Shown piece after piece: positions 1-64,000 of a DNA stretch of 64,000 nt. Source of the stretch: Frigoribacterium sp. PvP032 (GTDB lineage Bacteria; Actinomycetota; Actinomycetes; Actinomycetales; Microbacteriaceae); contig NZ_JAFIBM010000001.1 of NCBI RefSeq assembly GCF_017833035.1, forward strand, positions 2,687,762 through 2,751,761. Direction: 5' to 3'. The translations under genes and the position numbers were made by a program. Numbering within the stretch: the stretch's first letter is position 1; every line of letters starts with the position of its first letter. The notes below the pieces were generated by a model that was not told where the DNA came from, ran no database searches, and saw only the letters and a program-made list of their open reading frames with translations.

Positions 1-153
1 GATGGCGAGCTGCTTGATGGGGAACTCGGCGTGCGACAGGCGCTCGACGACCGCCTGGGCCTCGGGGTAGCTGGCGTACGTCCCGAGGACGTCGCCCCTC
101 GGCAGGGTCGGGATGCTCGGCGCTCGGCGGCCCCACGGGCTCGGGTTCGTCAT
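1..153 (-). CDS. General stress protein (YflT-like), 5' end only
   Basis: The reverse strand reads from an ATG at 153 through 51 codons with no stop and runs off the window start, so only the N-terminus is present. The peptide contains GDVLGTYASYPEAQAVVERL followed by a segment FPIKQLAI. This is the usual start of the actinobacterial 'general stress protein' family with a YflT/heat-induced stress domain (beta strand, helix, then 'V.Ri.FPi..laI'). It is transcribed away from the magnesium-related gene that follows. The family assignment rests on N-terminal resemblance only; the membrane part that often follows in actinobacterial homologues lies outside the window. Confidence 0.7.
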   Translation of the reverse strand, partial: MTNPSPWGRRAPSIPTLPRGDVLGTYASYPEAQAVVERLSHAEFPIKQLAI

Positions 154-224
154 GAGAGCAGTGAAACACGTCGACCCGGGCGACAGCACGCGGCACGGTC
201 GGGCTGAGCGACTAACTTGGAGGC

Positions 225-1562
225 GTGAGCGCCACCAGAGTCTTCGTCGCCCGTCTCGCCGGGTGCTCCGTCTTCGACCCCGCCGGCGACAAGGTGGGCA
301 AGGTCAGGGACGTCCTCGTCGTCTACCGCCGTGACGACCCGCCGAGGGTCGTCGGCCTGATCGTCGAGGTCCCCGGCAAGCGTCGCGTGTTCGTCAGCAT
401 CGGCCGCGTCACGAGCATCGGCTCGGGGCAGATCATCACGAGCGGCACCATCACGCTGCGTCGCTTCGAGCAGCGCGGCGGCGAGACCCGCGTCATCGCC
501 GAGATGCTCGGCCGCAGGGTCTCGCTGCGTCGCGACGGCGGCCGCGCCGTCGTCGAGGACGTCGCGATCGACGAGGTCAGCGAGGGCGACTGGGAGATCG
601 GGCAGCTGTTCCTGCGGCGCCCCAAGACCACGCCGTCGCCGTTCGGCAAGGGCCCCACCGCGTTCGCCACGTGGGACGAGGTGACAGAGGAGAACGAGCC
701 CGGCGAGGCCCAGAGCGCCGAGCACCTCATCGCCGCCTACTCCGACCTCGTGCCCGCCGACCTCGCCAACACGCTGCTCGACCTGACCCCCGAGCGCCGC
801 CTCGAGGTCGCCTCCGAGCTGTCCGACGACCGTCTCGCCGACGTGCTCGAGGAGCTGCCGGAGGACGAGCAGGTCGAGATCTTCTCGCAGCTCGACGACC
901 AGCGCGCCGCAGGCGTGCTCGACCAGATGCAGCCCGACGACGCCGCAGACCTCATGTCCCAGCTCGGCGACGAGCGCAAGGAGCAGCTGCTCCAGCTGAT
1001 GGAGCCGGAGGAGGCGGACGACGTCCGCATGCTGCTCAGCTACGACGCCGACACCGCCGGCGGGCTGATGACCACCGAGCCGGTCATCGTCTCGGCCGAC
1101 GCGACCGTGGCCGAGGGCCTCGCCCTCATCCGTCGCCACGAGCTGGCACCGGCGCTCGGGGCCGCCGTGTGCGTGACGCTGCCGCCGTACGAGCCGCCGA
1201 CCGGGCGGTTCCTCGGCATGGTGCACTTCCAGCGGATGCTCCGCTACCCGCCGAACGAGCGGCTCGGCACGCTGCTCGACCAGCAGCTCGAGCCCGTCCA
1301 CGTCGACGCGACCGCCCTCGAGGTCACCCGGGTGATGGCGACCTACAACCTCGTCAGCGTGCCCGTCGTCGACGCCGCCCACCGCCTCGTCGGGGTGGTG
1401 ACCATCGACGACGTCCTGGACCACGTGCTGCCCGACGACTGGCGCAGCAACGACCAGGACAGACCGCTCAGCCGCTCTCGGTCACGCGCCCGCCGCGCCC
1501 CCCTGACCACCACCCCGACCACGCCCACGACCCCGAGGAGGACCACCGGTGGCACGCGATAA
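225..1562 (+). CDS. MgtE N-terminal domain and CBS-pair protein without a channel domain
   Basis: 445 residues. The GTG start is chosen for the GGAGG just upstream. Residues 1-150 form a beta-rich PRC-barrel-like region. Residues about 165-275 are an MgtE-N superhelical domain with repeated acidic helices (SDDRLADVLEELPEDEQ, then DPDDAADLM-type repeats). It continues into YDADTAGGLMT, the classical MgtE junction, and a CBS pair to about residue 405. In true MgtE a five-helix Mg2+ channel follows; here the protein ends in a short basic tail, so it cannot conduct ions by itself. It overlaps the next gene (DUF1003 membrane protein) by 14 bp, and Mrp follows, so the three are likely cotranscribed. 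Inference: a cytosolic Mg2+ or nucleotide sensor that may act on a membrane partner. Confidence 0.85.
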   Translation: MSATRVFVARLAGCSVFDPAGDKVGKVRDVLVVYRRDDPPRVVGLIVEVPGKRRVFVSIGRVTSIGSGQIITSGTITLRRFEQRGGETRVIAEMLGRRVSLRRDGGRAVVEDVAIDEVSEGDWEIGQLFLRRPKTTPSPFGKGPTAFATWDEVTEENEPGEAQSAEHLIAAYSDLVPADLANTLLDLTPERRLEVASELSDDRLADVLEELPEDEQVEIFSQLDDQRAAGVLDQMQPDDAADLMSQLGDERKEQLLQLMEPEEADDVRMLLSYDADTAGGLMTTEPVIVSADATVAEGLALIRRHELAPALGAAVCVTLPPYEPPTGRFLGMVHFQRMLRYPPNERLGTLLDQQLEPVHVDATALEVTRVMATYNLVSVPVVDAAHRLVGVVTIDDVLDHVLPDDWRSNDQDRPLSRSRSRARRAPLTTTPTTPTTPRRTTGGTR

Positions 1563-2091
1563 CCGCAGCACGGTCCGCCTCGACTCCCCCAAGGGCCTCC
1601 GCACCCGCGTCCTCCCCGGCAGGAGGCGCGCGGGCCGCGACCGGTTCGGCCGCGCCACCGAGGCGATCGCGCGGGCGATGGGCACGCCGCAGTTCCTGCT
1701 CGCCCTCACGGGCTTCTGCGTCCTCTGGATGGTCTACAACACGACGGCGCCCGAGAGCATCCGCTTCGACAGCGCGGCCATCGGCTTCACGGCGCTGACG
1801 CTGATCCTGTCGCTCCAGGCCTCGTACGCGGCGCCCCTCATCCTCCTCGCGCAGAACCGCCAGGACGACCGCGACCGCGTGCAGTTCGAGCAGGACCGCC
1901 AGCGCGCCGAGCGCAACCTCGCCGACACCGAGTACCTCGCCCGCGAGGTCGTCGCCCTGCGCATCGCGATCCGCGACATGGCCAGCAAGGACTTCATCCG
2001 CGCCGAGCTGCGCAGCCTGCTGGACGAGATCGACCGTCGCGAGGACGAGTCGACGGCGGCGAGCAGCACGGACGACGCGTCTCGTGGCTGA
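1549..2091 (+). CDS. DUF1003 family membrane protein
   Basis: 180 residues, GTG start with GAGGAG upstream, lying inside the end of the preceding gene. A basic N-terminus is followed by two membrane segments, about residues 49-64 (FLLALTGFCVLWMVYN) and 80-100 (ending SLQASYAAPLILLAQNRQ). A long charged helix DRDRVQFEQDRQRAERNLADTE comes next. The 'QASxAAPxIL.AQNRQ..RDR' signature is diagnostic of DUF1003. Function is unknown in the family. Tight coupling to a channel-less MgtE-N/CBS protein suggests it may be that protein's membrane partner, which is inference. Confidence 0.9.
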   Translation: MARDNRSTVRLDSPKGLRTRVLPGRRRAGRDRFGRATEAIARAMGTPQFLLALTGFCVLWMVYNTTAPESIRFDSAAIGFTALTLILSLQASYAAPLILLAQNRQDDRDRVQFEQDRQRAERNLADTEYLAREVVALRIAIRDMASKDFIRAELRSLLDEIDRREDESTAASSTDDASRG

Positions 2092-3277
2092 CGTCGGCAC
2101 CGGGCTCGCGGGAGGCGCCTCCTCGGCTGCCGGCACGAGCTCCGCCGCCGATCGCGTGCGCACGGCGCTCGGCTCGGTGCTCGACCCGGAGATCCGTCGA
2201 CCGGTCACCGAGCTCGACATGATCGGCGACGTGTCGGTCGACGCGGCGGGCGCGGCGACCGTCGCCGTGAAGCTGACCATCGTCGGCTGCCCCGCGGCCG
2301 ACACCATCGAGCGCGACGTGCGCGCGGCGACCGCCTCGGTCGACGGCGTCACGGACGTGACGGTCGACGTCACCGTCATGACGAAGGAGGAGCGGCACGC
2401 GCTCACCGAGAAGCTCCGGGCCGGCAGGGGTGCCCGCGTGCAGCAGTTCGGGCCCGACTCGTTGACGCGCGTCATCGCCGTCACCAGCGGCAAGGGAGGC
2501 GTGGGCAAGTCGACCGTGACCGCCAACCTGGCCGTCTCGCTCGCGGCCCGCGGCCTGTCGGTCGGCATCGTCGACGCCGACGTCTACGGCTTCAGCATCC
2601 CGGGCCTGCTCGGCCTCGTCGGCCCGGACGGCGCCGCCGTGAAGCCCACGCAGGTCGACGACATGATCCTGCCGCCCGTCGCCCACGGCGTGAAGGTCAT
2701 CTCGATCGGGATGTTCGTCGACGACTCGTCCGTCGCGGTCGCCTGGCGCGGCCCCATGCTGCACCGCACCATCCAGCAGTTCCTCACCGACGTGTTCTTC
2801 GGCGACCTCGACGTGCTGCTGCTCGACCTTCCGCCCGGCACCGGCGACGTCGCCATCTCGGTCGGGCAGCTGCTGCCCCACGCCGAGGTGCTCGTCGTCA
2901 CGACGCCGCAGCCCGCGGCGGCCGACGTCGCCGAGCGCAGCGGTGTCGTCGCCCGCCAGACCGGCCAGCGCCTCCTCGGCGTGGTCGAGAACATGGCCGG
3001 GCTGGCCCAGCCGGACGGGACCGTCCTCGAGCTGTTCGGCACGGGAGGCGGCGCCGAGACCGCACGCCGCCTCTCGGCCGGGCAGGAGGCCGAGGTGCCG
3101 CTGCTCGCCAGCGTGCCGCTCAGCCTCGGGCTGCGCGAGGGCGGCGACCTCGGCGCCCCCGTCGTCGTCGCGGCGCCGGAAGACCCCGCGGCGCGCGTCA
3201 TCGACGCTCTCGCCGGCATCCTCGCGGTGCGGCCGCGCAGCCTCGTCGGCCGACGGCTCGGCCTCAGCGTCAGCTGA
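2084..3277 (+). CDS. mrp: Mrp/NBP35-family P-loop ATPase (iron-sulfur carrier type)
   Basis: 397 residues, GTG start overlapping the DUF1003 stop by 8 bp. An N-terminal DUF59 (MIP18-like) domain spans about 25-105 with the GCP motif near residue 69. The deviant Walker A SGKGGVGKST sits near residues 134-143. Family members bind and transfer Fe-S clusters using ATP. Where Gram-negative Mrp/ApbC carries a C-terminal CxxC, this protein reads ENMAGLAQPDGTVLELFG, with no cysteines. That loss is, as I recall, shared by actinobacterial Mrp proteins. Without the CxxC, cluster binding would need another ligand, so the 'carrier' label is by homology only. Confidence 0.9.
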   Translation: MADVGTGLAGGASSAAGTSSAADRVRTALGSVLDPEIRRPVTELDMIGDVSVDAAGAATVAVKLTIVGCPAADTIERDVRAATASVDGVTDVTVDVTVMTKEERHALTEKLRAGRGARVQQFGPDSLTRVIAVTSGKGGVGKSTVTANLAVSLAARGLSVGIVDADVYGFSIPGLLGLVGPDGAAVKPTQVDDMILPPVAHGVKVISIGMFVDDSSVAVAWRGPMLHRTIQQFLTDVFFGDLDVLLLDLPPGTGDVAISVGQLLPHAEVLVVTTPQPAAADVAERSGVVARQTGQRLLGVVENMAGLAQPDGTVLELFGTGGGAETARRLSAGQEAEVPLLASVPLSLGLREGGDLGAPVVVAAPEDPAARVIDALAGILAVRPRSLVGRRLGLSVS

Positions 3278-3286
3278 CGCGTCGGT

Positions 3287-3343
3287 CGAGTTGCCCCGGA
3301 TGGTGCCCCGCACACGAACGGAGCAGCGATCCGGGGCAACTCG
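3287..3343. repeat. Interrupted 15-bp inverted repeat after mrp
   Basis: CGAGTTGCCCCGGAT at 3287-3301 is mirrored exactly by ATCCGGGGCAACTCG at 3329-3343, with a 27-nt loop. It begins 9 nt after the mrp stop and is separate from the terminator hairpin just downstream. It may be a terminator or a REP-like element. Confidence 0.75.
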
Positions 3344-3372
3344 AACCTCGCGACATGCGGCGCCCGGGTGCA

Positions 3373-3408
3373 CGAGAGGCCCCCGTGCGCGTGCACGGGG
3401 GCCTCTCG
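3373..3408. terminator. Strong hairpin terminator
   Basis: A perfect 16-bp stem, CGAGAGGCCCCCGTGC (3373-3388) with its complement (3393-3408), and a 4-nt loop. It lies between mrp (+) and the minus-strand small gene, so it could serve both. A U-tract is weak, as is common in high-GC actinobacteria. Confidence 0.75.
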
Positions 3409-3527
3409 GGTGTCTCGTTCGCTCGCCTCTCGCGGGCGGCCGCGCTCAGGAGGAGACGCGACCTGCCCGCCTGCGCGTCATCGGTTCCAGCACGGACCGA
3501 CGACGGGAGGAGGCGGCGACGAGCCGA

Positions 3528-3650
3528 CTAGGACCAGCGGGTGAAGGTGCGGGTCGGGATGGCGCGGTAACCGTCACGGGCGACCGAGACGACGGATCCG
3601 ACGATGCCGATGCTCGCGGCGACGGCCAGGACGATGATTCCGATGAACAT
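3528..3650 (-). CDS. 40-residue single-pass membrane protein, unknown function
   Basis: A short ORF with ATG at 3650 and a purine-rich AGAGAAGAAA immediately before it. The product starts MFIGIIVLAVAASIGIVGSVV, one membrane helix, followed by a basic cytosolic tail (VARDGYRAIPTRTFTRWS). It is divergent from the LysR gene at 3895 across a 244-nt gap. The 'VARDGYR..PTR' tail resembles small ORFs I associate with LysR genes in Microbacteriaceae, but I cannot name a family. Codons are as GC-rich as the neighbours', and the hydrophobic-then-basic layout supports a real gene. Confidence 0.6.
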   Translation of the reverse strand: MFIGIIVLAVAASIGIVGSVVSVARDGYRAIPTRTFTRWS

Positions 3651-3882
3651 TTTCTTCTCTTTGTCTGCGCTGTCGCGCGGTGTGGGCAGGACGATCGACC
3701 GCCTCCCGGACCGGATCGTGCGGGGGCACGACGACAGGTCTGGCAGGCGGTCGGTCAGCCTCGTTGCGGATGCTCGGGACCAGGTCGACCGAGCGGAGAG
3801 GGCATGGGGTCCCTCTGATGACAAGATCAAGTGTGCGCCTCGACAAAGGGAAGCACAACCATGCTTTTCTACCGTGACACCG

Positions 3883-3888
3883 TAGAAT
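3883..3888 (+). promoter_or_regulatory. -10 element of a leaderless promoter for the LysR gene
   Basis: TAGAAT lies 6 nt before the ATG at 3895, so transcription should start at or next to the start codon. No ribosome-binding site is present upstream, which fits a leaderless mRNA. The -35 region is not clear. Confidence 0.6.
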
Positions 3889-3894
3889 CGCTAC

Positions 3895-4809
3895 ATGGAC
3901 GTCAAGAGGCTCGAACTGCTCAGGGAACTCGCCGAGCGGGGCAGCATCGCCGCCGTCGCCAAGGCCACGCACCGCACGCCGTCGGCCGTCTCGCAGCAGC
4001 TCAAGGTGCTCGAGAAGGAGGCCGGGGTCGCCCTGACCGAGCGCGTGGGCCGCGGCGTCGTCCTCACGGGCTCGGGCCGCGTCCTCGCCCAGACCGCCAC
4101 CGACGTCGCCGTCGCCCTCGAGCGCGCGCAGGCGGTCTGGGCCGACTTCGTCGCGACGCCCCAGGGCGAGGTCACCCTCGCGACCTTCCCCACCGGCGGC
4201 CAGATGCTGCTCCCCGGGCTGCTCCGCACCATCGCCGAGACGCCGGGGCTGACGGTCGTGGCGACCGACCACGACCCGTCGATCCTCGAGTTCGCCGACC
4301 TCGCCGCCGACCACGACGTCGTCGTCGCGCACTCCCCCGACGGGCGCGCCTGGCGCGGACGCGGGCTGGTCACGGTCCCGCTGCTCACCGAGCCCCTCGA
4401 CGTCGCGCTGCCGGCCGACCACCGCCTCGCGGGACGGGCCTCGCTCTCGCCCGGGGACCTCGAGGGCGAGACGTGGATAGGGGTCCCGACGGACTTCCCG
4501 TTCGAGTGGGTCTACCGCGAGATCGAGCGCGTCACGGGCAGCCCCGTGCGCGTCGCCCAGCGCTTCAGCGACACCAAGGTCACCGAGTCGCTCGTGGGCG
4601 CCGGCCTCGGCATCGCCGTGCTGCCGCGGTTCACCGCGAAGGAGGCGCGGGACGACATGGTCCTGCTGCCCCTCGAGAGCATCCGGGCCGTCCGCTACGT
4701 CTCGGTGCTGATGCGTCGTGACCGTGCGGAGCGACCGTCGGTGCGACGGGTCGTCGACGCCCTGCGGGCCGAGGCCTCACGCGTCGCCGCGCTGCACGGC
4801 GGAGTCTGA
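3895..4809 (+). CDS. LysR-family transcriptional regulator
   Basis: 304 residues. The N-terminal winged helix-turn-helix (residues 1-60) reads RLELLRELAERGSIAAVAKA, then HRTPSAVSQQLKVLEKEAGV, the standard LysR recognition helix. The rest is a periplasmic-binding-like effector domain (FPTGGQMLLPGLLRTI at its start). Start choice: ATG 6 nt after a TAGAAT -10 box. It lies divergent from a 40-residue membrane protein. LysR regulators commonly control a divergent neighbour and themselves, but no target is obvious beyond that small gene. The effector is unknown. Confidence 0.9.
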   Translation: MDVKRLELLRELAERGSIAAVAKATHRTPSAVSQQLKVLEKEAGVALTERVGRGVVLTGSGRVLAQTATDVAVALERAQAVWADFVATPQGEVTLATFPTGGQMLLPGLLRTIAETPGLTVVATDHDPSILEFADLAADHDVVVAHSPDGRAWRGRGLVTVPLLTEPLDVALPADHRLAGRASLSPGDLEGETWIGVPTDFPFEWVYREIERVTGSPVRVAQRFSDTKVTESLVGAGLGIAVLPRFTAKEARDDMVLLPLESIRAVRYVSVLMRRDRAERPSVRRVVDALRAEASRVAALHGGV

Positions 4810-4835
4810 GGGGACGACACCGGCGGGCAGGTCGA

Positions 4836-5243
4836 CTAGGTCGCCTCCGCGTCCCACGGGGGGACCTCGCCGACGGCGAGCGGCTCGGGCGCCGGGCGCG
4901 GGCCCCCGCCGGGGAGGCCGACGGACACCGCGGCCGCCGTCGCCGGGGCCATCGCCCCCGACACCGGCTTCGTGGCCGCCTCGGGGGCGTCGAGCAGGGC
5001 GTCGCGGATGATGCGCCGGGGGTCGTACTGCCGAGGGTCGAGCTTCTGCCACTCGACCTCGTCGAACTCGGGCCCCATCTCGTCGCGCATGCGGGCCTTG
5101 GCGCCGTTGGCCATGTCGCGCAGGCTACGGACGAGCTGGGCCAGCTTGGAGGCGTAGCCGGGCAGGCGCTCGGGGCCGAGGAGGAAGACGGCGAGCACGC
5201 CGATCACCAGCAGCTTGTCGAACGTCAGACCGAACAGGGACAC
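4836..5243 (-). CDS. tatB: Sec-independent protein translocase TatB
   Basis: 135 residues, GTG start. N-terminal membrane helix FDKLLVIGVLAVFLLGPERLP with the hallmark GPERLP turn, followed by an amphipathic helix (ASKLAQLVRSLRDMANGAKARMRDEMG) and a Pro/Ala-rich tail. TatB forms the substrate receptor with TatC for twin-arginine exported proteins; EfeB encoded in this window is a probable client. It stands alone, not with tatA/tatC, and is divergent from an O-methyltransferase 62 bp away. The same pairing of a lone tatB near an O-methyltransferase gene occurs in mycobacteria, there flanking sigE. Confidence 0.9.
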   Translation of the reverse strand: MSLFGLTFDKLLVIGVLAVFLLGPERLPGYASKLAQLVRSLRDMANGAKARMRDEMGPEFDEVEWQKLDPRQYDPRRIIRDALLDAPEAATKPVSGAMAPATAAAVSVGLPGGGPRPAPEPLAVGEVPPWDAEAT

Positions 5244-5305
5244 GCATGCAGACTAACGTCTGCCCCCGACAGCCAGCCCCTAGGCTTGGGCACCGAGGAG
5301 TGAGT

Positions 5306-5932
5306 GTGTCGCAGATCGAATCGAGCTGGAAGTTCGCGGAAGAACTCGTGACGGAGAGCGGACCGCTGGCCGAGGCCCGGCAGCATTCCCTCGAGGTCGG
5401 GGTCGAGGCCGTCTCCCCCGCCGTGGGCGCGCAGCTGGCCGTGGCCACCGCCTCGTCGCGGGCCAGGAGCATCATCGAGATCGGCACCGGCGTCGGCGTC
5501 AGCGGCCTCTGGTTGCTCACCGGTGCGCCCGACGCGACCCTCACCTCCATCGACCGCGAGATCGAGCACCAGCAGGCCGCCAGGGACGCCTACCTGCGCG
5601 GCGGTGTCCACGCCGCCCGCGTGCGGCTGATCACGGGCCGTGCGGCCGAGGTGCTGCCGCGCATGAACGAGAACAGCTACGACGTCGTCTTCGTCGACGC
5701 CGACCCCGGCTCCGTCATCGAGTACGTCGAGCACGGGCTCCGCATGGCCCGCCCCGGCGGCCTCGTGCTCGTGGCGCACGCCCTGTGGCACGGCGCGGTG
5801 GCCAACCCCGCCCGGCGCGACGCGACCACGACCGGGTTCCGCACCCTGCTCACCGAGGTGTCGACGTCCCCGGCCGTGATCAGCTCGCTGTCGACGGCGG
5901 GCGACGGGCTCCTCCAGCTCGTCAAGCGCTGA
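5306..5932 (+). CDS. SAM-dependent O-methyltransferase (Rv1220c-like)
   Basis: 208 residues from a GTG at 5306 with GAGGAG ending 5 nt upstream; an upstream in-frame ATG at 5246 has no such site. Motif I, EIGTGVGVSG, is at about residues 57-66, followed by an acidic loop (TSIDREIEHQQAARDAYL) and the family's FVDADPGSVIEYVE strand. This matches the class I, catechol-type O-methyltransferases. The substrate is unknown; the mycobacterial relative next to sigE is likewise uncharacterised as far as I recall. Divergent from tatB. Confidence 0.88.
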   Translation: MSQIESSWKFAEELVTESGPLAEARQHSLEVGVEAVSPAVGAQLAVATASSRARSIIEIGTGVGVSGLWLLTGAPDATLTSIDREIEHQQAARDAYLRGGVHAARVRLITGRAAEVLPRMNENSYDVVFVDADPGSVIEYVEHGLRMARPGGLVLVAHALWHGAVANPARRDATTTGFRTLLTEVSTSPAVISSLSTAGDGLLQLVKR

Positions 5933-6001
5933 CGCCTCCGGGCCCGGGGCTCTGGGTCCGGCACCCTGGGCCCGGCACCCGCACGTCGGCGCTCGCACGC
6001 C

Positions 6002-6035
6002 GACGCCCCGCCAGCCAGTTGGCCGACGGGGCGTC
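6002..6035. terminator. Bidirectional terminator hairpin
   Basis: GACGCCCCG (6002-6010) pairs with CGGGGCGTC (6027-6035), with further GCC/GGC pairing inside the loop. It lies between the convergent O-methyltransferase and DUF3117 genes and can terminate both. Confidence 0.7.
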
Positions 6036-6058
6036 GAGGGTGATGCGGGAGGTCGTGC

Positions 6059-6229
6059 CTAGTCGCCGACGACGTTCGCCAGCGCGTCGTGGAGCTCTCG
6101 TGCTTCGTCGTCGTTGACCGACACCACGAGGCGGCCGCCACCTTCGAGCGGAACACGCACGATGATGAGACGGCCCTCCTTCACGGCCTCCATAGGCCCG
6201 TCGCCGGTCCTCGGCTTCATGGCTGCCAT
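6059..6229 (-). CDS. DUF3117 protein (56 residues)
   Basis: Reads MAAMKPRTGDGPMEAVKEGR, then LIIVRVPLEGGGRLVVSVNDDEA and a short helix ending NVVGD. This is the nearly invariant DUF3117 family, about 55 residues long and found across actinobacteria (Rv1211 in M. tuberculosis, by recollection). No function is established. The compact beta-beta-helix layout and lack of export signal indicate a cytosolic protein. Start ATG at 6229 is supported by family length; a second in-frame Met is 3 codons downstream. It is convergent with the O-methyltransferase and shares its terminator. Confidence 0.93.
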   Translation of the reverse strand: MAAMKPRTGDGPMEAVKEGRLIIVRVPLEGGGRLVVSVNDDEARELHDALANVVGD

Positions 6230-6314
6230 CAGATAGTCCCCTTTCGCGAAGATTCAGATCCCATTATCTGTGATTCTCCCGCTGAGACCTAAACAAGAGG
6301 AGGCGTCACGTCGC

Positions 6315-7589
6315 TCACGGCGGCGTCCAGTCGTAGCCGTCCACCCACCAGCACCAGTCGATCCAGAGCCACTGACCCGCCACGAAGAGCAGGACGATCC
6401 CGATCCGCCAGGCCCTCGAGCGCGGCAGCGCGAGCACGCCGAGCAGCGGGAACAACGGCATCAGCAGGCGCCACGTGCTCGACTGGGGGAAGAACACGGC
6501 GAGCAGGTAGAGCGCGTAGGCGAGGCTCCAGAGCCGCAGGTCGACGCCGAGGCGTCGTCCCCACGGCCCGAGCAGGAGCACCCCGAAGACGATCAGCGAG
6601 ATCACCAGCAGAGCCACCCCCAGACCACCCGGGAACCACCAGTTCGCACCCTCGATCCAGGGCGTGAACGGCACGAGCGGGCCGTAGCCGATGTACGCCG
6701 AGCGCCAGGCGAGCTCGGTCTCGGTGTACGCGTCGAGCCTGCCGGTGACGAGACCCGCGACGAGCAGCCAGCCGACCCCGAAGACGGCGGTCGAGACCGT
6801 GGCGATCCCGGCGGCGAGCATCTCCCGACCCGGGAACGGGTCGTCGCGTCGGTGCCACCAGCGCCAGATCGTGTGCAGCCCCAGCGCGAGCGCCAGGGGC
6901 AGGGCGCCCGGTCGCGTGAACGACATGACGAGCACCACCGGCAGCATCGCGACGTAGCGCCGCCGCAGGAGGAGCAGCAGTGCGGCACACAGCAGGAAGA
7001 GGAACATCGACTCCGCGTAGGCCACCTGCAGCAGCGGGGACAACGGCGAGGCGCAGAAGAGCACGACGCCGAAGAGCGCCGTGCCCTCGGGCAGCACGTG
7101 CCTGAGGAGCTTGTGGAACAGCAGCGCCGTGCCGCCGGCGAAGGCGGTCGAGACGACCACCGCCAGCGTCGCGAAGGAGGCGCCGGTCAGCTCCATGAGA
7201 CCGCGGACGAGGAGAGGGTAGGCCGGCATGAACGCCCACGCGTTCTCGGCGACGTGGCCCGTCTCGGTGAGCGGCAGGGTCGACGGGTACCCGACCGCCG
7301 CGATGATGTAGTACCAGTGGCCGTCCCAGATGCTGGCGAAGCTCGCGTAGTCAGGGCTGGCCAGGGTCCAGGCGTTCGCGCCCTGGCGCTGCGCGAAGCT
7401 GACGAGCAGGGCCGTGCTGACGATGCGCGAGACGGCGAAGACTCCGAGCACGCGGGCCCACCACGGCAGCAGCCGCCAGCGCACGGTCAGCCGGCGGCGC
7501 ACGTCGGCGCCGCGCGAGCCCGGACGGAGCGACGACGCCGGACGGGCCGACGTCGCCGGGGACGGCCTCGTGGTCAGGCCGTCAGCCAC
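6315..7589 (-). CDS. Membrane mannosyltransferase of the PIG-V type
   Basis: 424 residues. The GTG at 7589 overlaps the dapE stop by 16 bp, implying translational coupling. Multipass membrane protein with about ten hydrophobic segments. The first lumenal loop carries SIWDGHWYYIIAAVGYP (WDG at residues 88-90), then a FMPAYPLLVRGL segment. The W-D-G-x-W-Y...GYP and F.P.YPLL motifs are typical of PIG-V/PimE-like GT-C enzymes, which use polyprenyl-phosphate-mannose and a catalytic Asp in the first loop (here D89). A role in lipoglycan or glycoprotein mannosylation is likely but the acceptor cannot be read from sequence. A basic, low-complexity N-terminus precedes the first helix. Confidence 0.75.
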   Translation of the reverse strand: MADGLTTRPSPATSARPASSLRPGSRGADVRRRLTVRWRLLPWWARVLGVFAVSRIVSTALLVSFAQRQGANAWTLASPDYASFASIWDGHWYYIIAAVGYPSTLPLTETGHVAENAWAFMPAYPLLVRGLMELTGASFATLAVVVSTAFAGGTALLFHKLLRHVLPEGTALFGVVLFCASPLSPLLQVAYAESMFLFLLCAALLLLLRRRYVAMLPVVLVMSFTRPGALPLALALGLHTIWRWWHRRDDPFPGREMLAAGIATVSTAVFGVGWLLVAGLVTGRLDAYTETELAWRSAYIGYGPLVPFTPWIEGANWWFPGGLGVALLVISLIVFGVLLLGPWGRRLGVDLRLWSLAYALYLLAVFFPQSSTWRLLMPLFPLLGVLALPRSRAWRIGIVLLFVAGQWLWIDWCWWVDGYDWTPP

Positions 7590-8650
7590 GCCCGCAGTCC
7601 GCGCTCGTTGTCGGTGATCTGCTGCACGGGCACGCGCTCGTCGTCGTGGTGGGCCAACAGCGGGTCGCCGGGGCCGTAGTTGACTGCGGGCACGCCCAGT
7701 GCGGAGAACCGCGCGACGTCGGTCCAGCCGTACTTCGGCTTCGCCTCGCCGCCGACCGCCTCGAGGAACTGCCGGGCGAGCGGCGCGTCCAGGCCGGGAC
7801 GGGCGCCGGGCGCGAGGTCGACGATCGTCACGTCGAAGCCGGCGAACAGCTCGCGCACGTGGGCGACGGCCTCGTCGGCGCTGCGGCTCGGCGCGAAGCG
7901 GTAGTTGACGTGCACCATGCACTCGTCGGGGATGACGTTGCCGGCGACGCCGCCCGAGATGCCGACGGCGTTCAGCCCCTCGCGGTACACGAGCCCGTCG
8001 ACCTCGACCTCGCGGGCCTCGTACGCGGCGAGCACGTCGAGGATCGGGGCCGCCGCGTGGATGGCGTTCGAGCCGACCCACGAGCGGGCGCTGTGCGACC
8101 GGGCCCCGAACGTGCGGATCTCCGCCCGCAGGTTGCCGTTGCAGCCGCCCTCGACCTCGCTGCGCGTCGGCTCGCCCAGGATGGCGAAGTCGGCCTCGAG
8201 GAGGTGCGGGTGCAGCCGTGCGAGCCGGCCCAGCCCGTTGAGGGCGTCCGACACCTCTTCGTGGTCGTACCAGACCCACGTGACGTCGACCAAGGGCTCG
8301 GTCAGCTCGACGGCGAGACGGAGGTGGACGGCGCTGCCTGCCTTCATGTCGACGGTGCCGCGGCCCCACAGCCACTCGACGCCGTCGTCGTCGGTCTCGT
8401 AGCGGGTCGGCAGGTTGTCGTTCAGCGGCACGGTGTCGATGTGGCCCGCGATCACCACGCGGCTCGGACGACCGAGCTCGGTGCGCGCGACGATCGCGTC
8501 GCCGTCGCGGAACAGCGTGAGGTGGTCGTGGCCCTCGAGGGTCTGCCAGATCGAGTCGGTCACCGCCTGCTCGTTCCCGGAGACGGACTCGACGTCGCAG
8601 AGCTGGCGGGTGACGTCGACGGCGGACACGCTCAGGTCGAAGGGCGGCAT
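7574..8650 (-). CDS. dapE: Succinyl-diaminopimelate desuccinylase
   Basis: 358 residues, M20 di-zinc amidohydrolase of the lysine/DAP pathway; it releases succinate from N-succinyl-L,L-DAP. Visible metal ligands: GHIDTVP (H70, D72), GRGTVDMKAG (bridging D101), the catalytic pair in YDHEEV (E131/E132), E160 in LGEPTR and the C-terminal AHHDDE (H334/H335). The internal lid (dimerisation) domain spans about 175-290. Divergent from dapD, so two successive enzyme genes of the succinylase branch share one intergenic region. Overlaps the downstream mannosyltransferase. Confidence 0.95.
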   Translation of the reverse strand: MPPFDLSVSAVDVTRQLCDVESVSGNEQAVTDSIWQTLEGHDHLTLFRDGDAIVARTELGRPSRVVIAGHIDTVPLNDNLPTRYETDDDGVEWLWGRGTVDMKAGSAVHLRLAVELTEPLVDVTWVWYDHEEVSDALNGLGRLARLHPHLLEADFAILGEPTRSEVEGGCNGNLRAEIRTFGARSHSARSWVGSNAIHAAAPILDVLAAYEAREVEVDGLVYREGLNAVGISGGVAGNVIPDECMVHVNYRFAPSRSADEAVAHVRELFAGFDVTIVDLAPGARPGLDAPLARQFLEAVGGEAKPKYGWTDVARFSALGVPAVNYGPGDPLLAHHDDERVPVQQITDNERGLRAWLTA

Positions 8651-8708
8651 GGACCCGAGTGTAGGGCCGGTGCCCGGCAGGTCGCCGGGCGGCGCCTCCC
8701 CCTCGCCC

Positions 8709-8714
8709 TACGAT
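8709..8714 (+). promoter_or_regulatory. -10 element of a leaderless promoter for dapD
   Basis: TACGAT sits 7 nt before the dapD ATG at 8722. No ribosome-binding site is present between, which suggests a transcript starting at the initiation codon. Confidence 0.55.
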
Positions 8715-8721
8715 CGAGGGC

Positions 8722-9690
8722 ATGACCTCGGACTCCCCCGCCGCCACCCACGCCCACGGGTACGGGCTCGCCACCGTCGCCAGCGACGGCAGCACGCTCG
8801 ACACCTGGTTCCCCGCCCCGTCGCTCGGCCGCCTGCCCGCCGACCGCGACCCGGCCCTCGTGCCCGCCGAGATCGCGGACGCCGCCGGGCCGGACGCGCG
8901 CCGTGGCGTCGACCTCGTCCCCGTGACCGTCGAGATCGAGCTGGGCGCGCCTCCTGCGTCCACCCCCGACGCGTACCTGCGGCTGCACCTGCTCAGCCAC
9001 CTTCTCGTCGCGCCGAACACCATCGCCCTCGACGGCGTCTTCGGCCACCTGCCCATCGTCGTGTGGACCAACGCCGGCCCGGTCCACCCGGACGACTTCA
9101 CCCGCCTGCGCCCGTCCCTGCAGCGGGCGGGCATCGCGACGACCGGCATCGACAAGTTCCCGCGGATGCTCGACTACGTCACGCCCGACCGCGTGCGCAT
9201 CGCCGACGCCTCACGCGTGCGCCTCGGCGCCCACCTCTCGCCCGGCACCACGGTGATGCACGAGGGCTTCGTCAACTTCAACGCGGGCACCCTCGGCGCC
9301 TCGATGGTGGAGGGCCGCATCTCGCAGGGCGTCGTCGTCGGCGACGGGTCGGACATCGGAGGCGGCGCCTCCATCATGGGGACCCTCTCGGGAGGCGGCA
9401 CCCAGCGGATCACGATCGGCGAGCGCGCCCTGCTCGGCGCGAACGCCGGCATCGGCATCGCGATCGGCGACGACACCGTCGTCGAGGCCGGCCTCTACGT
9501 CACGGCGGGCACCAAGGTCGTCGTCGTGGGCGGCACGCCGACGAACGACGGCAAGCAGCAGACCGTCAAGGCCGTCGAGCTCTCCGGCCGTCCCGGCCTG
9601 CTGTTCCGCCGCAACTCGGTCACCGGCGCCGTCGAGGTGCTGCCCCGCAAGGGCCACGGCATCACGCTCAACTCGCAGCTGCACGCGTAG
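8722..9690 (+). CDS. dapD: Tetrahydrodipicolinate N-succinyltransferase
   Basis: 322 residues. Transfers succinate from succinyl-CoA to tetrahydrodipicolinate, the step before DapC. The N-terminal half is the actinobacterial-type domain. From about residue 150 the left-handed beta-helix begins, with hexapeptide-like repeats around [20 protein letters not shown], then [21 protein letters not shown]. The C-terminus [12 protein letters not shown] is typical. Length matches the actinobacterial DapD class (about 315-325), longer than the proteobacterial one. The enzyme precedes DapC (also in this window) and DapE. Codons 76-79 (GCG CCT CCT GCG) use rare CCT within a recurrent 12-mer. Confidence 0.95.
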
Positions 9691-9702
9691 CCGCGACGAC
9701 AG

Positions 9703-9764
9703 GACGGGCGGGTCCGTCGTCCCCGGGTCGTCGTCGACGCCCGGTCACGCCGGACCCGCCCGTC
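9703..9764. terminator. Terminator between convergent dapD and gltA
   Basis: GACGGGCGGGTCCG (9703-9716) is perfectly complementary to CGGACCCGCCCGTC (9751-9764). The 34-nt loop can fold further. Located between convergent genes, so probably bidirectional. Confidence 0.7.
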
Positions 9765-9783
9765 TGCGCTGCTGGTGCCGCTG

Positions 9784-11079
<1,296 letters not shown>

Positions 11080-11095
11080 CCTGTCACCCTACCGG

Positions 11096-12196
11096 TCAGC
11101 CCCGGAGGCGCTCCACGGCCGCGGCGATCCGCTCGTCGGTCGTCGTCAGCGCGACCCGCACGTGGCGCCCGCCGTCGACGCCGTAGAAGCTGCCGGGCGC
11201 GACGAGCACGCCGCGCTCGGCGAACCAGTCGACGCTCGCCCAGCTGTCTTCGTCACGGGTGACCCAGAGGTACAGGCCGGCCTCGCTGTGGTCGATGCGG
11301 AAGCCCGCGGCCTCGAGCGCGGGTGCCAGGGCAGCCCGCCGGGCCCGGTAGCGCTCCTTCTGCTCGGCGACGTGCGCCTCGTCGCCGAGGGCGACGCGCA
11401 TCGCCTCCTGCACCGGGGCAGGCGGCATCAGGCCGGCGTGCTTGCGGACGGCGAGCAGCTGGGCGATCACGTGGTCGCAGCCGGCCACGAAGCCGGCCCG
11501 GTAGCCGGCGAGGTTCGACTGCTTGCTGAGTGAGTAGACGCTGACGACGCCGCGCAGGTCGTCGCCGACGACCCGCGGGTCGAGGATGCAGGGCGTCGGG
11601 GTGTCGGCCCACTCGCCCTCCCAGCCGAGCTCGGCGTAGCACTCGTCGCCCGCCACGACGGCCCCGAGCTCGCGGCCGCGCGCCACGACCGCACGCAGGT
11701 GCTCGTGGTCGAGGACGGCGCCGTCGGGGTTGCCGGGGCTGTTCACCCAGATCAGCCGGGTCGACTCCGGCCACTCGGCGGGGTCGTCGCTGGCCAGCAC
11801 GTCGGCGCCGACGAGGGCGGCCCCGAGCGCGTAGGTCGGGTAGGCGGCGACGGGGTGCACGACGGTGTCGCCGGGGCCGAGGCCGAGCCAGAGGGCCATG
11901 CCCGCGATCAGCTCCTTGGAGCCGATCGTGGGCAGGACGTTCGCGTCCTCGAGGCCGGACACGCCCCTCCTGCGCTCGTACCACTCGGCGACGGCCGCCC
12001 GCAGCGCGGGGGTGCCGGCGACCTGCGGGTAGGCGTGGGCGTCGGTCGCGGCGGAGAGCGCCCTGGCGACGACCTCGGGGGTGGGGTCGACGGGCGAGCC
12101 GACCGAGAGGTCGACGATGCCGCCCTCGTGCCGACGGGCGACGGCGGCCGCCGCGGCGAGCGAGTCCCAGGGGAAGTCGGGCAGCGACAGCGCCAC
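11096..12196 (-). CDS. dapC: Succinyldiaminopimelate transaminase
   Basis: 366 residues from a GTG 13 bp after the fdxA stop. PLP aminotransferase class I fold: SVGSPVDPTPEVVARAL near the start, NSPGNPDGAVL for cofactor/substrate binding, and the Schiff-base lysine in SLSKQSNLAGYRAGFVAG. It converts N-succinyl-2-amino-6-ketopimelate to N-succinyl-DAP using glutamate. The fdxA-dapC adjacency is a long-known actinobacterial arrangement and supports DapC over a generic aminotransferase. With dapD and dapE in the same window, three consecutive DAP-pathway enzymes are covered. Confidence 0.93.
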   Translation of the reverse strand: MALSLPDFPWDSLAAAAAVARRHEGGIVDLSVGSPVDPTPEVVARALSAATDAHAYPQVAGTPALRAAVAEWYERRRGVSGLEDANVLPTIGSKELIAGMALWLGLGPGDTVVHPVAAYPTYALGAALVGADVLASDDPAEWPESTRLIWVNSPGNPDGAVLDHEHLRAVVARGRELGAVVAGDECYAELGWEGEWADTPTPCILDPRVVGDDLRGVVSVYSLSKQSNLAGYRAGFVAGCDHVIAQLLAVRKHAGLMPPAPVQEAMRVALGDEAHVAEQKERYRARRAALAPALEAAGFRIDHSEAGLYLWVTRDEDSWASVDWFAERGVLVAPGSFYGVDGGRHVRVALTTTDERIAAAVERLRG

Positions 12197-12209
12197 GATC
12201 GCTGCGGGC

Positions 12210-12536
12210 CTAGGCCTGTGCGCCCTGCGGGGGCAGGACGGAGATGACGGGGTGGTCCTTCGCGATGACCCCGACCTTGGCCGCGCCGCCGGGCGAGCCG
12301 ATCTCGTCGAAGAACTCGACGTTGGCCTTGTAGTAGTCGGCCCACTTGTCGGGCAGGTCGTCTTCGTAGTAGATCGCCTCGACGGGGCAGACGGGCTCGC
12401 AGGCGCCGCAGTCGACGCATTCGTCGGGGTGGATGTAGAGCGAGCGTTCGCCCTCGTAGATGCAGTCGACGGGGCACTCGTCGATGCAGGCACGGTCTTT
12501 GACATCCACACAGGGCAGTGCGATCACATACGTCAC
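12210..12536 (-). CDS. fdxA: 7Fe ferredoxin FdxA
   Basis: 108 residues, GTG start. Cysteines at 9, 17, 21, 25, 40, 43, 46 and 50 fit the seven-iron pattern. By analogy with Azotobacter FdI, C9/C17/C50 would ligate a [3Fe-4S] cluster and C21/C40/C43/C46 a [4Fe-4S] cluster, with C25 free. The motif [14 protein letters not shown] and the [14 protein letters not shown] segment are characteristic. Electron carrier in the cytosol; its redox partner is not evident here. Lies 39 bp after mshB and 13 bp before dapC, probably one transcript. Confidence 0.96.
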
Positions 12537-12575
12537 GTTCGGGGGGTTCCCTTCACCTCGGGCAGAGGGTCCAGC

Positions 12576-13916
12576 CTAGCGCGCCGTCGGCTGGGTGCCG
12601 GCGGACGAAGCCGACGAGGGGTCGGAGGCGGCGTCCGACGAGGAGGCGGTGGCCCCGCCCACGGGACCCGCGCCCCGCTGCGGCAGGGTCGGCCAGGCGA
12701 TCACGACCATCGCGATCAGAAGGGGCCCGAAGGTCCACGCGTAGCCGGGGCCGTTGGCCGGCACGAGCGCCGAGCCGCCCGCGCCCGGCTGAGACAGCAG
12801 CGCGGCGGCGCCGAGCAGGCCGAGCGCGACCGCGACGGCGACGACCCGGGAGCCGAAGAGGAGGCGCATGCCGGCCAGCAGCGCCGCGGCCATGACCAGC
12901 GACAGCACGAGCCCCGACCAGATCGGAGTGCCGGCGACGGTGACGGTGCCCTGGTGGGCCACCGTGCCGAGGGCCCCGAAGACGGCTCCCGCGGCGAGGG
13001 TGAGCACCGTGGTCGCCACGCGGCCGCCGGTGGTCATGTCGGCGAACTCGGAAGCACCGGCCGGGCCGGACGCGCGGGAGTCGGGCTCCGGCACGAAGCG
13101 GAACGACTCGCTGGTGGCCACGGGCTGGACGGCGCCGTGGGGGAAGCGGATCCCGGCCGCGCCATGCGGCAGGTCGACGACCTCGACCTGCGTGCGGTAG
13201 CGGCGCAGCGCCGCCAGGCGGCGAGCGGTCGAGGCTCGGACGTCGACGGTGCGGACGGACCCGTCGGCGGCGAGCGCCTCGGCCTCGGCGCCCGTCGCCT
13301 GCTCGGCGCCGGCGACGACCGCGAAGAAGGGCACCTCGGCCAGGCGGGCGACCCGCACCGCGGCGCGGTTGGCCCGCACGTGGTCGGGGTGGTGGTAGCC
13401 GCCGTCCTCGTCGTAGCTGACGATCGCCGTCGGCCGCACGGACTCGACCACGGCCTGCAGGTCGGACACGATCTCGCCGAACTCGGCGGCGCAGAAGGCG
13501 GCGCCGTGCAGGTCGGGGGTCGGACCGGCCACGCCGTCCGAGCGCCAGACCATGCCGCTGTCGCGGTAGACCCGGGCGGCGAGCCCGTGGGTGCGCGCCT
13601 CGGGGTCGCCGAGGAACCGGTGGTCGCGGACGCCGAGGTCGCGCATGGCCTCGGCGATCTCGCCCTCGCGGTGGGCGGCGAGGGCCGCCTCGTCGCCGCG
13701 CAGGCGGGCCAGGTCGTCGGGCATGACCTCGCCGAGCTCGCCGCGGGTGCAGGTGACGATGGTGACCTCGGCGCCGGCGTCGACCAGGGCGGCGATCGTG
13801 CCGCCCGTCGCGATGGTCTCGTCGTCGGGGTGCGCGTGCACGAACAGGACCCGCTCGGCCCGCAGGGCGGAGGGCTGGCCGGGGCGGGCATCGGAGGCGG
13901 AGCCGAAGTACGTCAT
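12576..13916 (-). CDS. mshB: MshB-type GlcNAc-Ins deacetylase fused to a four-helix membrane domain
   Basis: 446 residues from ATG at 13916, 8 nt after a TATCCT -10 box. The N-terminal about 290 residues are a PIG-L/LmbE deacetylase with the zinc site HAHPDDETIATGG, the TCTRGELGEV motif and YHHPDHVRANRAA. This is the mycothiol pathway enzyme that deacetylates GlcNAc-inositol. The C-terminal about 140 residues add four membrane segments (for example IWSGLVLSLVMAAALLAGM and GPLLIAMVVIAWPTL) and a Ser/Ala-rich tail. Typical MshB is about 300 residues and soluble, so the membrane part is an accretion that would tether the deacetylase. No stop or frameshift separates the parts. A different PIG-L substrate is possible, but the fdxA/dapC context fits mshB. 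Confidence 0.82.
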   Translation of the reverse strand: MTYFGSASDARPGQPSALRAERVLFVHAHPDDETIATGGTIAALVDAGAEVTIVTCTRGELGEVMPDDLARLRGDEAALAAHREGEIAEAMRDLGVRDHRFLGDPEARTHGLAARVYRDSGMVWRSDGVAGPTPDLHGAAFCAAEFGEIVSDLQAVVESVRPTAIVSYDEDGGYHHPDHVRANRAAVRVARLAEVPFFAVVAGAEQATGAEAEALAADGSVRTVDVRASTARRLAALRRYRTQVEVVDLPHGAAGIRFPHGAVQPVATSESFRFVPEPDSRASGPAGASEFADMTTGGRVATTVLTLAAGAVFGALGTVAHQGTVTVAGTPIWSGLVLSLVMAAALLAGMRLLFGSRVVAVAVALGLLGAAALLSQPGAGGSALVPANGPGYAWTFGPLLIAMVVIAWPTLPQRGAGPVGGATASSSDAASDPSSASSAGTQPTAR

Positions 13917-13970
13917 CACTGGACAGGATATGCCGCGCCGCACTATGGTCGGTCCGGCCCGGGAAGCTGG

Positions 13971-13989
13971 TGAGGTTAGCCTAACCAAA
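13971..13989. promoter_or_regulatory. IdeR/DtxR iron box upstream of efeUOB
   Basis: TGAGGTTAGCCTAACCAAA matches 16 of 19 positions of the IdeR/DtxR consensus TTAGGTTAGGCTAACCTAA. It lies 62 bp before efeU and 54 bp before mshB on the other strand. Ferrous iron-bound IdeR would repress efeUOB here. Confidence 0.88.
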
Positions 13990-14051
13990 CTACCCGGACC
14001 GGTGGCGGTCCGCCCCACCACCGCAAGCCCCTCTCTCGAAAGCCGTCGCCC

Positions 14052-14957
14052 GTGCTCGCCAACTACCTCATCGGACTCCGCGAGGGCCTCGAGGCCGCCC
14101 TCGTCGTCGGCATCCTCATCGCCGCCGTCGTCAAGCTCGGCCGCCGCGACGTCCTCCCCCGCCTCTGGCTCGGCGTCGCCGCCGCCGTCGTCCTCTCGCT
14201 CGGCCTCGGCGCCGTGCTCACCTTCGGCGCGTACGGCCTGACGTTCCAGGCCCAGGAGATCATCGGCGGCGGCCTCTCGGTCGTCGCCGTCGGGTTCGTC
14301 ACCTGGATGGTGTTCTGGATGGCCCGGACGGCACGCAGCATGCGCGGCGAGCTCGAGTCGAGCCTCGACCGCGCGATCGCCGGCGGCGCCTGGGCGGTCG
14401 TCGCCCTCGCCTTCCTGTCCGTCGGACGCGAGGGCATCGAGACCGCCCTGTTCGTCTGGGCCACGGTGCAGTCGACGGGCGGCGGCGAGGCGCCGGTCGT
14501 CGGCGCCCTGCTCGGCATCCTCACCGCCGTCGCGATCGAGGTCGCGATCTACCGCGGGGTCGTCCGCCTCGACCTGCGCCGCTTCTTCACGGTCACCGGG
14601 TACCTGCTCGTGCTCGTCGCGGCCGGGGTGCTCGCGTACGGGATCGGAGACCTGCAGGAGGCGGGCGTGCTGCCGGGCCGCACCTCCCTCGCCTTCGACG
14701 TCAGCGCCGCCGTGCCCCCGACGAGCTGGTGGGGCACCCTGCTGCAGGGCCTCGTCAACTTCACCCCGACGCCGAGCTGGCTGCAGGCGGGCGTCTGGCT
14801 CGCCTACCTCGCCGTCGTCGTCCCGCTGTTCGCCCGCGCCACCCGTGGCCGTGCGCCGCGTCCCGCGGAGGCGACCACCGCCTCCTCGTCCGGCAGCACC
14901 GCCACCTCCCCCACCGACCGTCCCACCACCCGCACGACCGCAGGAGCACCCCGATGA
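14052..14957 (+). CDS. efeU: EfeU, Ftr1-family iron permease
   Basis: 301 residues, GTG start, seven membrane segments predicted by hydropathy. Both iron-binding REGLE-type motifs are present: REGLE at residues 10-14 (GLREGLEAALVVGIL) and REGIE at about 126-130 (SVGREGIETALFVW). It carries iron across the cytoplasmic membrane in the EfeUOB system. The stop overlaps the efeO start (ATGA), and an IdeR box lies upstream. A low-complexity Ser/Thr/Pro tail follows the last helix. Confidence 0.96.
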   Translation: MLANYLIGLREGLEAALVVGILIAAVVKLGRRDVLPRLWLGVAAAVVLSLGLGAVLTFGAYGLTFQAQEIIGGGLSVVAVGFVTWMVFWMARTARSMRGELESSLDRAIAGGAWAVVALAFLSVGREGIETALFVWATVQSTGGGEAPVVGALLGILTAVAIEVAIYRGVVRLDLRRFFTVTGYLLVLVAAGVLAYGIGDLQEAGVLPGRTSLAFDVSAAVPPTSWWGTLLQGLVNFTPTPSWLQAGVWLAYLAVVVPLFARATRGRAPRPAEATTASSSGSTATSPTDRPTTRTTAGAPR

Positions 14958-16147
14958 CCCCTCGCCCCCTCGCCCTCGTCTCCGGCGCGGCGCTCGTCGC
15001 GCTCGCCCTGACCGGCTGCGTCGCGAACTCCCCCGGCGGCGCCGCCACCGCCGGCGCGACCGTCGTCACGGTCGACGGGAACGCCGACGCGTGCTCGCTC
15101 TCGGCCACCACGGCACCGAGCGGTCCCGTCACGTTCACCGTCACCAACACGGGGGACGACAACACCGAGTTCGAGCTGCTCGCCTCCGACGGCCTCCGCA
15201 TCATCAGCGAGAAGGAGAACATCGGGCCGGGCACCAGCGCCTCGATGACCGTCGCGGTGCAGCCAGGCGACTACGTCACGGCGTGCATCCCCGGCCTCGT
15301 CGGCGAGGGCGTCCGCGCACCGTTCACCGTGACCGACTCGGGCGCCGACGTGACCCCCGTGGGCACCGAGAAGGAGCAGGTCGACGCCGCGGCCGCCGCG
15401 TACCTCGGCTACGTGAAGGACCAGGTCGGCCAGCTCGTCCCCGCGACCCAGGCCTTCCTCGACGCGTACACGACCGGTGACGACGCCCTCGCCCGCAGCC
15501 TGTACCCGACCGCCCGCGCCCACTACGAGCGCATCGAGCCCGTCGCCGAGTCGTTCGGCGACCTCGACCCGAAGATCGACTTCCGCGAGGCGGACGTCGA
15601 GCCCGGCACCGAGTGGACCGGCTGGCACCGGATCGAGAAGGACCTCTGGCAGCCGACCGCCGACGAGAACGGCGGCGAGGCGTACACGCCCCTCACCGCG
15701 GACGAGCGCACCCGCTTCGCCGACCTGCTCACGTCGGACACGGCCGAGCTGCAGTCCGCCGTCACGGCGAGCGGGTTCTCGATCAGCATCGACACGATCA
15801 GCAACGGCGCCGTCGGCCTGATGGACGAGGTCGCCACCGGCAAGATCACCGGCGAGGAGGAGATCTGGTCGCACACCGACCTCTGGGACTTCCAGGGCAA
15901 CCTCGAGGGCGCCCGCGTCGCCTACGAGGGCGTGCGCGACATCGTCGCCGAGAAGGACGGGGAGCTCGTCGACCGCATCGACACCCGCCTCTCTGCCCTC
16001 GAGCAGCTGCTCGCCTCGTACGGCAGCCTCGAGACCGGCTACCCCTCGTACACGGAGCTGACCGACGCCGACAAGAAGAAGCTCAGCGACGCCGTCAACG
16101 CCCTGAGCGAGCCCCTCAGCGAGCTCACCTCGACGCTGGTCGGCTGA
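14954..16147 (+). CDS. efeO: EfeO, iron-binding lipoprotein
   Basis: 397 residues, ATG overlapping the efeU stop. Signal peptide with lipobox ALTGC, lipidated at C22, so anchored on the outer face of the membrane. An N-terminal cupredoxin-like EfeO domain (residues about 35-120) is followed by the M75 peptidase-like helical domain with the metal-binding HxxE motif in GWHRIEK (H225, E228). Full-length EfeO with both domains. It delivers iron to EfeU after EfeB-dependent processing. Confidence 0.96.
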   Translation: MTPRPLALVSGAALVALALTGCVANSPGGAATAGATVVTVDGNADACSLSATTAPSGPVTFTVTNTGDDNTEFELLASDGLRIISEKENIGPGTSASMTVAVQPGDYVTACIPGLVGEGVRAPFTVTDSGADVTPVGTEKEQVDAAAAAYLGYVKDQVGQLVPATQAFLDAYTTGDDALARSLYPTARAHYERIEPVAESFGDLDPKIDFREADVEPGTEWTGWHRIEKDLWQPTADENGGEAYTPLTADERTRFADLLTSDTAELQSAVTASGFSISIDTISNGAVGLMDEVATGKITGEEEIWSHTDLWDFQGNLEGARVAYEGVRDIVAEKDGELVDRIDTRLSALEQLLASYGSLETGYPSYTELTDADKKKLSDAVNALSEPLSELTSTLVG

Positions 16148-16167
16148 CGGGTGCGCGAGGGCGGACG

Positions 16168-17517
16168 ATGACGGACGAGGAGGCGCGGGGCGCGACGGGC
16201 GAGACGGCCGCGGCCGACGACACCACGGGCCGCGGCGGCGCGTCGCGCGGGCTCTCCCGACGAGGGCTGCTGGGCCTGATCGGCACGGGGGTCGGCGCGG
16301 GTGCCCTCGGCGTAGGGGTCGGGGTCGGCGGCGACCGGGCCCTGCAGGCCCACGCGCAGGGCACCTCCGGCGCCGCGGCACGCTACCCGTTCGCCGGCCG
16401 GCACCAGTCCGGAATCACCACCGCGGCCCAGGACCGCCTGCACTTCGCCTCCTTCGACATGGCCGCGGGCACCACGCGGCGCGACCTCGTCGAGCTGCTG
16501 CAGGACTGGAGCGCCGCCGCCGCCCGTCTGACCCAGGGCCTCGACGTCAGCGAGACGGGCGCGACCGGTGGCTCCCCGCTCGCGCCGCCCGACGACACCG
16601 GGGAGGCGACGGGCCTGCCCGCCGCCGGCCTCACGGTCACCATCGGCTTCGGCCCGACCCTGTTCACCGACGCCACGGGGGCCGACCGGTACGGCATCGC
16701 CTCGCAACGGCCCGCCGCCCTCGTCGACCTGCCGCACTTCTCGGGCGACCAGCTCGAGGAGGCGCTGACCGGCGGGGACCTGTGCGTCCAGGCCTGCAGC
16801 GACGACCCGCAGGTCGCGGTGCACGCCGTGCGCAACCTGTCGCGCATCGCCTTCGGCCGGGCGTCGCTCCGCTGGTCGCAGCTCGGCTTCGGCCGCACCT
16901 CGTCGACGACCCGCGGCCAGTCGACGCCGCGCAACCTGTTCGGCTTCAAGGACGGCACGGCGAACCTGCGCGCCGAGGACGGCGCCGCCGTCGAGCAGGG
17001 CGTCTGGGCCGCCGGCAGCGACGGGGCCGGCTGGATGGACGGCGGCTCGTACCTCGTCTCGCGCAAGATCCGCATGACGATCGAGACCTGGGACCACGCC
17101 TCGCTCGCCGAGCAGCAGACGGTCGTCGGCCGCGACAAGGGCGAGGGCGCGCCCCTGTCGGGCGGCTCGGAGTTCACGGCCCCCGACTTCGCCGCCGTGG
17201 CGGCGGACGGCTCGGGCCCGGCCATCGCCGTCGACTCGCACGTGGCGCTCGCCCACCCGGACCAGCACGGCGGGGCGACCCTGCTGCGCCGCGGCTACAA
17301 CTTCGTCGACGGCAACGACTCGCTCGGGCGACTCGACGCCGGGCTCTTCTTCATCGCGTTCCAGCGAGACCCTCGCCGACAGTTCGTGCCGATCCAGACG
17401 GCGCTCGCCCGGAACGACCGGATGAACGAGTACCTCAAGCACGTCGGCTCGGGGATCTTCGCCGTGCCGCCGGGGGCGAGCCAGGGCGGCTGGGTCGGCG
17501 AGACCCTGCTCGGGTGA
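16168..17517 (+). CDS. efeB: EfeB, Tat-exported DyP-type heme peroxidase
   Basis: 449 residues, ATG 20 nt after the efeO stop. The N-terminus has the twin-arginine motif SRRGLLGLIGTG (R31, R32) and a hydrophobic stretch ending near HAQ, so it is exported folded with heme through Tat. DyP signature GFKDGTANLR with the catalytic Asp at residue 262 (GxxDG, 259-263). EfeB acts extracytoplasmically, oxidising ferrous iron or releasing iron from heme, according to competing published proposals. Completes the efeUOB operon. Convergent with a lipoprotein gene. Confidence 0.96.
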   Translation: MTDEEARGATGETAAADDTTGRGGASRGLSRRGLLGLIGTGVGAGALGVGVGVGGDRALQAHAQGTSGAAARYPFAGRHQSGITTAAQDRLHFASFDMAAGTTRRDLVELLQDWSAAAARLTQGLDVSETGATGGSPLAPPDDTGEATGLPAAGLTVTIGFGPTLFTDATGADRYGIASQRPAALVDLPHFSGDQLEEALTGGDLCVQACSDDPQVAVHAVRNLSRIAFGRASLRWSQLGFGRTSSTTRGQSTPRNLFGFKDGTANLRAEDGAAVEQGVWAAGSDGAGWMDGGSYLVSRKIRMTIETWDHASLAEQQTVVGRDKGEGAPLSGGSEFTAPDFAAVAADGSGPAIAVDSHVALAHPDQHGGATLLRRGYNFVDGNDSLGRLDAGLFFIAFQRDPRRQFVPIQTALARNDRMNEYLKHVGSGIFAVPPGASQGGWVGETLLG

Positions 17518-17565
17518 GGCGCGCCTCCTGCGGGGGGCCGTGGCGTGACCGGAGCGGCCGCTCGG

Positions 17566-18093
17566 CTAGACGGGCGTGACGACGTAGGTCGCGATCACGG
17601 CGCCGTCGGACGACTGCGTCGTGAGCGTGAGCAGCACCCGCCACGTCGGGCCCGTGAAGGTGCCGAGCGCGGTGTCGCCGTCGACGTTCACGCCGCTGGC
17701 CGTGTAGCCCGCGCTCTCGAGCTGCGTCTGCGCCGTGGCGAAGTCGTCGAGGCTGCCGACGGTCAGCTGGGCGACCCAGCCGGTGCCCTCTGGCCCTGCT
17801 CCCCCGCCGCGGACCGTGCCGTCGAGCAGCGGCACGTCGGTCGGGAACGAGTCGGGCAGGGTGCCGTCGGTCGAGACGCTCGCTCCGCCGAGCACGTCGC
17901 CCACCGCGTCCTCGACGGTGCCGCGGACGCTCTCGACGCCCTGGTCGACGGCGCTGCCCACGATGTTGTCGACCATCGAGCCCTCGCCGCAGGCCGTCAG
18001 GCCGACGACGACCCCGCCGGCCAGCAGCAGGGCCGAGGCGGAGCGGACGAGACGGGTGCGGGGAGTGCGGGCGGTGCGGGTCAGCGTGGTCAC
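17566..18093 (-). CDS. Small lipoprotein, unknown function
   Basis: 175 residues from a GTG at 18093; an upstream start at 18150 is possible but adds residues before the signal peptide. Basic N-terminus, hydrophobic segment ALLLAGGVVVGLTAC, lipobox with C35. The mature part has an IVGSAVDQGVESVRG helix and a beta-rich domain (GWVAQLTVGSLDDFATAQTQLE..., GPTWRVLLTLTTQ). I do not recognise the family. Convergent with efeB, about 50 bp apart; it has no visible link to iron. Probably a conserved actinobacterial envelope protein. Confidence 0.75.
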   Translation of the reverse strand: MTTLTRTARTPRTRLVRSASALLLAGGVVVGLTACGEGSMVDNIVGSAVDQGVESVRGTVEDAVGDVLGGASVSTDGTLPDSFPTDVPLLDGTVRGGGAGPEGTGWVAQLTVGSLDDFATAQTQLESAGYTASGVNVDGDTALGTFTGPTWRVLLTLTTQSSDGAVIATYVVTPV

Positions 18094-18169
18094 GGCGACG
18101 ACCGTAGCGCCCGCCGCTGTGCGGCACCGTGGAACGTGCGCCCCCTGCACGGCACCACCGCGCGTTCTC

Positions 18170-18269
18170 GTCGAGGGCGGGTCGCCTGCGTCGAGGGCGG
18201 GTCGCCGGCTACCCGCCCTCGGTGACGACGACCCGCCCTCGACGTACCCGGCGCTCTCTGCCGGGTACG
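18170..18269. repeat. Cluster of direct and inverted repeats
   Basis: GTCGAGGGCGGGTCG occurs twice in tandem (18170-18184 and 18190-18204) and once inverted (18229-18243), with a partial inverted copy at 18211-18221. A second stem, CGTACCCGGC (18243-18252) with GCCGGGTACG (18260-18269), follows directly. No ORF is convincing here. The array sits between a lipoprotein gene and the typA terminator. Confidence 0.75.
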
Positions 18270-18295
18270 TGGACGCGCTGCGTGGGCAGACAGCG

Positions 18296-18331
18296 AAGGA
18301 GGCGCCCCGCGCTGGTGCGGGGCGCCTCCTT
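18296..18331. terminator. typA terminator hairpin
   Basis: A perfect 15-bp stem, AAGGAGGCGCCCCGC (18296-18310) with its complement (18317-18331), and a 6-nt loop. It lies 38 bp beyond the typA stop on the minus strand. Confidence 0.8.
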
Positions 18332-18369
18332 CGTGACCTGGCCGGGTGGGCCCGATCGGGTGTCGCTCG

Positions 18370-20280
<1,911 letters not shown>

Positions 20281-20360
20281 GGATGAATTCCTTACGAGAA
20301 GAGTCAGGGGGAAGTGGTCGAGACGAAGCCCGGCGAGAACAGTCTACGGCACGTGGTAAA

Positions 20361-20400
20361 GGGGCCCTCCCCCGTGCTCTCGGCACGGGAGGAGGGCCCC
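20361..20400. terminator. Terminator of the peptide ABC operon
   Basis: GGGGCCCTCC (20361-20370) pairs with GGAGGGCCCC (20391-20400), and CCCGTGC with GCACGGG inside, giving a stem of about 17 bp with one bulge. It lies 31 bp beyond the stop of the ATPase gene on the minus strand. Confidence 0.78.
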
Positions 20401-20431
20401 CTCACGGGCGGGCTGCCCGGGTGTCAGCGGC

Positions 20432-22189
20432 TCAGCGGCCGAACTCGAACTGCGCGCCCGGGATGGCCTCGAGCAGCTCGCGGGTGTACTGCTGCGACGG
20501 GTTCGCGAAGATCTCGTCGGTGGTGCCCGACTCGACGATGCGGCCCTTCTGCATGACGCAGACGTTGTCGGCGATGAGCCGGACGACCGCGAGGTCGTGC
20601 GTGATGAAGAGGTACGTCAGGCCCAGCTCGGTCTGCAGGTCGGTGAGCAGGTCGAGCACCTGCCCCTGCACGAGCACGTCGAGGGCCGAGACGGCCTCGT
20701 CGAGCACGATCACGTCGGGCTTGAGCGCGAGCGCCCTCGCCACGGCGATGCGCTGACGCTGCCCGCCCGAGAGCTCGCCCGGGTAGCGGTTGACCATCGA
20801 GACGGGCAGCGACACCTGTTTCAGCAGCTCGTGCACACGGGCCTGACGGCTCTTGTGGTCGCCGATGCCGTGCGTGACGAGCGGTTCGGCGATCGTGTTG
20901 CCGACGCTGTACATCGGGTCGAGCGAGCCGTACGGGTCCTGGAAGACCGGCTGCACGCGGCGACGGAACCCGAAGAGCTCCGAGCCCTTCAGCGCCCCGA
21001 CGCTCTGGCCGTCGATCTTCACGGTGCCCGAGGTGATGCCCTCGAGCTGCAGCACCAGCTTGGCCACGGTCGACTTGCCCGAGCCCGACTCGCCGACGAG
21101 AGCCGTCGTCGTGCCGCGCGGGATCGAGAACGAGACGTCGTCGACGGCCCGCAGCTCGGTGGTCTTGAAGCCGCCCTGGCGGATCGCGTAGACCTTCGAG
21201 AGGTTCTCGACCTTGATGAACTCGGCGTTCGTGCGGCCGAGCTCCTCGCGCTGACGGGCACGGGCGATCAGGTCGGCGTCGTCCGCGCCCTCGTCGCTGA
21301 CCTCGCCCGCGTGGCTGTGCGTGGGCTCGATCGTCGACTGGATCCGACGGCTGGCGAGGCTCGGCGCCGCCGCCACGAGGCGCTTCGTGTAGGGGTGCTG
21401 GGGGTTGGCCAGGATCTCCTTCGAGGGACCGGACTCGACCACGCGGCCCTTGTACATGACCACGAGCTTCTCGGCACGCTCGGCCGCCAGGCCGAGGTCG
21501 TGCGTGATGAAGAGCACCGAGGTGCCGTAGTCGCGCGTCAGCGTCTCGAGGTGATCGAGGATGCGCCGCTGCACGGTCACGTCGAGGGCCGAGGTCGGCT
21601 CGTCGGCGATGAGCAGCTTCGGGTGCGACGAGAGGCCGATGCCGATCAGCACGCGCTGGCGCATGCCGCCCGAGAACTGGTGGGGGAACTGCTTGAGGCG
21701 CTGGTCGGCGTCGCCGAGCCCTGCCTCCTGCAGCACCTCGATCGCTCGCTGCCGCACCGCCTGCTTGCCCGTGGCGACGCCGTTCGCACGGATCGCCTCC
21801 TCGACCTGGAAGCCGATGCTCCACACGGGGTTGAGGTTCGACATCGGGTCCTGCGGGACGTAGCCGATGTCGCGACCGCGGATCGCCTGCATCTCGGCGG
21901 CGGAGGCCTTCGTGAGGTCCTTGCCCTCGAAGAGGATCTGACCGCCCGTGACCTCGCCGGTGCCGGGCAGCAGGTCGATGATCGAGGTCGCGGTGGTCGA
22001 CTTGCCCGAGCCCGACTCGCCCACGATCGCGAGGCGCTCGCCCGGCATCATGGTGAAGTCCACGCCGCGGACGGCGTCGACGTAGCCGGACTGCGTGCGG
22101 AAGCCGATCTTCAGGCCCTTGATCTCGAGCAGGGGGGTCGCGCCGGAGGCGGTGGACGCCTGGGCGGGTCGGGTGGAGGTGTCGCTCAT
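20432..22189 (-). CDS. Fused oligopeptide ABC transporter ATPase (OppD-OppF type)
   Basis: 585 residues, two complete ATPase domains in one chain. Domain 1: Walker [15 protein letters not shown], signature [16 protein letters not shown], Walker [17 protein letters not shown] charged linker follows at about residues 285-330. Domain 2: Walker [16 protein letters not shown], signature [16 protein letters not shown], Walker [14 protein letters not shown]. Both carry the HPYTKRL/QYTREL-type C-terminal segment of peptide importers. The ATG overlaps the upstream permease stop (ATGA). Energises import by the two permeases and binding protein that precede it. The Walker B of domain 2 is DEAVS rather than DEPTS, as is common in OppF. 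Confidence 0.95.
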
Positions 22190-23142
22190 CGACGGGCCCT
22201 CGCCTTCGGGTCGAGGGCGTCGCGCACGACGTCGCCCATCATCAGGAACGACAGCACCGTCACGCTCAGCGCGGCGGCCGGCCAGATCAGCGGCATCGGG
22301 GCGACCCGCAGGGACGACCGGGCGGCGTCGATGTCGTTGCCCCAGGACATGACCCCGCTGGGCAGGCCGATGCCGAGGAACGACAGCGTGGCCTCGGCCA
22401 CGATGAACGTGCCGAGCGACACGGTGGCGACGACGATCACCGGGGTGATCGCGTTCGGCACGACGTGGCGCAGGAGGATGCGGAACCGCGAGACGCCGAG
22501 CGCCGTCGACGCCATCACGTAGTCGCTGCTCTTCGCGCCGAGCACCGAGCCGCGCATGATGCGCGCGATCTGTGGCCAGGCGAACAGCGACAGCACGAGG
22601 GCGACGGTCAGCGGCGTGCGCGAGGGCAGCACCGACATGAGCACGATCGCGCCGAGCACGGTGGGGATGGCGAAGAAGATGTCGCCGATGCGCGAGACGA
22701 TCGCGTCGAGCCAGCCGCCGTAGTAGCCGGCGAGCGAGCCGATCACGATGCCGACGATCGTCACGATGACCGTGGCGAGGAGGCCGACGGTCAGGGAGGC
22801 GCGGGTGCCGTAGATCACCCGGGCGTAGACGTCGAGGCCCTGCAGGGTGAAGCCCATCGGGTGACCTGCCTCGGGGCCGCCGTTGCTCGAGCGGAGGTTC
22901 GCGCCCGACGTCGGGGACGTCGACGTGAACAGCTGCGGGAACACCGCGACGACGATGACGAGCAGGATCAGCACCGCGGAGATCCAGAACAGCGGGCGGG
23001 TCTTCATCGCGTCCCACGCGTCGTTCCAGCTCGAGCGGGGCTTCTCCGACTCGTCGACGGCGTCGACGGCCTTGAGCGGGGTGTCCTCGAGCGGCGCGAC
23101 GTAGTGGTCGGGCGAGAGGCCGGGGGTCGGGTTACTTGGCAT
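22186..23142 (-). CDS. Peptide ABC transporter permease (DppC/OppC type)
   Basis: 318 residues. An N-terminal OppC_N segment (WNDAWDAMKTRPLFWISAVLILLVIVV) precedes about five more membrane helices. The cytoplasmic EAA loop reads ALGVSRFRILLRHVVPNAITP. The C-terminus [15 protein letters not shown] is typical of DppC. The start overlaps the stop of the preceding permease by 11 bp and its own stop overlaps the ATPase start, so the subunits are translationally coupled. Substrate is unspecified; the family covers di- and oligopeptides and other solutes. Confidence 0.94.
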   Translation of the reverse strand: MPSNPTPGLSPDHYVAPLEDTPLKAVDAVDESEKPRSSWNDAWDAMKTRPLFWISAVLILLVIVVAVFPQLFTSTSPTSGANLRSSNGGPEAGHPMGFTLQGLDVYARVIYGTRASLTVGLLATVIVTIVGIVIGSLAGYYGGWLDAIVSRIGDIFFAIPTVLGAIVLMSVLPSRTPLTVALVLSLFAWPQIARIMRGSVLGAKSSDYVMASTALGVSRFRILLRHVVPNAITPVIVVATVSLGTFIVAEATLSFLGIGLPSGVMSWGNDIDAARSSLRVAPMPLIWPAAALSVTVLSFLMMGDVVRDALDPKARARR

Positions 23143-24061
23143 AGCGGATCCTCGGGTCGAGAACGGCGTAGAGCAGGTCCACGAGCAGGTTGGCCAGCAT
23201 GAAGATGATGACCATCACGGCGACGAACGACACGACGGTCGGGCCCTCGCCGAGCTGGATGGCCCGGTAGACCGTGCCTCCCACGCCCTGGATGTTGAAG
23301 ATGCCCTCGGTGACGATCGCGCCGACCATGAGCGAGCCGATGTCGACGCCCAGGTAGGTGATGACCGGGACCAGCGAGTTGCGCAGGATGTGCACGCCCA
23401 CGACACGGCGGCGGGACAGGCCCTTGGCCGTTGCCGTGCGGACGAAGTCGGCGCTCATGTTCTCGGACACGGAGGCGCGGGTGAGCCTCACGATGTAGGC
23501 GAACGACACGGACGCCAGCACGATGGCGGGCAGGACGAGCTCGTTCCACGGAGCCTGCGAGCTCACGGTGGTGCGGAAGAGGCCGAGCTGGATGCCGAAC
23601 ACGTACTGCAGCACGAAGCCGATGACGAACGTCGGCACCGAGATGAGCAGCAGGGACACGACCAGCGCGCTGTTGTCGAAGACCTTGCCCTTGCGCAGGC
23701 CGGCGACGAGGCCGACCAGGATGCCGGCGACGGCCTCGAAGAGGAGGGCCAGCATCGCGAGACGGAAGGTGATCGGGAACGCCCGGACCAGCTCGTCGAT
23801 GACCGGACGACCGGAGAAGGTCGTGCCGAGGTCACCCGTGAACAGCCCGCCGATGTAGAGCAGGTACTGCACGATGAACGGCTGGTCGAGGTTGTACTGG
23901 GCGCGGATGGCCTCGATGACCGCCGGGCTCGGCTGCTTCTCGCCGAAGAGCGCCGCCACGGGGTCGCCCGGCAGGGCGAAGACCATGAAGTAGATGAGGA
24001 ACGTCGCCCCGAAGAAGACGGGGATCAGCTGGAGGAGGCGCCGGCCGGTGTACCAGAGCAT
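23132..24061 (-). CDS. Peptide ABC transporter permease (DppB/OppB type)
   Basis: 309 residues. The N-terminus LWYTGRRLLQLIPVFFGATFLIYFMVFALPGDPVAAL is the DppB hallmark, with the EAA loop AKGLSRRRVVGVHILRNSLVPVITY and the C-terminal LLVDLLYAVLDPRIRY. Six membrane helices. Pairs with the DppC-type subunit encoded directly downstream. Follows the binding-protein gene after about 145 nt. Confidence 0.94.
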   Translation of the reverse strand: MLWYTGRRLLQLIPVFFGATFLIYFMVFALPGDPVAALFGEKQPSPAVIEAIRAQYNLDQPFIVQYLLYIGGLFTGDLGTTFSGRPVIDELVRAFPITFRLAMLALLFEAVAGILVGLVAGLRKGKVFDNSALVVSLLLISVPTFVIGFVLQYVFGIQLGLFRTTVSSQAPWNELVLPAIVLASVSFAYIVRLTRASVSENMSADFVRTATAKGLSRRRVVGVHILRNSLVPVITYLGVDIGSLMVGAIVTEGIFNIQGVGGTVYRAIQLGEGPTVVSFVAVMVIIFMLANLLVDLLYAVLDPRIRYAK

Positions 24062-24205
24062 CAGGCCGCCTCGGATTTCTGCGCGTGCATGGATGTCGCA
24101 ATCGTGTGGAGGAAGGAGGTGGACGCCCTTCGGGGGGCCCGGGACAGGATGACCTGCCCGGACCCCCCGGGGACGAGGAGAGAGGCTACGCCGCTCTCGG
24201 TGCTG

Positions 24206-25828
24206 CTAGCCCTTGGTGACCTCGTAGAAGAGGGGCACCGAGTTCCAGCCGAACTCCACGTTGTCGACCGTGTCGGCCCAGACGCCCGTGACGTTCGAGT
24301 ACCACAGCGGGACGACGGGCAGGTCCTGGAAGAGGACCTCCTGTGCCTGCTGGAAGTCGGCGGTCGCGTCCTCGGGCGAGGACGCCGCGGCGCCCTCGGC
24401 GAGCAGGCCGTCGAACTCGGTGCTGGTGTAGCGGCCGTAGTTCGAGCCGGCACCGGTCTGGTACAGCGGCGAGAGGAAGTTGTACAGCGAGGGGTAGTCG
24501 GCCTGCCATCCGGAGCGGAAGGCGCCGGTCATGGCGTCGTTGTCCTCGTCGTCGAGCAGCTCGGCGAAGGTCGGGTAGGACTGGCCCTCCGCCTTGATTC
24601 CGAGCGTGTCGGAGATGCTGTTCGTCGCGGCGTCGACCCAGTTCTGGTGGCCGCCGTCGGCGTTGTAGGCGAGGGTGAACGTCGTGTCGCCGTAGGGCGA
24701 GATGGCGTCGGCCTCGGCCCACAGCTCCTTGGCCTTGTCGGCGTCGTACGTCAGGACGTCCGAGCCCTCGAGGTCGTCCGAGTAGCCGTCGATGACCGGC
24801 GACGTGAAGTCCTTCGCCGGGGTGCGGGTGCCCTGGAAGATGACGTCGGTGATGTCGTCGCGGTTGATCGAGAGCGAGATGGCCTGGCGGCGCAGCTTGC
24901 CCTCCTCCGTCGTGCCGTCGAAGTGCTCGAGGTACTGCGGGATGGTGAACGACTGGAAGATCGCCGCGGGCTGGTTCACGTAACGGTCCGCGAAGTCGCT
25001 CTGGTAGGAGGCGAACTGGGCGTCCGGCACCTGGTCGAGGATGTCGAGGTTGCCCGACAGGGCGTCGGCGTAGGCCGCGTCCTGCGTGGTGTAGAACGTG
25101 ATCGTCAGGCCGCCGTTGACGGGCTTGCGCGGACCGTCGTAGTCGGGGTTCGTGACGAGCTTGATGTCCTGGTTGTGGGTCCAGGCGCCTTCGCTCTCGA
25201 GCATGTACGGGCCGTTGCCGACGGGGTTCTCGCCGAAGGCGTCGACGTCGTCGTAGAACGACTCGGGCAGCGGCGAGAAGGCCGAGTAGCCGAGGCGGAG
25301 GGGCCAGTCGGCGGCGGGCGCGGACAGCTCGACCGTGAACTCGGTGTCGCTGACGACCTCGAGCTGGAGGTCGCTGTCGGCCTCGGCGTCGTAGCCCGCG
25401 ATGTTGTCGAAGAAGTACGAGGCGCTCTGGGCGTTGGAGACCTGAGCGGCCCAGTTCCAGGCCTTCGTGAACGACTCGGACGTGACCGGCGTGCCATCGG
25501 TGAAGGTCTGGCCGTCCTTGAGCGTGATCGTCCAGAGCTGGTTGTCGTCGGACTCGATCGACTCGGCGGCGTCCATCTCGGACTCGCCGTCGGCGTTGTA
25601 CGAGACGAGGCCCGCGAACACGGAGTCGATGATCTTGCCGCCGCCGACCTCGGTGGTGTTCGAGGGGACGAGCGGGTTCTGAGGCTCGTTGCCGTTGGTG
25701 GTGATGATGGCACTGGAGTCGCCCGAGCCGCTGTCGCCCGAGTCCCCACCGCTGGCGCAGCCCGTGAGGACGAGTGCTGCCGTCCCCACGACGGCGATGG
25801 CCCCGAGGCCCATGCGCGTCTTCTTCAA
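24206..25828 (-). CDS. Peptide-binding lipoprotein (SBP family 5)
   Basis: 540 residues. Signal peptide with lipobox LVLTGC (C24), then a Gly/Ser-rich linker. Family 5 features: ESIESDDNQLWTITLKDGQTFTDGTPVT, LRRQAISLSINRDDITDVIF and a C-terminal domain with LPVVPLWYSNVTGVWADTV. It captures the substrate outside the membrane for the permease pair downstream. The gene order binding protein, B, C, fused DF on the minus strand is a complete importer. A candidate promoter lies 70 nt upstream. The low-complexity DSGDSGSGDSS linker is normal for these lipoproteins. Confidence 0.95.
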   Translation of the reverse strand: MKKTRMGLGAIAVVGTAALVLTGCASGGDSGDSGSGDSSAIITTNGNEPQNPLVPSNTTEVGGGKIIDSVFAGLVSYNADGESEMDAAESIESDDNQLWTITLKDGQTFTDGTPVTSESFTKAWNWAAQVSNAQSASYFFDNIAGYDAEADSDLQLEVVSDTEFTVELSAPAADWPLRLGYSAFSPLPESFYDDVDAFGENPVGNGPYMLESEGAWTHNQDIKLVTNPDYDGPRKPVNGGLTITFYTTQDAAYADALSGNLDILDQVPDAQFASYQSDFADRYVNQPAAIFQSFTIPQYLEHFDGTTEEGKLRRQAISLSINRDDITDVIFQGTRTPAKDFTSPVIDGYSDDLEGSDVLTYDADKAKELWAEADAISPYGDTTFTLAYNADGGHQNWVDAATNSISDTLGIKAEGQSYPTFAELLDDEDNDAMTGAFRSGWQADYPSLYNFLSPLYQTGAGSNYGRYTSTEFDGLLAEGAAASSPEDATADFQQAQEVLFQDLPVVPLWYSNVTGVWADTVDNVEFGWNSVPLFYEVTKG

Positions 25829-25894
25829 TGTTCCTCCTGATGCGGGAAAGGACGCGGCGGGGCCCCCATGAGCCTCGCCGCGTTGGATGCAGTC

Positions 25895-25900
25895 ACCCTA
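25895..25900 (-). promoter_or_regulatory. Candidate -10 box for the peptide ABC operon
   Basis: The minus strand reads TAGGGT here, with TTGGAG about 18 nt upstream as a weak -35. The leader to the start at 25828 would be roughly 60 nt and contains the AGGAGG ribosome site. The 25829-26090 gap is noticeably less GC-rich than its surroundings and holds no gene I can support. Confidence 0.35.
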
Positions 25901-26078
25901 AGCACCGCACTCAGCCATCTCCAAACCCCTGGGAGAACGGTTACACGACGGAAACCAACTCGCCGTTTCTTTGCGTCAGCAGTCGATCCGTTGCGCGGCA
26001 GCCGCCGGAGGCGCAAGGATCCGCTGCGAGAAATCAGACAGCTGCCGGGTATCATCCGCAGCCGACCAGGGCGTCCCG

Positions 26079-26084
26079 TACGAT
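26079..26084 (+). promoter_or_regulatory. -10 element of a leaderless promoter for the CPBP protease
   Basis: TACGAT ends 6 nt before the GTG at 26091 with no ribosome site between, the same arrangement as at 3883 and 8709. Confidence 0.55.
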
Positions 26085-26090
26085 CGGCGC

Positions 26091-26939
26091 GTGAGCGACA
26101 GAGACGACACGCTACCGCCAACGCCGGCGCCTACGCCACGGGACGGCGGGGCCGGCCCCCTCGACACGGGACGGGTCCGAACCGGCAGGGCGCGCCTCCG
26201 GGTCGAGATCGCGATCGTGCTCGGCCTGTCGCTCGGCGCCTCGGCCGTCTACTCGGTGCTGTCGATCGCCAACCGGCTGACCCGGGACGAGGCGCTGTCG
26301 CAGCAGACGGCGACGCTGAACTCCTCGCTCAGCGACCGCCCCGTCTTCGACCTGATCTACCAGCTGGTCGGCATCGCCGTCGACCTCGTGCCCGTGGCGC
26401 TCGTGGCGTACCTGCTCTGGAACGAGGCCCGCCCGCACCTCGGCCGCCTCGGGGTCGACTTCTCGCGCGCCGGCCGCGACGTGCTCGGCGGCGCAGGGCT
26501 GGCCCTCGCCATCGGCATCCCGGGCATCGGGCTCTACCTCGTCGGCAAGGCCCTCGACCTGACCGTGACCGTGGTGCCGACCGACCTCGCGGCCGAGTGG
26601 TGGACGGTGCCCGTGCTGCTGCTCTCGGCGCTGCGGGCGGGCGTGACCGAGGAGGTCATCGTCGTCGCCTACCTCTTCGCCCGGCTGCGCGACCTGGGCT
26701 GGCGCACCTGGCCGATCATCGTCGCGGCAGCGCTGCTGCGCGGCAGCTACCACCTGTACCAGGGCTTCGGCGCCTTCGTCGGCAACGTCGTGATGGGGCT
26801 GGTCTTCGGCTGGCTCTACACGCGGACCGGCCGGGTGCTGCCGCTCGTCGTCGCGCACCTCCTGATGGACGCGGCCGTGTTCGTCGGCTACCCGTGGGCC
26901 GCGACGACGTTCCCGGCCGCCTTCGGCCTGCCCTCCTAG
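26091..26939 (+). CDS. CPBP-family intramembrane glutamic protease
   Basis: 282 residues from a leaderless GTG. A disordered Pro/Asp-rich N-terminus of about 35 residues precedes eight hydrophobic segments. The Abi/CPBP motifs are visible: motif 1 RAGVTEEVIVVAYLFARL with the catalytic Glu pair, motif 2 RGSYHLYQGFGAF (His) and motif 3 VVAHLLMDAAVF (His plus Asp). The usual Arg of EExxxR is not at its standard place; AYLFAR has one four residues later. Family roles include prenyl-protein processing and bacteriocin immunity. No partner is evident next to it. Confidence 0.85.
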   Translation: MSDRDDTLPPTPAPTPRDGGAGPLDTGRVRTGRARLRVEIAIVLGLSLGASAVYSVLSIANRLTRDEALSQQTATLNSSLSDRPVFDLIYQLVGIAVDLVPVALVAYLLWNEARPHLGRLGVDFSRAGRDVLGGAGLALAIGIPGIGLYLVGKALDLTVTVVPTDLAAEWWTVPVLLLSALRAGVTEEVIVVAYLFARLRDLGWRTWPIIVAAALLRGSYHLYQGFGAFVGNVVMGLVFGWLYTRTGRVLPLVVAHLLMDAAVFVGYPWAATTFPAAFGLPS

Positions 26940-27255
26940 GAGGCGCCTCCACGGCCACGGCACCTGGCCGACCCCGGCCAGGCGGCCAGCCCGACGCGGA
27001 TCCGTTGCGACCTCGTCGCAGGCACGCACTCCCCCTTGACACCCGTCCGGGGGACGCGTCTCATGGTCGGTGCGGCGCGAGGCGTCGTGCCAGTTCCACA
27101 CGCACCACCTCGATCGTCTCCCGGGTGCCGCTCGGGACGGTCCCCGTCACGCGAGCGCCCTCCGCGCCGCTCGGGGACCGGCACCCGCGGAGACCACGGG
27201 GGCGCCGCCTGGCCGCTGACGGGATCAGCAGCCGGACGGCGCCCCGCTCCCGTGC
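26940..27255. other. Intergenic region without a recognisable gene
   Basis: About 316 nt between the convergent CPBP gene and gcvP. No credible ORF or RNA gene is visible. It contains an interrupted inverted repeat, CGGGTGCCG plus GGTCCCCG (27122-27146) against CGGGGACCGGCACCCG (27172-27187), which may terminate gcvP transcription. An isolated TTGACA at 27036-27041 has no matching -10 box. Confidence 0.5.
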
Positions 27256-30185
<2,930 letters not shown>

Positions 30186-30189
<4 letters not shown>

Positions 30190-30563
30190 TCGGCGGTGAG
30201 GGCGACGTACTCGTCGCGCGAGAGGAGGGACAGGCCGTCGGTGCTCGACAGGGTGATCTTGATCAGCCAGCCCTCGCCGAACGGGTCGCTGTTGACGAGG
30301 TCGGGGCTGTCGACGACGGCCTGGTTCGCCTCGAGCACGGTGCCGAGCGCGGGGGCGTAGAGCTCGCCGACCGACTTGGTCGACTCGATCTCGCCGACGA
30401 CCTTGCCGGTCTCGACCTCGGTGCCCTCGGCGGGCAGGTCGACGTAGACGACGTCGCCGAGCTTCTCGGCGGCGTAGTCGGTGATGCCGACGGTGGCGGT
30501 GTCGCCGTCGATGAGCAGCCACTCGTGCTCGGAGGTGTACTGCAGGGCGGTGAGATCGGTCAT
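30186..30563 (-). CDS. gcvH: Glycine cleavage system H-protein (lipoyl carrier)
   Basis: 125 residues, standard length. The lipoyl attachment site lies in [15 protein letters not shown], with K63 as the modified lysine. The N-terminus [20 protein letters not shown] is typical. It shuttles the aminomethyl intermediate between GcvP, GcvT and Lpd. Located 97 nt after gcvT and overlapping gcvP. No lipoate ligase or lpd gene is in this window. Confidence 0.97.
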
Positions 30564-30660
30564 GGCCGGTCCTTTCGAGGAGGCAGGGGCGCCGAGGAGG
30601 CGACGGCTGGAGCTTCGGCTGGGGGGAGGAGGGTCGAGGAGGCGGTCGTGCGGGAGCAGG

Positions 30661-31989
30661 TCAGGAACGCTTGTAGAACGGCAGCGACACGACGGACGCG
30701 GGGATCGCGGTGCCGCGGACGTCGACGGCCAGCGCGGGGCCGCGGTCGACGACCTCGGGGTCGACGAACGCCATGGCGACGGGGTGGCCGAGGGTGGGCG
30801 ACAGGGCGCCGCTCGTGACCTCGCCGACGACGGTGCCGTCGTCGGTGACGACCGCGTAGCCGGCCCGTGCGGCACGGCGGCCCTCGAGCGTGAGGCCGAC
30901 GAGCACACGGGCGTCGGGGGCAGGCTCGACGCCCGCCTTGCCCACGAACTCCTTCGAGGTGTCGACCACGCGGCCGAGGCCGGCCTGGGCGGGGCGGACC
31001 TCGAGGCCGAGCTCGTGGCCGTAGAGCGGCATCCCGGCCTCGAGCCGGAGGGTGTCGCGGCTGGCCAGCCCGGCGGGGACGAGGCCGCGCGGGCCGCCCG
31101 CCTCGGCCAGGGCGCCCCACAGCTCGGGTGCGAGCTCGGGCGCGAGGTAGAGCTCGAAGCCGTCTTCTCCCGTGTAGCCGGTGCGGGCGATCAGCACGGG
31201 GGCGTCGTCGAAGGTGCCCTGGAGCACGCGGTAGTAGCGCAGCGTCGACAGGGGCGCGTCGGGCTGCAGCCGGTCGGCGGTGACGAGCTCGTCGAGCACA
31301 CCCTCGGCCGCGGGGCCCTGGATCGCGATGAGCGCGGTGTCGTCGCTCTCGTCGTCGACCGTGACGTCGAAGCCGTGCGCCCGGCTCGCGAGGGCGCCGA
31401 ACGCGGCGTCGCGGTTCGAGGCGTTGGCGACGACGAGGTAGTCGTGCTCGTCGAGGCGGTAGACGACGAGGTCGTCGACGATGCCGCCCTCGGGGCTGAG
31501 AAGCAGCGAGTACTTCGCCCGGCCGACCGCGATGGTCGAGAGGGTGCCCGCGAGCGCCGCGTCGAGGAACGCCCCGGCGTCGGGCCCGACGACGGCGATC
31601 TCGGCCATGTGCGACAGGTCGAACAGCCCGGCGGCGGTGCGCACCGCGTGGTGCTCGGCCAGGTCGGAGCTGTAGCGGACCGGCATCTGCCAGCCGGCGA
31701 AGTCGGTGAAGCTGGCGCCGGCGGCGACGTGGACGTCGTGGAGGGGGCTGAGCCGCTCCTCCTGCTCGTCGGCGACGGCCTCCGCGTCCACCGCGTCGAC
31801 GAGGTCGAGGGGCGCACCGTCGGCGGTCGCGACGCCCTCGGTGCCGTCGTCGGCGAGCGGCAGGTCGCCGGTCGTGGTGTCGGGGCCGACAGCGTCACGC
31901 ACGTCGGCGGCGTCAGGCTGTTCAGCAACACCGTGCTCGGCGTCGTCGGGGCCGGGGGCGGCGGGCAGGTTCGAGGATGCGTCGGACAT
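30661..31989 (-). CDS. gcvT: Aminomethyltransferase, T-protein, with N-terminal extension
   Basis: 442 residues. The core (from about residue 80, [27 protein letters not shown]) is a complete folate-dependent Gcv[27 protein letters not shown] and [11 protein letters not shown] are present. It transfers the methylene group to tetrahydrofolate and releases ammonia. Typical GcvT is about 360-375 residues; here about 75 acidic Asp/Ala/Glu-rich residues precede the core. The ATG has AGGAG 7 nt upstream, supporting this start rather than an internal one. First gene of the operon, with a glycine riboswitch in its leader. Confidence 0.95.
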
Positions 31990-32094
31990 CTGCGGACTCC
32001 TGGGTGGACGGCCCGGCACCAGGTGACTCGGCCGGGATCGGCGTCGTGCAGCACCTGCACGACGGGGACGCGCACGGCACGGCGGAGCCGTGGT

Positions 32095-32325
32095 CGTGCA
32101 CCCCCTCTGTCATGGGCCTGAGAGCTTCGTCGGCCGCGAAGGCCGACTTTCACCGTGGGCGAGGAGGCGGTGCCGGCGACGCTCGCGCGCCTGCAGGTGC
32201 CCCCTGCTTTTCAGAGTGGCCAGTCCGTCGCGGTACGCGGTACCTGAGAGATTGGCGGGGAGCTTGCTCCTTCGGTGCCCGGCGGCGCAGCATCGTGCGC
32301 TCCGGGGCTCTCCCGCGACGTGTTC
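32095..32325 (-). promoter_or_regulatory. Tandem glycine riboswitch in the gcvT leader
   Basis: On the minus strand the distal aptamer (about 32200-32325) shows GCGGGAGAGCCCC, CACCGAAGGAGCAA, AATCTCTCAGGTACC and CCACTCTGAAAAGC. The proximal aptamer (about 32095-32175) shows CACGGTGAAAGTCGG, GAAGCTCTCAGGCCC and ATGACAGAGGGGG. The repeated 'CTCTCAGG ... ACAGAG/ACTCTGA' signatures are diagnostic of glycine aptamers, and the downstream genes encode glycine cleavage. Between the second aptamer and the ATG at 31989, sequences such as GTGCAGG/CCTGCAC around 32040-32065 could form the expression platform. Confidence 0.92.
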
Positions 32326-32399
32326 GTGGCCCGGTGTTCTGTTGTGGCGCTCACCCTACAGCGGGCGTGTGTCAGCGGTGTTTCGGGTCGAGACGACGA

Positions 32400-32429
32400 A
32401 CGCCCCGGCAGTGGTCACGGTCGGGGCGT
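32400..32429. terminator. Hairpin after the SseB-like gene
   Basis: ACGCCCCG (32400-32407) pairs with CGGGGCGT (32422-32429), 41 bp past the stop of the minus-strand gene at 32470 and ahead of the riboswitch. This fits termination insulating the gcv promoter. Confidence 0.55.
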
Positions 32430-32469
32430 CCTGGTGGTCCTGGCCTGCTCGGCGGCGAGGCCTGTGCGC

Positions 32470-32925
32470 CTAGGAGGCAGGCTGCGCGGGCTGCCCGGGC
32501 TCGGGCGAACCGGCGGCCTGGTGCGCGGCGACGAGCTCGCGCACGTCGTTGGCCAACTGGGCGACGCCCTCGGGGAGCATCTCGAAGCCCTCGCTGTTGC
32601 CGGGGTTCACGACGAGCCCGGTCTGCGCCGGGATCGCCTGGACGAGCTCGGCCGCGGGGATCGTGGCCTGGTACTCGGCGACGCCCTTGACCTGCTCGCC
32701 GATCATGTCGGAGTGGGTGAAGGCGGCCAACATGGGCGTGCCCTCTCGGTCGAACAGCACCGGCTGCAGGTCGTTCAGGCTGTCCTGGGCGTCGACGGCG
32801 GTCGCCACGACGACCTGCGCGTTGACGAACTCGGCGAGGACGGCGTTCATGTCGCCCTCTCCTGCCTGTCCCTTCCTGATGGCCTGCTCGAGGGCGGTCG
32901 GTTCGCGGTTCTCTGTAGCGGTCAT
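32470..32925 (-). CDS. SseB-family protein
   Basis: 151 residues from ATG at 32925. The middle resembles the SseB N-terminal domain: VLAEFVNAQVVVATAV, LQPVLFDREGTPMLAAFTHSDMI and GLVVNPGNSEGFEMLPEGVAQLA, the last being the strongest family signature. Soluble and cytosolic; the function is poorly defined (protein-protein interaction or enhanced serine sensitivity in E. coli). It precedes the glycine operon on the same strand, which may be coincidental. C-terminus is Pro/Gln-rich. Confidence 0.8.
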   Translation of the reverse strand: MTATENREPTALEQAIRKGQAGEGDMNAVLAEFVNAQVVVATAVDAQDSLNDLQPVLFDREGTPMLAAFTHSDMIGEQVKGVAEYQATIPAAELVQAIPAQTGLVVNPGNSEGFEMLPEGVAQLANDVRELVAAHQAAGSPEPGQPAQPAS

Positions 32926-33036
32926 CGAACCAGCTTGCACCCTCGACCTCCGTGGCGCCTCCGTGCGGTTAGTCTGAGCGTCCTCGACCTCCGCCGGCGA
33001 CCCGCCAGCGCCCGTCCCGTCATCCTGGAGCGCTCC

Positions 33037-33468
33037 GTGCCCACCAAGACCGCCTCGCTGGTCACCGCCGCCCTCGCCGTCACGCTGCTGCTCGCGGGCT
33101 GCGCCGGCACGGACGCCGAGCCCGGCGCCGCCTCGCCGAGCGTCGTGACGACGACGGGGCCGGACGCGACCGCGACGCCGCTGCCCACGACGACTCCCCC
33201 CGCGCCGTCGACGGCAGAGGCGCACGAGGCCCCTCCCGCCTGGGACGCCTGCGTCGCCGCGGTCAGGGCGGAGTACCCCGACCTGCCCCCGCTCGACGAC
33301 GTCTGGGCCTACGAGGAGGCGGACGTGCGCGACTCGGACTCGGGCGCGGTCGCCGAGGTGCGGTTCGGTCACCTCGCCGACGGCAGGGTCGAGGCGGCGT
33401 TCACCTGCCAGATCTCGGGGACGCCGGAGTCGCCCGTGGTCGACCTCGTCTCGCCGGTCGACATCTAG
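33037..33468 (+). CDS. Small lipoprotein with Pro/Thr linker, unknown function
   Basis: 143 residues, GTG with TGGAG 6 nt upstream. Signal peptide LVTAALAVTLLLAGC (lipobox C22), then a disordered Ser/Thr/Pro linker (residues 30-65). A small domain with two cysteines follows: DACVAAVRAEYPDLPPLDD and AAFTCQISGTPESPVV. No family recognised. Divergent from the SseB-like gene and convergent with a methyltransferase. Surface-exposed by inference. Confidence 0.75.
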   Translation: MPTKTASLVTAALAVTLLLAGCAGTDAEPGAASPSVVTTTGPDATATPLPTTTPPAPSTAEAHEAPPAWDACVAAVRAEYPDLPPLDDVWAYEEADVRDSDSGAVAEVRFGHLADGRVEAAFTCQISGTPESPVVDLVSPVDI

Positions 33469-33483
33469 GCCCGTCGCCCCGGA

Positions 33484-34290
33484 TCAGGCGAGCGGTCGCG
33501 TCGCGCGCACGGCGGTCGCGTCGAGGTCGTCGTCGCGCTCGACCGACGTGACGAGGCCCGCCGCCGCGAAGAGGGCGGCCGTGGCCTCGGCCTGGCGCTC
33601 GCTCGTCTCGATCAGCAGCGTCCCCGTCGGCGAGAGCCACTCCCCTGCCTCAGCCGCGATGCGGCGGTGCAGGTCGAGACCGTCGTCGCCGCCGTCGAGG
33701 GCGAGCGGGGACTCGTGCACGCGTGCCTCGGGCGGCATCGTCGCGATGGCCGCCGTGGGGACGTAGGGCGCGTTCGCGACGAGCACGCTGACCCGGCCGC
33801 GCAGCCGCGACGGCAGCTCGGCGAAGAGGTCGCCGCCGACGACCGTCGCCCGGTCGCCGAGGTTGCGGCGGGCGCAGCGCACGGCGACGGGGTCGAGGTC
33901 GGCGGCCACCACCTCGAGCCGCGGACGGCGACGCAGCAGGGCCGTGGCGACGGCGCCCACGCCGCAGCAGAGCTCGACGACGACGGGAGCCGTGCCGGAG
34001 GCGAGCGCCGCGTCGGCGAGCCGCACGAGGAGCTCCGTGCGCCGGCGCGGGACGAAGACGCCCGGCTCGACGACGAGGCGGAGCCCGTCGAAGGCCGCCC
34101 AGCCGAGCACCTGCTCGAGCGGCTCGCCGGCCGTGCGCCGGGCGACGAGCGCCTCGAGCTCGGGTCCTGCCGCGGTCTCGAGCAGGAGGCGCGCCTCGTC
34201 CTCCGCGAAGACGCAGCCGGCCGCCCTCAGGCGCGCGACCACCGCCTCCTCGTCGGACGCCCTCGCGCCGTGCCCCGCCGTCTCGACCAC
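33484..34290 (-). CDS. PrmC-related protein-glutamine methyltransferase, NAPY variant
   Basis: 268 residues, GTG start chosen because it precedes the conserved N-terminal helices and an upstream extension reads as noncoding. HemK-like N-terminal helical domain, then motif I VVELCCGVGAVATALL (about 104-119), AADLDPVAVRCARRN and the catalytic loop NAPYVP at 173-178. True PrmC/HemK enzymes have NPPY; NAPY is the form I associate with the 'PrmC_rel_meth' family (TIGR03704, unknown substrate). The motif normally binds the target glutamine side chain, so the substrate may differ from RF1/RF2. Divergent from an FBP-domain gene. Confidence 0.82.
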   Translation of the reverse strand: MVETAGHGARASDEEAVVARLRAAGCVFAEDEARLLLETAAGPELEALVARRTAGEPLEQVLGWAAFDGLRLVVEPGVFVPRRRTELLVRLADAALASGTAPVVVELCCGVGAVATALLRRRPRLEVVAADLDPVAVRCARRNLGDRATVVGGDLFAELPSRLRGRVSVLVANAPYVPTAAIATMPPEARVHESPLALDGGDDGLDLHRRIAAEAGEWLSPTGTLLIETSERQAEATAALFAAAGLVTSVERDDDLDATAVRATRPLA

Positions 34291-34381
34291 GGGGCCAGCG
34301 TAGGGGCCGCGTCCCGCGGCGACGCGCTCCCGGCGCGGTCCCGACGCGCTGTCGGCGGCGGCGCGTAGGCTCGCCTCGATC

Positions 34382-34864
34382 ATGAAGCCGCTGACCGAGA
34401 CCGACATCCGTGAGTCGTTCGTGAACGCCCTGCCGGGCGACCTCGACCGGCTCCCCATCCCCGGACTGCACGAGATGCTCTGGGACGACCGCGAGTTCCT
34501 GGGCTGGCGCGACCCGCAGGCCCACCAGCGCGGCTACATCGTGCACTGGATGGACGACCGCCCGGTCGGGCTCGTCGTCCGGTCGTCCGGCTCGTCGCTG
34601 CGACCCGGCATCGCCGCCATGTGCTCGCTCTGCCACTCGCCTCAGCCAGCGACGCAGGTGCGCCTCTTCAGCGCGCCCAAGGCAGGCGACGCGGGTGCCA
34701 ACGGCGACACGGTCGGCACCTACATCTGCGAGGACCTCGCCTGCTCGCTGCTGATCAGGGTCGCGCCTCCGCACCTGAACCCGCCCGAGCAGATCGAGCG
34801 GCGTGCCTCCGGCCTCGCCGAGCGTGTGCAGGGCTTCACCGCGACCGTGATGAAGGCCGCCTGA
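34382..34864 (+). CDS. FBP-domain zinc-finger protein (FusB-like C-terminus)
   Basis: 160 residues. The FBP domain is recognised by GLHEMLWDDREFLGWRDPQA, the first Cys pair CSLCHSP, then TYICEDLACSLLIR with the second Cys pair. The two pairs would form a four-Cys treble-clef zinc site. The same fold occurs at the C-terminus of FusB/FusC proteins, which bind EF-G and rescue it from fusidic acid. Standalone actinobacterial copies are usually not linked to resistance. A TAGGCT box 10 nt before the ATG suggests a very short leader. Confidence 0.85.
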   Translation: MKPLTETDIRESFVNALPGDLDRLPIPGLHEMLWDDREFLGWRDPQAHQRGYIVHWMDDRPVGLVVRSSGSSLRPGIAAMCSLCHSPQPATQVRLFSAPKAGDAGANGDTVGTYICEDLACSLLIRVAPPHLNPPEQIERRASGLAERVQGFTATVMKAA

Positions 34865-34908
34865 CCGGGCCTCCTGCACCTCCCCCACGAACGAGAGCGA
34901 GCAGCACC

Positions 34909-35253
34909 ATGTCCGTCGTCAAGATCAACGCCATCCACGTCCCCGAGGGCTCGGGCTCCGAGCTCGAGTCGCGCTTCGCCGCCCGCAAGCACTCGGTCGA
35001 CGGCGCTCCCGGCTTCGAGGGCTTCCAGCTGCTGCGTCCCGTGTCGGGCGACGCCCGCTACTTCGTCGTGACCACCTGGGCCGACGAGCAGTCGTTCCAG
35101 GACTGGCAGGCGAACGGCGCGGCCGCCGCGCACGCCGGGCCTCCTGCGGGCCACGGCGCGGCGGCGGGCCAGGGCAGCGAGGGTGCCGAGGCGCCCCGCC
35201 GTCCCGTCGCCACCGGCGCCGACCTGCTCGAGTTCGAGGTCGTCGACCTCTGA
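34909..35253 (+). CDS. IsdG/ABM-family monooxygenase-like protein
   Basis: 114 residues. An antibiotic-biosynthesis-monooxygenase (ferredoxin-like) fold is shown by VVKINAIHVPEGSGSELESRF, DGAPGFEGFQLLRPV and YFVVTTWADEQSFQDWQ. Several actinobacterial members of this layout degrade heme (MhuD-like), and an Asn/His/Trp set lies in the expected places (N at 7, W in TTWAD). The C-terminus carries a flexible Gly/Ala/His loop before DLLEFEVVDL. Follows the FBP gene by 44 nt on the same strand. No iron box is seen upstream. Codons 77-80 (GGG CCT CCT GCG) use rare CCT. Confidence 0.8.
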   Translation: MSVVKINAIHVPEGSGSELESRFAARKHSVDGAPGFEGFQLLRPVSGDARYFVVTTWADEQSFQDWQANGAAAAHAGPPAGHGAAAGQGSEGAEAPRRPVATGADLLEFEVVDL

Positions 35254-35281
35254 GCTGACCCGGGCGCGCGCCTCGCACCCC

Positions 35282-35330
35282 CGAGTGGACGATGCACCCC
35301 GACATGTCGGGGTGCATCGTCCAGTTCGGG
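35282..35330. repeat. 38-bp perfect palindrome, copy 1 of a REP-like element
   Basis: TGGACGATGCACCCCGACA (35286-35304) is followed directly by its exact complement (35305-35323). Weaker CCGA/TCGG pairing extends it outward, and GTGTC follows. A diverged copy lies at 62033-62076 with the shared core GAGTGGAC-ATGCACC and the same trailing CGGGGTGTC. It may also terminate the monooxygenase gene. Confidence 0.85.
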
Positions 35331-35466
35331 GTGTCTCGCCGGGCGGGCCGACGTCGCTCGACGTCGAGCGACGCCGGCCCGGGTTCCCAGTGGTCTCCAG
35401 GGTCGGCGCGTAGCCTGCCGTCCAGTCGCGACCCGCCCCGAGCCGCCACGAGAGGCACAGGACAGC

Positions 35467-36606
35467 ATGGACAAGGCAGCACGCACCCCCTCGACGCGAT
35501 CGAGGTCCGCACGGTGGATCCCCGCCCTCGTGGTCCCGGCCGCCGTCGTGGCCGTCGGCATCGTCGTGCCGTCCATGGCCGCGAACGCCGAGGTGGTGCT
35601 GCCCGAGAAGACTCCCCAGCAGGTCCTCGAGCTGGCCGCGTCGAGCTCCGGCGCCTCCTTCTCGGGAACGGTCGAGCAGACGAGCGACCTGGGCCTGCCT
35701 GACGTGTCGAGCTTCCAGGGCCAGGGCGGCAGCGGCGGGGACGCTACGAGCGACGCCCTCGAGCTGCTGACCGGCAGCCACACCGCAAAGGTCTTCGTCG
35801 ACGGCACGGACAAGCAGCGCGTCCAGGTCGTCGAGGACCTGGCCGAGCGCGACGTCGTGCGCGACGGCGACAGCGTCTGGACCTGGGACTCCGAGTCGAA
35901 GGAGGCGTCGCACCTGACGCTGCCGGACGCGAGCGGCGCCGAGGTCCCCACCGCCCTGCCCGACGGCACCGCCGTGCCGCAGACCCCGGCCGAGCTCGCC
36001 TCGGCCCTCCTCGCCGCCGTCGAGCCCACCACGACCGTCACCGCGACCGACAACGTGAAGGTCGCCGGCCGCACCGCGTACCAGGTGGTCCTCACGCCCG
36101 ACGACCCGGCGACGCTCGTCGGCAGCGCGACGCTGACCGTCGACTCCGAGACGGGCGTTCCCCTCAAGGTCGTCGTCGCCGCGAAGGGGCAGTCCGACCC
36201 GGCCGTCTCGGTCGGCTTCACCTCCGTCGACTTCAGCGCCCCCTCCTCCGACGTCTTCGCCTTCACGCCGCCCGCGGGCGCAGACGTGACCGAGGTCCCC
36301 GCGCCCACGGGCGACGACGCTCGGACGCATCACGCCGACGGCCAGGCGACGGAGAAGACCGTGCTCGGCTCTGGCTGGAGCACGATCGTCGGCCTCGCCC
36401 CCTCCGCTGCCGCCGCAGGTGCCTCGGCACCGACCGGTGACGCCGCTGACGAAAGCTCGGCCCTGCTCGACCAGGTGCTCACCCCGGTCGACGGCGGCAA
36501 GGTGCTGCAGACCTCGCTCGTCTCCGTGTTCGTCGGCGACGACGGTCGCGTCTGGGCGGGCGCCGTCGACGCGGACGCCCTCCAGGCAGCCGTCGCCGCG
36601 CAGTGA
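35467..36606 (+). CDS. Exported LolA/RseB-like protein
   Basis: 379 residues. A basic N-terminus, one hydrophobic segment (about 18-38) and a possible signal peptidase site after ANA near residue 41 indicate export. The body is a LolA/MucB-like beta sheet: ELAASSSGASFSGTVEQTSDL, GSHTAKVFVDGTDKQRVQVV, SVWTWDSESKEA and TGVPLKVVVAAKGQ. In actinobacteria, proteins with this fold bind lipids or act as sensors. The ABC exporter encoded 9 bp downstream suggests a shared envelope role, perhaps lipid or glycolipid trafficking. That link is inference from spacing alone. Confidence 0.75.
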   Translation: MDKAARTPSTRSRSARWIPALVVPAAVVAVGIVVPSMAANAEVVLPEKTPQQVLELAASSSGASFSGTVEQTSDLGLPDVSSFQGQGGSGGDATSDALELLTGSHTAKVFVDGTDKQRVQVVEDLAERDVVRDGDSVWTWDSESKEASHLTLPDASGAEVPTALPDGTAVPQTPAELASALLAAVEPTTTVTATDNVKVAGRTAYQVVLTPDDPATLVGSATLTVDSETGVPLKVVVAAKGQSDPAVSVGFTSVDFSAPSSDVFAFTPPAGADVTEVPAPTGDDARTHHADGQATEKTVLGSGWSTIVGLAPSAAAAGASAPTGDAADESSALLDQVLTPVDGGKVLQTSLVSVFVGDDGRVWAGAVDADALQAAVAAQ

Positions 36607-36615
36607 TCGCCGCCA

Positions 36616-37605
36616 GTGACCCCCGGGGCTGATCCGGTGCTGGACGACGGCCTCGCCGTCCAGACCACCGGCCTCGGCAAGACCTTCGGACGCCAGCAGG
36701 CAGTGTCCGAGCTCGACCTCGCGGTGCCACGGGGCAGCGTCTACGGCTTCCTCGGCCCGAACGGCTCCGGCAAGACGACGACGATCCGCATGCTGCTCGG
36801 CCTCACGAGCGCGACGAGCGGCTCGATCCGGGTGCTCGGCGGCGCGATGCCCGACCGGGCCCGCGACGTGCTGCCTCGCGTCGGCGCGCTGGTCGAGGGG
36901 CCGGCGTTCTACCCCTTCCTCTCCGGGCGCGCGAACCTGATGCGCCTCGACTCCGGCGACCGTCGGGCTCCCGGCGGCACCCGGAAGGCCCGCGTCGCGG
37001 CTGCGCTCGACAGGGTCGGCCTCGGGCACGCCGCCGACAAGAAGGCCCACGCCTACTCCCTCGGCATGAAGCAGCGCCTCGGCATCGCCAACGCCCTGCT
37101 GATGCCGCGCGACCTGCTCGTGCTGGACGAGCCGAGCAACGGCCTCGACCCGCAGGGCACGAGGGAGGTGCGGGGCCTGATCCGCTCGCTCGCCGACGAC
37201 GGGACGACCGTGCTGGTGTCGAGCCACCTGCTGGCCGAGGTCGAGCAGATGTGCACCCACATCGGCGTGATGAGCGCGGGGCGACTGCTCACGCAGGGCA
37301 CGCTCGACGACCTCCGGTCGCTCGGCACGCACCGGGTGCGGCTGCTCACTCCCGATCCCGACCTCGCCCGCGACGTGCTCGTCCGGCTGGGGCTCGTGCC
37401 CGACGAGTCGCCCTCGACCGGCTCCGCCCCGGCGGAGGGGGCGCACGTCGAGGCCGACCTGACGATCGAGGGCCTCGCGCCAGAGGCGATCGTCGCGGCG
37501 CTCGTCGGCGCCGACGTCCGGGTCCGTGGTTTCGAGGTGTCGGGCGCGAGCCTCGAGGACCGCTTCGTCGACCTGACCGGGGAGGGCTTCGATGTCGCCG
37601 GCTGA
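36616..37605 (+). CDS. ABC-2 exporter ATPase subunit
   Basis: 329 residues, GTG start 9 nt after the previous stop; a later GTG at 36637 is an alternative. Walker A GPNGSGKTTTIRML, signature region HAYSLGMKQRLGIANALL, Walker B LLVLDEPSNGLDPQG, H-loop VSSHLLAEVEQM. The class is the CcmA/bacitracin-exporter type, with a C-terminal extension. The signature reads YSLGMKQ rather than LSGGQ, as is usual in this group. Overlaps the permease gene by 14 bp. Confidence 0.93.
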   Translation: MTPGADPVLDDGLAVQTTGLGKTFGRQQAVSELDLAVPRGSVYGFLGPNGSGKTTTIRMLLGLTSATSGSIRVLGGAMPDRARDVLPRVGALVEGPAFYPFLSGRANLMRLDSGDRRAPGGTRKARVAAALDRVGLGHAADKKAHAYSLGMKQRLGIANALLMPRDLLVLDEPSNGLDPQGTREVRGLIRSLADDGTTVLVSSHLLAEVEQMCTHIGVMSAGRLLTQGTLDDLRSLGTHRVRLLTPDPDLARDVLVRLGLVPDESPSTGSAPAEGAHVEADLTIEGLAPEAIVAALVGADVRVRGFEVSGASLEDRFVDLTGEGFDVAG

Positions 37606-38458
37606 GCCGAACTCGACCGAGGTCCAGGAGCGTCGCGGCTCGGGCCTTGCGCTGCTCGGCAGCGAGGTCGTCGTCCTCTTCCGCCGTGTGCGGACCATCG
37701 CCCTGTTGGCTGCTCTCGCGCTGATCCCGATCCTGCTCGCCGTCGCCGTCCGTGTGACGACCGACGACGCGGGCGAGGGAGGCCGCGGTCCCGCGTTCCT
37801 CGGGGACATCACGCAGAACGGCCTGTTCGTCTCGCTCACGGCCCTCACGGTCGCGATCCCGCTCTTCCTGCCGCTGACGGTGGGCGTCGTCGCGGGCGAC
37901 ACGATCGCGGGCGAGGCGAGCCTCGGCACCCTGCGGTACCTGCTCGTGACCCCGGTGGGCCGGGTGCGCCTCCTGCTCGTGAAGTACGCGGGCGCCGCCC
38001 TGTTCTGCCTCGTCGGCACGCTCGTCGTGGTCGTGGTGGGGGCCATCGCGGGCGCCGCCCTCTTCCCGATCGGGCCGGTCACCTTGCTGTCGGGCCAGAC
38101 GATCGGCCTGGGCGACTACGCGGGCCGCATGGTGCTGATGGCCCTCTACGTGACGATCTCGCTGCTGGGGCTGAGCGCGATCGGGCTCTTCGCCTCGACG
38201 CTCACCAGCGTGCCGGTGGGCGCCATGGCCGCGACGATCGTCCTCTCGACCGTGGCGCAGATCGTCGACGCGCTGCCGCAGCTCGACTTCCTCGACCCGT
38301 GGCTGTTCACCCACTACTGGCTGGGCTTCGCCGATCTCTTGCGTGATCCGATCTCGTGGAGCAACTTCGCGGACAACGCCCTGCTCCAGGCGGGATACAT
38401 CGCCGTCTTCGGCGCGCTGGCGCTCGGCCGCTTCACCACGAAGGACGTCCTGAGCTGA
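37592..38458 (+). CDS. ABC-2 type exporter permease
   Basis: 288 residues, ATG overlapping the ATPase gene by 14 bp. Six hydrophobic segments; the conserved GDTIAGEASLGTLRYLLVTPVGRVRLLLVKY follows the second helix, as in NatB/bacitracin-type permeases that insert 'E...GTL'. It partners the ATPase encoded just upstream. The substrate is unknown; preceding LolA-like gene suggests an envelope component. Confidence 0.93.
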   Translation: MSPAEPNSTEVQERRGSGLALLGSEVVVLFRRVRTIALLAALALIPILLAVAVRVTTDDAGEGGRGPAFLGDITQNGLFVSLTALTVAIPLFLPLTVGVVAGDTIAGEASLGTLRYLLVTPVGRVRLLLVKYAGAALFCLVGTLVVVVVGAIAGAALFPIGPVTLLSGQTIGLGDYAGRMVLMALYVTISLLGLSAIGLFASTLTSVPVGAMAATIVLSTVAQIVDALPQLDFLDPWLFTHYWLGFADLLRDPISWSNFADNALLQAGYIAVFGALALGRFTTKDVLS

Positions 38459-38477
38459 GGCAGGGCGCACGTCGGTC

Positions 38478-38483
38478 TACCGT
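38478..38483 (+). promoter_or_regulatory. -10 element of a leaderless promoter
   Basis: TACCGT ends 6 nt before the GTG at 38490, without a ribosome-binding site. Implies that the lipoprotein gene has its own promoter and is not just read through from the ABC exporter genes. Confidence 0.55.
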
Positions 38484-38489
38484 GGATCG

Positions 38490-39968
38490 GTGATCTCCCG
38501 ACGACGCCTCCTCCCTGCCGCCGTGCTCGCCGCCGGCGCCCTGCTGACCGTCACCGCGTGCACGGCGTCCGCGCCCGAGCCCGAGCCGGTCGAGCTCACG
38601 GTCGCCACGCCGGAGGCGGCGGTCGCGACCGCTGCCTCGGGCACCGCAGCCGAGAGGGCCGTCGAGACCAGTCGCGCCCTGTGGAGCAGCGCGCCGGTCG
38701 TCGTGCTCGCCCCGGGCGACGACCCCGACGCCGTCGCCGAGGCTGCGCAGCAGGGCGAGCGACTCGGTGTCCCTGTGCTGCTCGACGCGGGTGAGCTCGA
38801 CGCGGCCGGCCTGGTCGCCGCCGAGGTCGACCGGCTCGGCGCCGACACCGTCGCCACGGTGGGTGACGACCTGCCCGCGATCGCCGGGACGGAGGCCGCA
38901 CCGGCCGCCGACGTCGAGGTCCCCCCGGCGCGCGACGCCGACTCGTCCACACTCGTCGTCGTGTCCGGCACGGACGACGCCGCGGCCTCGGCGACCGCAC
39001 GGGCGGCGGGTGCCGAGCTGCTGGCGCTGCCCGAGGGCGTGACCGACCTGCAGCAGGACGCGTCCGTCGTGAGCGCGATGGGCGCCTCCGAGGCGGACGG
39101 CACCCTGGTCGTCGGGTCCGCGTTCGCCGGTGTCGGCCACCTCGACTGGTCGGTCGCCGCCGCACGGTCGGGTGCCGAGCTGCCGGGCGGCGGGCAGCGG
39201 TTCTTCCCCGACCGGCGCTTCGTCGCCCTCTACGGAGCCCCGGGGACCTCGGCACTCGGCGTGCTCGGCGAGCAGGACGTCGCCGCCACCGTGCAGCGCG
39301 CCGCCGAGACGGCCGCGAGCTACCAGGCGTCGTCGGACCGGCCCGTGGTGCCGATGCTCGAGCTGATCGCGACGGTGGCGGCGGGCGACGCGGGGCCGGA
39401 CGGCGACTACTCGAACGAGCTCGACCCCGAGCGCCTGCGCCCGTACGTCGAGGCCGCGGCCGCCGCCGGGCAGTACGTCGTGCTCGACCTGCAGCCCGGC
39501 CGCACGGACTTCCTGACGCAGGCCCGCCGGTACGAGTCGCTGCTCACCGAGCCGAACGTCGGTCTCGCCCTCGACCCCGAGTGGCGCCTCGCACCGGACC
39601 AGGTGCCGCTCCGGCAGATCGGCGGCGTCGACGCCGCCGAGGTGAACGGGGTCTCCACCTGGCTGGCCGACCTCGTCGACGCGCACTCGCTGCCGCCGAA
39701 GTTGTTCGTGCTGCACCAGTTCCGGTCGAGCATGCTGCGCGACCGCGCGGCGATCGAACTGAGCCGCCCCGAGCTCACGACCCTCGTGCACGTCGACGGC
39801 CAGGGCTCCCAGCCCGACAAGCAGGCCACCTGGCGGGCTCTGCACGACGGTGCGCCCGCGGTCGCCTGGGGCTGGAAGAACTTCTACGACGAGGACGAGC
39901 CGATGCTCACGCCCGAGCAGACGATGACCGAGGTGTCGCCGGTGCCCGACCTCGTGACCTACCAGTAG
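38490..39968 (+). CDS. Large lipoprotein with Tat-like signal, unknown function
   Basis: 492 residues. Signal sequence ISRRRLLPAAVLAAGALLTVTAC combines a run of three arginines (R4-R6) with a lipobox ending in C24, so it may be a Tat-exported lipoprotein. The N-terminal third resembles cell-wall-binding-repeat-2-like folds (VVVLAPGDDPDAVAEAAQQG, DRLGADTVATVGDD). The C-terminal half is TIM-barrel-like (VVLDLQPGRTDFLTQARRYE, NVGLALDPEWRL, LFVLHQFRSSML, PAVAWGWKNFYDED). Conserved actinobacterial hypothetical; no activity established. Asp/Glu residues in the barrel strands could be catalytic, which is a guess. Confidence 0.7.
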   Translation: MISRRRLLPAAVLAAGALLTVTACTASAPEPEPVELTVATPEAAVATAASGTAAERAVETSRALWSSAPVVVLAPGDDPDAVAEAAQQGERLGVPVLLDAGELDAAGLVAAEVDRLGADTVATVGDDLPAIAGTEAAPAADVEVPPARDADSSTLVVVSGTDDAAASATARAAGAELLALPEGVTDLQQDASVVSAMGASEADGTLVVGSAFAGVGHLDWSVAAARSGAELPGGGQRFFPDRRFVALYGAPGTSALGVLGEQDVAATVQRAAETAASYQASSDRPVVPMLELIATVAAGDAGPDGDYSNELDPERLRPYVEAAAAAGQYVVLDLQPGRTDFLTQARRYESLLTEPNVGLALDPEWRLAPDQVPLRQIGGVDAAEVNGVSTWLADLVDAHSLPPKLFVLHQFRSSMLRDRAAIELSRPELTTLVHVDGQGSQPDKQATWRALHDGAPAVAWGWKNFYDEDEPMLTPEQTMTEVSPVPDLVTYQ

Positions 39969-39985
39969 GAGGCGCCCCGCCGGTC

Positions 39986-40912
39986 TCAGAGGCCGAGCGC
40001 GCCCGTCGGCAGCAGCGCGTGCACGCCCCAGGTCTGGTTCGCCACCTGGGTGACGCGCAGGTCGACGACCGCGCTCGCGAAGGCGAGGGCGGTCGCTCTG
40101 TCGACGGAGAGCAGGGCCGCGAGCCACGTGACCATCGCGTCGAGGGCGTCGCCCGTCGCCACGTCGAGGTCGGCGTCGAAGCCGAACGTGATCCGCCCCG
40201 CGGGGGTCTCGGCGTGCACGCTCGAGAGCGGGCGCTCGTCGACCAGGTCGATCCGCACCTCCGTCGTCATCGGGCACTCGATCGCCGTGCCGCCGACCTC
40301 GCCGTCGCCCTGGGCCGCGTGGCCGTCGCCGAGGTACAGGAGCGCGTCGTCGACCTGCACCGGCAGCCACAGGGTCGACCCGGCCACGAGCTCGCGGCAG
40401 TCGACGTTGCCGCCCGCCGTCGTGCGCGGCGGCGTCGTGGAGTGCTCGCCCGGCTCGGCCGGCGCCACGCCCGTCACGCCGAGGAACGGCGCGGTCGGCA
40501 CGGTGAGCCCCCGACTCTCGGTGGCGACGCCGGCATCGGCGTCGATCTCCCAGAGCAGCCAGGCGGGCGGGACGTCGGCCAGGCCGAGCCGCGTCGTGAC
40601 CGGCGTCTCGCGGCCGCCTGCGACCGTCCAGCCCCACTCCCCCGGCCGCAGGTCGACGAAGGTGACGCCGAGCATCTGGCCGGGGCGCGCGCCCCGGACC
40701 GCGACGGGGCCGGTGAGCGCGTGGCCCCGCGCCTCGGGGAACAGACGAGGCCGCACCTCGCCGGGCGTCCGCTGGCGCTCGAGGTGCCCTGAGGCGTCGA
40801 GGGAGCCGACGACGAGCTCGTCGCCGGGGTCGACGGTGAGCACGGGAGCGTGGTCGCGGGAGTAGACGTCGTTCGTCGTCTCCGTGCTCGGGTCGAGCCG
40901 GTGCCGTGTCAC
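39986..40912 (-). CDS. Acetamidase/formamidase family amidohydrolase
   Basis: 308 residues, GTG overlapping the stop of the GntR gene by 4 bp. FmdA_AmdA signatures: PVLTVDPGDELVVGSLDASGH near the N-terminus, LTGPVAVRGARPGQMLGVTF, GNVDCRELVAGSTLWLPV, LLYLGDGHAAQGDGEV and ECPMTTEVRIDL. Members hydrolyse short amides to ammonia and the acid with a metal site (Asp/His/Cys in NVDCRE and GDGHAAQGDGE). It ends the regulated peptide/GGT operon, so ammonia release from imported amides is a plausible role. Confidence 0.9.
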   Translation of the reverse strand: MTRHRLDPSTETTNDVYSRDHAPVLTVDPGDELVVGSLDASGHLERQRTPGEVRPRLFPEARGHALTGPVAVRGARPGQMLGVTFVDLRPGEWGWTVAGGRETPVTTRLGLADVPPAWLLWEIDADAGVATESRGLTVPTAPFLGVTGVAPAEPGEHSTTPPRTTAGGNVDCRELVAGSTLWLPVQVDDALLYLGDGHAAQGDGEVGGTAIECPMTTEVRIDLVDERPLSSVHAETPAGRITFGFDADLDVATGDALDAMVTWLAALLSVDRATALAFASAVVDLRVTQVANQTWGVHALLPTGALGL

Positions 40913-41664
40913 GCGGCACCGCCGGCGGCGGGCACGGGCGCGGCACGGAGCTGCTCGACGACCTCGGCCGGGGCCGTCCGGCCCAGGTACCCGACGCGCG
41001 ACTCCCGCACGTGCCGCCCCATCAGCTCGGCCGCCCGCTCGGCGTCGCCCGCGTCGATCGCGGCGAGGATGACCCTGTGGTCGGGCCAGAGCCGCTTGCC
41101 GCGGGAGAACTCGTCGAGGGCGTAGAGCCACTCGATCTTGCGCGACAGCTGCCGCAGCAGCGTCGCGAGCGTGCTGCTGCGGCTGAGCTCGGCGATGCCG
41201 ATGTGGAACCGCTCGTTCAGGTCGACCAGCCGGTCGAGGTCGTCCCGGGCGACGGCGTCGTCGCCCTCGTCGAGCAGCTGCTCGAGCGACCGCCGCACGC
41301 GCCGCCAGTCGTCGTCCGCGTCTGCGCCGCCGCCTCCGCCGCCGGCACCGCCGGCACCCTCGTCGCCCCCGCTGCTGAAGCGCGCCCTGGCCCGGCCCGC
41401 GGCACGCCGCGCGGTCGAGATCTCGAGCGCCTCACGGACGGCGAACAGGTCGTCGGCCTCGTCGAACGGGATCTCGGCCACGCGCGACCCGACGTTCGGC
41501 CGGGACTCGACGAAGCCCTCGGCCTCGAGACCGCGGAGCGCCTCGCGCACCGGCACCCGCGAGACGCCGTAGCGCTCGGCGAGCGCCGCCTCCGTGATGC
41601 GCGTGCCCGGCTGCAGCACGCCCTGGACGATGTCCGCTCGCACGGCGTCGACGACGCTCAGCAC
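40909..41664 (-). CDS. GntR regulator of the FadR subfamily (FCD domain)
   Basis: 251 residues from a GTG with AGGGGG 6 nt upstream; a GTG 30 nt further up is an alternative. N-terminal winged helix: VRADIVQGVLQPGTRITEAALAERYGVSRVPVREALRGLEAEGFV, the GntR recognition pattern. The C-terminal FCD domain has the metal/effector helices (VDLNERFHIGIAELS, WPDHRVILAAIDAGD, LMGRHVRESR). A Gly/Ala/Asp-rich insertion lies at about residues 97-115. It sits inside the operon whose promoter carries a TTGTATACAA palindrome, the typical FadR-type site, so autoregulation of the operon is likely. Confidence 0.9.
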   Translation of the reverse strand: MLSVVDAVRADIVQGVLQPGTRITEAALAERYGVSRVPVREALRGLEAEGFVESRPNVGSRVAEIPFDEADDLFAVREALEISTARRAAGRARARFSSGGDEGAGGAGGGGGGADADDDWRRVRRSLEQLLDEGDDAVARDDLDRLVDLNERFHIGIAELSRSSTLATLLRQLSRKIEWLYALDEFSRGKRLWPDHRVILAAIDAGDAERAAELMGRHVRESRVGYLGRTAPAEVVEQLRAAPVPAAGGAA

Positions 41665-41739
41665 GCGTGCCCCCTGGTGGACGGGGCGGAGCACTGCGAG
41701 ACACGACGGGACGGGCCGCGGCCCGCACGACGGGGTCGC

Positions 41740-43417
<1,678 letters not shown>

Positions 43418-43434
<17 letters not shown>

Positions 43435-45283
43435 AGGCCTGCGCTCCTCGGGGGTTGGCGGCGGCGCCCAGCACGCCGGTCTCTGGATCTCGGGTGACGC
43501 TCGACAGCCGGCCGAGCGACCAGTCTCCCGAGCGGGTGACGACGTGCCCGCGGGCCTCGAGCCCGGCGATCAGCTCGTCGCCGAGGCGGTCCTCGACGAC
43601 GACGCCGCCCGGCGTCCAGGTGCGCGGCCAGAACGAGCCGGGGAACGACGTCGTGTGCAGGGCCGGGGCGTCGACGGCCTGCTGCGGCGTCCAGCCGCCG
43701 ACGATCGTGCGCAGCAGGTACAGCAGCTGCCACTGGTCCTGCTGGTCGCCGCCGGGCGAGCCGAGGGCGACCACCGGCTGGCCGTCACGCAGCACGAGCG
43801 TCGGGGTGAGCGTCGTGCGGGGCCGACGGCCCGGCTCGAGCGTCGAGGCGGTCCCCTCCTCGAGCCAGCTCATCTGGAGGCGGCTGCCGAGGCAGAAGCC
43901 GAGCTCGGGGACGGTCGGCGACGACTGCAGCCAGCCGCCCGACGGCGTCGCCGAGACGACGTTGCCCCAGCGGTCGACCACGTCGATGTGGCAGGTGTCG
44001 CCGCGGGTCTCGCCCGTCGGCGCGACGTCGGGCTCGGCGCCCGGCTGACGGGCGTCGTCGGTCGGCACGGCGACGGGCGCCGCGGAGAACGAGCCGACGG
44101 TGGGCTCCCCCACGCCGGCGCCGGGACCGGCCACCTCGTCGTCGGTGCGGAGCCTCGGGAGGCGGCCCGCGCCTCCTGCGCCCCCGGCCTCGCCCGGACG
44201 CAGCTCGTGCGACGCGGTCGACCCGATGAGCGCGCGACGCTCGGCCGCGTACTCGGCCGACAAGAGCCGATCGAGCGGGACGTCGCGGTCGCCGTACCAG
44301 GCCTCGCGGTCGGCCATCGCGAGCTTCAGCGCCTCGACGATCGTGTGGGCGCCCTGGACCGTCGACGGGTCGAGCAGCTCGTCGGGCAGCGGGTCGAGCA
44401 TCGCCAGCACCTGCAGCAGGGCCGGGCCCTGCCCCCAGGCGCCGGTCTTCGCGACGACGTGGCCGCGGAACTCCACCGTCGTCGCCTCCTCGGTCGAGGC
44501 GCGGAAGGCCGCCAGGTCGGAGGCGCGGATCACGCCCGCGTGTTCGCCTCCCGTCGAGTGCCGGTGCGGCGTCCGCACGAACGCGTCGATCGACGTCGCG
44601 ACGAGGCCCTCGGCCCACTCGGTCCGTGCGGCGTCGATGCGGCCTCGGCGGTCCGCGCCTCCTGCGGCCACGAGCCCGTCGAGCACCCGGGCGTACGCCT
44701 CGTTCGTGACCATCGCGCCCGGCGCGGGCGGGGCGCCGTCGACGAGCCATCGGTCGGCCGAGCTCGGCCAGTGCTCGACGAACAGCTCCGCGACCGCGCC
44801 GATGGTCTCGGTCACGCGTGCGGTGATCGGGTGCCCGTCGCGGGCGTAGCCGATGGCGTAGGCGAGCACGTCGGCGAGCTCCCAGGTGCCGTGGTCGCGG
44901 AGCAGCAGCAGCCACGCGTCGACCGCGCCGGGCACGGCAGCGGCGAGCGCGCCCGAGCCGGGCACGAGGTCGAGGCCCTCTGCACGGTAGTGCTCGACCG
45001 TCGCCTCGGCGGGTGCCGGGCCCTGTCCCATCAGGACGACCGGCCGCCCCGGCTCGTCGGCCGTCGCGAACACGCCCGTCATGTCGCCGCCCGGGCCGTT
45101 CAGGTGCGGCTCGACGACGTGCAGCACGAACGCGCCGGCGACCGCCGCGTCGAACGCGTTGCCGCCGCGCTCGAGCACCGACTGGGCCGAGGCCGTCGCG
45201 AGCCAGTGCGTCGAGGCGGTCATGCCGAAGGTGCCGCGGAGGTCGGGCCGGGTGGTGAACGCAGGAGGTGCGGTGTAGGTCAC
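43418..45283 (-). CDS. ggt: Gamma-glutamyltransferase-family hydrolase
   Basis: 621 residues, GTG start. Ntn-hydrolase made as a precursor that self-cleaves before a Thr; the nucleophile is in RGDTCHIDVVDRWGN (T430). The large subunit shows ASTHWLATASAQSVLERGGNAFDAAVA and LNGPGGDMTGVF. The small subunit has SATPSGGWLQSSPTVPELGF and the late LALGSPGGDQQ motif. No signal peptide is visible, so it is probably cytoplasmic, unlike secreted GGTs that degrade external glutathione. This fits hydrolysis after uptake by the operon's own ABC importer. Substrate could also be a cephalosporin-like or other gamma-glutamyl amide. Contains Gly/Ala insertions near residue 370. Confidence 0.9.
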
Positions 45284-45288
45284 GAGGA

Positions 45289-46167
45289 TCAGGTCCGTTC
45301 GCGGGAGGTCGGGTCGAGGGCGTCGCGCAGCGCGTCGCCGACGAGGTTGAAGCCGAGGCAGATGACGGCGATGGCGAGGCCGGGGACGACGGCGGCGAAC
45401 GGGGCGTTCGACAGGTACTGCTGCGCGTCGGAGAGCATGATCCCCAGACTGGCCGTCGGCGGCTGGATGCCGAGCCCCAGGAACGAGAGCAGCGCCTCCC
45501 CGATCACCGCGACCGGCATGATGACCGTCGCCTGCACGATGATCGCCGAGACGCAGTTCGGCAGCACGTGGGCGAAGATCACCCGCAGCCCGGTCGCGTC
45601 CATGGTGCGGGCGCTCAGCACGAAGTCGGTCGAGCGGATGCGCATCGTCTCGCCGCGCACCACGCGGATCATGGTGGGGATCTGCGCGATGCCGAGGGCG
45701 ACCACCGCGTTGCCGAGGCTCGGCCCGCTGATCGCGGCGAGCGCCACGGCGATGATCAGGAACGGGAACGCGAGCATCACGTCGGTCAGGCGCGAGACGA
45801 TGGCGTCGAGCCAGCGCCAGTAGCCCGCGATCAGCCCGAGCGGGGTGCCGACCACGACGGCCAGCACGACGCTGAGCACGCCGACGACGAGCGAGACGCG
45901 GATGCCGTAGACGGTGCGCGAGAGGATGTCGCGGCCGAGGTCGTCGGTGCCGAGCAGGAACCCGACCGTGCCGGGCAGCTGGAACGGAGTGTCGAAGTGC
46001 ACCTCGGCCGGGCCGTAGGGCGCGATCAGGGGCGCGGCGATCCCCGCCACGAGCACGACGAGCAGCATCACGCCGCCCGTGACGCCGAGCTTGTTGCGGC
46101 GCAGCTGGCCCCAGACGCGGCCCCTGTCGGAGCCGAGCTCGTGGGCGGTGGGCACGAGGACGGTCAT
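45289..46167 (-). CDS. Peptide ABC permease (DppC/GsiD type)
   Basis: 292 residues, start codon sharing one base with the preceding permease's stop. N-terminal helix LGVTGGVMLLVVLVAGIAAPLIAPY, then FLLGTDDLGRDILSRTVYGIRVSLVVG and EAA-like loop ARTMDATGLRVIFAHVLPNCVSAI. The C-terminus NLVGDALRDALDPTSRERT is classic for DppC-type proteins. Forms the channel with the DppB-type protein encoded upstream. Confidence 0.94.
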   Translation of the reverse strand: MTVLVPTAHELGSDRGRVWGQLRRNKLGVTGGVMLLVVLVAGIAAPLIAPYGPAEVHFDTPFQLPGTVGFLLGTDDLGRDILSRTVYGIRVSLVVGVLSVVLAVVVGTPLGLIAGYWRWLDAIVSRLTDVMLAFPFLIIAVALAAISGPSLGNAVVALGIAQIPTMIRVVRGETMRIRSTDFVLSARTMDATGLRVIFAHVLPNCVSAIIVQATVIMPVAVIGEALLSFLGLGIQPPTASLGIMLSDAQQYLSNAPFAAVVPGLAIAVICLGFNLVGDALRDALDPTSRERT

Positions 46168-47120
46168 CAGGAGGCTCCTCCGACTCGGATGCGCGGGTTG
46201 AGGACGCTGTAGAGCACGTCGACGACGAGGTTGATCAGGATGTAGCCGAGAGTGATGACGAGCACGACCGCCTGCACCACCGGGTAGTCGCGGGTGAAGA
46301 CCGCGTCGAGGGTGAGCTTGCCGAAGCCCGGCAGGGCGAAGATGCGCTCGGTCACGACGGCGCCCGAGATCAGCCCGCCGAGCTGCAGGCCGACGATCGT
46401 GACGACGACGATCATCGAGTTGCGGAGCCCGTAGCGGAGCAGCACCCGGCCCCGCCCGAGGCCCTTCGCGCGTGCCGTCCGGACGTAGTCGGTCGTCATC
46501 GTCTCGATCATCGACGCCCGCGTCTGCCGCATGATGACGGCGGCGAGGGAGGTGCCGAGGATGAGGGCCGGGAGGGTCAGGTGCACGAGCGCCTGCCACG
46601 GGTCCTCGGTCACGGGCACGTACCCGGAGGCGGGGAAGATGCCCAGCCCGACGGCCAGCCACAGGATGGCCAGGATGCCGAGCCAGAAGTTCGGCACGCT
46701 CAGGCCTACGAGGGCGGCGGCGTTGGCCATCCACTCTGGCCAGCGGCCGCGCCAGCGCTCGGCGACGACGCCCAGGGCGACGCCGACGAGCACGGCCACG
46801 ACGATGGCGTAGAGCGCGAGCCACAGGGTGACCGGCAGGGTCGCGCCGATCAGGTCGGCGACGGGGGTGCCGGTGCGGGTCGACTGGCCGAGGTCGCCCC
46901 GGAGGAAGGCGCCGACGAACCGGAGGTACTGCACGACGAGCGGGTCGTCGAGCCCGAGGTCGGCGCGGATCGCCGCGACCTGCTGCGGGCTCGCCTCCTC
47001 ACCCGCCAGAGCGAGGGCAGGGTCGCCCGGCAGCTGCCGGACGCCGATGAAGACGACGACGGAGGCGAGGACGAGCGTCACCGCCGACTGCCACAGGCGG
47101 GTGAGGAGGTAGCGCGCCAT
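46167..47120 (-). CDS. Peptide ABC permease (DppB/GsiC type)
   Basis: 317 residues. Opens MARYLLTRLWQSAVTLVLAS, with RQLPGDPALALAGEEASPQQV, EAA loop AKGLGRGRVLLRYGLRNSMI and the ending NLVVDVLYSVLNPRIRVGG. Six membrane helices. The gene starts 3 nt after the binding-protein stop. Gene order (binding protein, B, C, GGT, ATPase) places an enzyme gene inside an importer operon. Confidence 0.94.
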   Translation of the reverse strand: MARYLLTRLWQSAVTLVLASVVVFIGVRQLPGDPALALAGEEASPQQVAAIRADLGLDDPLVVQYLRFVGAFLRGDLGQSTRTGTPVADLIGATLPVTLWLALYAIVVAVLVGVALGVVAERWRGRWPEWMANAAALVGLSVPNFWLGILAILWLAVGLGIFPASGYVPVTEDPWQALVHLTLPALILGTSLAAVIMRQTRASMIETMTTDYVRTARAKGLGRGRVLLRYGLRNSMIVVVTIVGLQLGGLISGAVVTERIFALPGFGKLTLDAVFTRDYPVVQAVVLVITLGYILINLVVDVLYSVLNPRIRVGGAS

Positions 47121-47123
47121 GGC

Positions 47124-48791
47124 TCAGCTGGCCTCGACGAAGGCGGCGGTGCTGAGGCGCACGACGCCGTCGGCGAAGGTGGAGACGCCGGCGATGTCGT
47201 TCGACAGCGCGGTGAGGCTGCGCACGCGGTACAGGTAGATGATCGGCGAGTCCTCCTGCACCTTCTCGACGACCTGGCCGTAGAGCTCGGCCCGCTCGTC
47301 GACGTCGGTCGTCGAGGCGGCGTCGCTGAGCAGCTCGTCCACCTCGTCGTCGCTGTAGCCGCTGTAGTTGTTGCCGGCGCCGGTCGACAGGAAGCTGAAC
47401 ATGTTGCCGTTGGGGTCGATGCGGCCCGACCAGCCGAGCTGCAGCGCCTCGAAGTCGCCCTCGGTCTGCACGTCGAGCAGCGTCGAGTACTCGACCGGCG
47501 TGATGGTCAGCTCGAAGCCGCCCTCGGCGACCTGTGCCTGCAGCGCCTGGGCGAAGCGCACGGTGTCCGGGTTGTTGCTCACCTGCATGTCGATGGCGAG
47601 GGGAGTCTCGACGCCCTCGTCCTCGAGCATCTGCATCGCCGCCTCCGGGTCGTAGTCGGGGCAGGCGTCGCTGGCGTCGGTGGCGAAGGGGCTGCTCGGC
47701 GAGATCGGCGAACAGGCGGGGTCGTAGAGGCCGCCGAAGACGGTCTTCACGAGGGCCTCTCGGTCGATCGACATCGACAGGGCCTGGCGCACGGCGGCGT
47801 TGCTCGCCAGCGGGCCGTCGAGCTGGACGGGGTCGGTGCCGATGCCGTCCTGGTTGCCGATGTTGACGGTCAGGCCCTGGTAGCCCAGCGAGCCGACCTC
47901 GAGCACGGTCAGCGAGTCGTCCTCCTTGAGCGTGCCGACGTCCTGCGTCGACATCGAGTCGGCGACCTGCACGTCGCCCGACTGCAGGTTCGCCGCACGG
48001 ATGCTCGCGTCGGTGATGATGCGGTAGGTGATCGTGTCGAAGTGGGCCGACTCGGCGTCGTAGTAGAGCGGGTCGCGCTCGACGGTGATCGAGGTCTGCG
48101 GCACGCGCTCGACGAACTTGTACGGGCCGACGCAGACGGGGGCGTCGCCGAACGCGTCGCCGGCCGAGGCGAGCGCCGTGGGCGACATGACCATGCCCGC
48201 GCGGTCGGCGAGGGCCGCCGTCAGCGGGGCGAACGGCTCTGAGTAGGTGACCTCGACGGTCTCGTCGTCGACCGCCGAGATGCCGGTGATCGGGCCGAGC
48301 TCGCTGCGGCGCGACGAGTCGTCCTTGTCGAGGCCGCGCTGCAGGGTGCCGACGACCGCCTCCGCGTCGAGCGGGGTGCCGTCGGCGAACACCGCGTCGG
48401 TGCGCACGGGGAACGTGACGGTCAGGCCGTCGTCGCTGACCTCGGGCAGCTCCGTGGCGAGCATCGGGACGATGTCGCCCTCAGCGTCGATGTCGTAGAG
48501 CTTCTGGCACATCGTCTCCATCACGTAGCGCGTGTAGAGGGACGAGGAGGTGGTGGGGTCGAGCCGGTCGGGCTCGGCCGAGAGCGCCATGACGAGGTCG
48601 CCGCCCTCGACGATCGCCTTGTCGCCGATCGGGGCGGACGAGATGTCCTCCCGGCTGCTCGTGGCGTCGGTGTCCGCCGTCTGGACCTGCTGGCACCCGG
48701 TCGCCACGAGGGCGATGCCGAGGGCTGCGGCCGGCAGCGCGAGCGCGCGACGCCGGGCGGCCGGTCGCGGGGAGTGCGAGGTCAGAGGCAT
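47124..48791 (-). CDS. Peptide-binding lipoprotein of the GGT operon (SBP family 5)
   Basis: 555 residues. Signal peptide and lipobox LVATGC (C33). Family 5 features: LVMALSAEPDRLDPTTSSSLYTRYVMETM, FPVRTDAVFADGTPLDAEAVV, AVRQALSMSIDREALVKTVFGG and VEYSTLLDVQ. Captures substrate outside the membrane. First gene of the minus-strand operon, with a sigma-70-like promoter and a GntR-type palindrome 67-95 nt upstream. Substrate unknown; the gamma-glutamyltransferase and amidase suggest gamma-glutamyl peptides or amides. Confidence 0.94.
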   Translation of the reverse strand: MPLTSHSPRPAARRRALALPAAALGIALVATGCQQVQTADTDATSSREDISSAPIGDKAIVEGGDLVMALSAEPDRLDPTTSSSLYTRYVMETMCQKLYDIDAEGDIVPMLATELPEVSDDGLTVTFPVRTDAVFADGTPLDAEAVVGTLQRGLDKDDSSRRSELGPITGISAVDDETVEVTYSEPFAPLTAALADRAGMVMSPTALASAGDAFGDAPVCVGPYKFVERVPQTSITVERDPLYYDAESAHFDTITYRIITDASIRAANLQSGDVQVADSMSTQDVGTLKEDDSLTVLEVGSLGYQGLTVNIGNQDGIGTDPVQLDGPLASNAAVRQALSMSIDREALVKTVFGGLYDPACSPISPSSPFATDASDACPDYDPEAAMQMLEDEGVETPLAIDMQVSNNPDTVRFAQALQAQVAEGGFELTITPVEYSTLLDVQTEGDFEALQLGWSGRIDPNGNMFSFLSTGAGNNYSGYSDDEVDELLSDAASTTDVDERAELYGQVVEKVQEDSPIIYLYRVRSLTALSNDIAGVSTFADGVVRLSTAAFVEAS

Positions 48792-48857
48792 GTGTGATCC
48801 GATGCTCGGGGTACGGGAGAGAGTGGATTGAATGCAATCAGACCCGATGACGCGATC

Positions 48858-48886
48858 TTGTATACAACTTGTTACGGACGTGTAAA
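48858..48886 (-). promoter_or_regulatory. Promoter with embedded FadR/GntR operator for the GGT operon
   Basis: On the minus strand TTTACA (48881-48886) and TATACA (48859-48864) are separated by 16 nt, a good -35/-10 pair. TTGTATACAA (48858-48867), a perfect 10-bp palindrome of the TNGTNNACNA class recognised by FadR-type GntR proteins, overlaps the -10. The operon encodes just such a regulator at 40909-41664. Bound regulator would block polymerase. Confidence 0.75.
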
Positions 48887-48962
48887 ACGTGCCCCGGACG
48901 AGGGGGCGCTGTGCTCGGGGCGGCGGTCGAGCGGCCGTCGGCGGCTGACGTAGCCGGCCCTG

Positions 48963-49018
48963 GGGGCGGCGTCGCCGGCTCTGCGGGGCGGCGTCGCCGG
49001 CTCTGCGGGGCGGCGTCG
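48963..49018. repeat. 22-bp tandem repeat, 2.5 copies
   Basis: Two identical 22-nt units (48963-48984 and 48985-49006, beginning GGGGCGGCGTCGCCGG) and a third truncated unit (49007-49018). They lie between the divergent binding-protein and MarR genes, upstream of the latter. Each unit contains the GCCGGC/GGCGTCGCC pairing capacity. Confidence 0.85.
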
Positions 49019-49079
49019 AGGCGACCCGCACCTTCGAGGGGCATGATCGGGGGTGCCCCCTGCCCGAGAGGACTCCTGC

Positions 49080-49571
49080 GTGAACACCAACGACGAGGTC
49101 GACCTGATCATCGACGCCTGGGCGCGCGTGCGGCCCGACATCGACTTCGCAGCGCTCGACGTCTTCTCGCGGCTCCGCCGCATCTCCCGACGGCTCGACC
49201 GGGTGCGTGCCGAGGCGTTCCGGCGCTCGGGCCTCGAGATCTGGGAATTCGACGTCCTGTCGACCCTGCGCCGGGCCGGCGAGCCCTTCGAGCTCAGCCC
49301 CAAGGACCTCGTCACGGCGACCATGGTCACGAGCGGCACGATGACGAACCGGCTCGACCGCCTCGTCGAGCGCAGCCTCGTCGAGCGCCGTGCCGACCCG
49401 CGCGACGGCCGCGCCGCCCTCATCCGCATCACGGAGGCGGGCGTCGACCTGGTCGACCAGGCCATGCTCGACCTGCTCGAGGCCGAGCACTCGCCGCTCG
49501 GGTCGCTCACCCGTCAGCAGCGCGACCAGCTGGCCGACCTGCTGCGCGAGCTCGGCACCGGCTTCGCCTGA
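49080..49571 (+). CDS. MarR-family transcriptional regulator
   Basis: 163 residues from a GTG with GAGAGGA about 8 nt upstream; an earlier in-frame codon at 49053 adds 9 residues. Winged helix: WEFDVLSTLRRAGEPFELSPKDLVTATMVTSGTMTNRLDRLVERSLVERRADPRDGRAALIRIT, with the SGTMTNRLDRL recognition helix and wing RADPRDGR. Convergent with an SDR gene about 45 bp away and divergent from the GGT operon. Its target is unclear; the tandem repeat in its upstream region is a candidate. Confidence 0.92.
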   Translation: MNTNDEVDLIIDAWARVRPDIDFAALDVFSRLRRISRRLDRVRAEAFRRSGLEIWEFDVLSTLRRAGEPFELSPKDLVTATMVTSGTMTNRLDRLVERSLVERRADPRDGRAALIRITEAGVDLVDQAMLDLLEAEHSPLGSLTRQQRDQLADLLRELGTGFA

Positions 49572-49616
49572 TCCCCGGCGGACCAGCCCTGACGGGACCA
49601 GCCCTGACGCGCCCGG

Positions 49617-50297
49617 TCAGAAGCTGGTGCTGGGGAGGTCCTTCTCGCCGTCGACGATCGCCCGGACGATGCGCGCCGCGACGGCGTCGGGGTCGAGCCC
49701 GGTCGGGAAGCTCGGCGCCTCGCCGGTGATCGGACGCGTGGCGAGCCCGGTCTCCGTGTGCCCGGGGCGTGCGTCCACGAGGCGGACGCCGCGCCTCCTG
49801 AACTCGCGGGAGGCGGCGCTCACCCACGCGGCCAGGCCCGCCTTGGCCGCGGAGTACGCGGCCATCCCCGCGGTCGGCGACTCCGCGACGACACCGCTGA
49901 TCGTGACGGCGAAGGGCTCGCGTCCGGCGGCGGCGGACGCGGCGAGCGCCTCTGCCCCGTCACGGAGCAGGCGGACGGGCGCCAGCAGGTTCGTCTGCAC
50001 CAGCTCGTCGAGCGCCGCGTCGCTGACCGCGTCGGCAGGCCCGAAGGCGACGACGCCCGCCGCGACCACGATCCCGTCGAGCTGGCCGTGGGCCTGCAGC
50101 GCCGCGGCGACGAGCGACGCCCCGCCGCCGGGCTCGCGGAGGTCGGCGACGTAGGCGTCGGGGCCTGTGAGCGCCCCTCCGGCACGTCCGGCCCGCACGA
50201 CGACGGCCCCCTGGTCGGACAGCTGAGCGGCGATCCGGGAGCCGAGGCCGCCCGACGCCCCGGCGACGAGCACGACGGCTCCCTGCAGATCGGTCAT
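49617..50297 (-). CDS. Short-chain dehydrogenase/reductase
   Basis: 226 residues. Cofactor motif GASGGLGSRIAA (TGxxxGxG class), NAG equivalent VVAAGVVAFG, active-site Ser in AVTISGVVAE and the catalytic YxxxK in AAYSAAKAGLAAW. A classical NAD(P)-dependent oxidoreductase. The usual N of NNAG is replaced by VAAG. RAGR at the end of beta 2 suggests NADPH preference. Substrate unknown. Convergent with the MarR gene. Confidence 0.9.
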   Translation of the reverse strand: MTDLQGAVVLVAGASGGLGSRIAAQLSDQGAVVVRAGRAGGALTGPDAYVADLREPGGGASLVAAALQAHGQLDGIVVAAGVVAFGPADAVSDAALDELVQTNLLAPVRLLRDGAEALAASAAAGREPFAVTISGVVAESPTAGMAAYSAAKAGLAAWVSAASREFRRRGVRLVDARPGHTETGLATRPITGEAPSFPTGLDPDAVAARIVRAIVDGEKDLPSTSF

Positions 50298-50462
50298 GCC
50301 CGGAGCGTACGCGCGGCGCCCGGGCTGTCGCCCGGCCGGGCGCCGGAGCACGGGCCAGCCCACTGAGCGACGTGGAAGCGACAACACGACGCAGGACCCC
50401 GCGTCGCTTCGTCGCTTTCGCGCAGCTTCCGCGGAGATCCTCGGCCCGAGACCCCGCGCGGC

Positions 50463-51317
50463 TCAGCGCCGCCGGCGCGGCACGACGAGCGGCGTCCCGG
50501 TCACCGGGTCCGGCACGACGAGGCACGGCAGGTCGAAGACCTCCTCGACGAGCTCGGCCGTGAGCACGTCGGCCGGGGCGCCGGTCGCGACGACCTCGCC
50601 GTCGCTCATCACGATCAGGTCGGTGGCGTAGCGCGCGGCCTGGGCCAGGTCGTGCAGCACGGCGACGACCGTCGTGCCCTGCTCGTGCAGCCGCGCGAAG
50701 AGGTCGAGCAGGTCGTACTGGTGGGCCATGTCGAGGTACGTGGTCGGCTCGTCGAGCAACAGCACCGAGGTCTGCTGCGCGAGCGCCATCGCGACCCACA
50801 CGCGCTGCCGCTGCCCGCCCGACAGCTCGTCGACCGGCACCTCGGCCAGGTCGACGAGGTCCGTCTCGGCGAGCGCGGTCGCGACGGCCGCGCGGTCGGC
50901 GTCCGACCACTGCCGGAACATCCCCTGGTGCGGGTACCGCCCCCGCGACACGAGCTCGCCCACGGTGATGCCCTCGGGAGCGGTCGACGACTGGGGCAGC
51001 AGGCCGACGGTGCGCGCCGCCTCCTTCGCGGGCACCTTGGCGAGGTCGCGGCCGTCGAGCAGCACGGCACCGGACCGGGGGGCGAGAAGGCGCGAGAACG
51101 CCCGCAGGAGGGTCGACTTGCCACAGGCGTTGGGCCCGACGATGACCGTGAACGAGCCGTCGCGGACCTCGGCGTCGATCGACGCCGAGACCGTGCGGCG
51201 GTCGTAGGCGAGGTGCGCGCCGCGGGCGGCGAGCCGCGGCACGGCACCTCCCGGCGTGACGGGCTCGGGCGTGACGGGGTCGGGCGTGACGGGGTCGGGC
51301 AGGGCGGGTGCTGTCAC
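50463..51317 (-). CDS. Ferric-siderophore ABC transporter ATPase
   Basis: 284 residues, GTG overlapping the permease stop by 4 bp. FecE/FepC type: Walker A GPNACGKSTLLRAF, Q-loop VGLLPQSSTAPEGITVGELVSRGRYPHQGMFRQW, signature [18 protein letters not shown], Walker B LLLDEPTTYLDMAHQ. The RGRYPHQ segment is specific to siderophore importers. The N-terminus has three PVTP repeats encoded by tandem 15-nt units (51256-51300), probably a flexible leader. Completes the two-permease, one-ATPase set on the minus strand under an IdeR box. Confidence 0.95.
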   Translation of the reverse strand: MTAPALPDPVTPDPVTPEPVTPGGAVPRLAARGAHLAYDRRTVSASIDAEVRDGSFTVIVGPNACGKSTLLRAFSRLLAPRSGAVLLDGRDLAKVPAKEAARTVGLLPQSSTAPEGITVGELVSRGRYPHQGMFRQWSDADRAAVATALAETDLVDLAEVPVDELSGGQRQRVWVAMALAQQTSVLLLDEPTTYLDMAHQYDLLDLFARLHEQGTTVVAVLHDLAQAARYATDLIVMSDGEVVATGAPADVLTAELVEEVFDLPCLVVPDPVTGTPLVVPRRRR

Positions 51318-52384
51318 CGGGTCCTCCGGGATTCTGCGACCAGCAGGCTGATCAGGTAGGCGCCGCCGATCACGAGCGTGACGAGGCCGACGGGCACGGG
51401 CGTGGTGGTGACGTGCTGGGCGACGACGTCGGCGACGAGCAGCAGCAGGCCGCCGACGAGGGCCGCGCCGAGCAGCGGGACCCCGGCCGAGCGCACGACG
51501 CGGCGGGCGAGCTGCGGAGCGGCGAGCGCGACGAAGATGATCGGCCCCGTGCTGGCCGTGACGACGGCGGTGAGCGCGACGGCGACCACGACGAGGGCTA
51601 GACGTGTGCCCTCGGCGCGGAGGCCGTGGGCGCGGGCCGCGTCGTCGCCGAGCTCGAGCTGGCGGAGGGGTCGAGCCAGGCCCGCGACGAGCAGGGCCAG
51701 CACCGCGATCAGCACGGCGGCGGGCACGAGCTGCGGCCAGCCCACGAGCGCGAGCGACCCGGCTCCCCAGAACGACGCGGACAGGGCGACCTCGGCCTGC
51801 GCGCGCAGCAGCAGCCAGCTGTTCACCGAGTGCAGCAGGGCCGTGACGGCGATCCCGACGATGATCAGCCGCAGCCCGTGCACCCCCTTGCGCCACGCGA
51901 GCAGGTAGACCACGAGCGCTGTCGCGAGGCCGCCGGCCAGCGCGCCGAGGGCCGTGCCGACGGCGGAGGCGGCGCCCGCGGTGATGACGAGGATCGCGCC
52001 GGTGTAGGCGCCGGTCGAGAAGCCGATCACGTCGGGCGAGCCGAGCGGGTTGCGGGTCAGCGACTGGAACACCGCCCCGGAGGCGCCCAGCGCGGCCCCG
52101 AACACGAGCGCGGCGAGGACGCGCGGCAGCCGCCACTGCAGCACGATCGTCGACGCGAAGCCGTCGCCGCCGAGCAGGGCGTGCAGCACCTCCGGCGGGC
52201 TGAGCGGGTAGTCGCCGAGGCCGAGGGCGAGCACGGCGACCACCACCGCCACGAGGGCGAGGACGGCCGTGGCGACGGCACGACGGCCGCGGGGCCGGAG
52301 GCGGGCGAGGCCGGAGCCGGGGCCGGGGCCCGGGGCCGGACCGGAGCCGGGTCGGAGACGGCTCCGCAGGTCGAGATCGCTCAT
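51314..52384 (-). CDS. Ferric-siderophore permease (FepG/FecD type)
   Basis: 356 residues. A Pro/Gly-rich N-terminal leader precedes about nine to ten membrane helices of the FecCD/BtuC family. Motifs: WRLPRVLAALVFGAALGASGAVFQSLTRNPLGSPDVIGFSTGA, GLRLIIVGIAVTALL, STGPIIFVALAAPQLARRVVRS. The 'RNPLGSPDVIG' type is the usual G subunit. ATG overlaps the upstream permease stop. Confidence 0.95.
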   Translation of the reverse strand: MSDLDLRSRLRPGSGPAPGPGPGSGLARLRPRGRRAVATAVLALVAVVVAVLALGLGDYPLSPPEVLHALLGGDGFASTIVLQWRLPRVLAALVFGAALGASGAVFQSLTRNPLGSPDVIGFSTGAYTGAILVITAGAASAVGTALGALAGGLATALVVYLLAWRKGVHGLRLIIVGIAVTALLHSVNSWLLLRAQAEVALSASFWGAGSLALVGWPQLVPAAVLIAVLALLVAGLARPLRQLELGDDAARAHGLRAEGTRLALVVVAVALTAVVTASTGPIIFVALAAPQLARRVVRSAGVPLLGAALVGGLLLLVADVVAQHVTTTPVPVGLVTLVIGGAYLISLLVAESRRTR

Positions 52385-53454
52385 CGCGCGCCACCCGTCA
52401 TGCGGCGGGCCACGACGATCAGCACGGGCGCCCCGATCGCGGCGGTCACCAGGCCGGCCGCGAGCTCGCCGGGAGGCGCGACGACCCGCCCCAGCACGTC
52501 CGCGAACAGCAGCAGCACCGGCCCCAGCAAGGCGCTGAGCCCGATCGTCCACGGCTGGCTGGCGCCGACGACGCCGCGCGCGGAGTGCGCGACCATCAGC
52601 CCCAGGAACGCGATCGGCCCGACCACGGCCGTCGCGCCTCCTGCGAGGAGGGTGACGACGACGAGGGCGGCCACGCGCACGAGGGGCACCGAGACCCCGA
52701 CGGAGGAGGCGTGGTCGTCGCCGAGGGACACCGCGTCGAGGGGACGCGAGACCAGCAGCGCGAGGACGATCCCGACCACGACGAAGGGGGCGACCGTCGC
52801 GACCGGGCCCCAGCCGCGGTCGGCGAGCGAGCCGACCTCCCAGGCGCGGACGGCGTCGAAGCGGCGCGGGTCGGCGAGCACGATCGAGGAGGTGATGCCG
52901 CTCAGCACGGCCCCCAGGGCGATGCCCGACAGCGTGAGCCGCGCGGGGCTGCCGCCCGACCGGCCGGCTCCCCCGACGAGCGAGACCGTCACGGCGGCGA
53001 GGGCCGCGCCGACGAACGAGAACCAGAGCCAGCCGCTCGCGGCGGTGACCCCGGCGAACCCGACGGCGATCGAGACGGCGAGCGCGCTGCCCGCCGTGAC
53101 GCCGAGGATGCCGGGGTCGGCGAGGGGGTTGCGCGTGACGGCCTGGACGACGGCGCCGGCCACCCCGAGGCCGGCCCCGGCCACGAGGGCCGCCGCAGTG
53201 CGGGGCAGGCGCAGGTCGAGCACCGCGGCGACGTCGGCGGGCGCGACGCCGGCCGGTGCGGCGCCGCCGGGCAGCAGCCCGCCCAGCACCCTGACCACGT
53301 CGCCGAGCGCGACGGGACGGGCGCCGACGGCGAGGCTGAGGAGGAGCGCGACCGCGAGCAGGACGGCGGCGACGACGAGGCCCGCGACCCTCCGGCGGGT
53401 CCGGGCGGCGGCCCGCGGGGCCCGGACGACGCCGGGCGGGGTGGTGGTCGCCAT
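52381..53454 (-). CDS. Ferric-siderophore permease (FepD/FecC type)
   Basis: 357 residues. FecCD motifs LRLPRTAAALVAGAGLGVAGAVVQAVTRNPLADPGILGVTAGSALAV, GGSPARLTLSGIALGAVLSG, VGPIAFLGLMVAHSARGVVG. The 'RNPLADPGILG' variant is the D-subunit form. The ATG at 53454 lies 5 nt from a DtxR/IdeR box, so repression by iron would block this operon directly. Divergent from the binding-protein gene. Confidence 0.95.
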   Translation of the reverse strand: MATTTPPGVVRAPRAAARTRRRVAGLVVAAVLLAVALLLSLAVGARPVALGDVVRVLGGLLPGGAAPAGVAPADVAAVLDLRLPRTAAALVAGAGLGVAGAVVQAVTRNPLADPGILGVTAGSALAVSIAVGFAGVTAASGWLWFSFVGAALAAVTVSLVGGAGRSGGSPARLTLSGIALGAVLSGITSSIVLADPRRFDAVRAWEVGSLADRGWGPVATVAPFVVVGIVLALLVSRPLDAVSLGDDHASSVGVSVPLVRVAALVVVTLLAGGATAVVGPIAFLGLMVAHSARGVVGASQPWTIGLSALLGPVLLLFADVLGRVVAPPGELAAGLVTAAIGAPVLIVVARRMTGGAR

Positions 53455-53459
53455 GCAGA

Positions 53460-53478
53460 TGAGCTTAGGCTAACCTCA
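53460..53478. promoter_or_regulatory. IdeR/DtxR iron box between siderophore permease and binding-protein genes
   Basis: TGAGCTTAGGCTAACCTCA matches 16 of 19 consensus positions. It is placed between divergent genes (53454 minus, 53537 plus) and can regulate both. It is the second such box in the window. Confidence 0.88.
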
Positions 53479-53536
53479 CCTGGGTCTCGCCCCGACGCGA
53501 GCCAGCACCCCGCCCCCGAATCCCGAGGACACCCCC

Positions 53537-54541
53537 ATGCGCTCCCCCGTCACCCTCGTCGCCGTCCTGGCCGCCTCCTCCCTCGCCCTCGTCGGCTGCT
53601 CCGCCGGCACCGGCAGCTCCGACGACGCGGCCACCAGCGGCCCCAGCGTCGCCGCCGGCACGTTCCCCGTCAGCGTCGACACCAAGTTCGGCGAGGTCAC
53701 GATCGACCAGCAGCCGAAGCGCGTCGTCGCCCTCGGCTGGGGCGACGCCGAGACGGCGCTCGCCCTCGGCGTGCAGCCGGTCGGCGCCTCCGACTGGCTC
53801 GCGTTCGGCGAGGAGGCCGACGGCGTCGGCCCCTGGGCCCAGGGCCTGTACGACCAGTCGCCCGAGATCATCGGCACCCTCGAGCCCTCCTACGAGGCGA
53901 TCGCGGCGCTCGAGCCCGACCTCATCCTCGACACCAAGGGCTCCGGCGAGCAAGACCGCTACGACCGCCTGTCGAGCATCGCGCCGACCGTCGGCGTGCC
54001 CGAGGGCGGCGACAACTACCTCACCGACTTCGAGGACCAGCTCGACCTCGTCTCGACCGCCCTCGGACTCGAGGACGAGGGCGACCGCCTCGTCGACGAG
54101 AGCGAGTCGGCCGTCGAGGCCATCGCCCAGGCGCACCCCGAGTGGGACGGCCTGACCGTCACCGCCGCCACCAAGACCAGCGAGGGCTGGGGCGCCTACG
54201 TCGAGGGCAGCGAGCGCGTCGACCTGCTCGAGGAGCTCGGCTTCGAGCAGAACCCCGCGATCGCGGCCCTGACGCCGAACTCGGGCGGCTTCTCGGTGAC
54301 GATCTCGTCCGAGCAGCTCGACGTGATCGACGCGGACGTCATCGTCGCGTTCCCGATCTACATCGACACGACCGAGATCACCGACGACCCGCAGTGGAAG
54401 GCCGTGCCCGCCGTGCAGGCCGGCCACGACCTCGTCATCGACGGCGACGTCTCGGCCGCGTACTCGCTGAGCAGCGCCCTCTCGCGCCAGTACGCCCTCG
54501 ACCAGCTCGTGCCGCTGCTCGAGACCGCGACCCAGAGCTGA
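53537..54541 (+). CDS. Ferric-siderophore-binding lipoprotein
   Basis: 334 residues. Signal peptide with lipobox LALVGC (C21), Ser/Gly/Asp linker, then a FecB/FhuD-like fold. TIDQQPKRVVALGWGDAETALALGV, GTLEPSYEAIAALEPDLILDTKG, and LDVIDADVIVAFPIYIDTTEI are typical. Binds the ferric siderophore outside and hands it to the permeases across the divergent promoter. Followed 15 nt later by a siderophore-interacting protein gene. Confidence 0.95.
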   Translation: MRSPVTLVAVLAASSLALVGCSAGTGSSDDAATSGPSVAAGTFPVSVDTKFGEVTIDQQPKRVVALGWGDAETALALGVQPVGASDWLAFGEEADGVGPWAQGLYDQSPEIIGTLEPSYEAIAALEPDLILDTKGSGEQDRYDRLSSIAPTVGVPEGGDNYLTDFEDQLDLVSTALGLEDEGDRLVDESESAVEAIAQAHPEWDGLTVTAATKTSEGWGAYVEGSERVDLLEELGFEQNPAIAALTPNSGGFSVTISSEQLDVIDADVIVAFPIYIDTTEITDDPQWKAVPAVQAGHDLVIDGDVSAAYSLSSALSRQYALDQLVPLLETATQS

Positions 54542-54556
54542 CCTGAGGAGTCCCCC

Positions 54557-55477
54557 GTGACCGACGCCGCCGCCTCCTCCGCACCCGCCGCCGCCACGCC
54601 CGTCGCGCCTGCCGCTGCAGCCGGCAGCGCTGCGACCCGGCCTGCTCGCCCGGTGCGCGCCCAGCACGTGTTCGTGGTCGAGCGCACCGAGCGCCTGTCG
54701 CCGCACCTCGTGCGGGTGCACCTCGGCGGCGAGGCGTTCGACGGGTTCGTCGAGGCCGGGGCAGATCAGCTGGCGGCCACCGACCGGTACGTGAAGCTGC
54801 TGCTGCCCCCGCGTCCCCACCTGGGGCTCCAGCCGCCGTTCGACCTCGACGAGCTGCGCGGACGCCTCGCGGCGGACGAGCTGCCGGTGCGTCGTACGTA
54901 CACGATCCGCTCGGTCGACGCCGACGCCCGCACGATCGCCGTCGACTTCGTGGTGCACGGCGACGAGGGCGTCGCCGGGCCGTGGGCGCTCGCTGCCCGG
55001 CCCGGCGACCTGCTGCAGATGTCGAGCCCCGGCGGGCTCTGGTCGCCGTCGGACGACCCGGACCTGCCCGACCTGCTGCTCGGCGACGACTCGGCCGTGC
55101 CCGCGATCGCCTCAGCGCTCGAGTCGATGGGACCGGACGCACGCGGTCTGGCGTTGATCGAGGTCGAGGGCCGCGCCGACGAGCTCGAGCTCGCCCGGCC
55201 GGAGGGGGTCGAGCTCCGCTGGCTGCACCGCGCGGGAGCTCGTCCGGGAAGCGCGCTGCTGACGGCCCTGCGGGGCCTCGAGCCGCCGACGACGCCGCTG
55301 CGGGCCTTCGCACACGGCGAGCGAGGCGCCATGAAGGAGGCGCGGGTCGTCCTGCACGACACCTGGGGCCTCGACCGGTCGTCGCTGTCGCTCAGCGCCT
55401 ACTGGGCGCTCGGTCGCGTCGAGGATGCGTTCCAGGCCGAGAAGCGCGAGCCCGTCGGGGCGCTGTTCGCCGACTGA
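54557..55477 (+). CDS. Siderophore-interacting protein, FAD-dependent ferric reductase
   Basis: 306 residues, GTG. A 35-residue Ala/Pro leader is followed by the SIP FAD-binding domain (RYVKLLLPP, LPVRRTYTIRSVDADARTIAVDFVVHGDEGVAGPWA) and the NAD(P)H/C-terminal domain (GDDSAVPAIASALESM, HGERGAMKEARVVL, YWALGRVEDAF). RxYTxR (RRTYTIR) is the flavin motif. Reduces and releases iron from imported siderophores in the cytosol. Cotranscribed with the binding protein. Confidence 0.93.
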   Translation: MTDAAASSAPAAATPVAPAAAAGSAATRPARPVRAQHVFVVERTERLSPHLVRVHLGGEAFDGFVEAGADQLAATDRYVKLLLPPRPHLGLQPPFDLDELRGRLAADELPVRRTYTIRSVDADARTIAVDFVVHGDEGVAGPWALAARPGDLLQMSSPGGLWSPSDDPDLPDLLLGDDSAVPAIASALESMGPDARGLALIEVEGRADELELARPEGVELRWLHRAGARPGSALLTALRGLEPPTTPLRAFAHGERGAMKEARVVLHDTWGLDRSSLSLSAYWALGRVEDAFQAEKREPVGALFAD

Positions 55478-55500
55478 CGCCGTCGGCGCCCACCGTCCAC

Positions 55501-55560
55501 ACCCTTCGGAACCGCCGAGACCCTCCTGCGCGCAGGAGGGTCTCGGCGGTTCCGGAGGGT
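55501..55560. terminator. 60-bp nearly perfect palindrome after the siderophore genes
   Basis: The inner 46 bp (55508-55553) are perfectly self-complementary around CCTGCGCGCAGG, and ACCCTTC/GGAGGGT extend it with one mismatch. It lies 24 bp beyond the stop at 55477. It would form one of the strongest hairpins in the window and could terminate both directions. Confidence 0.8.
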
Positions 55561-55601
55561 CCCGACGGGACAGGCCCGGCTGCCGGCCGGCGACGGCAGC
55601 G

Positions 55602-55688
55602 CTAGGAGGCCGTGGGCTCGCGGAGCACGCGGCGGACGAGGTCCACGAGCGCCTCGGGCGGCAGTGCCGCCAGCTCGGCGGCGGTCAC
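55602..55688 (-). CDS. 28-residue ORF coupled to the preceding one
   Basis: GTG start overlapping the stop of the 34-residue ORF (GTGA). The product MTAAELAALPPEALVDLVRRVLREPTAS would be an amphipathic helix. No family recognised. It may be a real translationally coupled peptide, or the second half of a single about 62-residue gene split by one frameshift. Codon use is GC-rich as in neighbouring genes. Confidence 0.35.
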   Translation of the reverse strand: MTAAELAALPPEALVDLVRRVLREPTAS

Positions 55689-55789
55689 GCGGCGTCCTGG
55701 GCGGAGATCAGCGAGATGACGTCGATGGCCTCGGTCGCGACGGACAGGTGGTCGACGGCGGGGACGGGAGTGAACGGGGACTGGGTCAC
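55685..55789 (-). CDS. 34-residue ORF, unknown
   Basis: GTG with GAGAGG 7 nt upstream. The product runs MTQSPFTPVPAVDHLSVATE, then AIDVISLISAQDAA. A proline-rich start and a short hydrophobic-acidic helix; no cysteine, no signal peptide. The stop overlaps the next start. Not similar to anything I recognise. It follows the 80-residue ORF on the same strand after about 140 nt. Confidence 0.4.
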   Translation of the reverse strand: MTQSPFTPVPAVDHLSVATEAIDVISLISAQDAA

Positions 55790-55930
55790 GGTGGTGCCTC
55801 TCGGGTGAGGGGAGCTGAGGGGGCGGCCACGACGCCGGGGTGGCGGGTCGGGGCCGAGAGCGTCGCGGTGGCGACGGCCGGGCGGTGCCGGCGGGAGGAG
55901 CCGTCGTCCGGACGGACGACGACGGGGGCG

Positions 55931-56173
55931 CTACGCGCCGGGCGTGGCGAAGAAGTCGCCGTAGGTCAGCTCGGCCGTGGCGACCGGGACTGCGGGGCGG
56001 GACGCCCTAGCGCCACGCCGGTAGGAGCCGATGCGCACGGGCACGGCGCCGGGGGCGGTGGTGTAGCTGCTCGTCCCGCGGGGAGCGAGCGACGAGCGGG
56101 TCGCCGGTGCGGGCACCTCACGGACGTGGAGGAGCGTGCGGGCGGCAGTTCGGACAGGATCGATGATCGTCAT
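55931..56173 (-). CDS. 80-residue basic protein with internal SY/AVPV repeats, unknown
   Basis: ATG start without a ribosome site; a TTGACG (56210-56215) and a TCAGAT-like box (56188-56193) may give a nearly leaderless transcript. Sequence features: MTIIDPVRTAARTLLHVREV, then SSYTTAPGAVPVRIGSYRRG and RPAVPVATAELTYGDFFATPGA, which show a repeated A-V-P-V and S/T-Y pattern. Rich in Arg, Ala and Pro, with no Cys, Trp or membrane segment; probably unstructured. Codon use strongly suggests coding. Downstream of a MarR gene on the same strand. Function unknown. Confidence 0.6.
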   Translation of the reverse strand: MTIIDPVRTAARTLLHVREVPAPATRSSLAPRGTSSYTTAPGAVPVRIGSYRRGARASRPAVPVATAELTYGDFFATPGA

Positions 56174-56401
56174 GGGACACGGCCGTGATCTGAGGCGTAG
56201 CTGGCCTCGCGTCAACCGGGTGCACAGCGCCCCGCGAAGGACCACCAGGATGTTGGCGGCGTATCGGCGGAGGGCGCCGGAGGGGAAGATCCGGTACCCC
56301 GAAGGTATGCCCCAGCGACGGCTGTACCTAATGCACGAAGCTAATCGAGCGAGGAACATCGCAAAGCGGATAGACCACGAGCCGGCCGTCGCGCAGACCG
56401 C

Positions 56402-56995
56402 TCAGGAGGCGGCGGGCCCGGCGTCGAGGATCTCGGCGACCGCGTCGAGCAGCGTCGTCAGCCGCGTCCGCTCCCTGGTCGAGAGGGTCGCGGCCAGCTC
56501 GGCCAATGCCCGGTCCGCCTCCCGGGTGGCGTTCTCGAGCAGCTCGCAGGTGCTCGGCGTGAGGCTGAGGATGCGCTGCCGCCCGTCGGCCGGGTCGTCG
56601 GTGCGCAGCACGTGGCCCAGGGCGACGAGCCGGTCGACGATGATCGTGGCCGCCGCGCTGGTGACGCCCAGCTGGTGGGCGATGTCCTTCGCGTGGGCGT
56701 TCGTGCCCTTGGCCTCGCAGTGCTGGATCAGCGTCACGGCGGCCAGGTCGTTGCCGCTCAGGTCGAGCTGCTGACGGAGCTGCAGGGCGAAGGCGATGTC
56801 CGCGTCGCGGACCCGGCGCATCCGGGCCAGGATCTCGCTCGCGGCGTCGGTCGGCGCTCGCTCCTCGAGGAGCGGCATGCCGGTGCCGACCACCTGGGCG
56901 TTCCGCAGGGCGGGCTGGGAGTCGTCGGGCCCCTCCTGGGCGTCGGGGGCCTGGGGCGGGAGGGTGTCGGCGGCGTGCGGTGCGGGGGTGGCCAT
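56402..56995 (-). CDS. MarR-family regulator with long disordered N-terminus
   Basis: 197 residues from ATG at 56995, preceded by GAGG. A GTG at 57043 is the alternative and would add 16 residues. The first about 60 residues are Pro/Ala/Asp-rich. The MarR core then shows LSGNDLAAVTLIQHCEAKGTNAHAKDIAHQLGVTSAAATIIVDRLVALGHVLRTDDPADGRQRILSLT with the wing DDPADGRQR. A TGACTGG...CCAGTCA inverted repeat lies just upstream (57052-57075) and is a candidate autoregulatory site. Followed by unrecognised small genes on the same strand. Confidence 0.88.
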   Translation of the reverse strand: MATPAPHAADTLPPQAPDAQEGPDDSQPALRNAQVVGTGMPLLEERAPTDAASEILARMRRVRDADIAFALQLRQQLDLSGNDLAAVTLIQHCEAKGTNAHAKDIAHQLGVTSAAATIIVDRLVALGHVLRTDDPADGRQRILSLTPSTCELLENATREADRALAELAATLSTRERTRLTTLLDAVAEILDAGPAAS

Positions 56996-57051
56996 GACGG
57001 CCTCGCTTCTGGGTGTCGGTGCTCGCGAGAGGGGAGTCTCCACGACAGACC

Positions 57052-57075
57052 TGACTGGCGCAGCTCACCCAGTCA
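57052..57075. promoter_or_regulatory. Candidate MarR operator
   Basis: TGACTGG (57052-57058) and CCAGTCA (57069-57075) form a 7-bp inverted repeat with 10-nt spacing, about two helical turns between centres. On the minus strand the distal arm reads TTGACT, a possible -35 box for the MarR gene. Confidence 0.5.
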
Positions 57076-57116
57076 ACACCCCCGGAGCTCCCGACGCGGA
57101 CCGGCGGGGGCGAGAC

Positions 57117-58742
<1,626 letters not shown>

Positions 58743-59129
58743 CCGACGATCATCCCAGGGCGGAGGGGCGACGAGGGGCGCAGGAGGCGCGGGCCGCGTC
58801 CGCGAGGCCCCTCACGACTGCGCGAAACGGACAGGCCGTCGTCCGGGCGCGCCGCGCAGAAAGCCCTGGTGGCGCCGCGACGCTAGACGCTCTACCTAAT
58901 TCGGGGGCTGTGACCAGGGCTTTTGTGATTCGCGAACTCAGGCGGAGCGTCGTACCGTGAGGGCAGGCCGGGACGTCGTGAACCCCCGGTCAGGTGTCTC
59001 GCGGAGCGTCGATGAGCTTCACGGCAGGGCTGCGCTCCCGAGGCACCACTCCCCCGACGACCAGGCCGGTCACGGTCTCGGTCGATCGATCAGGCGCGGT
59101 CGATCAGGCGCGGTCGATCAAGCCCGGCC
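58743..59129. other. Intergenic region, 387 nt, no gene supported
   Basis: Lies between the start of the ABC-F gene and the end of a small membrane-protein gene, both on the minus strand, so it probably contains the ABC-F promoter. It has a local AT-richer patch (58890-58945). The GCAGGAGGCGCG 12-mer occurs at 58780-58791. Two overlapping plus-strand ORFs starting near 58957 and 58994 lack the codon bias or composition of real genes. Confidence 0.5.
59088..59129. repeat. 14-bp tandem repeat, three units
   Basis: GATCAGGCGCGGTC occurs at 59088-59101 and 59102-59115, then a diverged unit GATCAAGCCCGGCC at 59116-59129. It abuts the stop codon of the small membrane-protein gene at 59130. Confidence 0.8.
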
Positions 59130-59291
59130 TCAGCGGCCGGTGCGGTAGCCCGAGGCCGGGCCGGGACGGCCCTTCGCGGCGGCGCGGCGCTCGAGCACGC
59201 CCGACAGGACGGGCGTGACCAGGGCGATGACGATCCCGACGATCACCACCACGGATCCGAGGACGATCAGGGCGATGATGAAGGACTCCAT
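59130..59291 (-). CDS. 53-residue single-pass membrane protein, unknown function
   Basis: ATG with GAGGAGG about 9 nt upstream. The product starts [21 protein letters not shown], a membrane helix that continues as [19 protein letters not shown] and ends in a short Gly/Arg tail. Similar small helix-plus-basic-tail proteins are frequent in actinobacteria, but no function can be assigned. Divergent from msrA. Confidence 0.7.
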
Positions 59292-59401
59292 GTCCCGATC
59301 CTCCTCGGGGCGAGGCAGCGACGCAAGCTCCGGGGCACAGACTGCACGCCGTGCACAGCCAGCACTCGGCCCGGCCACACGGCACTGTCGGACGTCGGGC
59401 G

Positions 59402-59407
59402 TAGATT
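59402..59407 (+). promoter_or_regulatory. -10 element of a leaderless promoter for msrA
   Basis: TAGATT ends 7 nt before the ATG at 59415, without a ribosome-binding site, consistent with other leaderless promoters in the window. Confidence 0.6.
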
Positions 59408-59414
59408 CCCCAGC

Positions 59415-59969
59415 ATGAACGACATCGCACCCGACGCCTCCCCCTCCACCGGCACCACCGAGCGAGCGGTCCTCGCCGGCGGCTGCTTCTGGGGCGCGCA
59501 GCAGCTGCTCCGTCGTCGACCCGGCATCGTCTCGAGCCGCGTCGGCTACTCGGGCGGCCACACCCCGAACGCCACCTACCGCAACCACGCCGGCCACGCC
59601 GAGGCCGTCGAGATCGTCTTCGACCCCTCGGTGATCAGCTACCGCGAGCTGCTCGAGTTCTTCTTCCAGATCCACGACCCGTCGACGAAGGACCGCCAGG
59701 GCAACGACATCGGCGACAGCTACCGCTCGGCGATCTTCTACACGTCGGACGAGCAGCGCGCGACCGCGCTCGACACCATCTCCGACGTCGACGCCTCCGG
59801 CCTCTGGCCCGGCAAGGTCGTCACCGAGGTCGAGGCCGTCGGCGACTTCTGGGAGGCGGAGGAGGAGCACCAGGACTACCTGGAGAAGCTCCCCAACGGC
59901 TACACCTGCCACTTCGTGCGCCCGGGCTGGGTGCTGCCGAAGCGCGAGCAGGAGTCCGTCGCGAGCTGA
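59415..59969 (+). CDS. msrA: Peptide-methionine (S)-S-oxide reductase
   Basis: 184 residues. Catalytic [11 protein letters not shown] with C24. The family core includes [48 protein letters not shown], and the acidic-aromatic [16 protein letters not shown]. Repairs S-methionine sulfoxide in proteins with thioredoxin. No C-terminal resolving Cys except in YTCHF (near residue 167). No MsrB fusion. Starts without a leader. Confidence 0.96.
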
Positions 59970-60066
59970 TCTCGCTCGTGGCCTGACGGCGATGCGCGGC
60001 ACCGCCTCTCGGGGTGACGACGAGGGCGGCGACGACGAGGGCGGCAGCACCTGGTAAGCAGGGTGC

Positions 60067-61275
60067 ATGCCCCTCGACGTCGCCGCCCTCCGCTCTGCCT
60101 ACCCGTCCCTCTCTTCGGGCATCGCCCACTTCGACGGACCGGGCGGCACCCAGACGCCGCGGGTCGTCGGCGAGGCGATCCTCGCCGCGATGACCGGCCC
60201 CACGTCGATCCGCGGCACGAGCACCGTCTCCGAGCGCAACAGCGAGTCGACGGTGCAGGCGTTCCGCGCCGCCTACGCCGACTTCCTCGGCGTCCCGTCG
60301 GCGGGAGTCGTGCACGGACGCAGCGCCACGCAGCTCACCTACGACTTCGCGCGCCACCTGTCGGCGTCGTGGGGTCCCGGCGACGAGGTCGTCGTCTCGC
60401 GCCTCGACCACGACGCGAACATCCGGCCCTGGATCCAGGCCGCCGAGGCCGTCGGGGCGACCGTGAACTGGATCGAACTCGACCCCGCGACGGGCGAGCT
60501 CGACCTCGAGTCGGTCGCCGTCGCGATCACCGGCCGCACGCGTCTCGTCGCGGTGACCGCCGCCTCCAACCTGCTCGGCACGCAGCCCCCGGTCGCGGCC
60601 ATCGCCGACCGGGCGCACGCCGTCGGCGCCCTCGTCTGGGTCGACGCGGTGCACTTCGCCGCGCACGAGCTGGTCGACCGGGCCGCGCTCGGCGCCGACT
60701 TCGTCGTCTGCTCGCCCTACAAGTTCGCGGGTCCGCACTGCGGCGTGCTCGGCGCGGACCCCGAGCTGCTCGAGAGCCTCCGGCCGGCGAAGCTGCTGCC
60801 GTCGACCGACGTGGTACCCGAGCGCTTCGAGTTCGGCACGCTCCCCTACGAGCAGCTCGCCGGGGCGACGGCCGCGGTCAACTTCCTGGCCGGCATCGCA
60901 CCCGGGGACGCGACCGGGCGCAGGGAGTCGCTGGCCGCCTCCTTCGCCGCCGTGCACGAGCACGAGACGGCGCTGCGCGTCGCGCTGGAGGAGCGGCTCG
61001 CGCGGGTGCCCGGCCTCACGGTGCGCTCACGGGCGGCTCGCCGAACGCCCACGCTCTACGTGACGATCGAGGGCCGCTCGATGCGCGAGCTCGCCGCGCA
61101 CCTCGCGACGCGCGACGTGCTGGCGCCGGCAGGCCACTTCTACGCGATCGAGGCGTGGCAGGCGATGGGCCTCGACGACGAGACGACCGGCCTGCGCGTC
61201 GGCCTGGCGCCGTACACGGACCAGTCCGACGTCGACCGCCTCGTCGCCGGCGTCGAGGAGTTCGTCGCGGGCTGA
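60067..61275 (+). CDS. Cysteine-desulfurase-like PLP aminotransferase (VC1184 family)
   Basis: 402 residues. Class V PLP fold: HFDGPGGTQTPRVVGEAIL at the N-terminus, RLDHDANIRPWIQAAEAVGA, WVDAVHFAAHELVDRAALGADFVVCSPYKFAGPHCGVLG with the PLP lysine K219. It belongs to the 'cysteine desulfurase-like' group (TIGR01976, VC1184) rather than IscS/SufS; the mobile Cys loop typical of those enzymes is not obvious. No suf or isc genes adjoin. Activity uncertain. Confidence 0.88.
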   Translation: MPLDVAALRSAYPSLSSGIAHFDGPGGTQTPRVVGEAILAAMTGPTSIRGTSTVSERNSESTVQAFRAAYADFLGVPSAGVVHGRSATQLTYDFARHLSASWGPGDEVVVSRLDHDANIRPWIQAAEAVGATVNWIELDPATGELDLESVAVAITGRTRLVAVTAASNLLGTQPPVAAIADRAHAVGALVWVDAVHFAAHELVDRAALGADFVVCSPYKFAGPHCGVLGADPELLESLRPAKLLPSTDVVPERFEFGTLPYEQLAGATAAVNFLAGIAPGDATGRRESLAASFAAVHEHETALRVALEERLARVPGLTVRSRAARRTPTLYVTIEGRSMRELAAHLATRDVLAPAGHFYAIEAWQAMGLDDETTGLRVGLAPYTDQSDVDRLVAGVEEFVAG

Positions 61276-61290
61276 CGCCCTGACGACCGC

Positions 61291-61344
61291 GAACCGGCAC
61301 GTACTGCTCTGCGGGCTGGGCCCAGGAGCAGTTCGCGCCGGTTC
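61291..61344. terminator. Imperfect hairpin between convergent genes
   Basis: GAACCGGCACGTACTGCTC (61291-61309) is matched, 17 of 19, by the complement of 61326-61344. Loop of 16 nt. Located between convergent cysteine-desulfurase-like and histone-like genes, so likely a bidirectional terminator. Confidence 0.65.
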
Positions 61345-61362
61345 AGCGCCGGTAAGGCGGGG

Positions 61363-61929
61363 TCAGGCCTGGAGCTTCTCGATCAGCTGGGCCTTGGTGA
61401 GGCGCGAGACGCCGGTGGCGCCCTTGTCGGTGGCGAGCTGACGCAGCGAGACGAGGGTCTGGGCGTGCAGGTCGACGTGCGCCTCCGAGCCGTCGTGCGC
61501 CGTGACCGTGGTCTCGTCGGCGTGCGGAAGCGGCGGCGTGTAGGCCGCGCTCGGGCCCTTCGGCGCGCTGGTCGTCGGGACGACGGACTTCAGCGCGACC
61601 TCGGCCTCGACCTGCTCGTGCGACTTGGTGGGCTTGGGGGCACGGGCTGCGGGCGTCTCCGCGGAGGCGGCCGTCGCCTCCTTCGAGGCGCCCTTGGAGG
61701 CACTCTTGGTCGCGCTCTTCACGGCCTTCTTCGTCGCCTTCTCGGCGTCCTTGATCTTCTTCGCGGCGGAGTCGAGGGCGTCGTCGGCCGAGCCACGAGC
61801 CTTCTTGGTCTTCTTCGCGCCGTCCGCCTTGGCGAGCGCCTTGACGCCCTTGCGCGCGTCGACGACGGCGTCGAGAGCGGAGTCGAGCGCCGCGGTCGCG
61901 GCCTTCTGGAGCTTCTTCGTGCTGGCCAC
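61363..61929 (-). CDS. Histone-H1-like, Lys/Ala-rich protein with C-terminal Rho_N/SAP-like domain
   Basis: 188 residues, GTG with GGAGG upstream. The N-terminal half is made of Lys/Ala/Ser repeats (ADGAKKTKKARGSADDALDS, AAKKIKDAEKATKKAVKSATKSASK), like eukaryotic H1 tails and mycobacterial HupB tails. A Pro-rich spacer follows (about 100-145). The C-terminal 35 residues, LVSLRQLATDKGATGVSRLTKAQLIEKLQA, match the Rho N-terminal/SAP helix-extended-loop-helix fold that binds nucleic acid. Inference: a nucleoid-associated or RNA-binding protein. Not Lsr2 or HupB themselves. Confidence 0.75.
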   Translation of the reverse strand: MASTKKLQKAATAALDSALDAVVDARKGVKALAKADGAKKTKKARGSADDALDSAAKKIKDAEKATKKAVKSATKSASKGASKEATAASAETPAARAPKPTKSHEQVEAEVALKSVVPTTSAPKGPSAAYTPPLPHADETTVTAHDGSEAHVDLHAQTLVSLRQLATDKGATGVSRLTKAQLIEKLQA

Positions 61930-62032
61930 GGGGCCTCCTCGGTTCGGGTGCGGGGTACACGTCAGCCTGGCACTGGTCCAGCCGGGCAGCAGCCCGCTCG
62001 GAGGCGTCTCCCAGTGAGCACGAAGCACCTCG

Positions 62033-62076
62033 GAGTGGACCATGCACCTCGAGACGACGGGGTGCACGGTCCACTC
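62033..62076. repeat. Imperfect palindrome, copy 2 of the REP-like element at 35282
   Basis: GAGTGGACC (62033-62041) with GGTCCACTC (62068-62076) and an inner ATGCACC/GGTGCAC pairing. It is similar to 35282-35330 in both arms and in the flanking CGGGGTGTC. Lies between the histone-like gene and a patatin gene. Confidence 0.75.
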
Positions 62077-62105
62077 GGGGTGTCCCAGGCCGGGCGCGGA
62101 ACGGC

Positions 62106-63020
62106 TCAGGCGCCTGCGCCGGTGCCGGTCCAGAACTCGCGGACGGCCTCGACGACGCCCTCGGCCTGACGGCGACCGGCCTCGGCAGCCGGGCCGCGGT
62201 TCGCGCTCGAGAGCGAGTTGGCCCCGAAGGAGGCGAGGCTCTCGGCATCCGCCTCGATCACGAACACGGGCCGGTCGGCACCCATGCGCGTGGAGACGAC
62301 GCCGGGCAGGGTCGGGCCGAGCGGTGACTGCGCCAGCTCCGGCCCGCACGAGAGCACGAGCACGCGCTCGGCGGCGTCGGCCACGTCGGCGTTGGTGCCC
62401 GAGCGGATGCCGCCGTCCATGGTCGGTCGCCCGTCGACCTCGACCGTCGGCCAGACGAGCGGCACCGAGCAGCTGGCCGCGACCGCCACGTGCAGGGGCA
62501 CGCCGGAGGCGGCGGTCAGCACCCGGAACTCGCCGTCGGTCGCGTCGACGGTGCAGATCGCGAGCGCACCCTCGGGCCAGGCGGCGTCCGCTCCGAAGCG
62601 CTCGCGCATGGCCGTGACCAGCTCGGGCTCGTCGCCGGTCACGGGCACCTGCCGGGCCAGTGCGCCCAATCGGGCCCGCGCCTCCTCGGCGTTCGTCGCC
62701 CCCTGGATCGCCTGGCCGATGCGCTGCATGAAGTCCTCGCCGTCGAGCGCGGCCTCCGGGGTCGCCGCGGCCGGCACCAGCTGCTCGGCGTACGCGTCGG
62801 CGACGCCGCTCCCGCCGAGCCGCAGGGTGGTGCCGACGACCGAGCCCGCGGAGGTGCCGACGACCAGGTCCGCGTCGCCGAGCGGGATGCCTGCCTCGAG
62901 GAGGCGGGAGAGCACGCCGAGCTCCCACGCGATGCCGGTGATGCCGCCGCCGCCGAGGACGACGGCCGTGCGGGGGCCGGCCGAGGCCGGGGAGCTGGTG
63001 GGGGCTGCTGTGTCGGTCAT
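62106..63020 (-). CDS. Patatin-like phospholipase
   Basis: 304 residues. Oxyanion-hole motif VVLGGGGITGIAWELGVL (residues 20-37), nucleophile elbow VVGTSAGSVVG (S57) and the catalytic Asp in TMDGGIRSG (D202). A Ser-Asp dyad lipid acyl hydrolase, cytosolic or membrane-associated. The GGGG tract differs a little from the usual GGGxRG by lacking the Arg. Substrate unknown. Ends before the REP-like palindrome. Confidence 0.92.
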   Translation of the reverse strand: MTDTAAPTSSPASAGPRTAVVLGGGGITGIAWELGVLSRLLEAGIPLGDADLVVGTSAGSVVGTTLRLGGSGVADAYAEQLVPAAATPEAALDGEDFMQRIGQAIQGATNAEEARARLGALARQVPVTGDEPELVTAMRERFGADAAWPEGALAICTVDATDGEFRVLTAASGVPLHVAVAASCSVPLVWPTVEVDGRPTMDGGIRSGTNADVADAAERVLVLSCGPELAQSPLGPTLPGVVSTRMGADRPVFVIEADAESLASFGANSLSSANRGPAAEAGRRQAEGVVEAVREFWTGTGAGA

Positions 63021-63171
63021 GGGACCTCCTGGTGAGCGTGACGGGAACCGACCCACGCTACGACCGGCGGCAGGCACGGCACTCAGCCCGTGCCCACCCT
63101 CGGCGGAAGGCACGTCCTCCCAGCGTGAGTTGCCGCTCGACCCCAGAGGTGGTGAACGGTGGTGAGGAGCC

Positions 63172-63768
63172 TCACTCGGCGGACCAGAGCTCCTCGGCCT
63201 CGAGGACCAGATCGATCAGTCGACGCAGGAGACCCCCCGCGGTCGTCGACCTCAACAGGGTGTATCTGTCGTAGTCACCCAGCGGGGCGATCGCTGCCAG
63301 TTGCCAGACGGCTGCGACTGGATCGTCCGACAGCTCGATGTCGTCATCCGACTGGGGCCCCGCGGCGCGAACGACCAAGCGGCGGACAGCTGCTTCGGCC
63401 TGGTCCCGCAGGGGTGCGAGCTTCTCAGACCACTCGAGATCCGGCAGGACCGAGAGCTCGGCCCGCGGGAACGGATCCTCGTCGACCCAACGTTCGACCG
63501 TGAACCGCCGGGTCCCCAGGCCGGTGATGAACAGGTCGTCGGCGCCCGCGGCGGCGCTCACGAGACGCGCCATCGTCCCGACCGAGGCGCGCTGGTCGCC
63601 ACCCCCGGCTTCTGATCCGCGCTCGATGAGGACGACGCCGAACTCGGGTTCGTCCTCGTCGAGCAAGCGGCCGACCAACGTGAGATACCGAGGCTCGAAG
63701 ACACGCAGCTGGATGGGCACGAACGGGAACAGCACTGATCCCAGCGGGAACATCGGTGAGACGGCCAT
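63172..63768 (-). CDS. LON substrate-binding-domain protein
   Basis: 198 residues. Begins [36 protein letters not shown], the hallmark of LON N-terminal-type stand-alone proteins; [11 protein letters not shown] and [16 protein letters not shown] follow. No ATPase or protease domain. In actinobacteria such proteins are widespread but not characterised. GC and codon third positions look lower than in the flanking genes (about 64% against 70+%). A downstream ATG (63753) is an alternative start. Lies between the patatin gene and ychF. Confidence 0.85.
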
Positions 63769-63840
63769 GACCCAGTCAAGCACCGCGGACAAGAAGTTCA
63801 CAGGCGCCCAGAGAGCCCTCGTCCACACCGCGAAGAACGC

Positions 63841-64000
63841 CTAGTTGTTGAAGCGGAACTCCACCACGTCGCCGTCCTGCATGACGTACTCCTTGCCCTC
63901 GATGCGGGCCTTGCCGGCCGAGCGCGCCTCCGCGATGGAGCCGGTCTCGACGAGGTCGGCGTACGAGATGACCTCGGCCTTGATGAAGCCCTTCTCGAAG
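63841..64000 (-). CDS. ychF: Redox-regulated ATPase YchF, C-terminal fragment
   Basis: Only the last 52 codons are in the window; the gene starts beyond the right edge. [20 protein letters not shown], then [29 protein letters not shown] and a stop. This is the DUF933/TGS-like C-terminus of YchF, the obg-family ATPase (ATP over GTP) linked to oxidative stress and ribosome/proteasome binding in other bacteria. Ends 73 bp before the LON-domain gene start. Confidence 0.95.

What the first reader, a model, noticed from the sequence alone, without database searches (positions are those of the whole stretch)
39986..48886. Self-regulated import-and-hydrolysis operon with gamma-glutamyltransferase and amidase
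Seven tightly packed minus-strand genes: binding protein, two permeases, GGT without signal peptide, fused ATPase, FadR-type regulator and acetamidase. The promoter has TTTACA-16-TATACA with a TTGTATACAA palindrome over the -10. Substrate import followed by intracellular gamma-glutamyl hydrolysis and deamidation is suggested. This is the most coherent candidate for an undescribed system.
Basis: partly seen in the sequence, partly recalled or inferred. Interest (0 to 1): 0.7.

Follow-up and report, generated by a model that had tools for sequence, protein, structure and literature searches.

The report
Regulated import operon with GGT-like hydrolase
A Frigoribacterium genome carries a gene set, found again in many related bacteria, that probably imports an unknown small molecule and cuts it inside the cell with an enzyme labelled as a glutathione enzyme whose glutathione-type binding pocket appears to be lost.

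The parts
47124..48791 (-). substrate-binding lipoprotein (SBP_bac_5), first gene; lipobox ATGC; conserved GWSGR-x-DP where the dipeptide-binding protein DppA has Asp
   Evidence: motif in all 84 binding proteins scanned
46167..47120 (-). inner-membrane permease, OppB/GsiC type
45289..46167 (-). inner-membrane permease, OppC/GsiD type
43418..45283 (-). GGT-family (PF01019) Ntn hydrolase of LmbA2991 type; no hydrophobic N-terminus; predicted self-cleavage between Asp429 and Thr430
   Evidence: only PF01019 gene in the genome
41740..43434 (-). fused double ABC ATPase (GsiA-like organisation)
40909..41694 (-). GntR regulator with FCD ligand domain
39986..40912 (-). acetamidase/formamidase-family protein; accessory gene of a Frigoribacterium subset
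48858..48867 (.). probable operator O1 TTGTATACAA, overlapping the putative -10
48828..48837 (.). probable operator O2 TTGCATTCAA, 30 bp from O1
48859..48886 (-). putative promoter TTTACA-16-TATACA
   Evidence: a TTTAC element at the same place is visible in several Frigoribacterium, Curtobacterium and Marisediminicola relatives; not found by the strict scan

Best explanation
It is an actinobacterial solute-salvage operon. The lipoprotein catches a small molecule outside the cell, the Opp/Gsi-type permeases and fused ATPase import it, and a cytoplasmic LmbA2991-type Ntn hydrolase (self-cleaved before Thr430) attacks a carbonyl of the imported molecule, forms an acyl-Thr intermediate and releases it with water. 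The acyl group is not gamma-glutamyl; by analogy with LmbA2991 it is most likely a short carboxylate-bearing (oxalyl or 2-oxoacyl-like) group. The GntR-FCD protein, encoded in the operon, binds O1 over the -10 and O2 30 bp downstream and represses until the solute or its product is present. In some Frigoribacterium an acetamidase gene stands at the 3' end as well. Shown by computation: gene content, order and conservation, paired sites, enzyme relationship, replacement of the gamma-glutamyl pocket. Inferred: transport, repression, self-cleavage, catalysis, acyl identity.
Against: No biochemical data on any operon member. The 80 loci were chosen by binding-protein similarity (best 80 of 119), so the conservation is conditional: in the order only 41 of 396 genomes have such a binding protein, and of 40 Microbacteriaceae loci with a close GGT relative only 6 carry the six-gene operon. 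On the tree the label 'in operon' needs 10 changes, at least 3 forced by well-supported branches, so the pairing was gained or lost repeatedly. Three loci have SBP-permease-permease-ATPase without the enzyme, two of them with the exact site. In Streptomyces, where LmbA2991 relatives are common (68 of 101 genomes), a transporter lay beside the gene in 3 of 20 loci examined (about 2.7 kb upstream seen). The oxalyl idea rests on the activity of relatives in an antibiotic pathway.
Confidence: 0.7

Rival explanations
1. It is a glutathione or gamma-glutamyl-peptide importer with a cytoplasmic GGT, an actinobacterial counterpart of S. aureus GisABCD-Ggt, with a divergent gamma-glutamyl pocket.
For: Same parts as GisABCD-Ggt (PMC10355420: abstract, passages and section 8 read). 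Among NCBIfam models the binding protein scores best with GsiB and permease B with GsiC; the ATPase scores 455 bits with GsiA, level with its best model; permease C scores third with GsiD; all are below the curated Gsi cut-offs. No other PF01019 gene in the genome.
Against: All seven gamma-glutamate-contact positions are replaced in 75 of 75 operon enzymes and kept in 6 of 6 canonical-looking GGTs of the same bacterial family. TIGR00066 score 224.5 against a cut-off of 357.85. The authors of the LmbA work state that LmbA and Ant6 lack gamma-glutamyl activity (PMC6085292, passage; LmbA2991 is not named in that clause). The binding protein has Arg where DppA has the Asp that, as recalled, holds the free amino end, and GsiB reads differently there.
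Confidence: 0.17
2. The enzyme is an oxamate-type amidohydrolase (HpxW-like) and the operon salvages an oxamate-containing or other amide compound; in Frigoribacterium the acetamidase finishes the deamidation.
Against: HpxW is a distant hit compared with LmbA2991. Oxamate would not be expected to need a peptide-type transporter (inference). The acetamidase is absent from 48 of the 56 six-gene loci.
Confidence: 0.08
3. The GGT-like enzyme is a passenger in a peptide-transport operon and does not act on the imported solute.
For: Close relatives outside the operon are common (34 of 40 family loci lack the six-gene operon; one of these, L067, has a more distant transporter beside it); three transporter operons lack the gene.
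Against: The gene sits between permease and ATPase genes in 56 of 80 loci and is joined to the same transporter again in a second order (12 of 80), which argues for functional coupling.
Confidence: 0.05

Closest known systems
Staphylococcus aureus GisABCD-Ggt (glutathione import system)
   Same: ABC importer with binding lipoprotein and permeases, encoded with a signal-less cytoplasmic GGT-family enzyme (PMC10355420: abstract, passages and section 8 read)
   Different: S. aureus Ggt is a shown gamma-glutamyl enzyme; its paper says gisA is presumed divergent. Here the enzyme is LmbA2991-type without the gamma-glutamyl pocket, the fused ATPase is inside the operon, and a GntR with paired sites is encoded. 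That survey was filtered to Firmicutes. Sequences of the two systems were not compared here.
LmbA2991 / LmbA-like Ntn hydrolases (LmbA, Ant6, SibY, TomL, HrmG, Por11)
   Same: Same fold and GDTCH self-cleavage site as LmbA2991, identical residues at the seven pocket positions tested, 57% identity over 567 aligned residues. Only LmbA2991 of this list was compared here
   Different: The pathway-specific members work in antibiotic biosynthesis. The role of LmbA2991 itself is called unclear in PMC5519988. The window enzyme lies in an import operon, in a neighbouring clade.
E. coli iaaA-gsiABCD
   Same: Gsi-type importer with iaaA in the same locus (PMC10355420 passage); IaaA as an Ntn hydrolase and GsiA as a fused ATPase are recalled
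   Different: IaaA is of another Ntn family (recalled); NCBIfam Gsi cut-offs are not reached.
Bacillus halodurans 2nlz (deposited as cephalosporin acylase)
   Different: Clearly more distant than LmbA2991; its natural substrate is not known to me.
HpxW oxamate amidohydrolase
   Same: GGT-fold family member with a non-glutamyl substrate (recalled)
   Different: Far weaker match than LmbA2991; no transporter known to me.

Membership tests
gamma-glutamyltransferase proper (EC 2.3.2.2) | PF01019 fold with Thr nucleophile and oxyanion Gly-Gly | tested here: met
gamma-glutamyltransferase proper (EC 2.3.2.2) | TIGR00066 equivalog cut-off | tested here: not met
   224.5 bits against 357.85
gamma-glutamyltransferase proper (EC 2.3.2.2) | residues that hold the gamma-glutamyl alpha-amino and carboxylate groups (B. 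licheniformis 4y23 R,T,E,E,D,S,S) | tested here: not met
   Q,S,G,R,M,T,T in 75 of 75 operon enzymes; canonical set kept in the 6 of 12 outgroup loci that have a GRETAP motif; roles of the residues recalled
gamma-glutamyltransferase proper (EC 2.3.2.2) | gamma-glutamyl transfer or hydrolysis activity | not testable with these tools
   needs an assay
LmbA2991-type Ntn hydrolase | Asp-Thr self-cleavage motif (D420/T421 in LmbA2991) | tested here: met
   D429-T430, invariant in 18 of 18; alignment
LmbA2991-type Ntn hydrolase | groups with LmbA2991 in a tree and by fold | tested here: met
LmbA2991-type Ntn hydrolase | C-C bond hydrolysis with oxalate release | not testable with these tools
   needs an assay
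Gis/Gsi glutathione import systems | Gsi-type transporter parts plus co-encoded cytoplasmic Ntn hydrolase | tested here: met
   layout only:
Gis/Gsi glutathione import systems | GsiA/B/C/D curated model cut-offs | tested here: not met
   GsiB 178 of 594, GsiC 298 of 463, GsiD 244 of 484, GsiA 455 of 1077 bits
Gis/Gsi glutathione import systems | glutathione is the substrate | not testable with these tools
   sequence argues against a gamma-glutamyl-acting enzyme
GntR regulators, FCD subfamily | GntR HTH plus FCD domain | tested here: met
   window; two relatives
GntR regulators, FCD subfamily | binds the palindrome upstream of its operon | tested here: inconclusive
   site co-occurs with the GntR gene (54 of 57 against 0 of 12), but two complete operons without GntR also have it; no binding data
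formamidase FmdA / acetamidase | PF03069 domain | tested here: met
   105 bits against 27
formamidase FmdA / acetamidase | FmdA equivalog NF045496 | tested here: not met
   75 bits against 500
oxamate amidohydrolase HpxW | orthology to HpxW | tested here: inconclusive
   distant sequence and structural match only; pocket of HpxW not compared residue by residue

The most novel reading that the evidence does not exclude
This operon shows the native job of the orphan LmbA2991 group: a nutrient-salvage route in which a solute is imported and opened by a GGT-fold enzyme that hydrolyses an oxalyl or 2-oxoacyl C-C (or C-N) bond rather than a gamma-glutamyl amide, under a GntR switch with two operators 30 bp apart. 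The antibiotic-pathway enzymes LmbA and Ant6 would then be recruits from a catabolic import system.
Probability: 0.25. Interest if true: 0.75.

Novelty: new variant of a known kind. Interest (0 to 1): 0.5.

Why it matters
PMC5519988 left the roles of the many actinobacterial GGT homologues, LmbA2991 included, open and called them functionally unassigned. This work ties one large group of them to a dedicated binding protein, importer and regulator. The unknown substrate can now be sought directly: purify the binding protein and find its ligand, or use the paired sites as a reporter and screen inducers. It also warns that a 'gamma-glutamyltransferase' annotation in these bacteria should not be read as glutathione metabolism.

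Tried and rejected
Gamma-glutamyl hydrolysis: rejected as leading reading after the residue comparison. Seven-gene unit: rejected, since among 80 loci the acetamidase is in 8, all Frigoribacterium. Acetamidase as proof of an amide product: not used. Binding-protein matches in the PDB did not identify a ligand. Neighbouring genes gave no pathway: a divergent gene of one cluster, whose scanned member is DUF1275, precedes the binding protein in 29 of 80 loci, and other neighbours vary. Streptomyces neighbourhoods of LmbA2991 relatives show an inositol-phosphatase-like and an FAD-oxidoreductase-like gene (named by eye, not scanned) but no pathway. Papers: ten searches of the open PMC library; no listing I saw describes this actinobacterial operon or its operator. 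Searches returned none, 90 listed 15 of 29 papers (none on this), 91 one unrelated. Listings were capped, and subscription papers are not held. PMC4780272 was seen in passages and not used. HpxW pocket not compared.

Limits of the counts. The 20 loci (L164-L183) were fetched but not analysed, because one search had given named loci. L047 and L136 are the same Leucobacter contig, so the 82-region and 75-enzyme counts hold it twice. L094 had too little upstream sequence and was dropped from the motif count. Seven of 80 loci without a recovered enzyme ORF, and one row of 480 residues or fewer, were left out of the tree. Of 12 outgroup loci, 6 have the GRETAP motif and the canonical residues; the other 6 do not have the canonical set, and one of them, L195, is LmbA2991-like by motif. 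Genes were called by my own codon-score script, and three enzyme starts were miscalled. Some of the random control stretches may overlap real sites.
Full report
Where it is. The window lies in a complete 3.33-Mb genome. The closest named relatives are Frigoribacterium, with binding proteins up to 97% identical, so I treat the organism as a Frigoribacterium.

Observation. Neighbouring genes overlap or lie 3-45 nt apart. The -35 TTTACA, 16-nt spacer, -10 TATACA and the TTGTATACAA palindrome over the -10 are in the sequence. The strict promoter scan did not list this promoter.

Conservation. In the genus, 16 of 16 genomes have the binding protein. All 15 besides the window were fetched and have the six core genes in order, and 8 of these 15 also have the acetamidase. 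A search of one genome for each of 84,980 species with a binding-protein alignment gave 119 relatives, of which the best 80 were kept. In 56 of those 80 the order binding protein, permease, permease, GGT, ATPase, GntR is uninterrupted, 8 of the 56 with FmdA. Two more have a small extra called ORF. Twelve have the GGT gene first and no GntR; 11 of the 12 show a divergent gene of one cluster, whose scanned member is LysR-type. Three lack the GGT gene. Seven are truncated or broken (genes called by my own codon-score script). Hosts of the six-gene form include Curtobacterium, Arthrobacter, Brevibacterium, Kineococcus, Pseudonocardia, Leucobacter and Puerhibacterium; hosts of the GGT-first form include Amycolatopsis, Kibdelosporangium and Streptomyces ruber. 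These loci were chosen by binding-protein similarity. Unconditionally the operon is patchy: 41 of 396 genomes of the order have such a binding protein, and of 40 family loci with a close GGT relative only 6 carry the six-gene operon.

Regulation. TTGTATACAA with at most one mismatch lies upstream in 65 of 82 regions (22 exact). In random stretches of the same loci the rate is 1.6%, which may still include some real sites. Split by architecture over the 80 loci it is 54 of 57 with the GntR gene, 0 of 12 GGT-first loci, and 8 of 10 others; one locus had too little upstream sequence. Standalone GGT genes have none: 0 of 31 even at two mismatches. In the whole own genome the exact palindrome occurs at one place, this promoter, and one other place has one mismatch; the control pattern read backwards had 5 places at up to one mismatch, so it is the position and not the number that stands out. 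A second site follows: in the window TTGCATTCAA at 48828-48837. Pairs exactly 30 bp apart occur in 48 of 82 regions and 31 bp apart in 11 (spacings are not exclusive); no other spacing from 12 to 60 exceeds 7. Controls gave 13 of 3984 random stretches and 0 of 1640 shuffles. Thirty base pairs is about three helical turns, so two dimers would sit on the same face (inference). Against a simple story, two Arthrobacter operons with neither GntR nor GGT keep the exact site.

Residue test. At seven positions that hold the gamma-glutamyl group in B. licheniformis GGT (R, T, E, E, D, S, S; roles recalled), all 75 operon enzymes (window included, one contig counted twice) and LmbA2991 have Q, S, G, R, M, T, T. 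The 34 standalone relatives agree except for an Ala in one and a Ser in four. Six GGT-family proteins from other genomes of the same bacterial family, those with a GRETAP motif among 12 outgroup loci, keep the canonical residues. The catalytic Thr and the oxyanion Gly pair are unchanged in all these groups. The enzyme therefore works like a GGT-fold Ntn hydrolase but very probably not on gamma-glutamyl compounds.

The transporter. Binding protein and first permease score best with E. coli glutathione-importer models, the ATPase level with its best model and the second permease third, all below the curated Gsi cut-offs. All 84 binding proteins scanned read GWSGR-x-DP. In the alignments the Arg falls where E. 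coli DppA has Asp in one deposited chain (8z1y) and Arg in another (8z1z); as recalled, that Asp holds the free amino end of a dipeptide. GsiB (1uqw) reads differently there. The ligand is thus perhaps not an ordinary peptide, which is a lead and not a test.

Comparison. The nearest described system is S. aureus GisABCD-Ggt: an ABC importer encoded with a cytoplasmic, shown gamma-glutamyl enzyme for glutathione sulfur (PMC10355420; abstract, passages and section 8 read). The layout is alike; membership as a glutathione system fails the residue test and is otherwise untested, and I had no S. aureus sequence to compare. E. coli iaaA-gsiABCD is a second parallel. I found no description of the actinobacterial operon in the listings of ten searches of the open PMC library (given under Tried and rejected).

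How it most likely works. Import of a solute, hydrolysis in the cytoplasm through an acyl-Thr intermediate, and repression by the GntR at paired sites over and just downstream of the promoter until an effector is present. The acyl group is unknown; oxalyl or 2-oxoacyl is the best guess from LmbA2991. The acetamidase is a local addition in one Frigoribacterium subset.

Verdict. The gamma-glutamyl and deamidation parts are not supported. It is a new variant of a known kind, of moderate interest, because it gives an orphan enzyme group a testable context.

Noticed in passing
L133:5489-6190 and 28 other loci: A gene of one cluster (the scanned member, in L133, is DUF1275) lies divergently next to the binding-protein gene in 29 of 80 loci, across Micrococcaceae, Brevibacterium, Kineococcus and Pseudonocardia, so it may share the operator region.
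   Followed up: partly
L096 and L105 (Arthrobacter sp. Br18, H41): Transporter operons without the GGT and GntR genes still carry the exact TTGTATACAA site, which suggests a regulator encoded elsewhere.
   Followed up: no
L204-L223 (Streptomyces): LmbA2991 relatives are followed by an inositol-monophosphatase-like gene in 18 of 20 loci and often by an FAD-oxidoreductase-like gene (names by eye), a second conserved context for the enzyme.
   Followed up: partly
window 49053-49571 (+): A MarR-family gene lies divergently upstream of the operon in the window and in 7 of 15 other Frigoribacterium loci.
   Followed up: partly
L134, L141, L142, L145, L149, L150, L155-L157, L161, L162: The same transporter and enzyme are rearranged (GGT first) with a divergent gene of a LysR cluster (one member scanned) in place of the GntR and its site: an apparent regulator swap.
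   Followed up: partly
own genome position 682734-683345: A second acetamidase/formamidase-family gene lies far from the operon.
   Followed up: no
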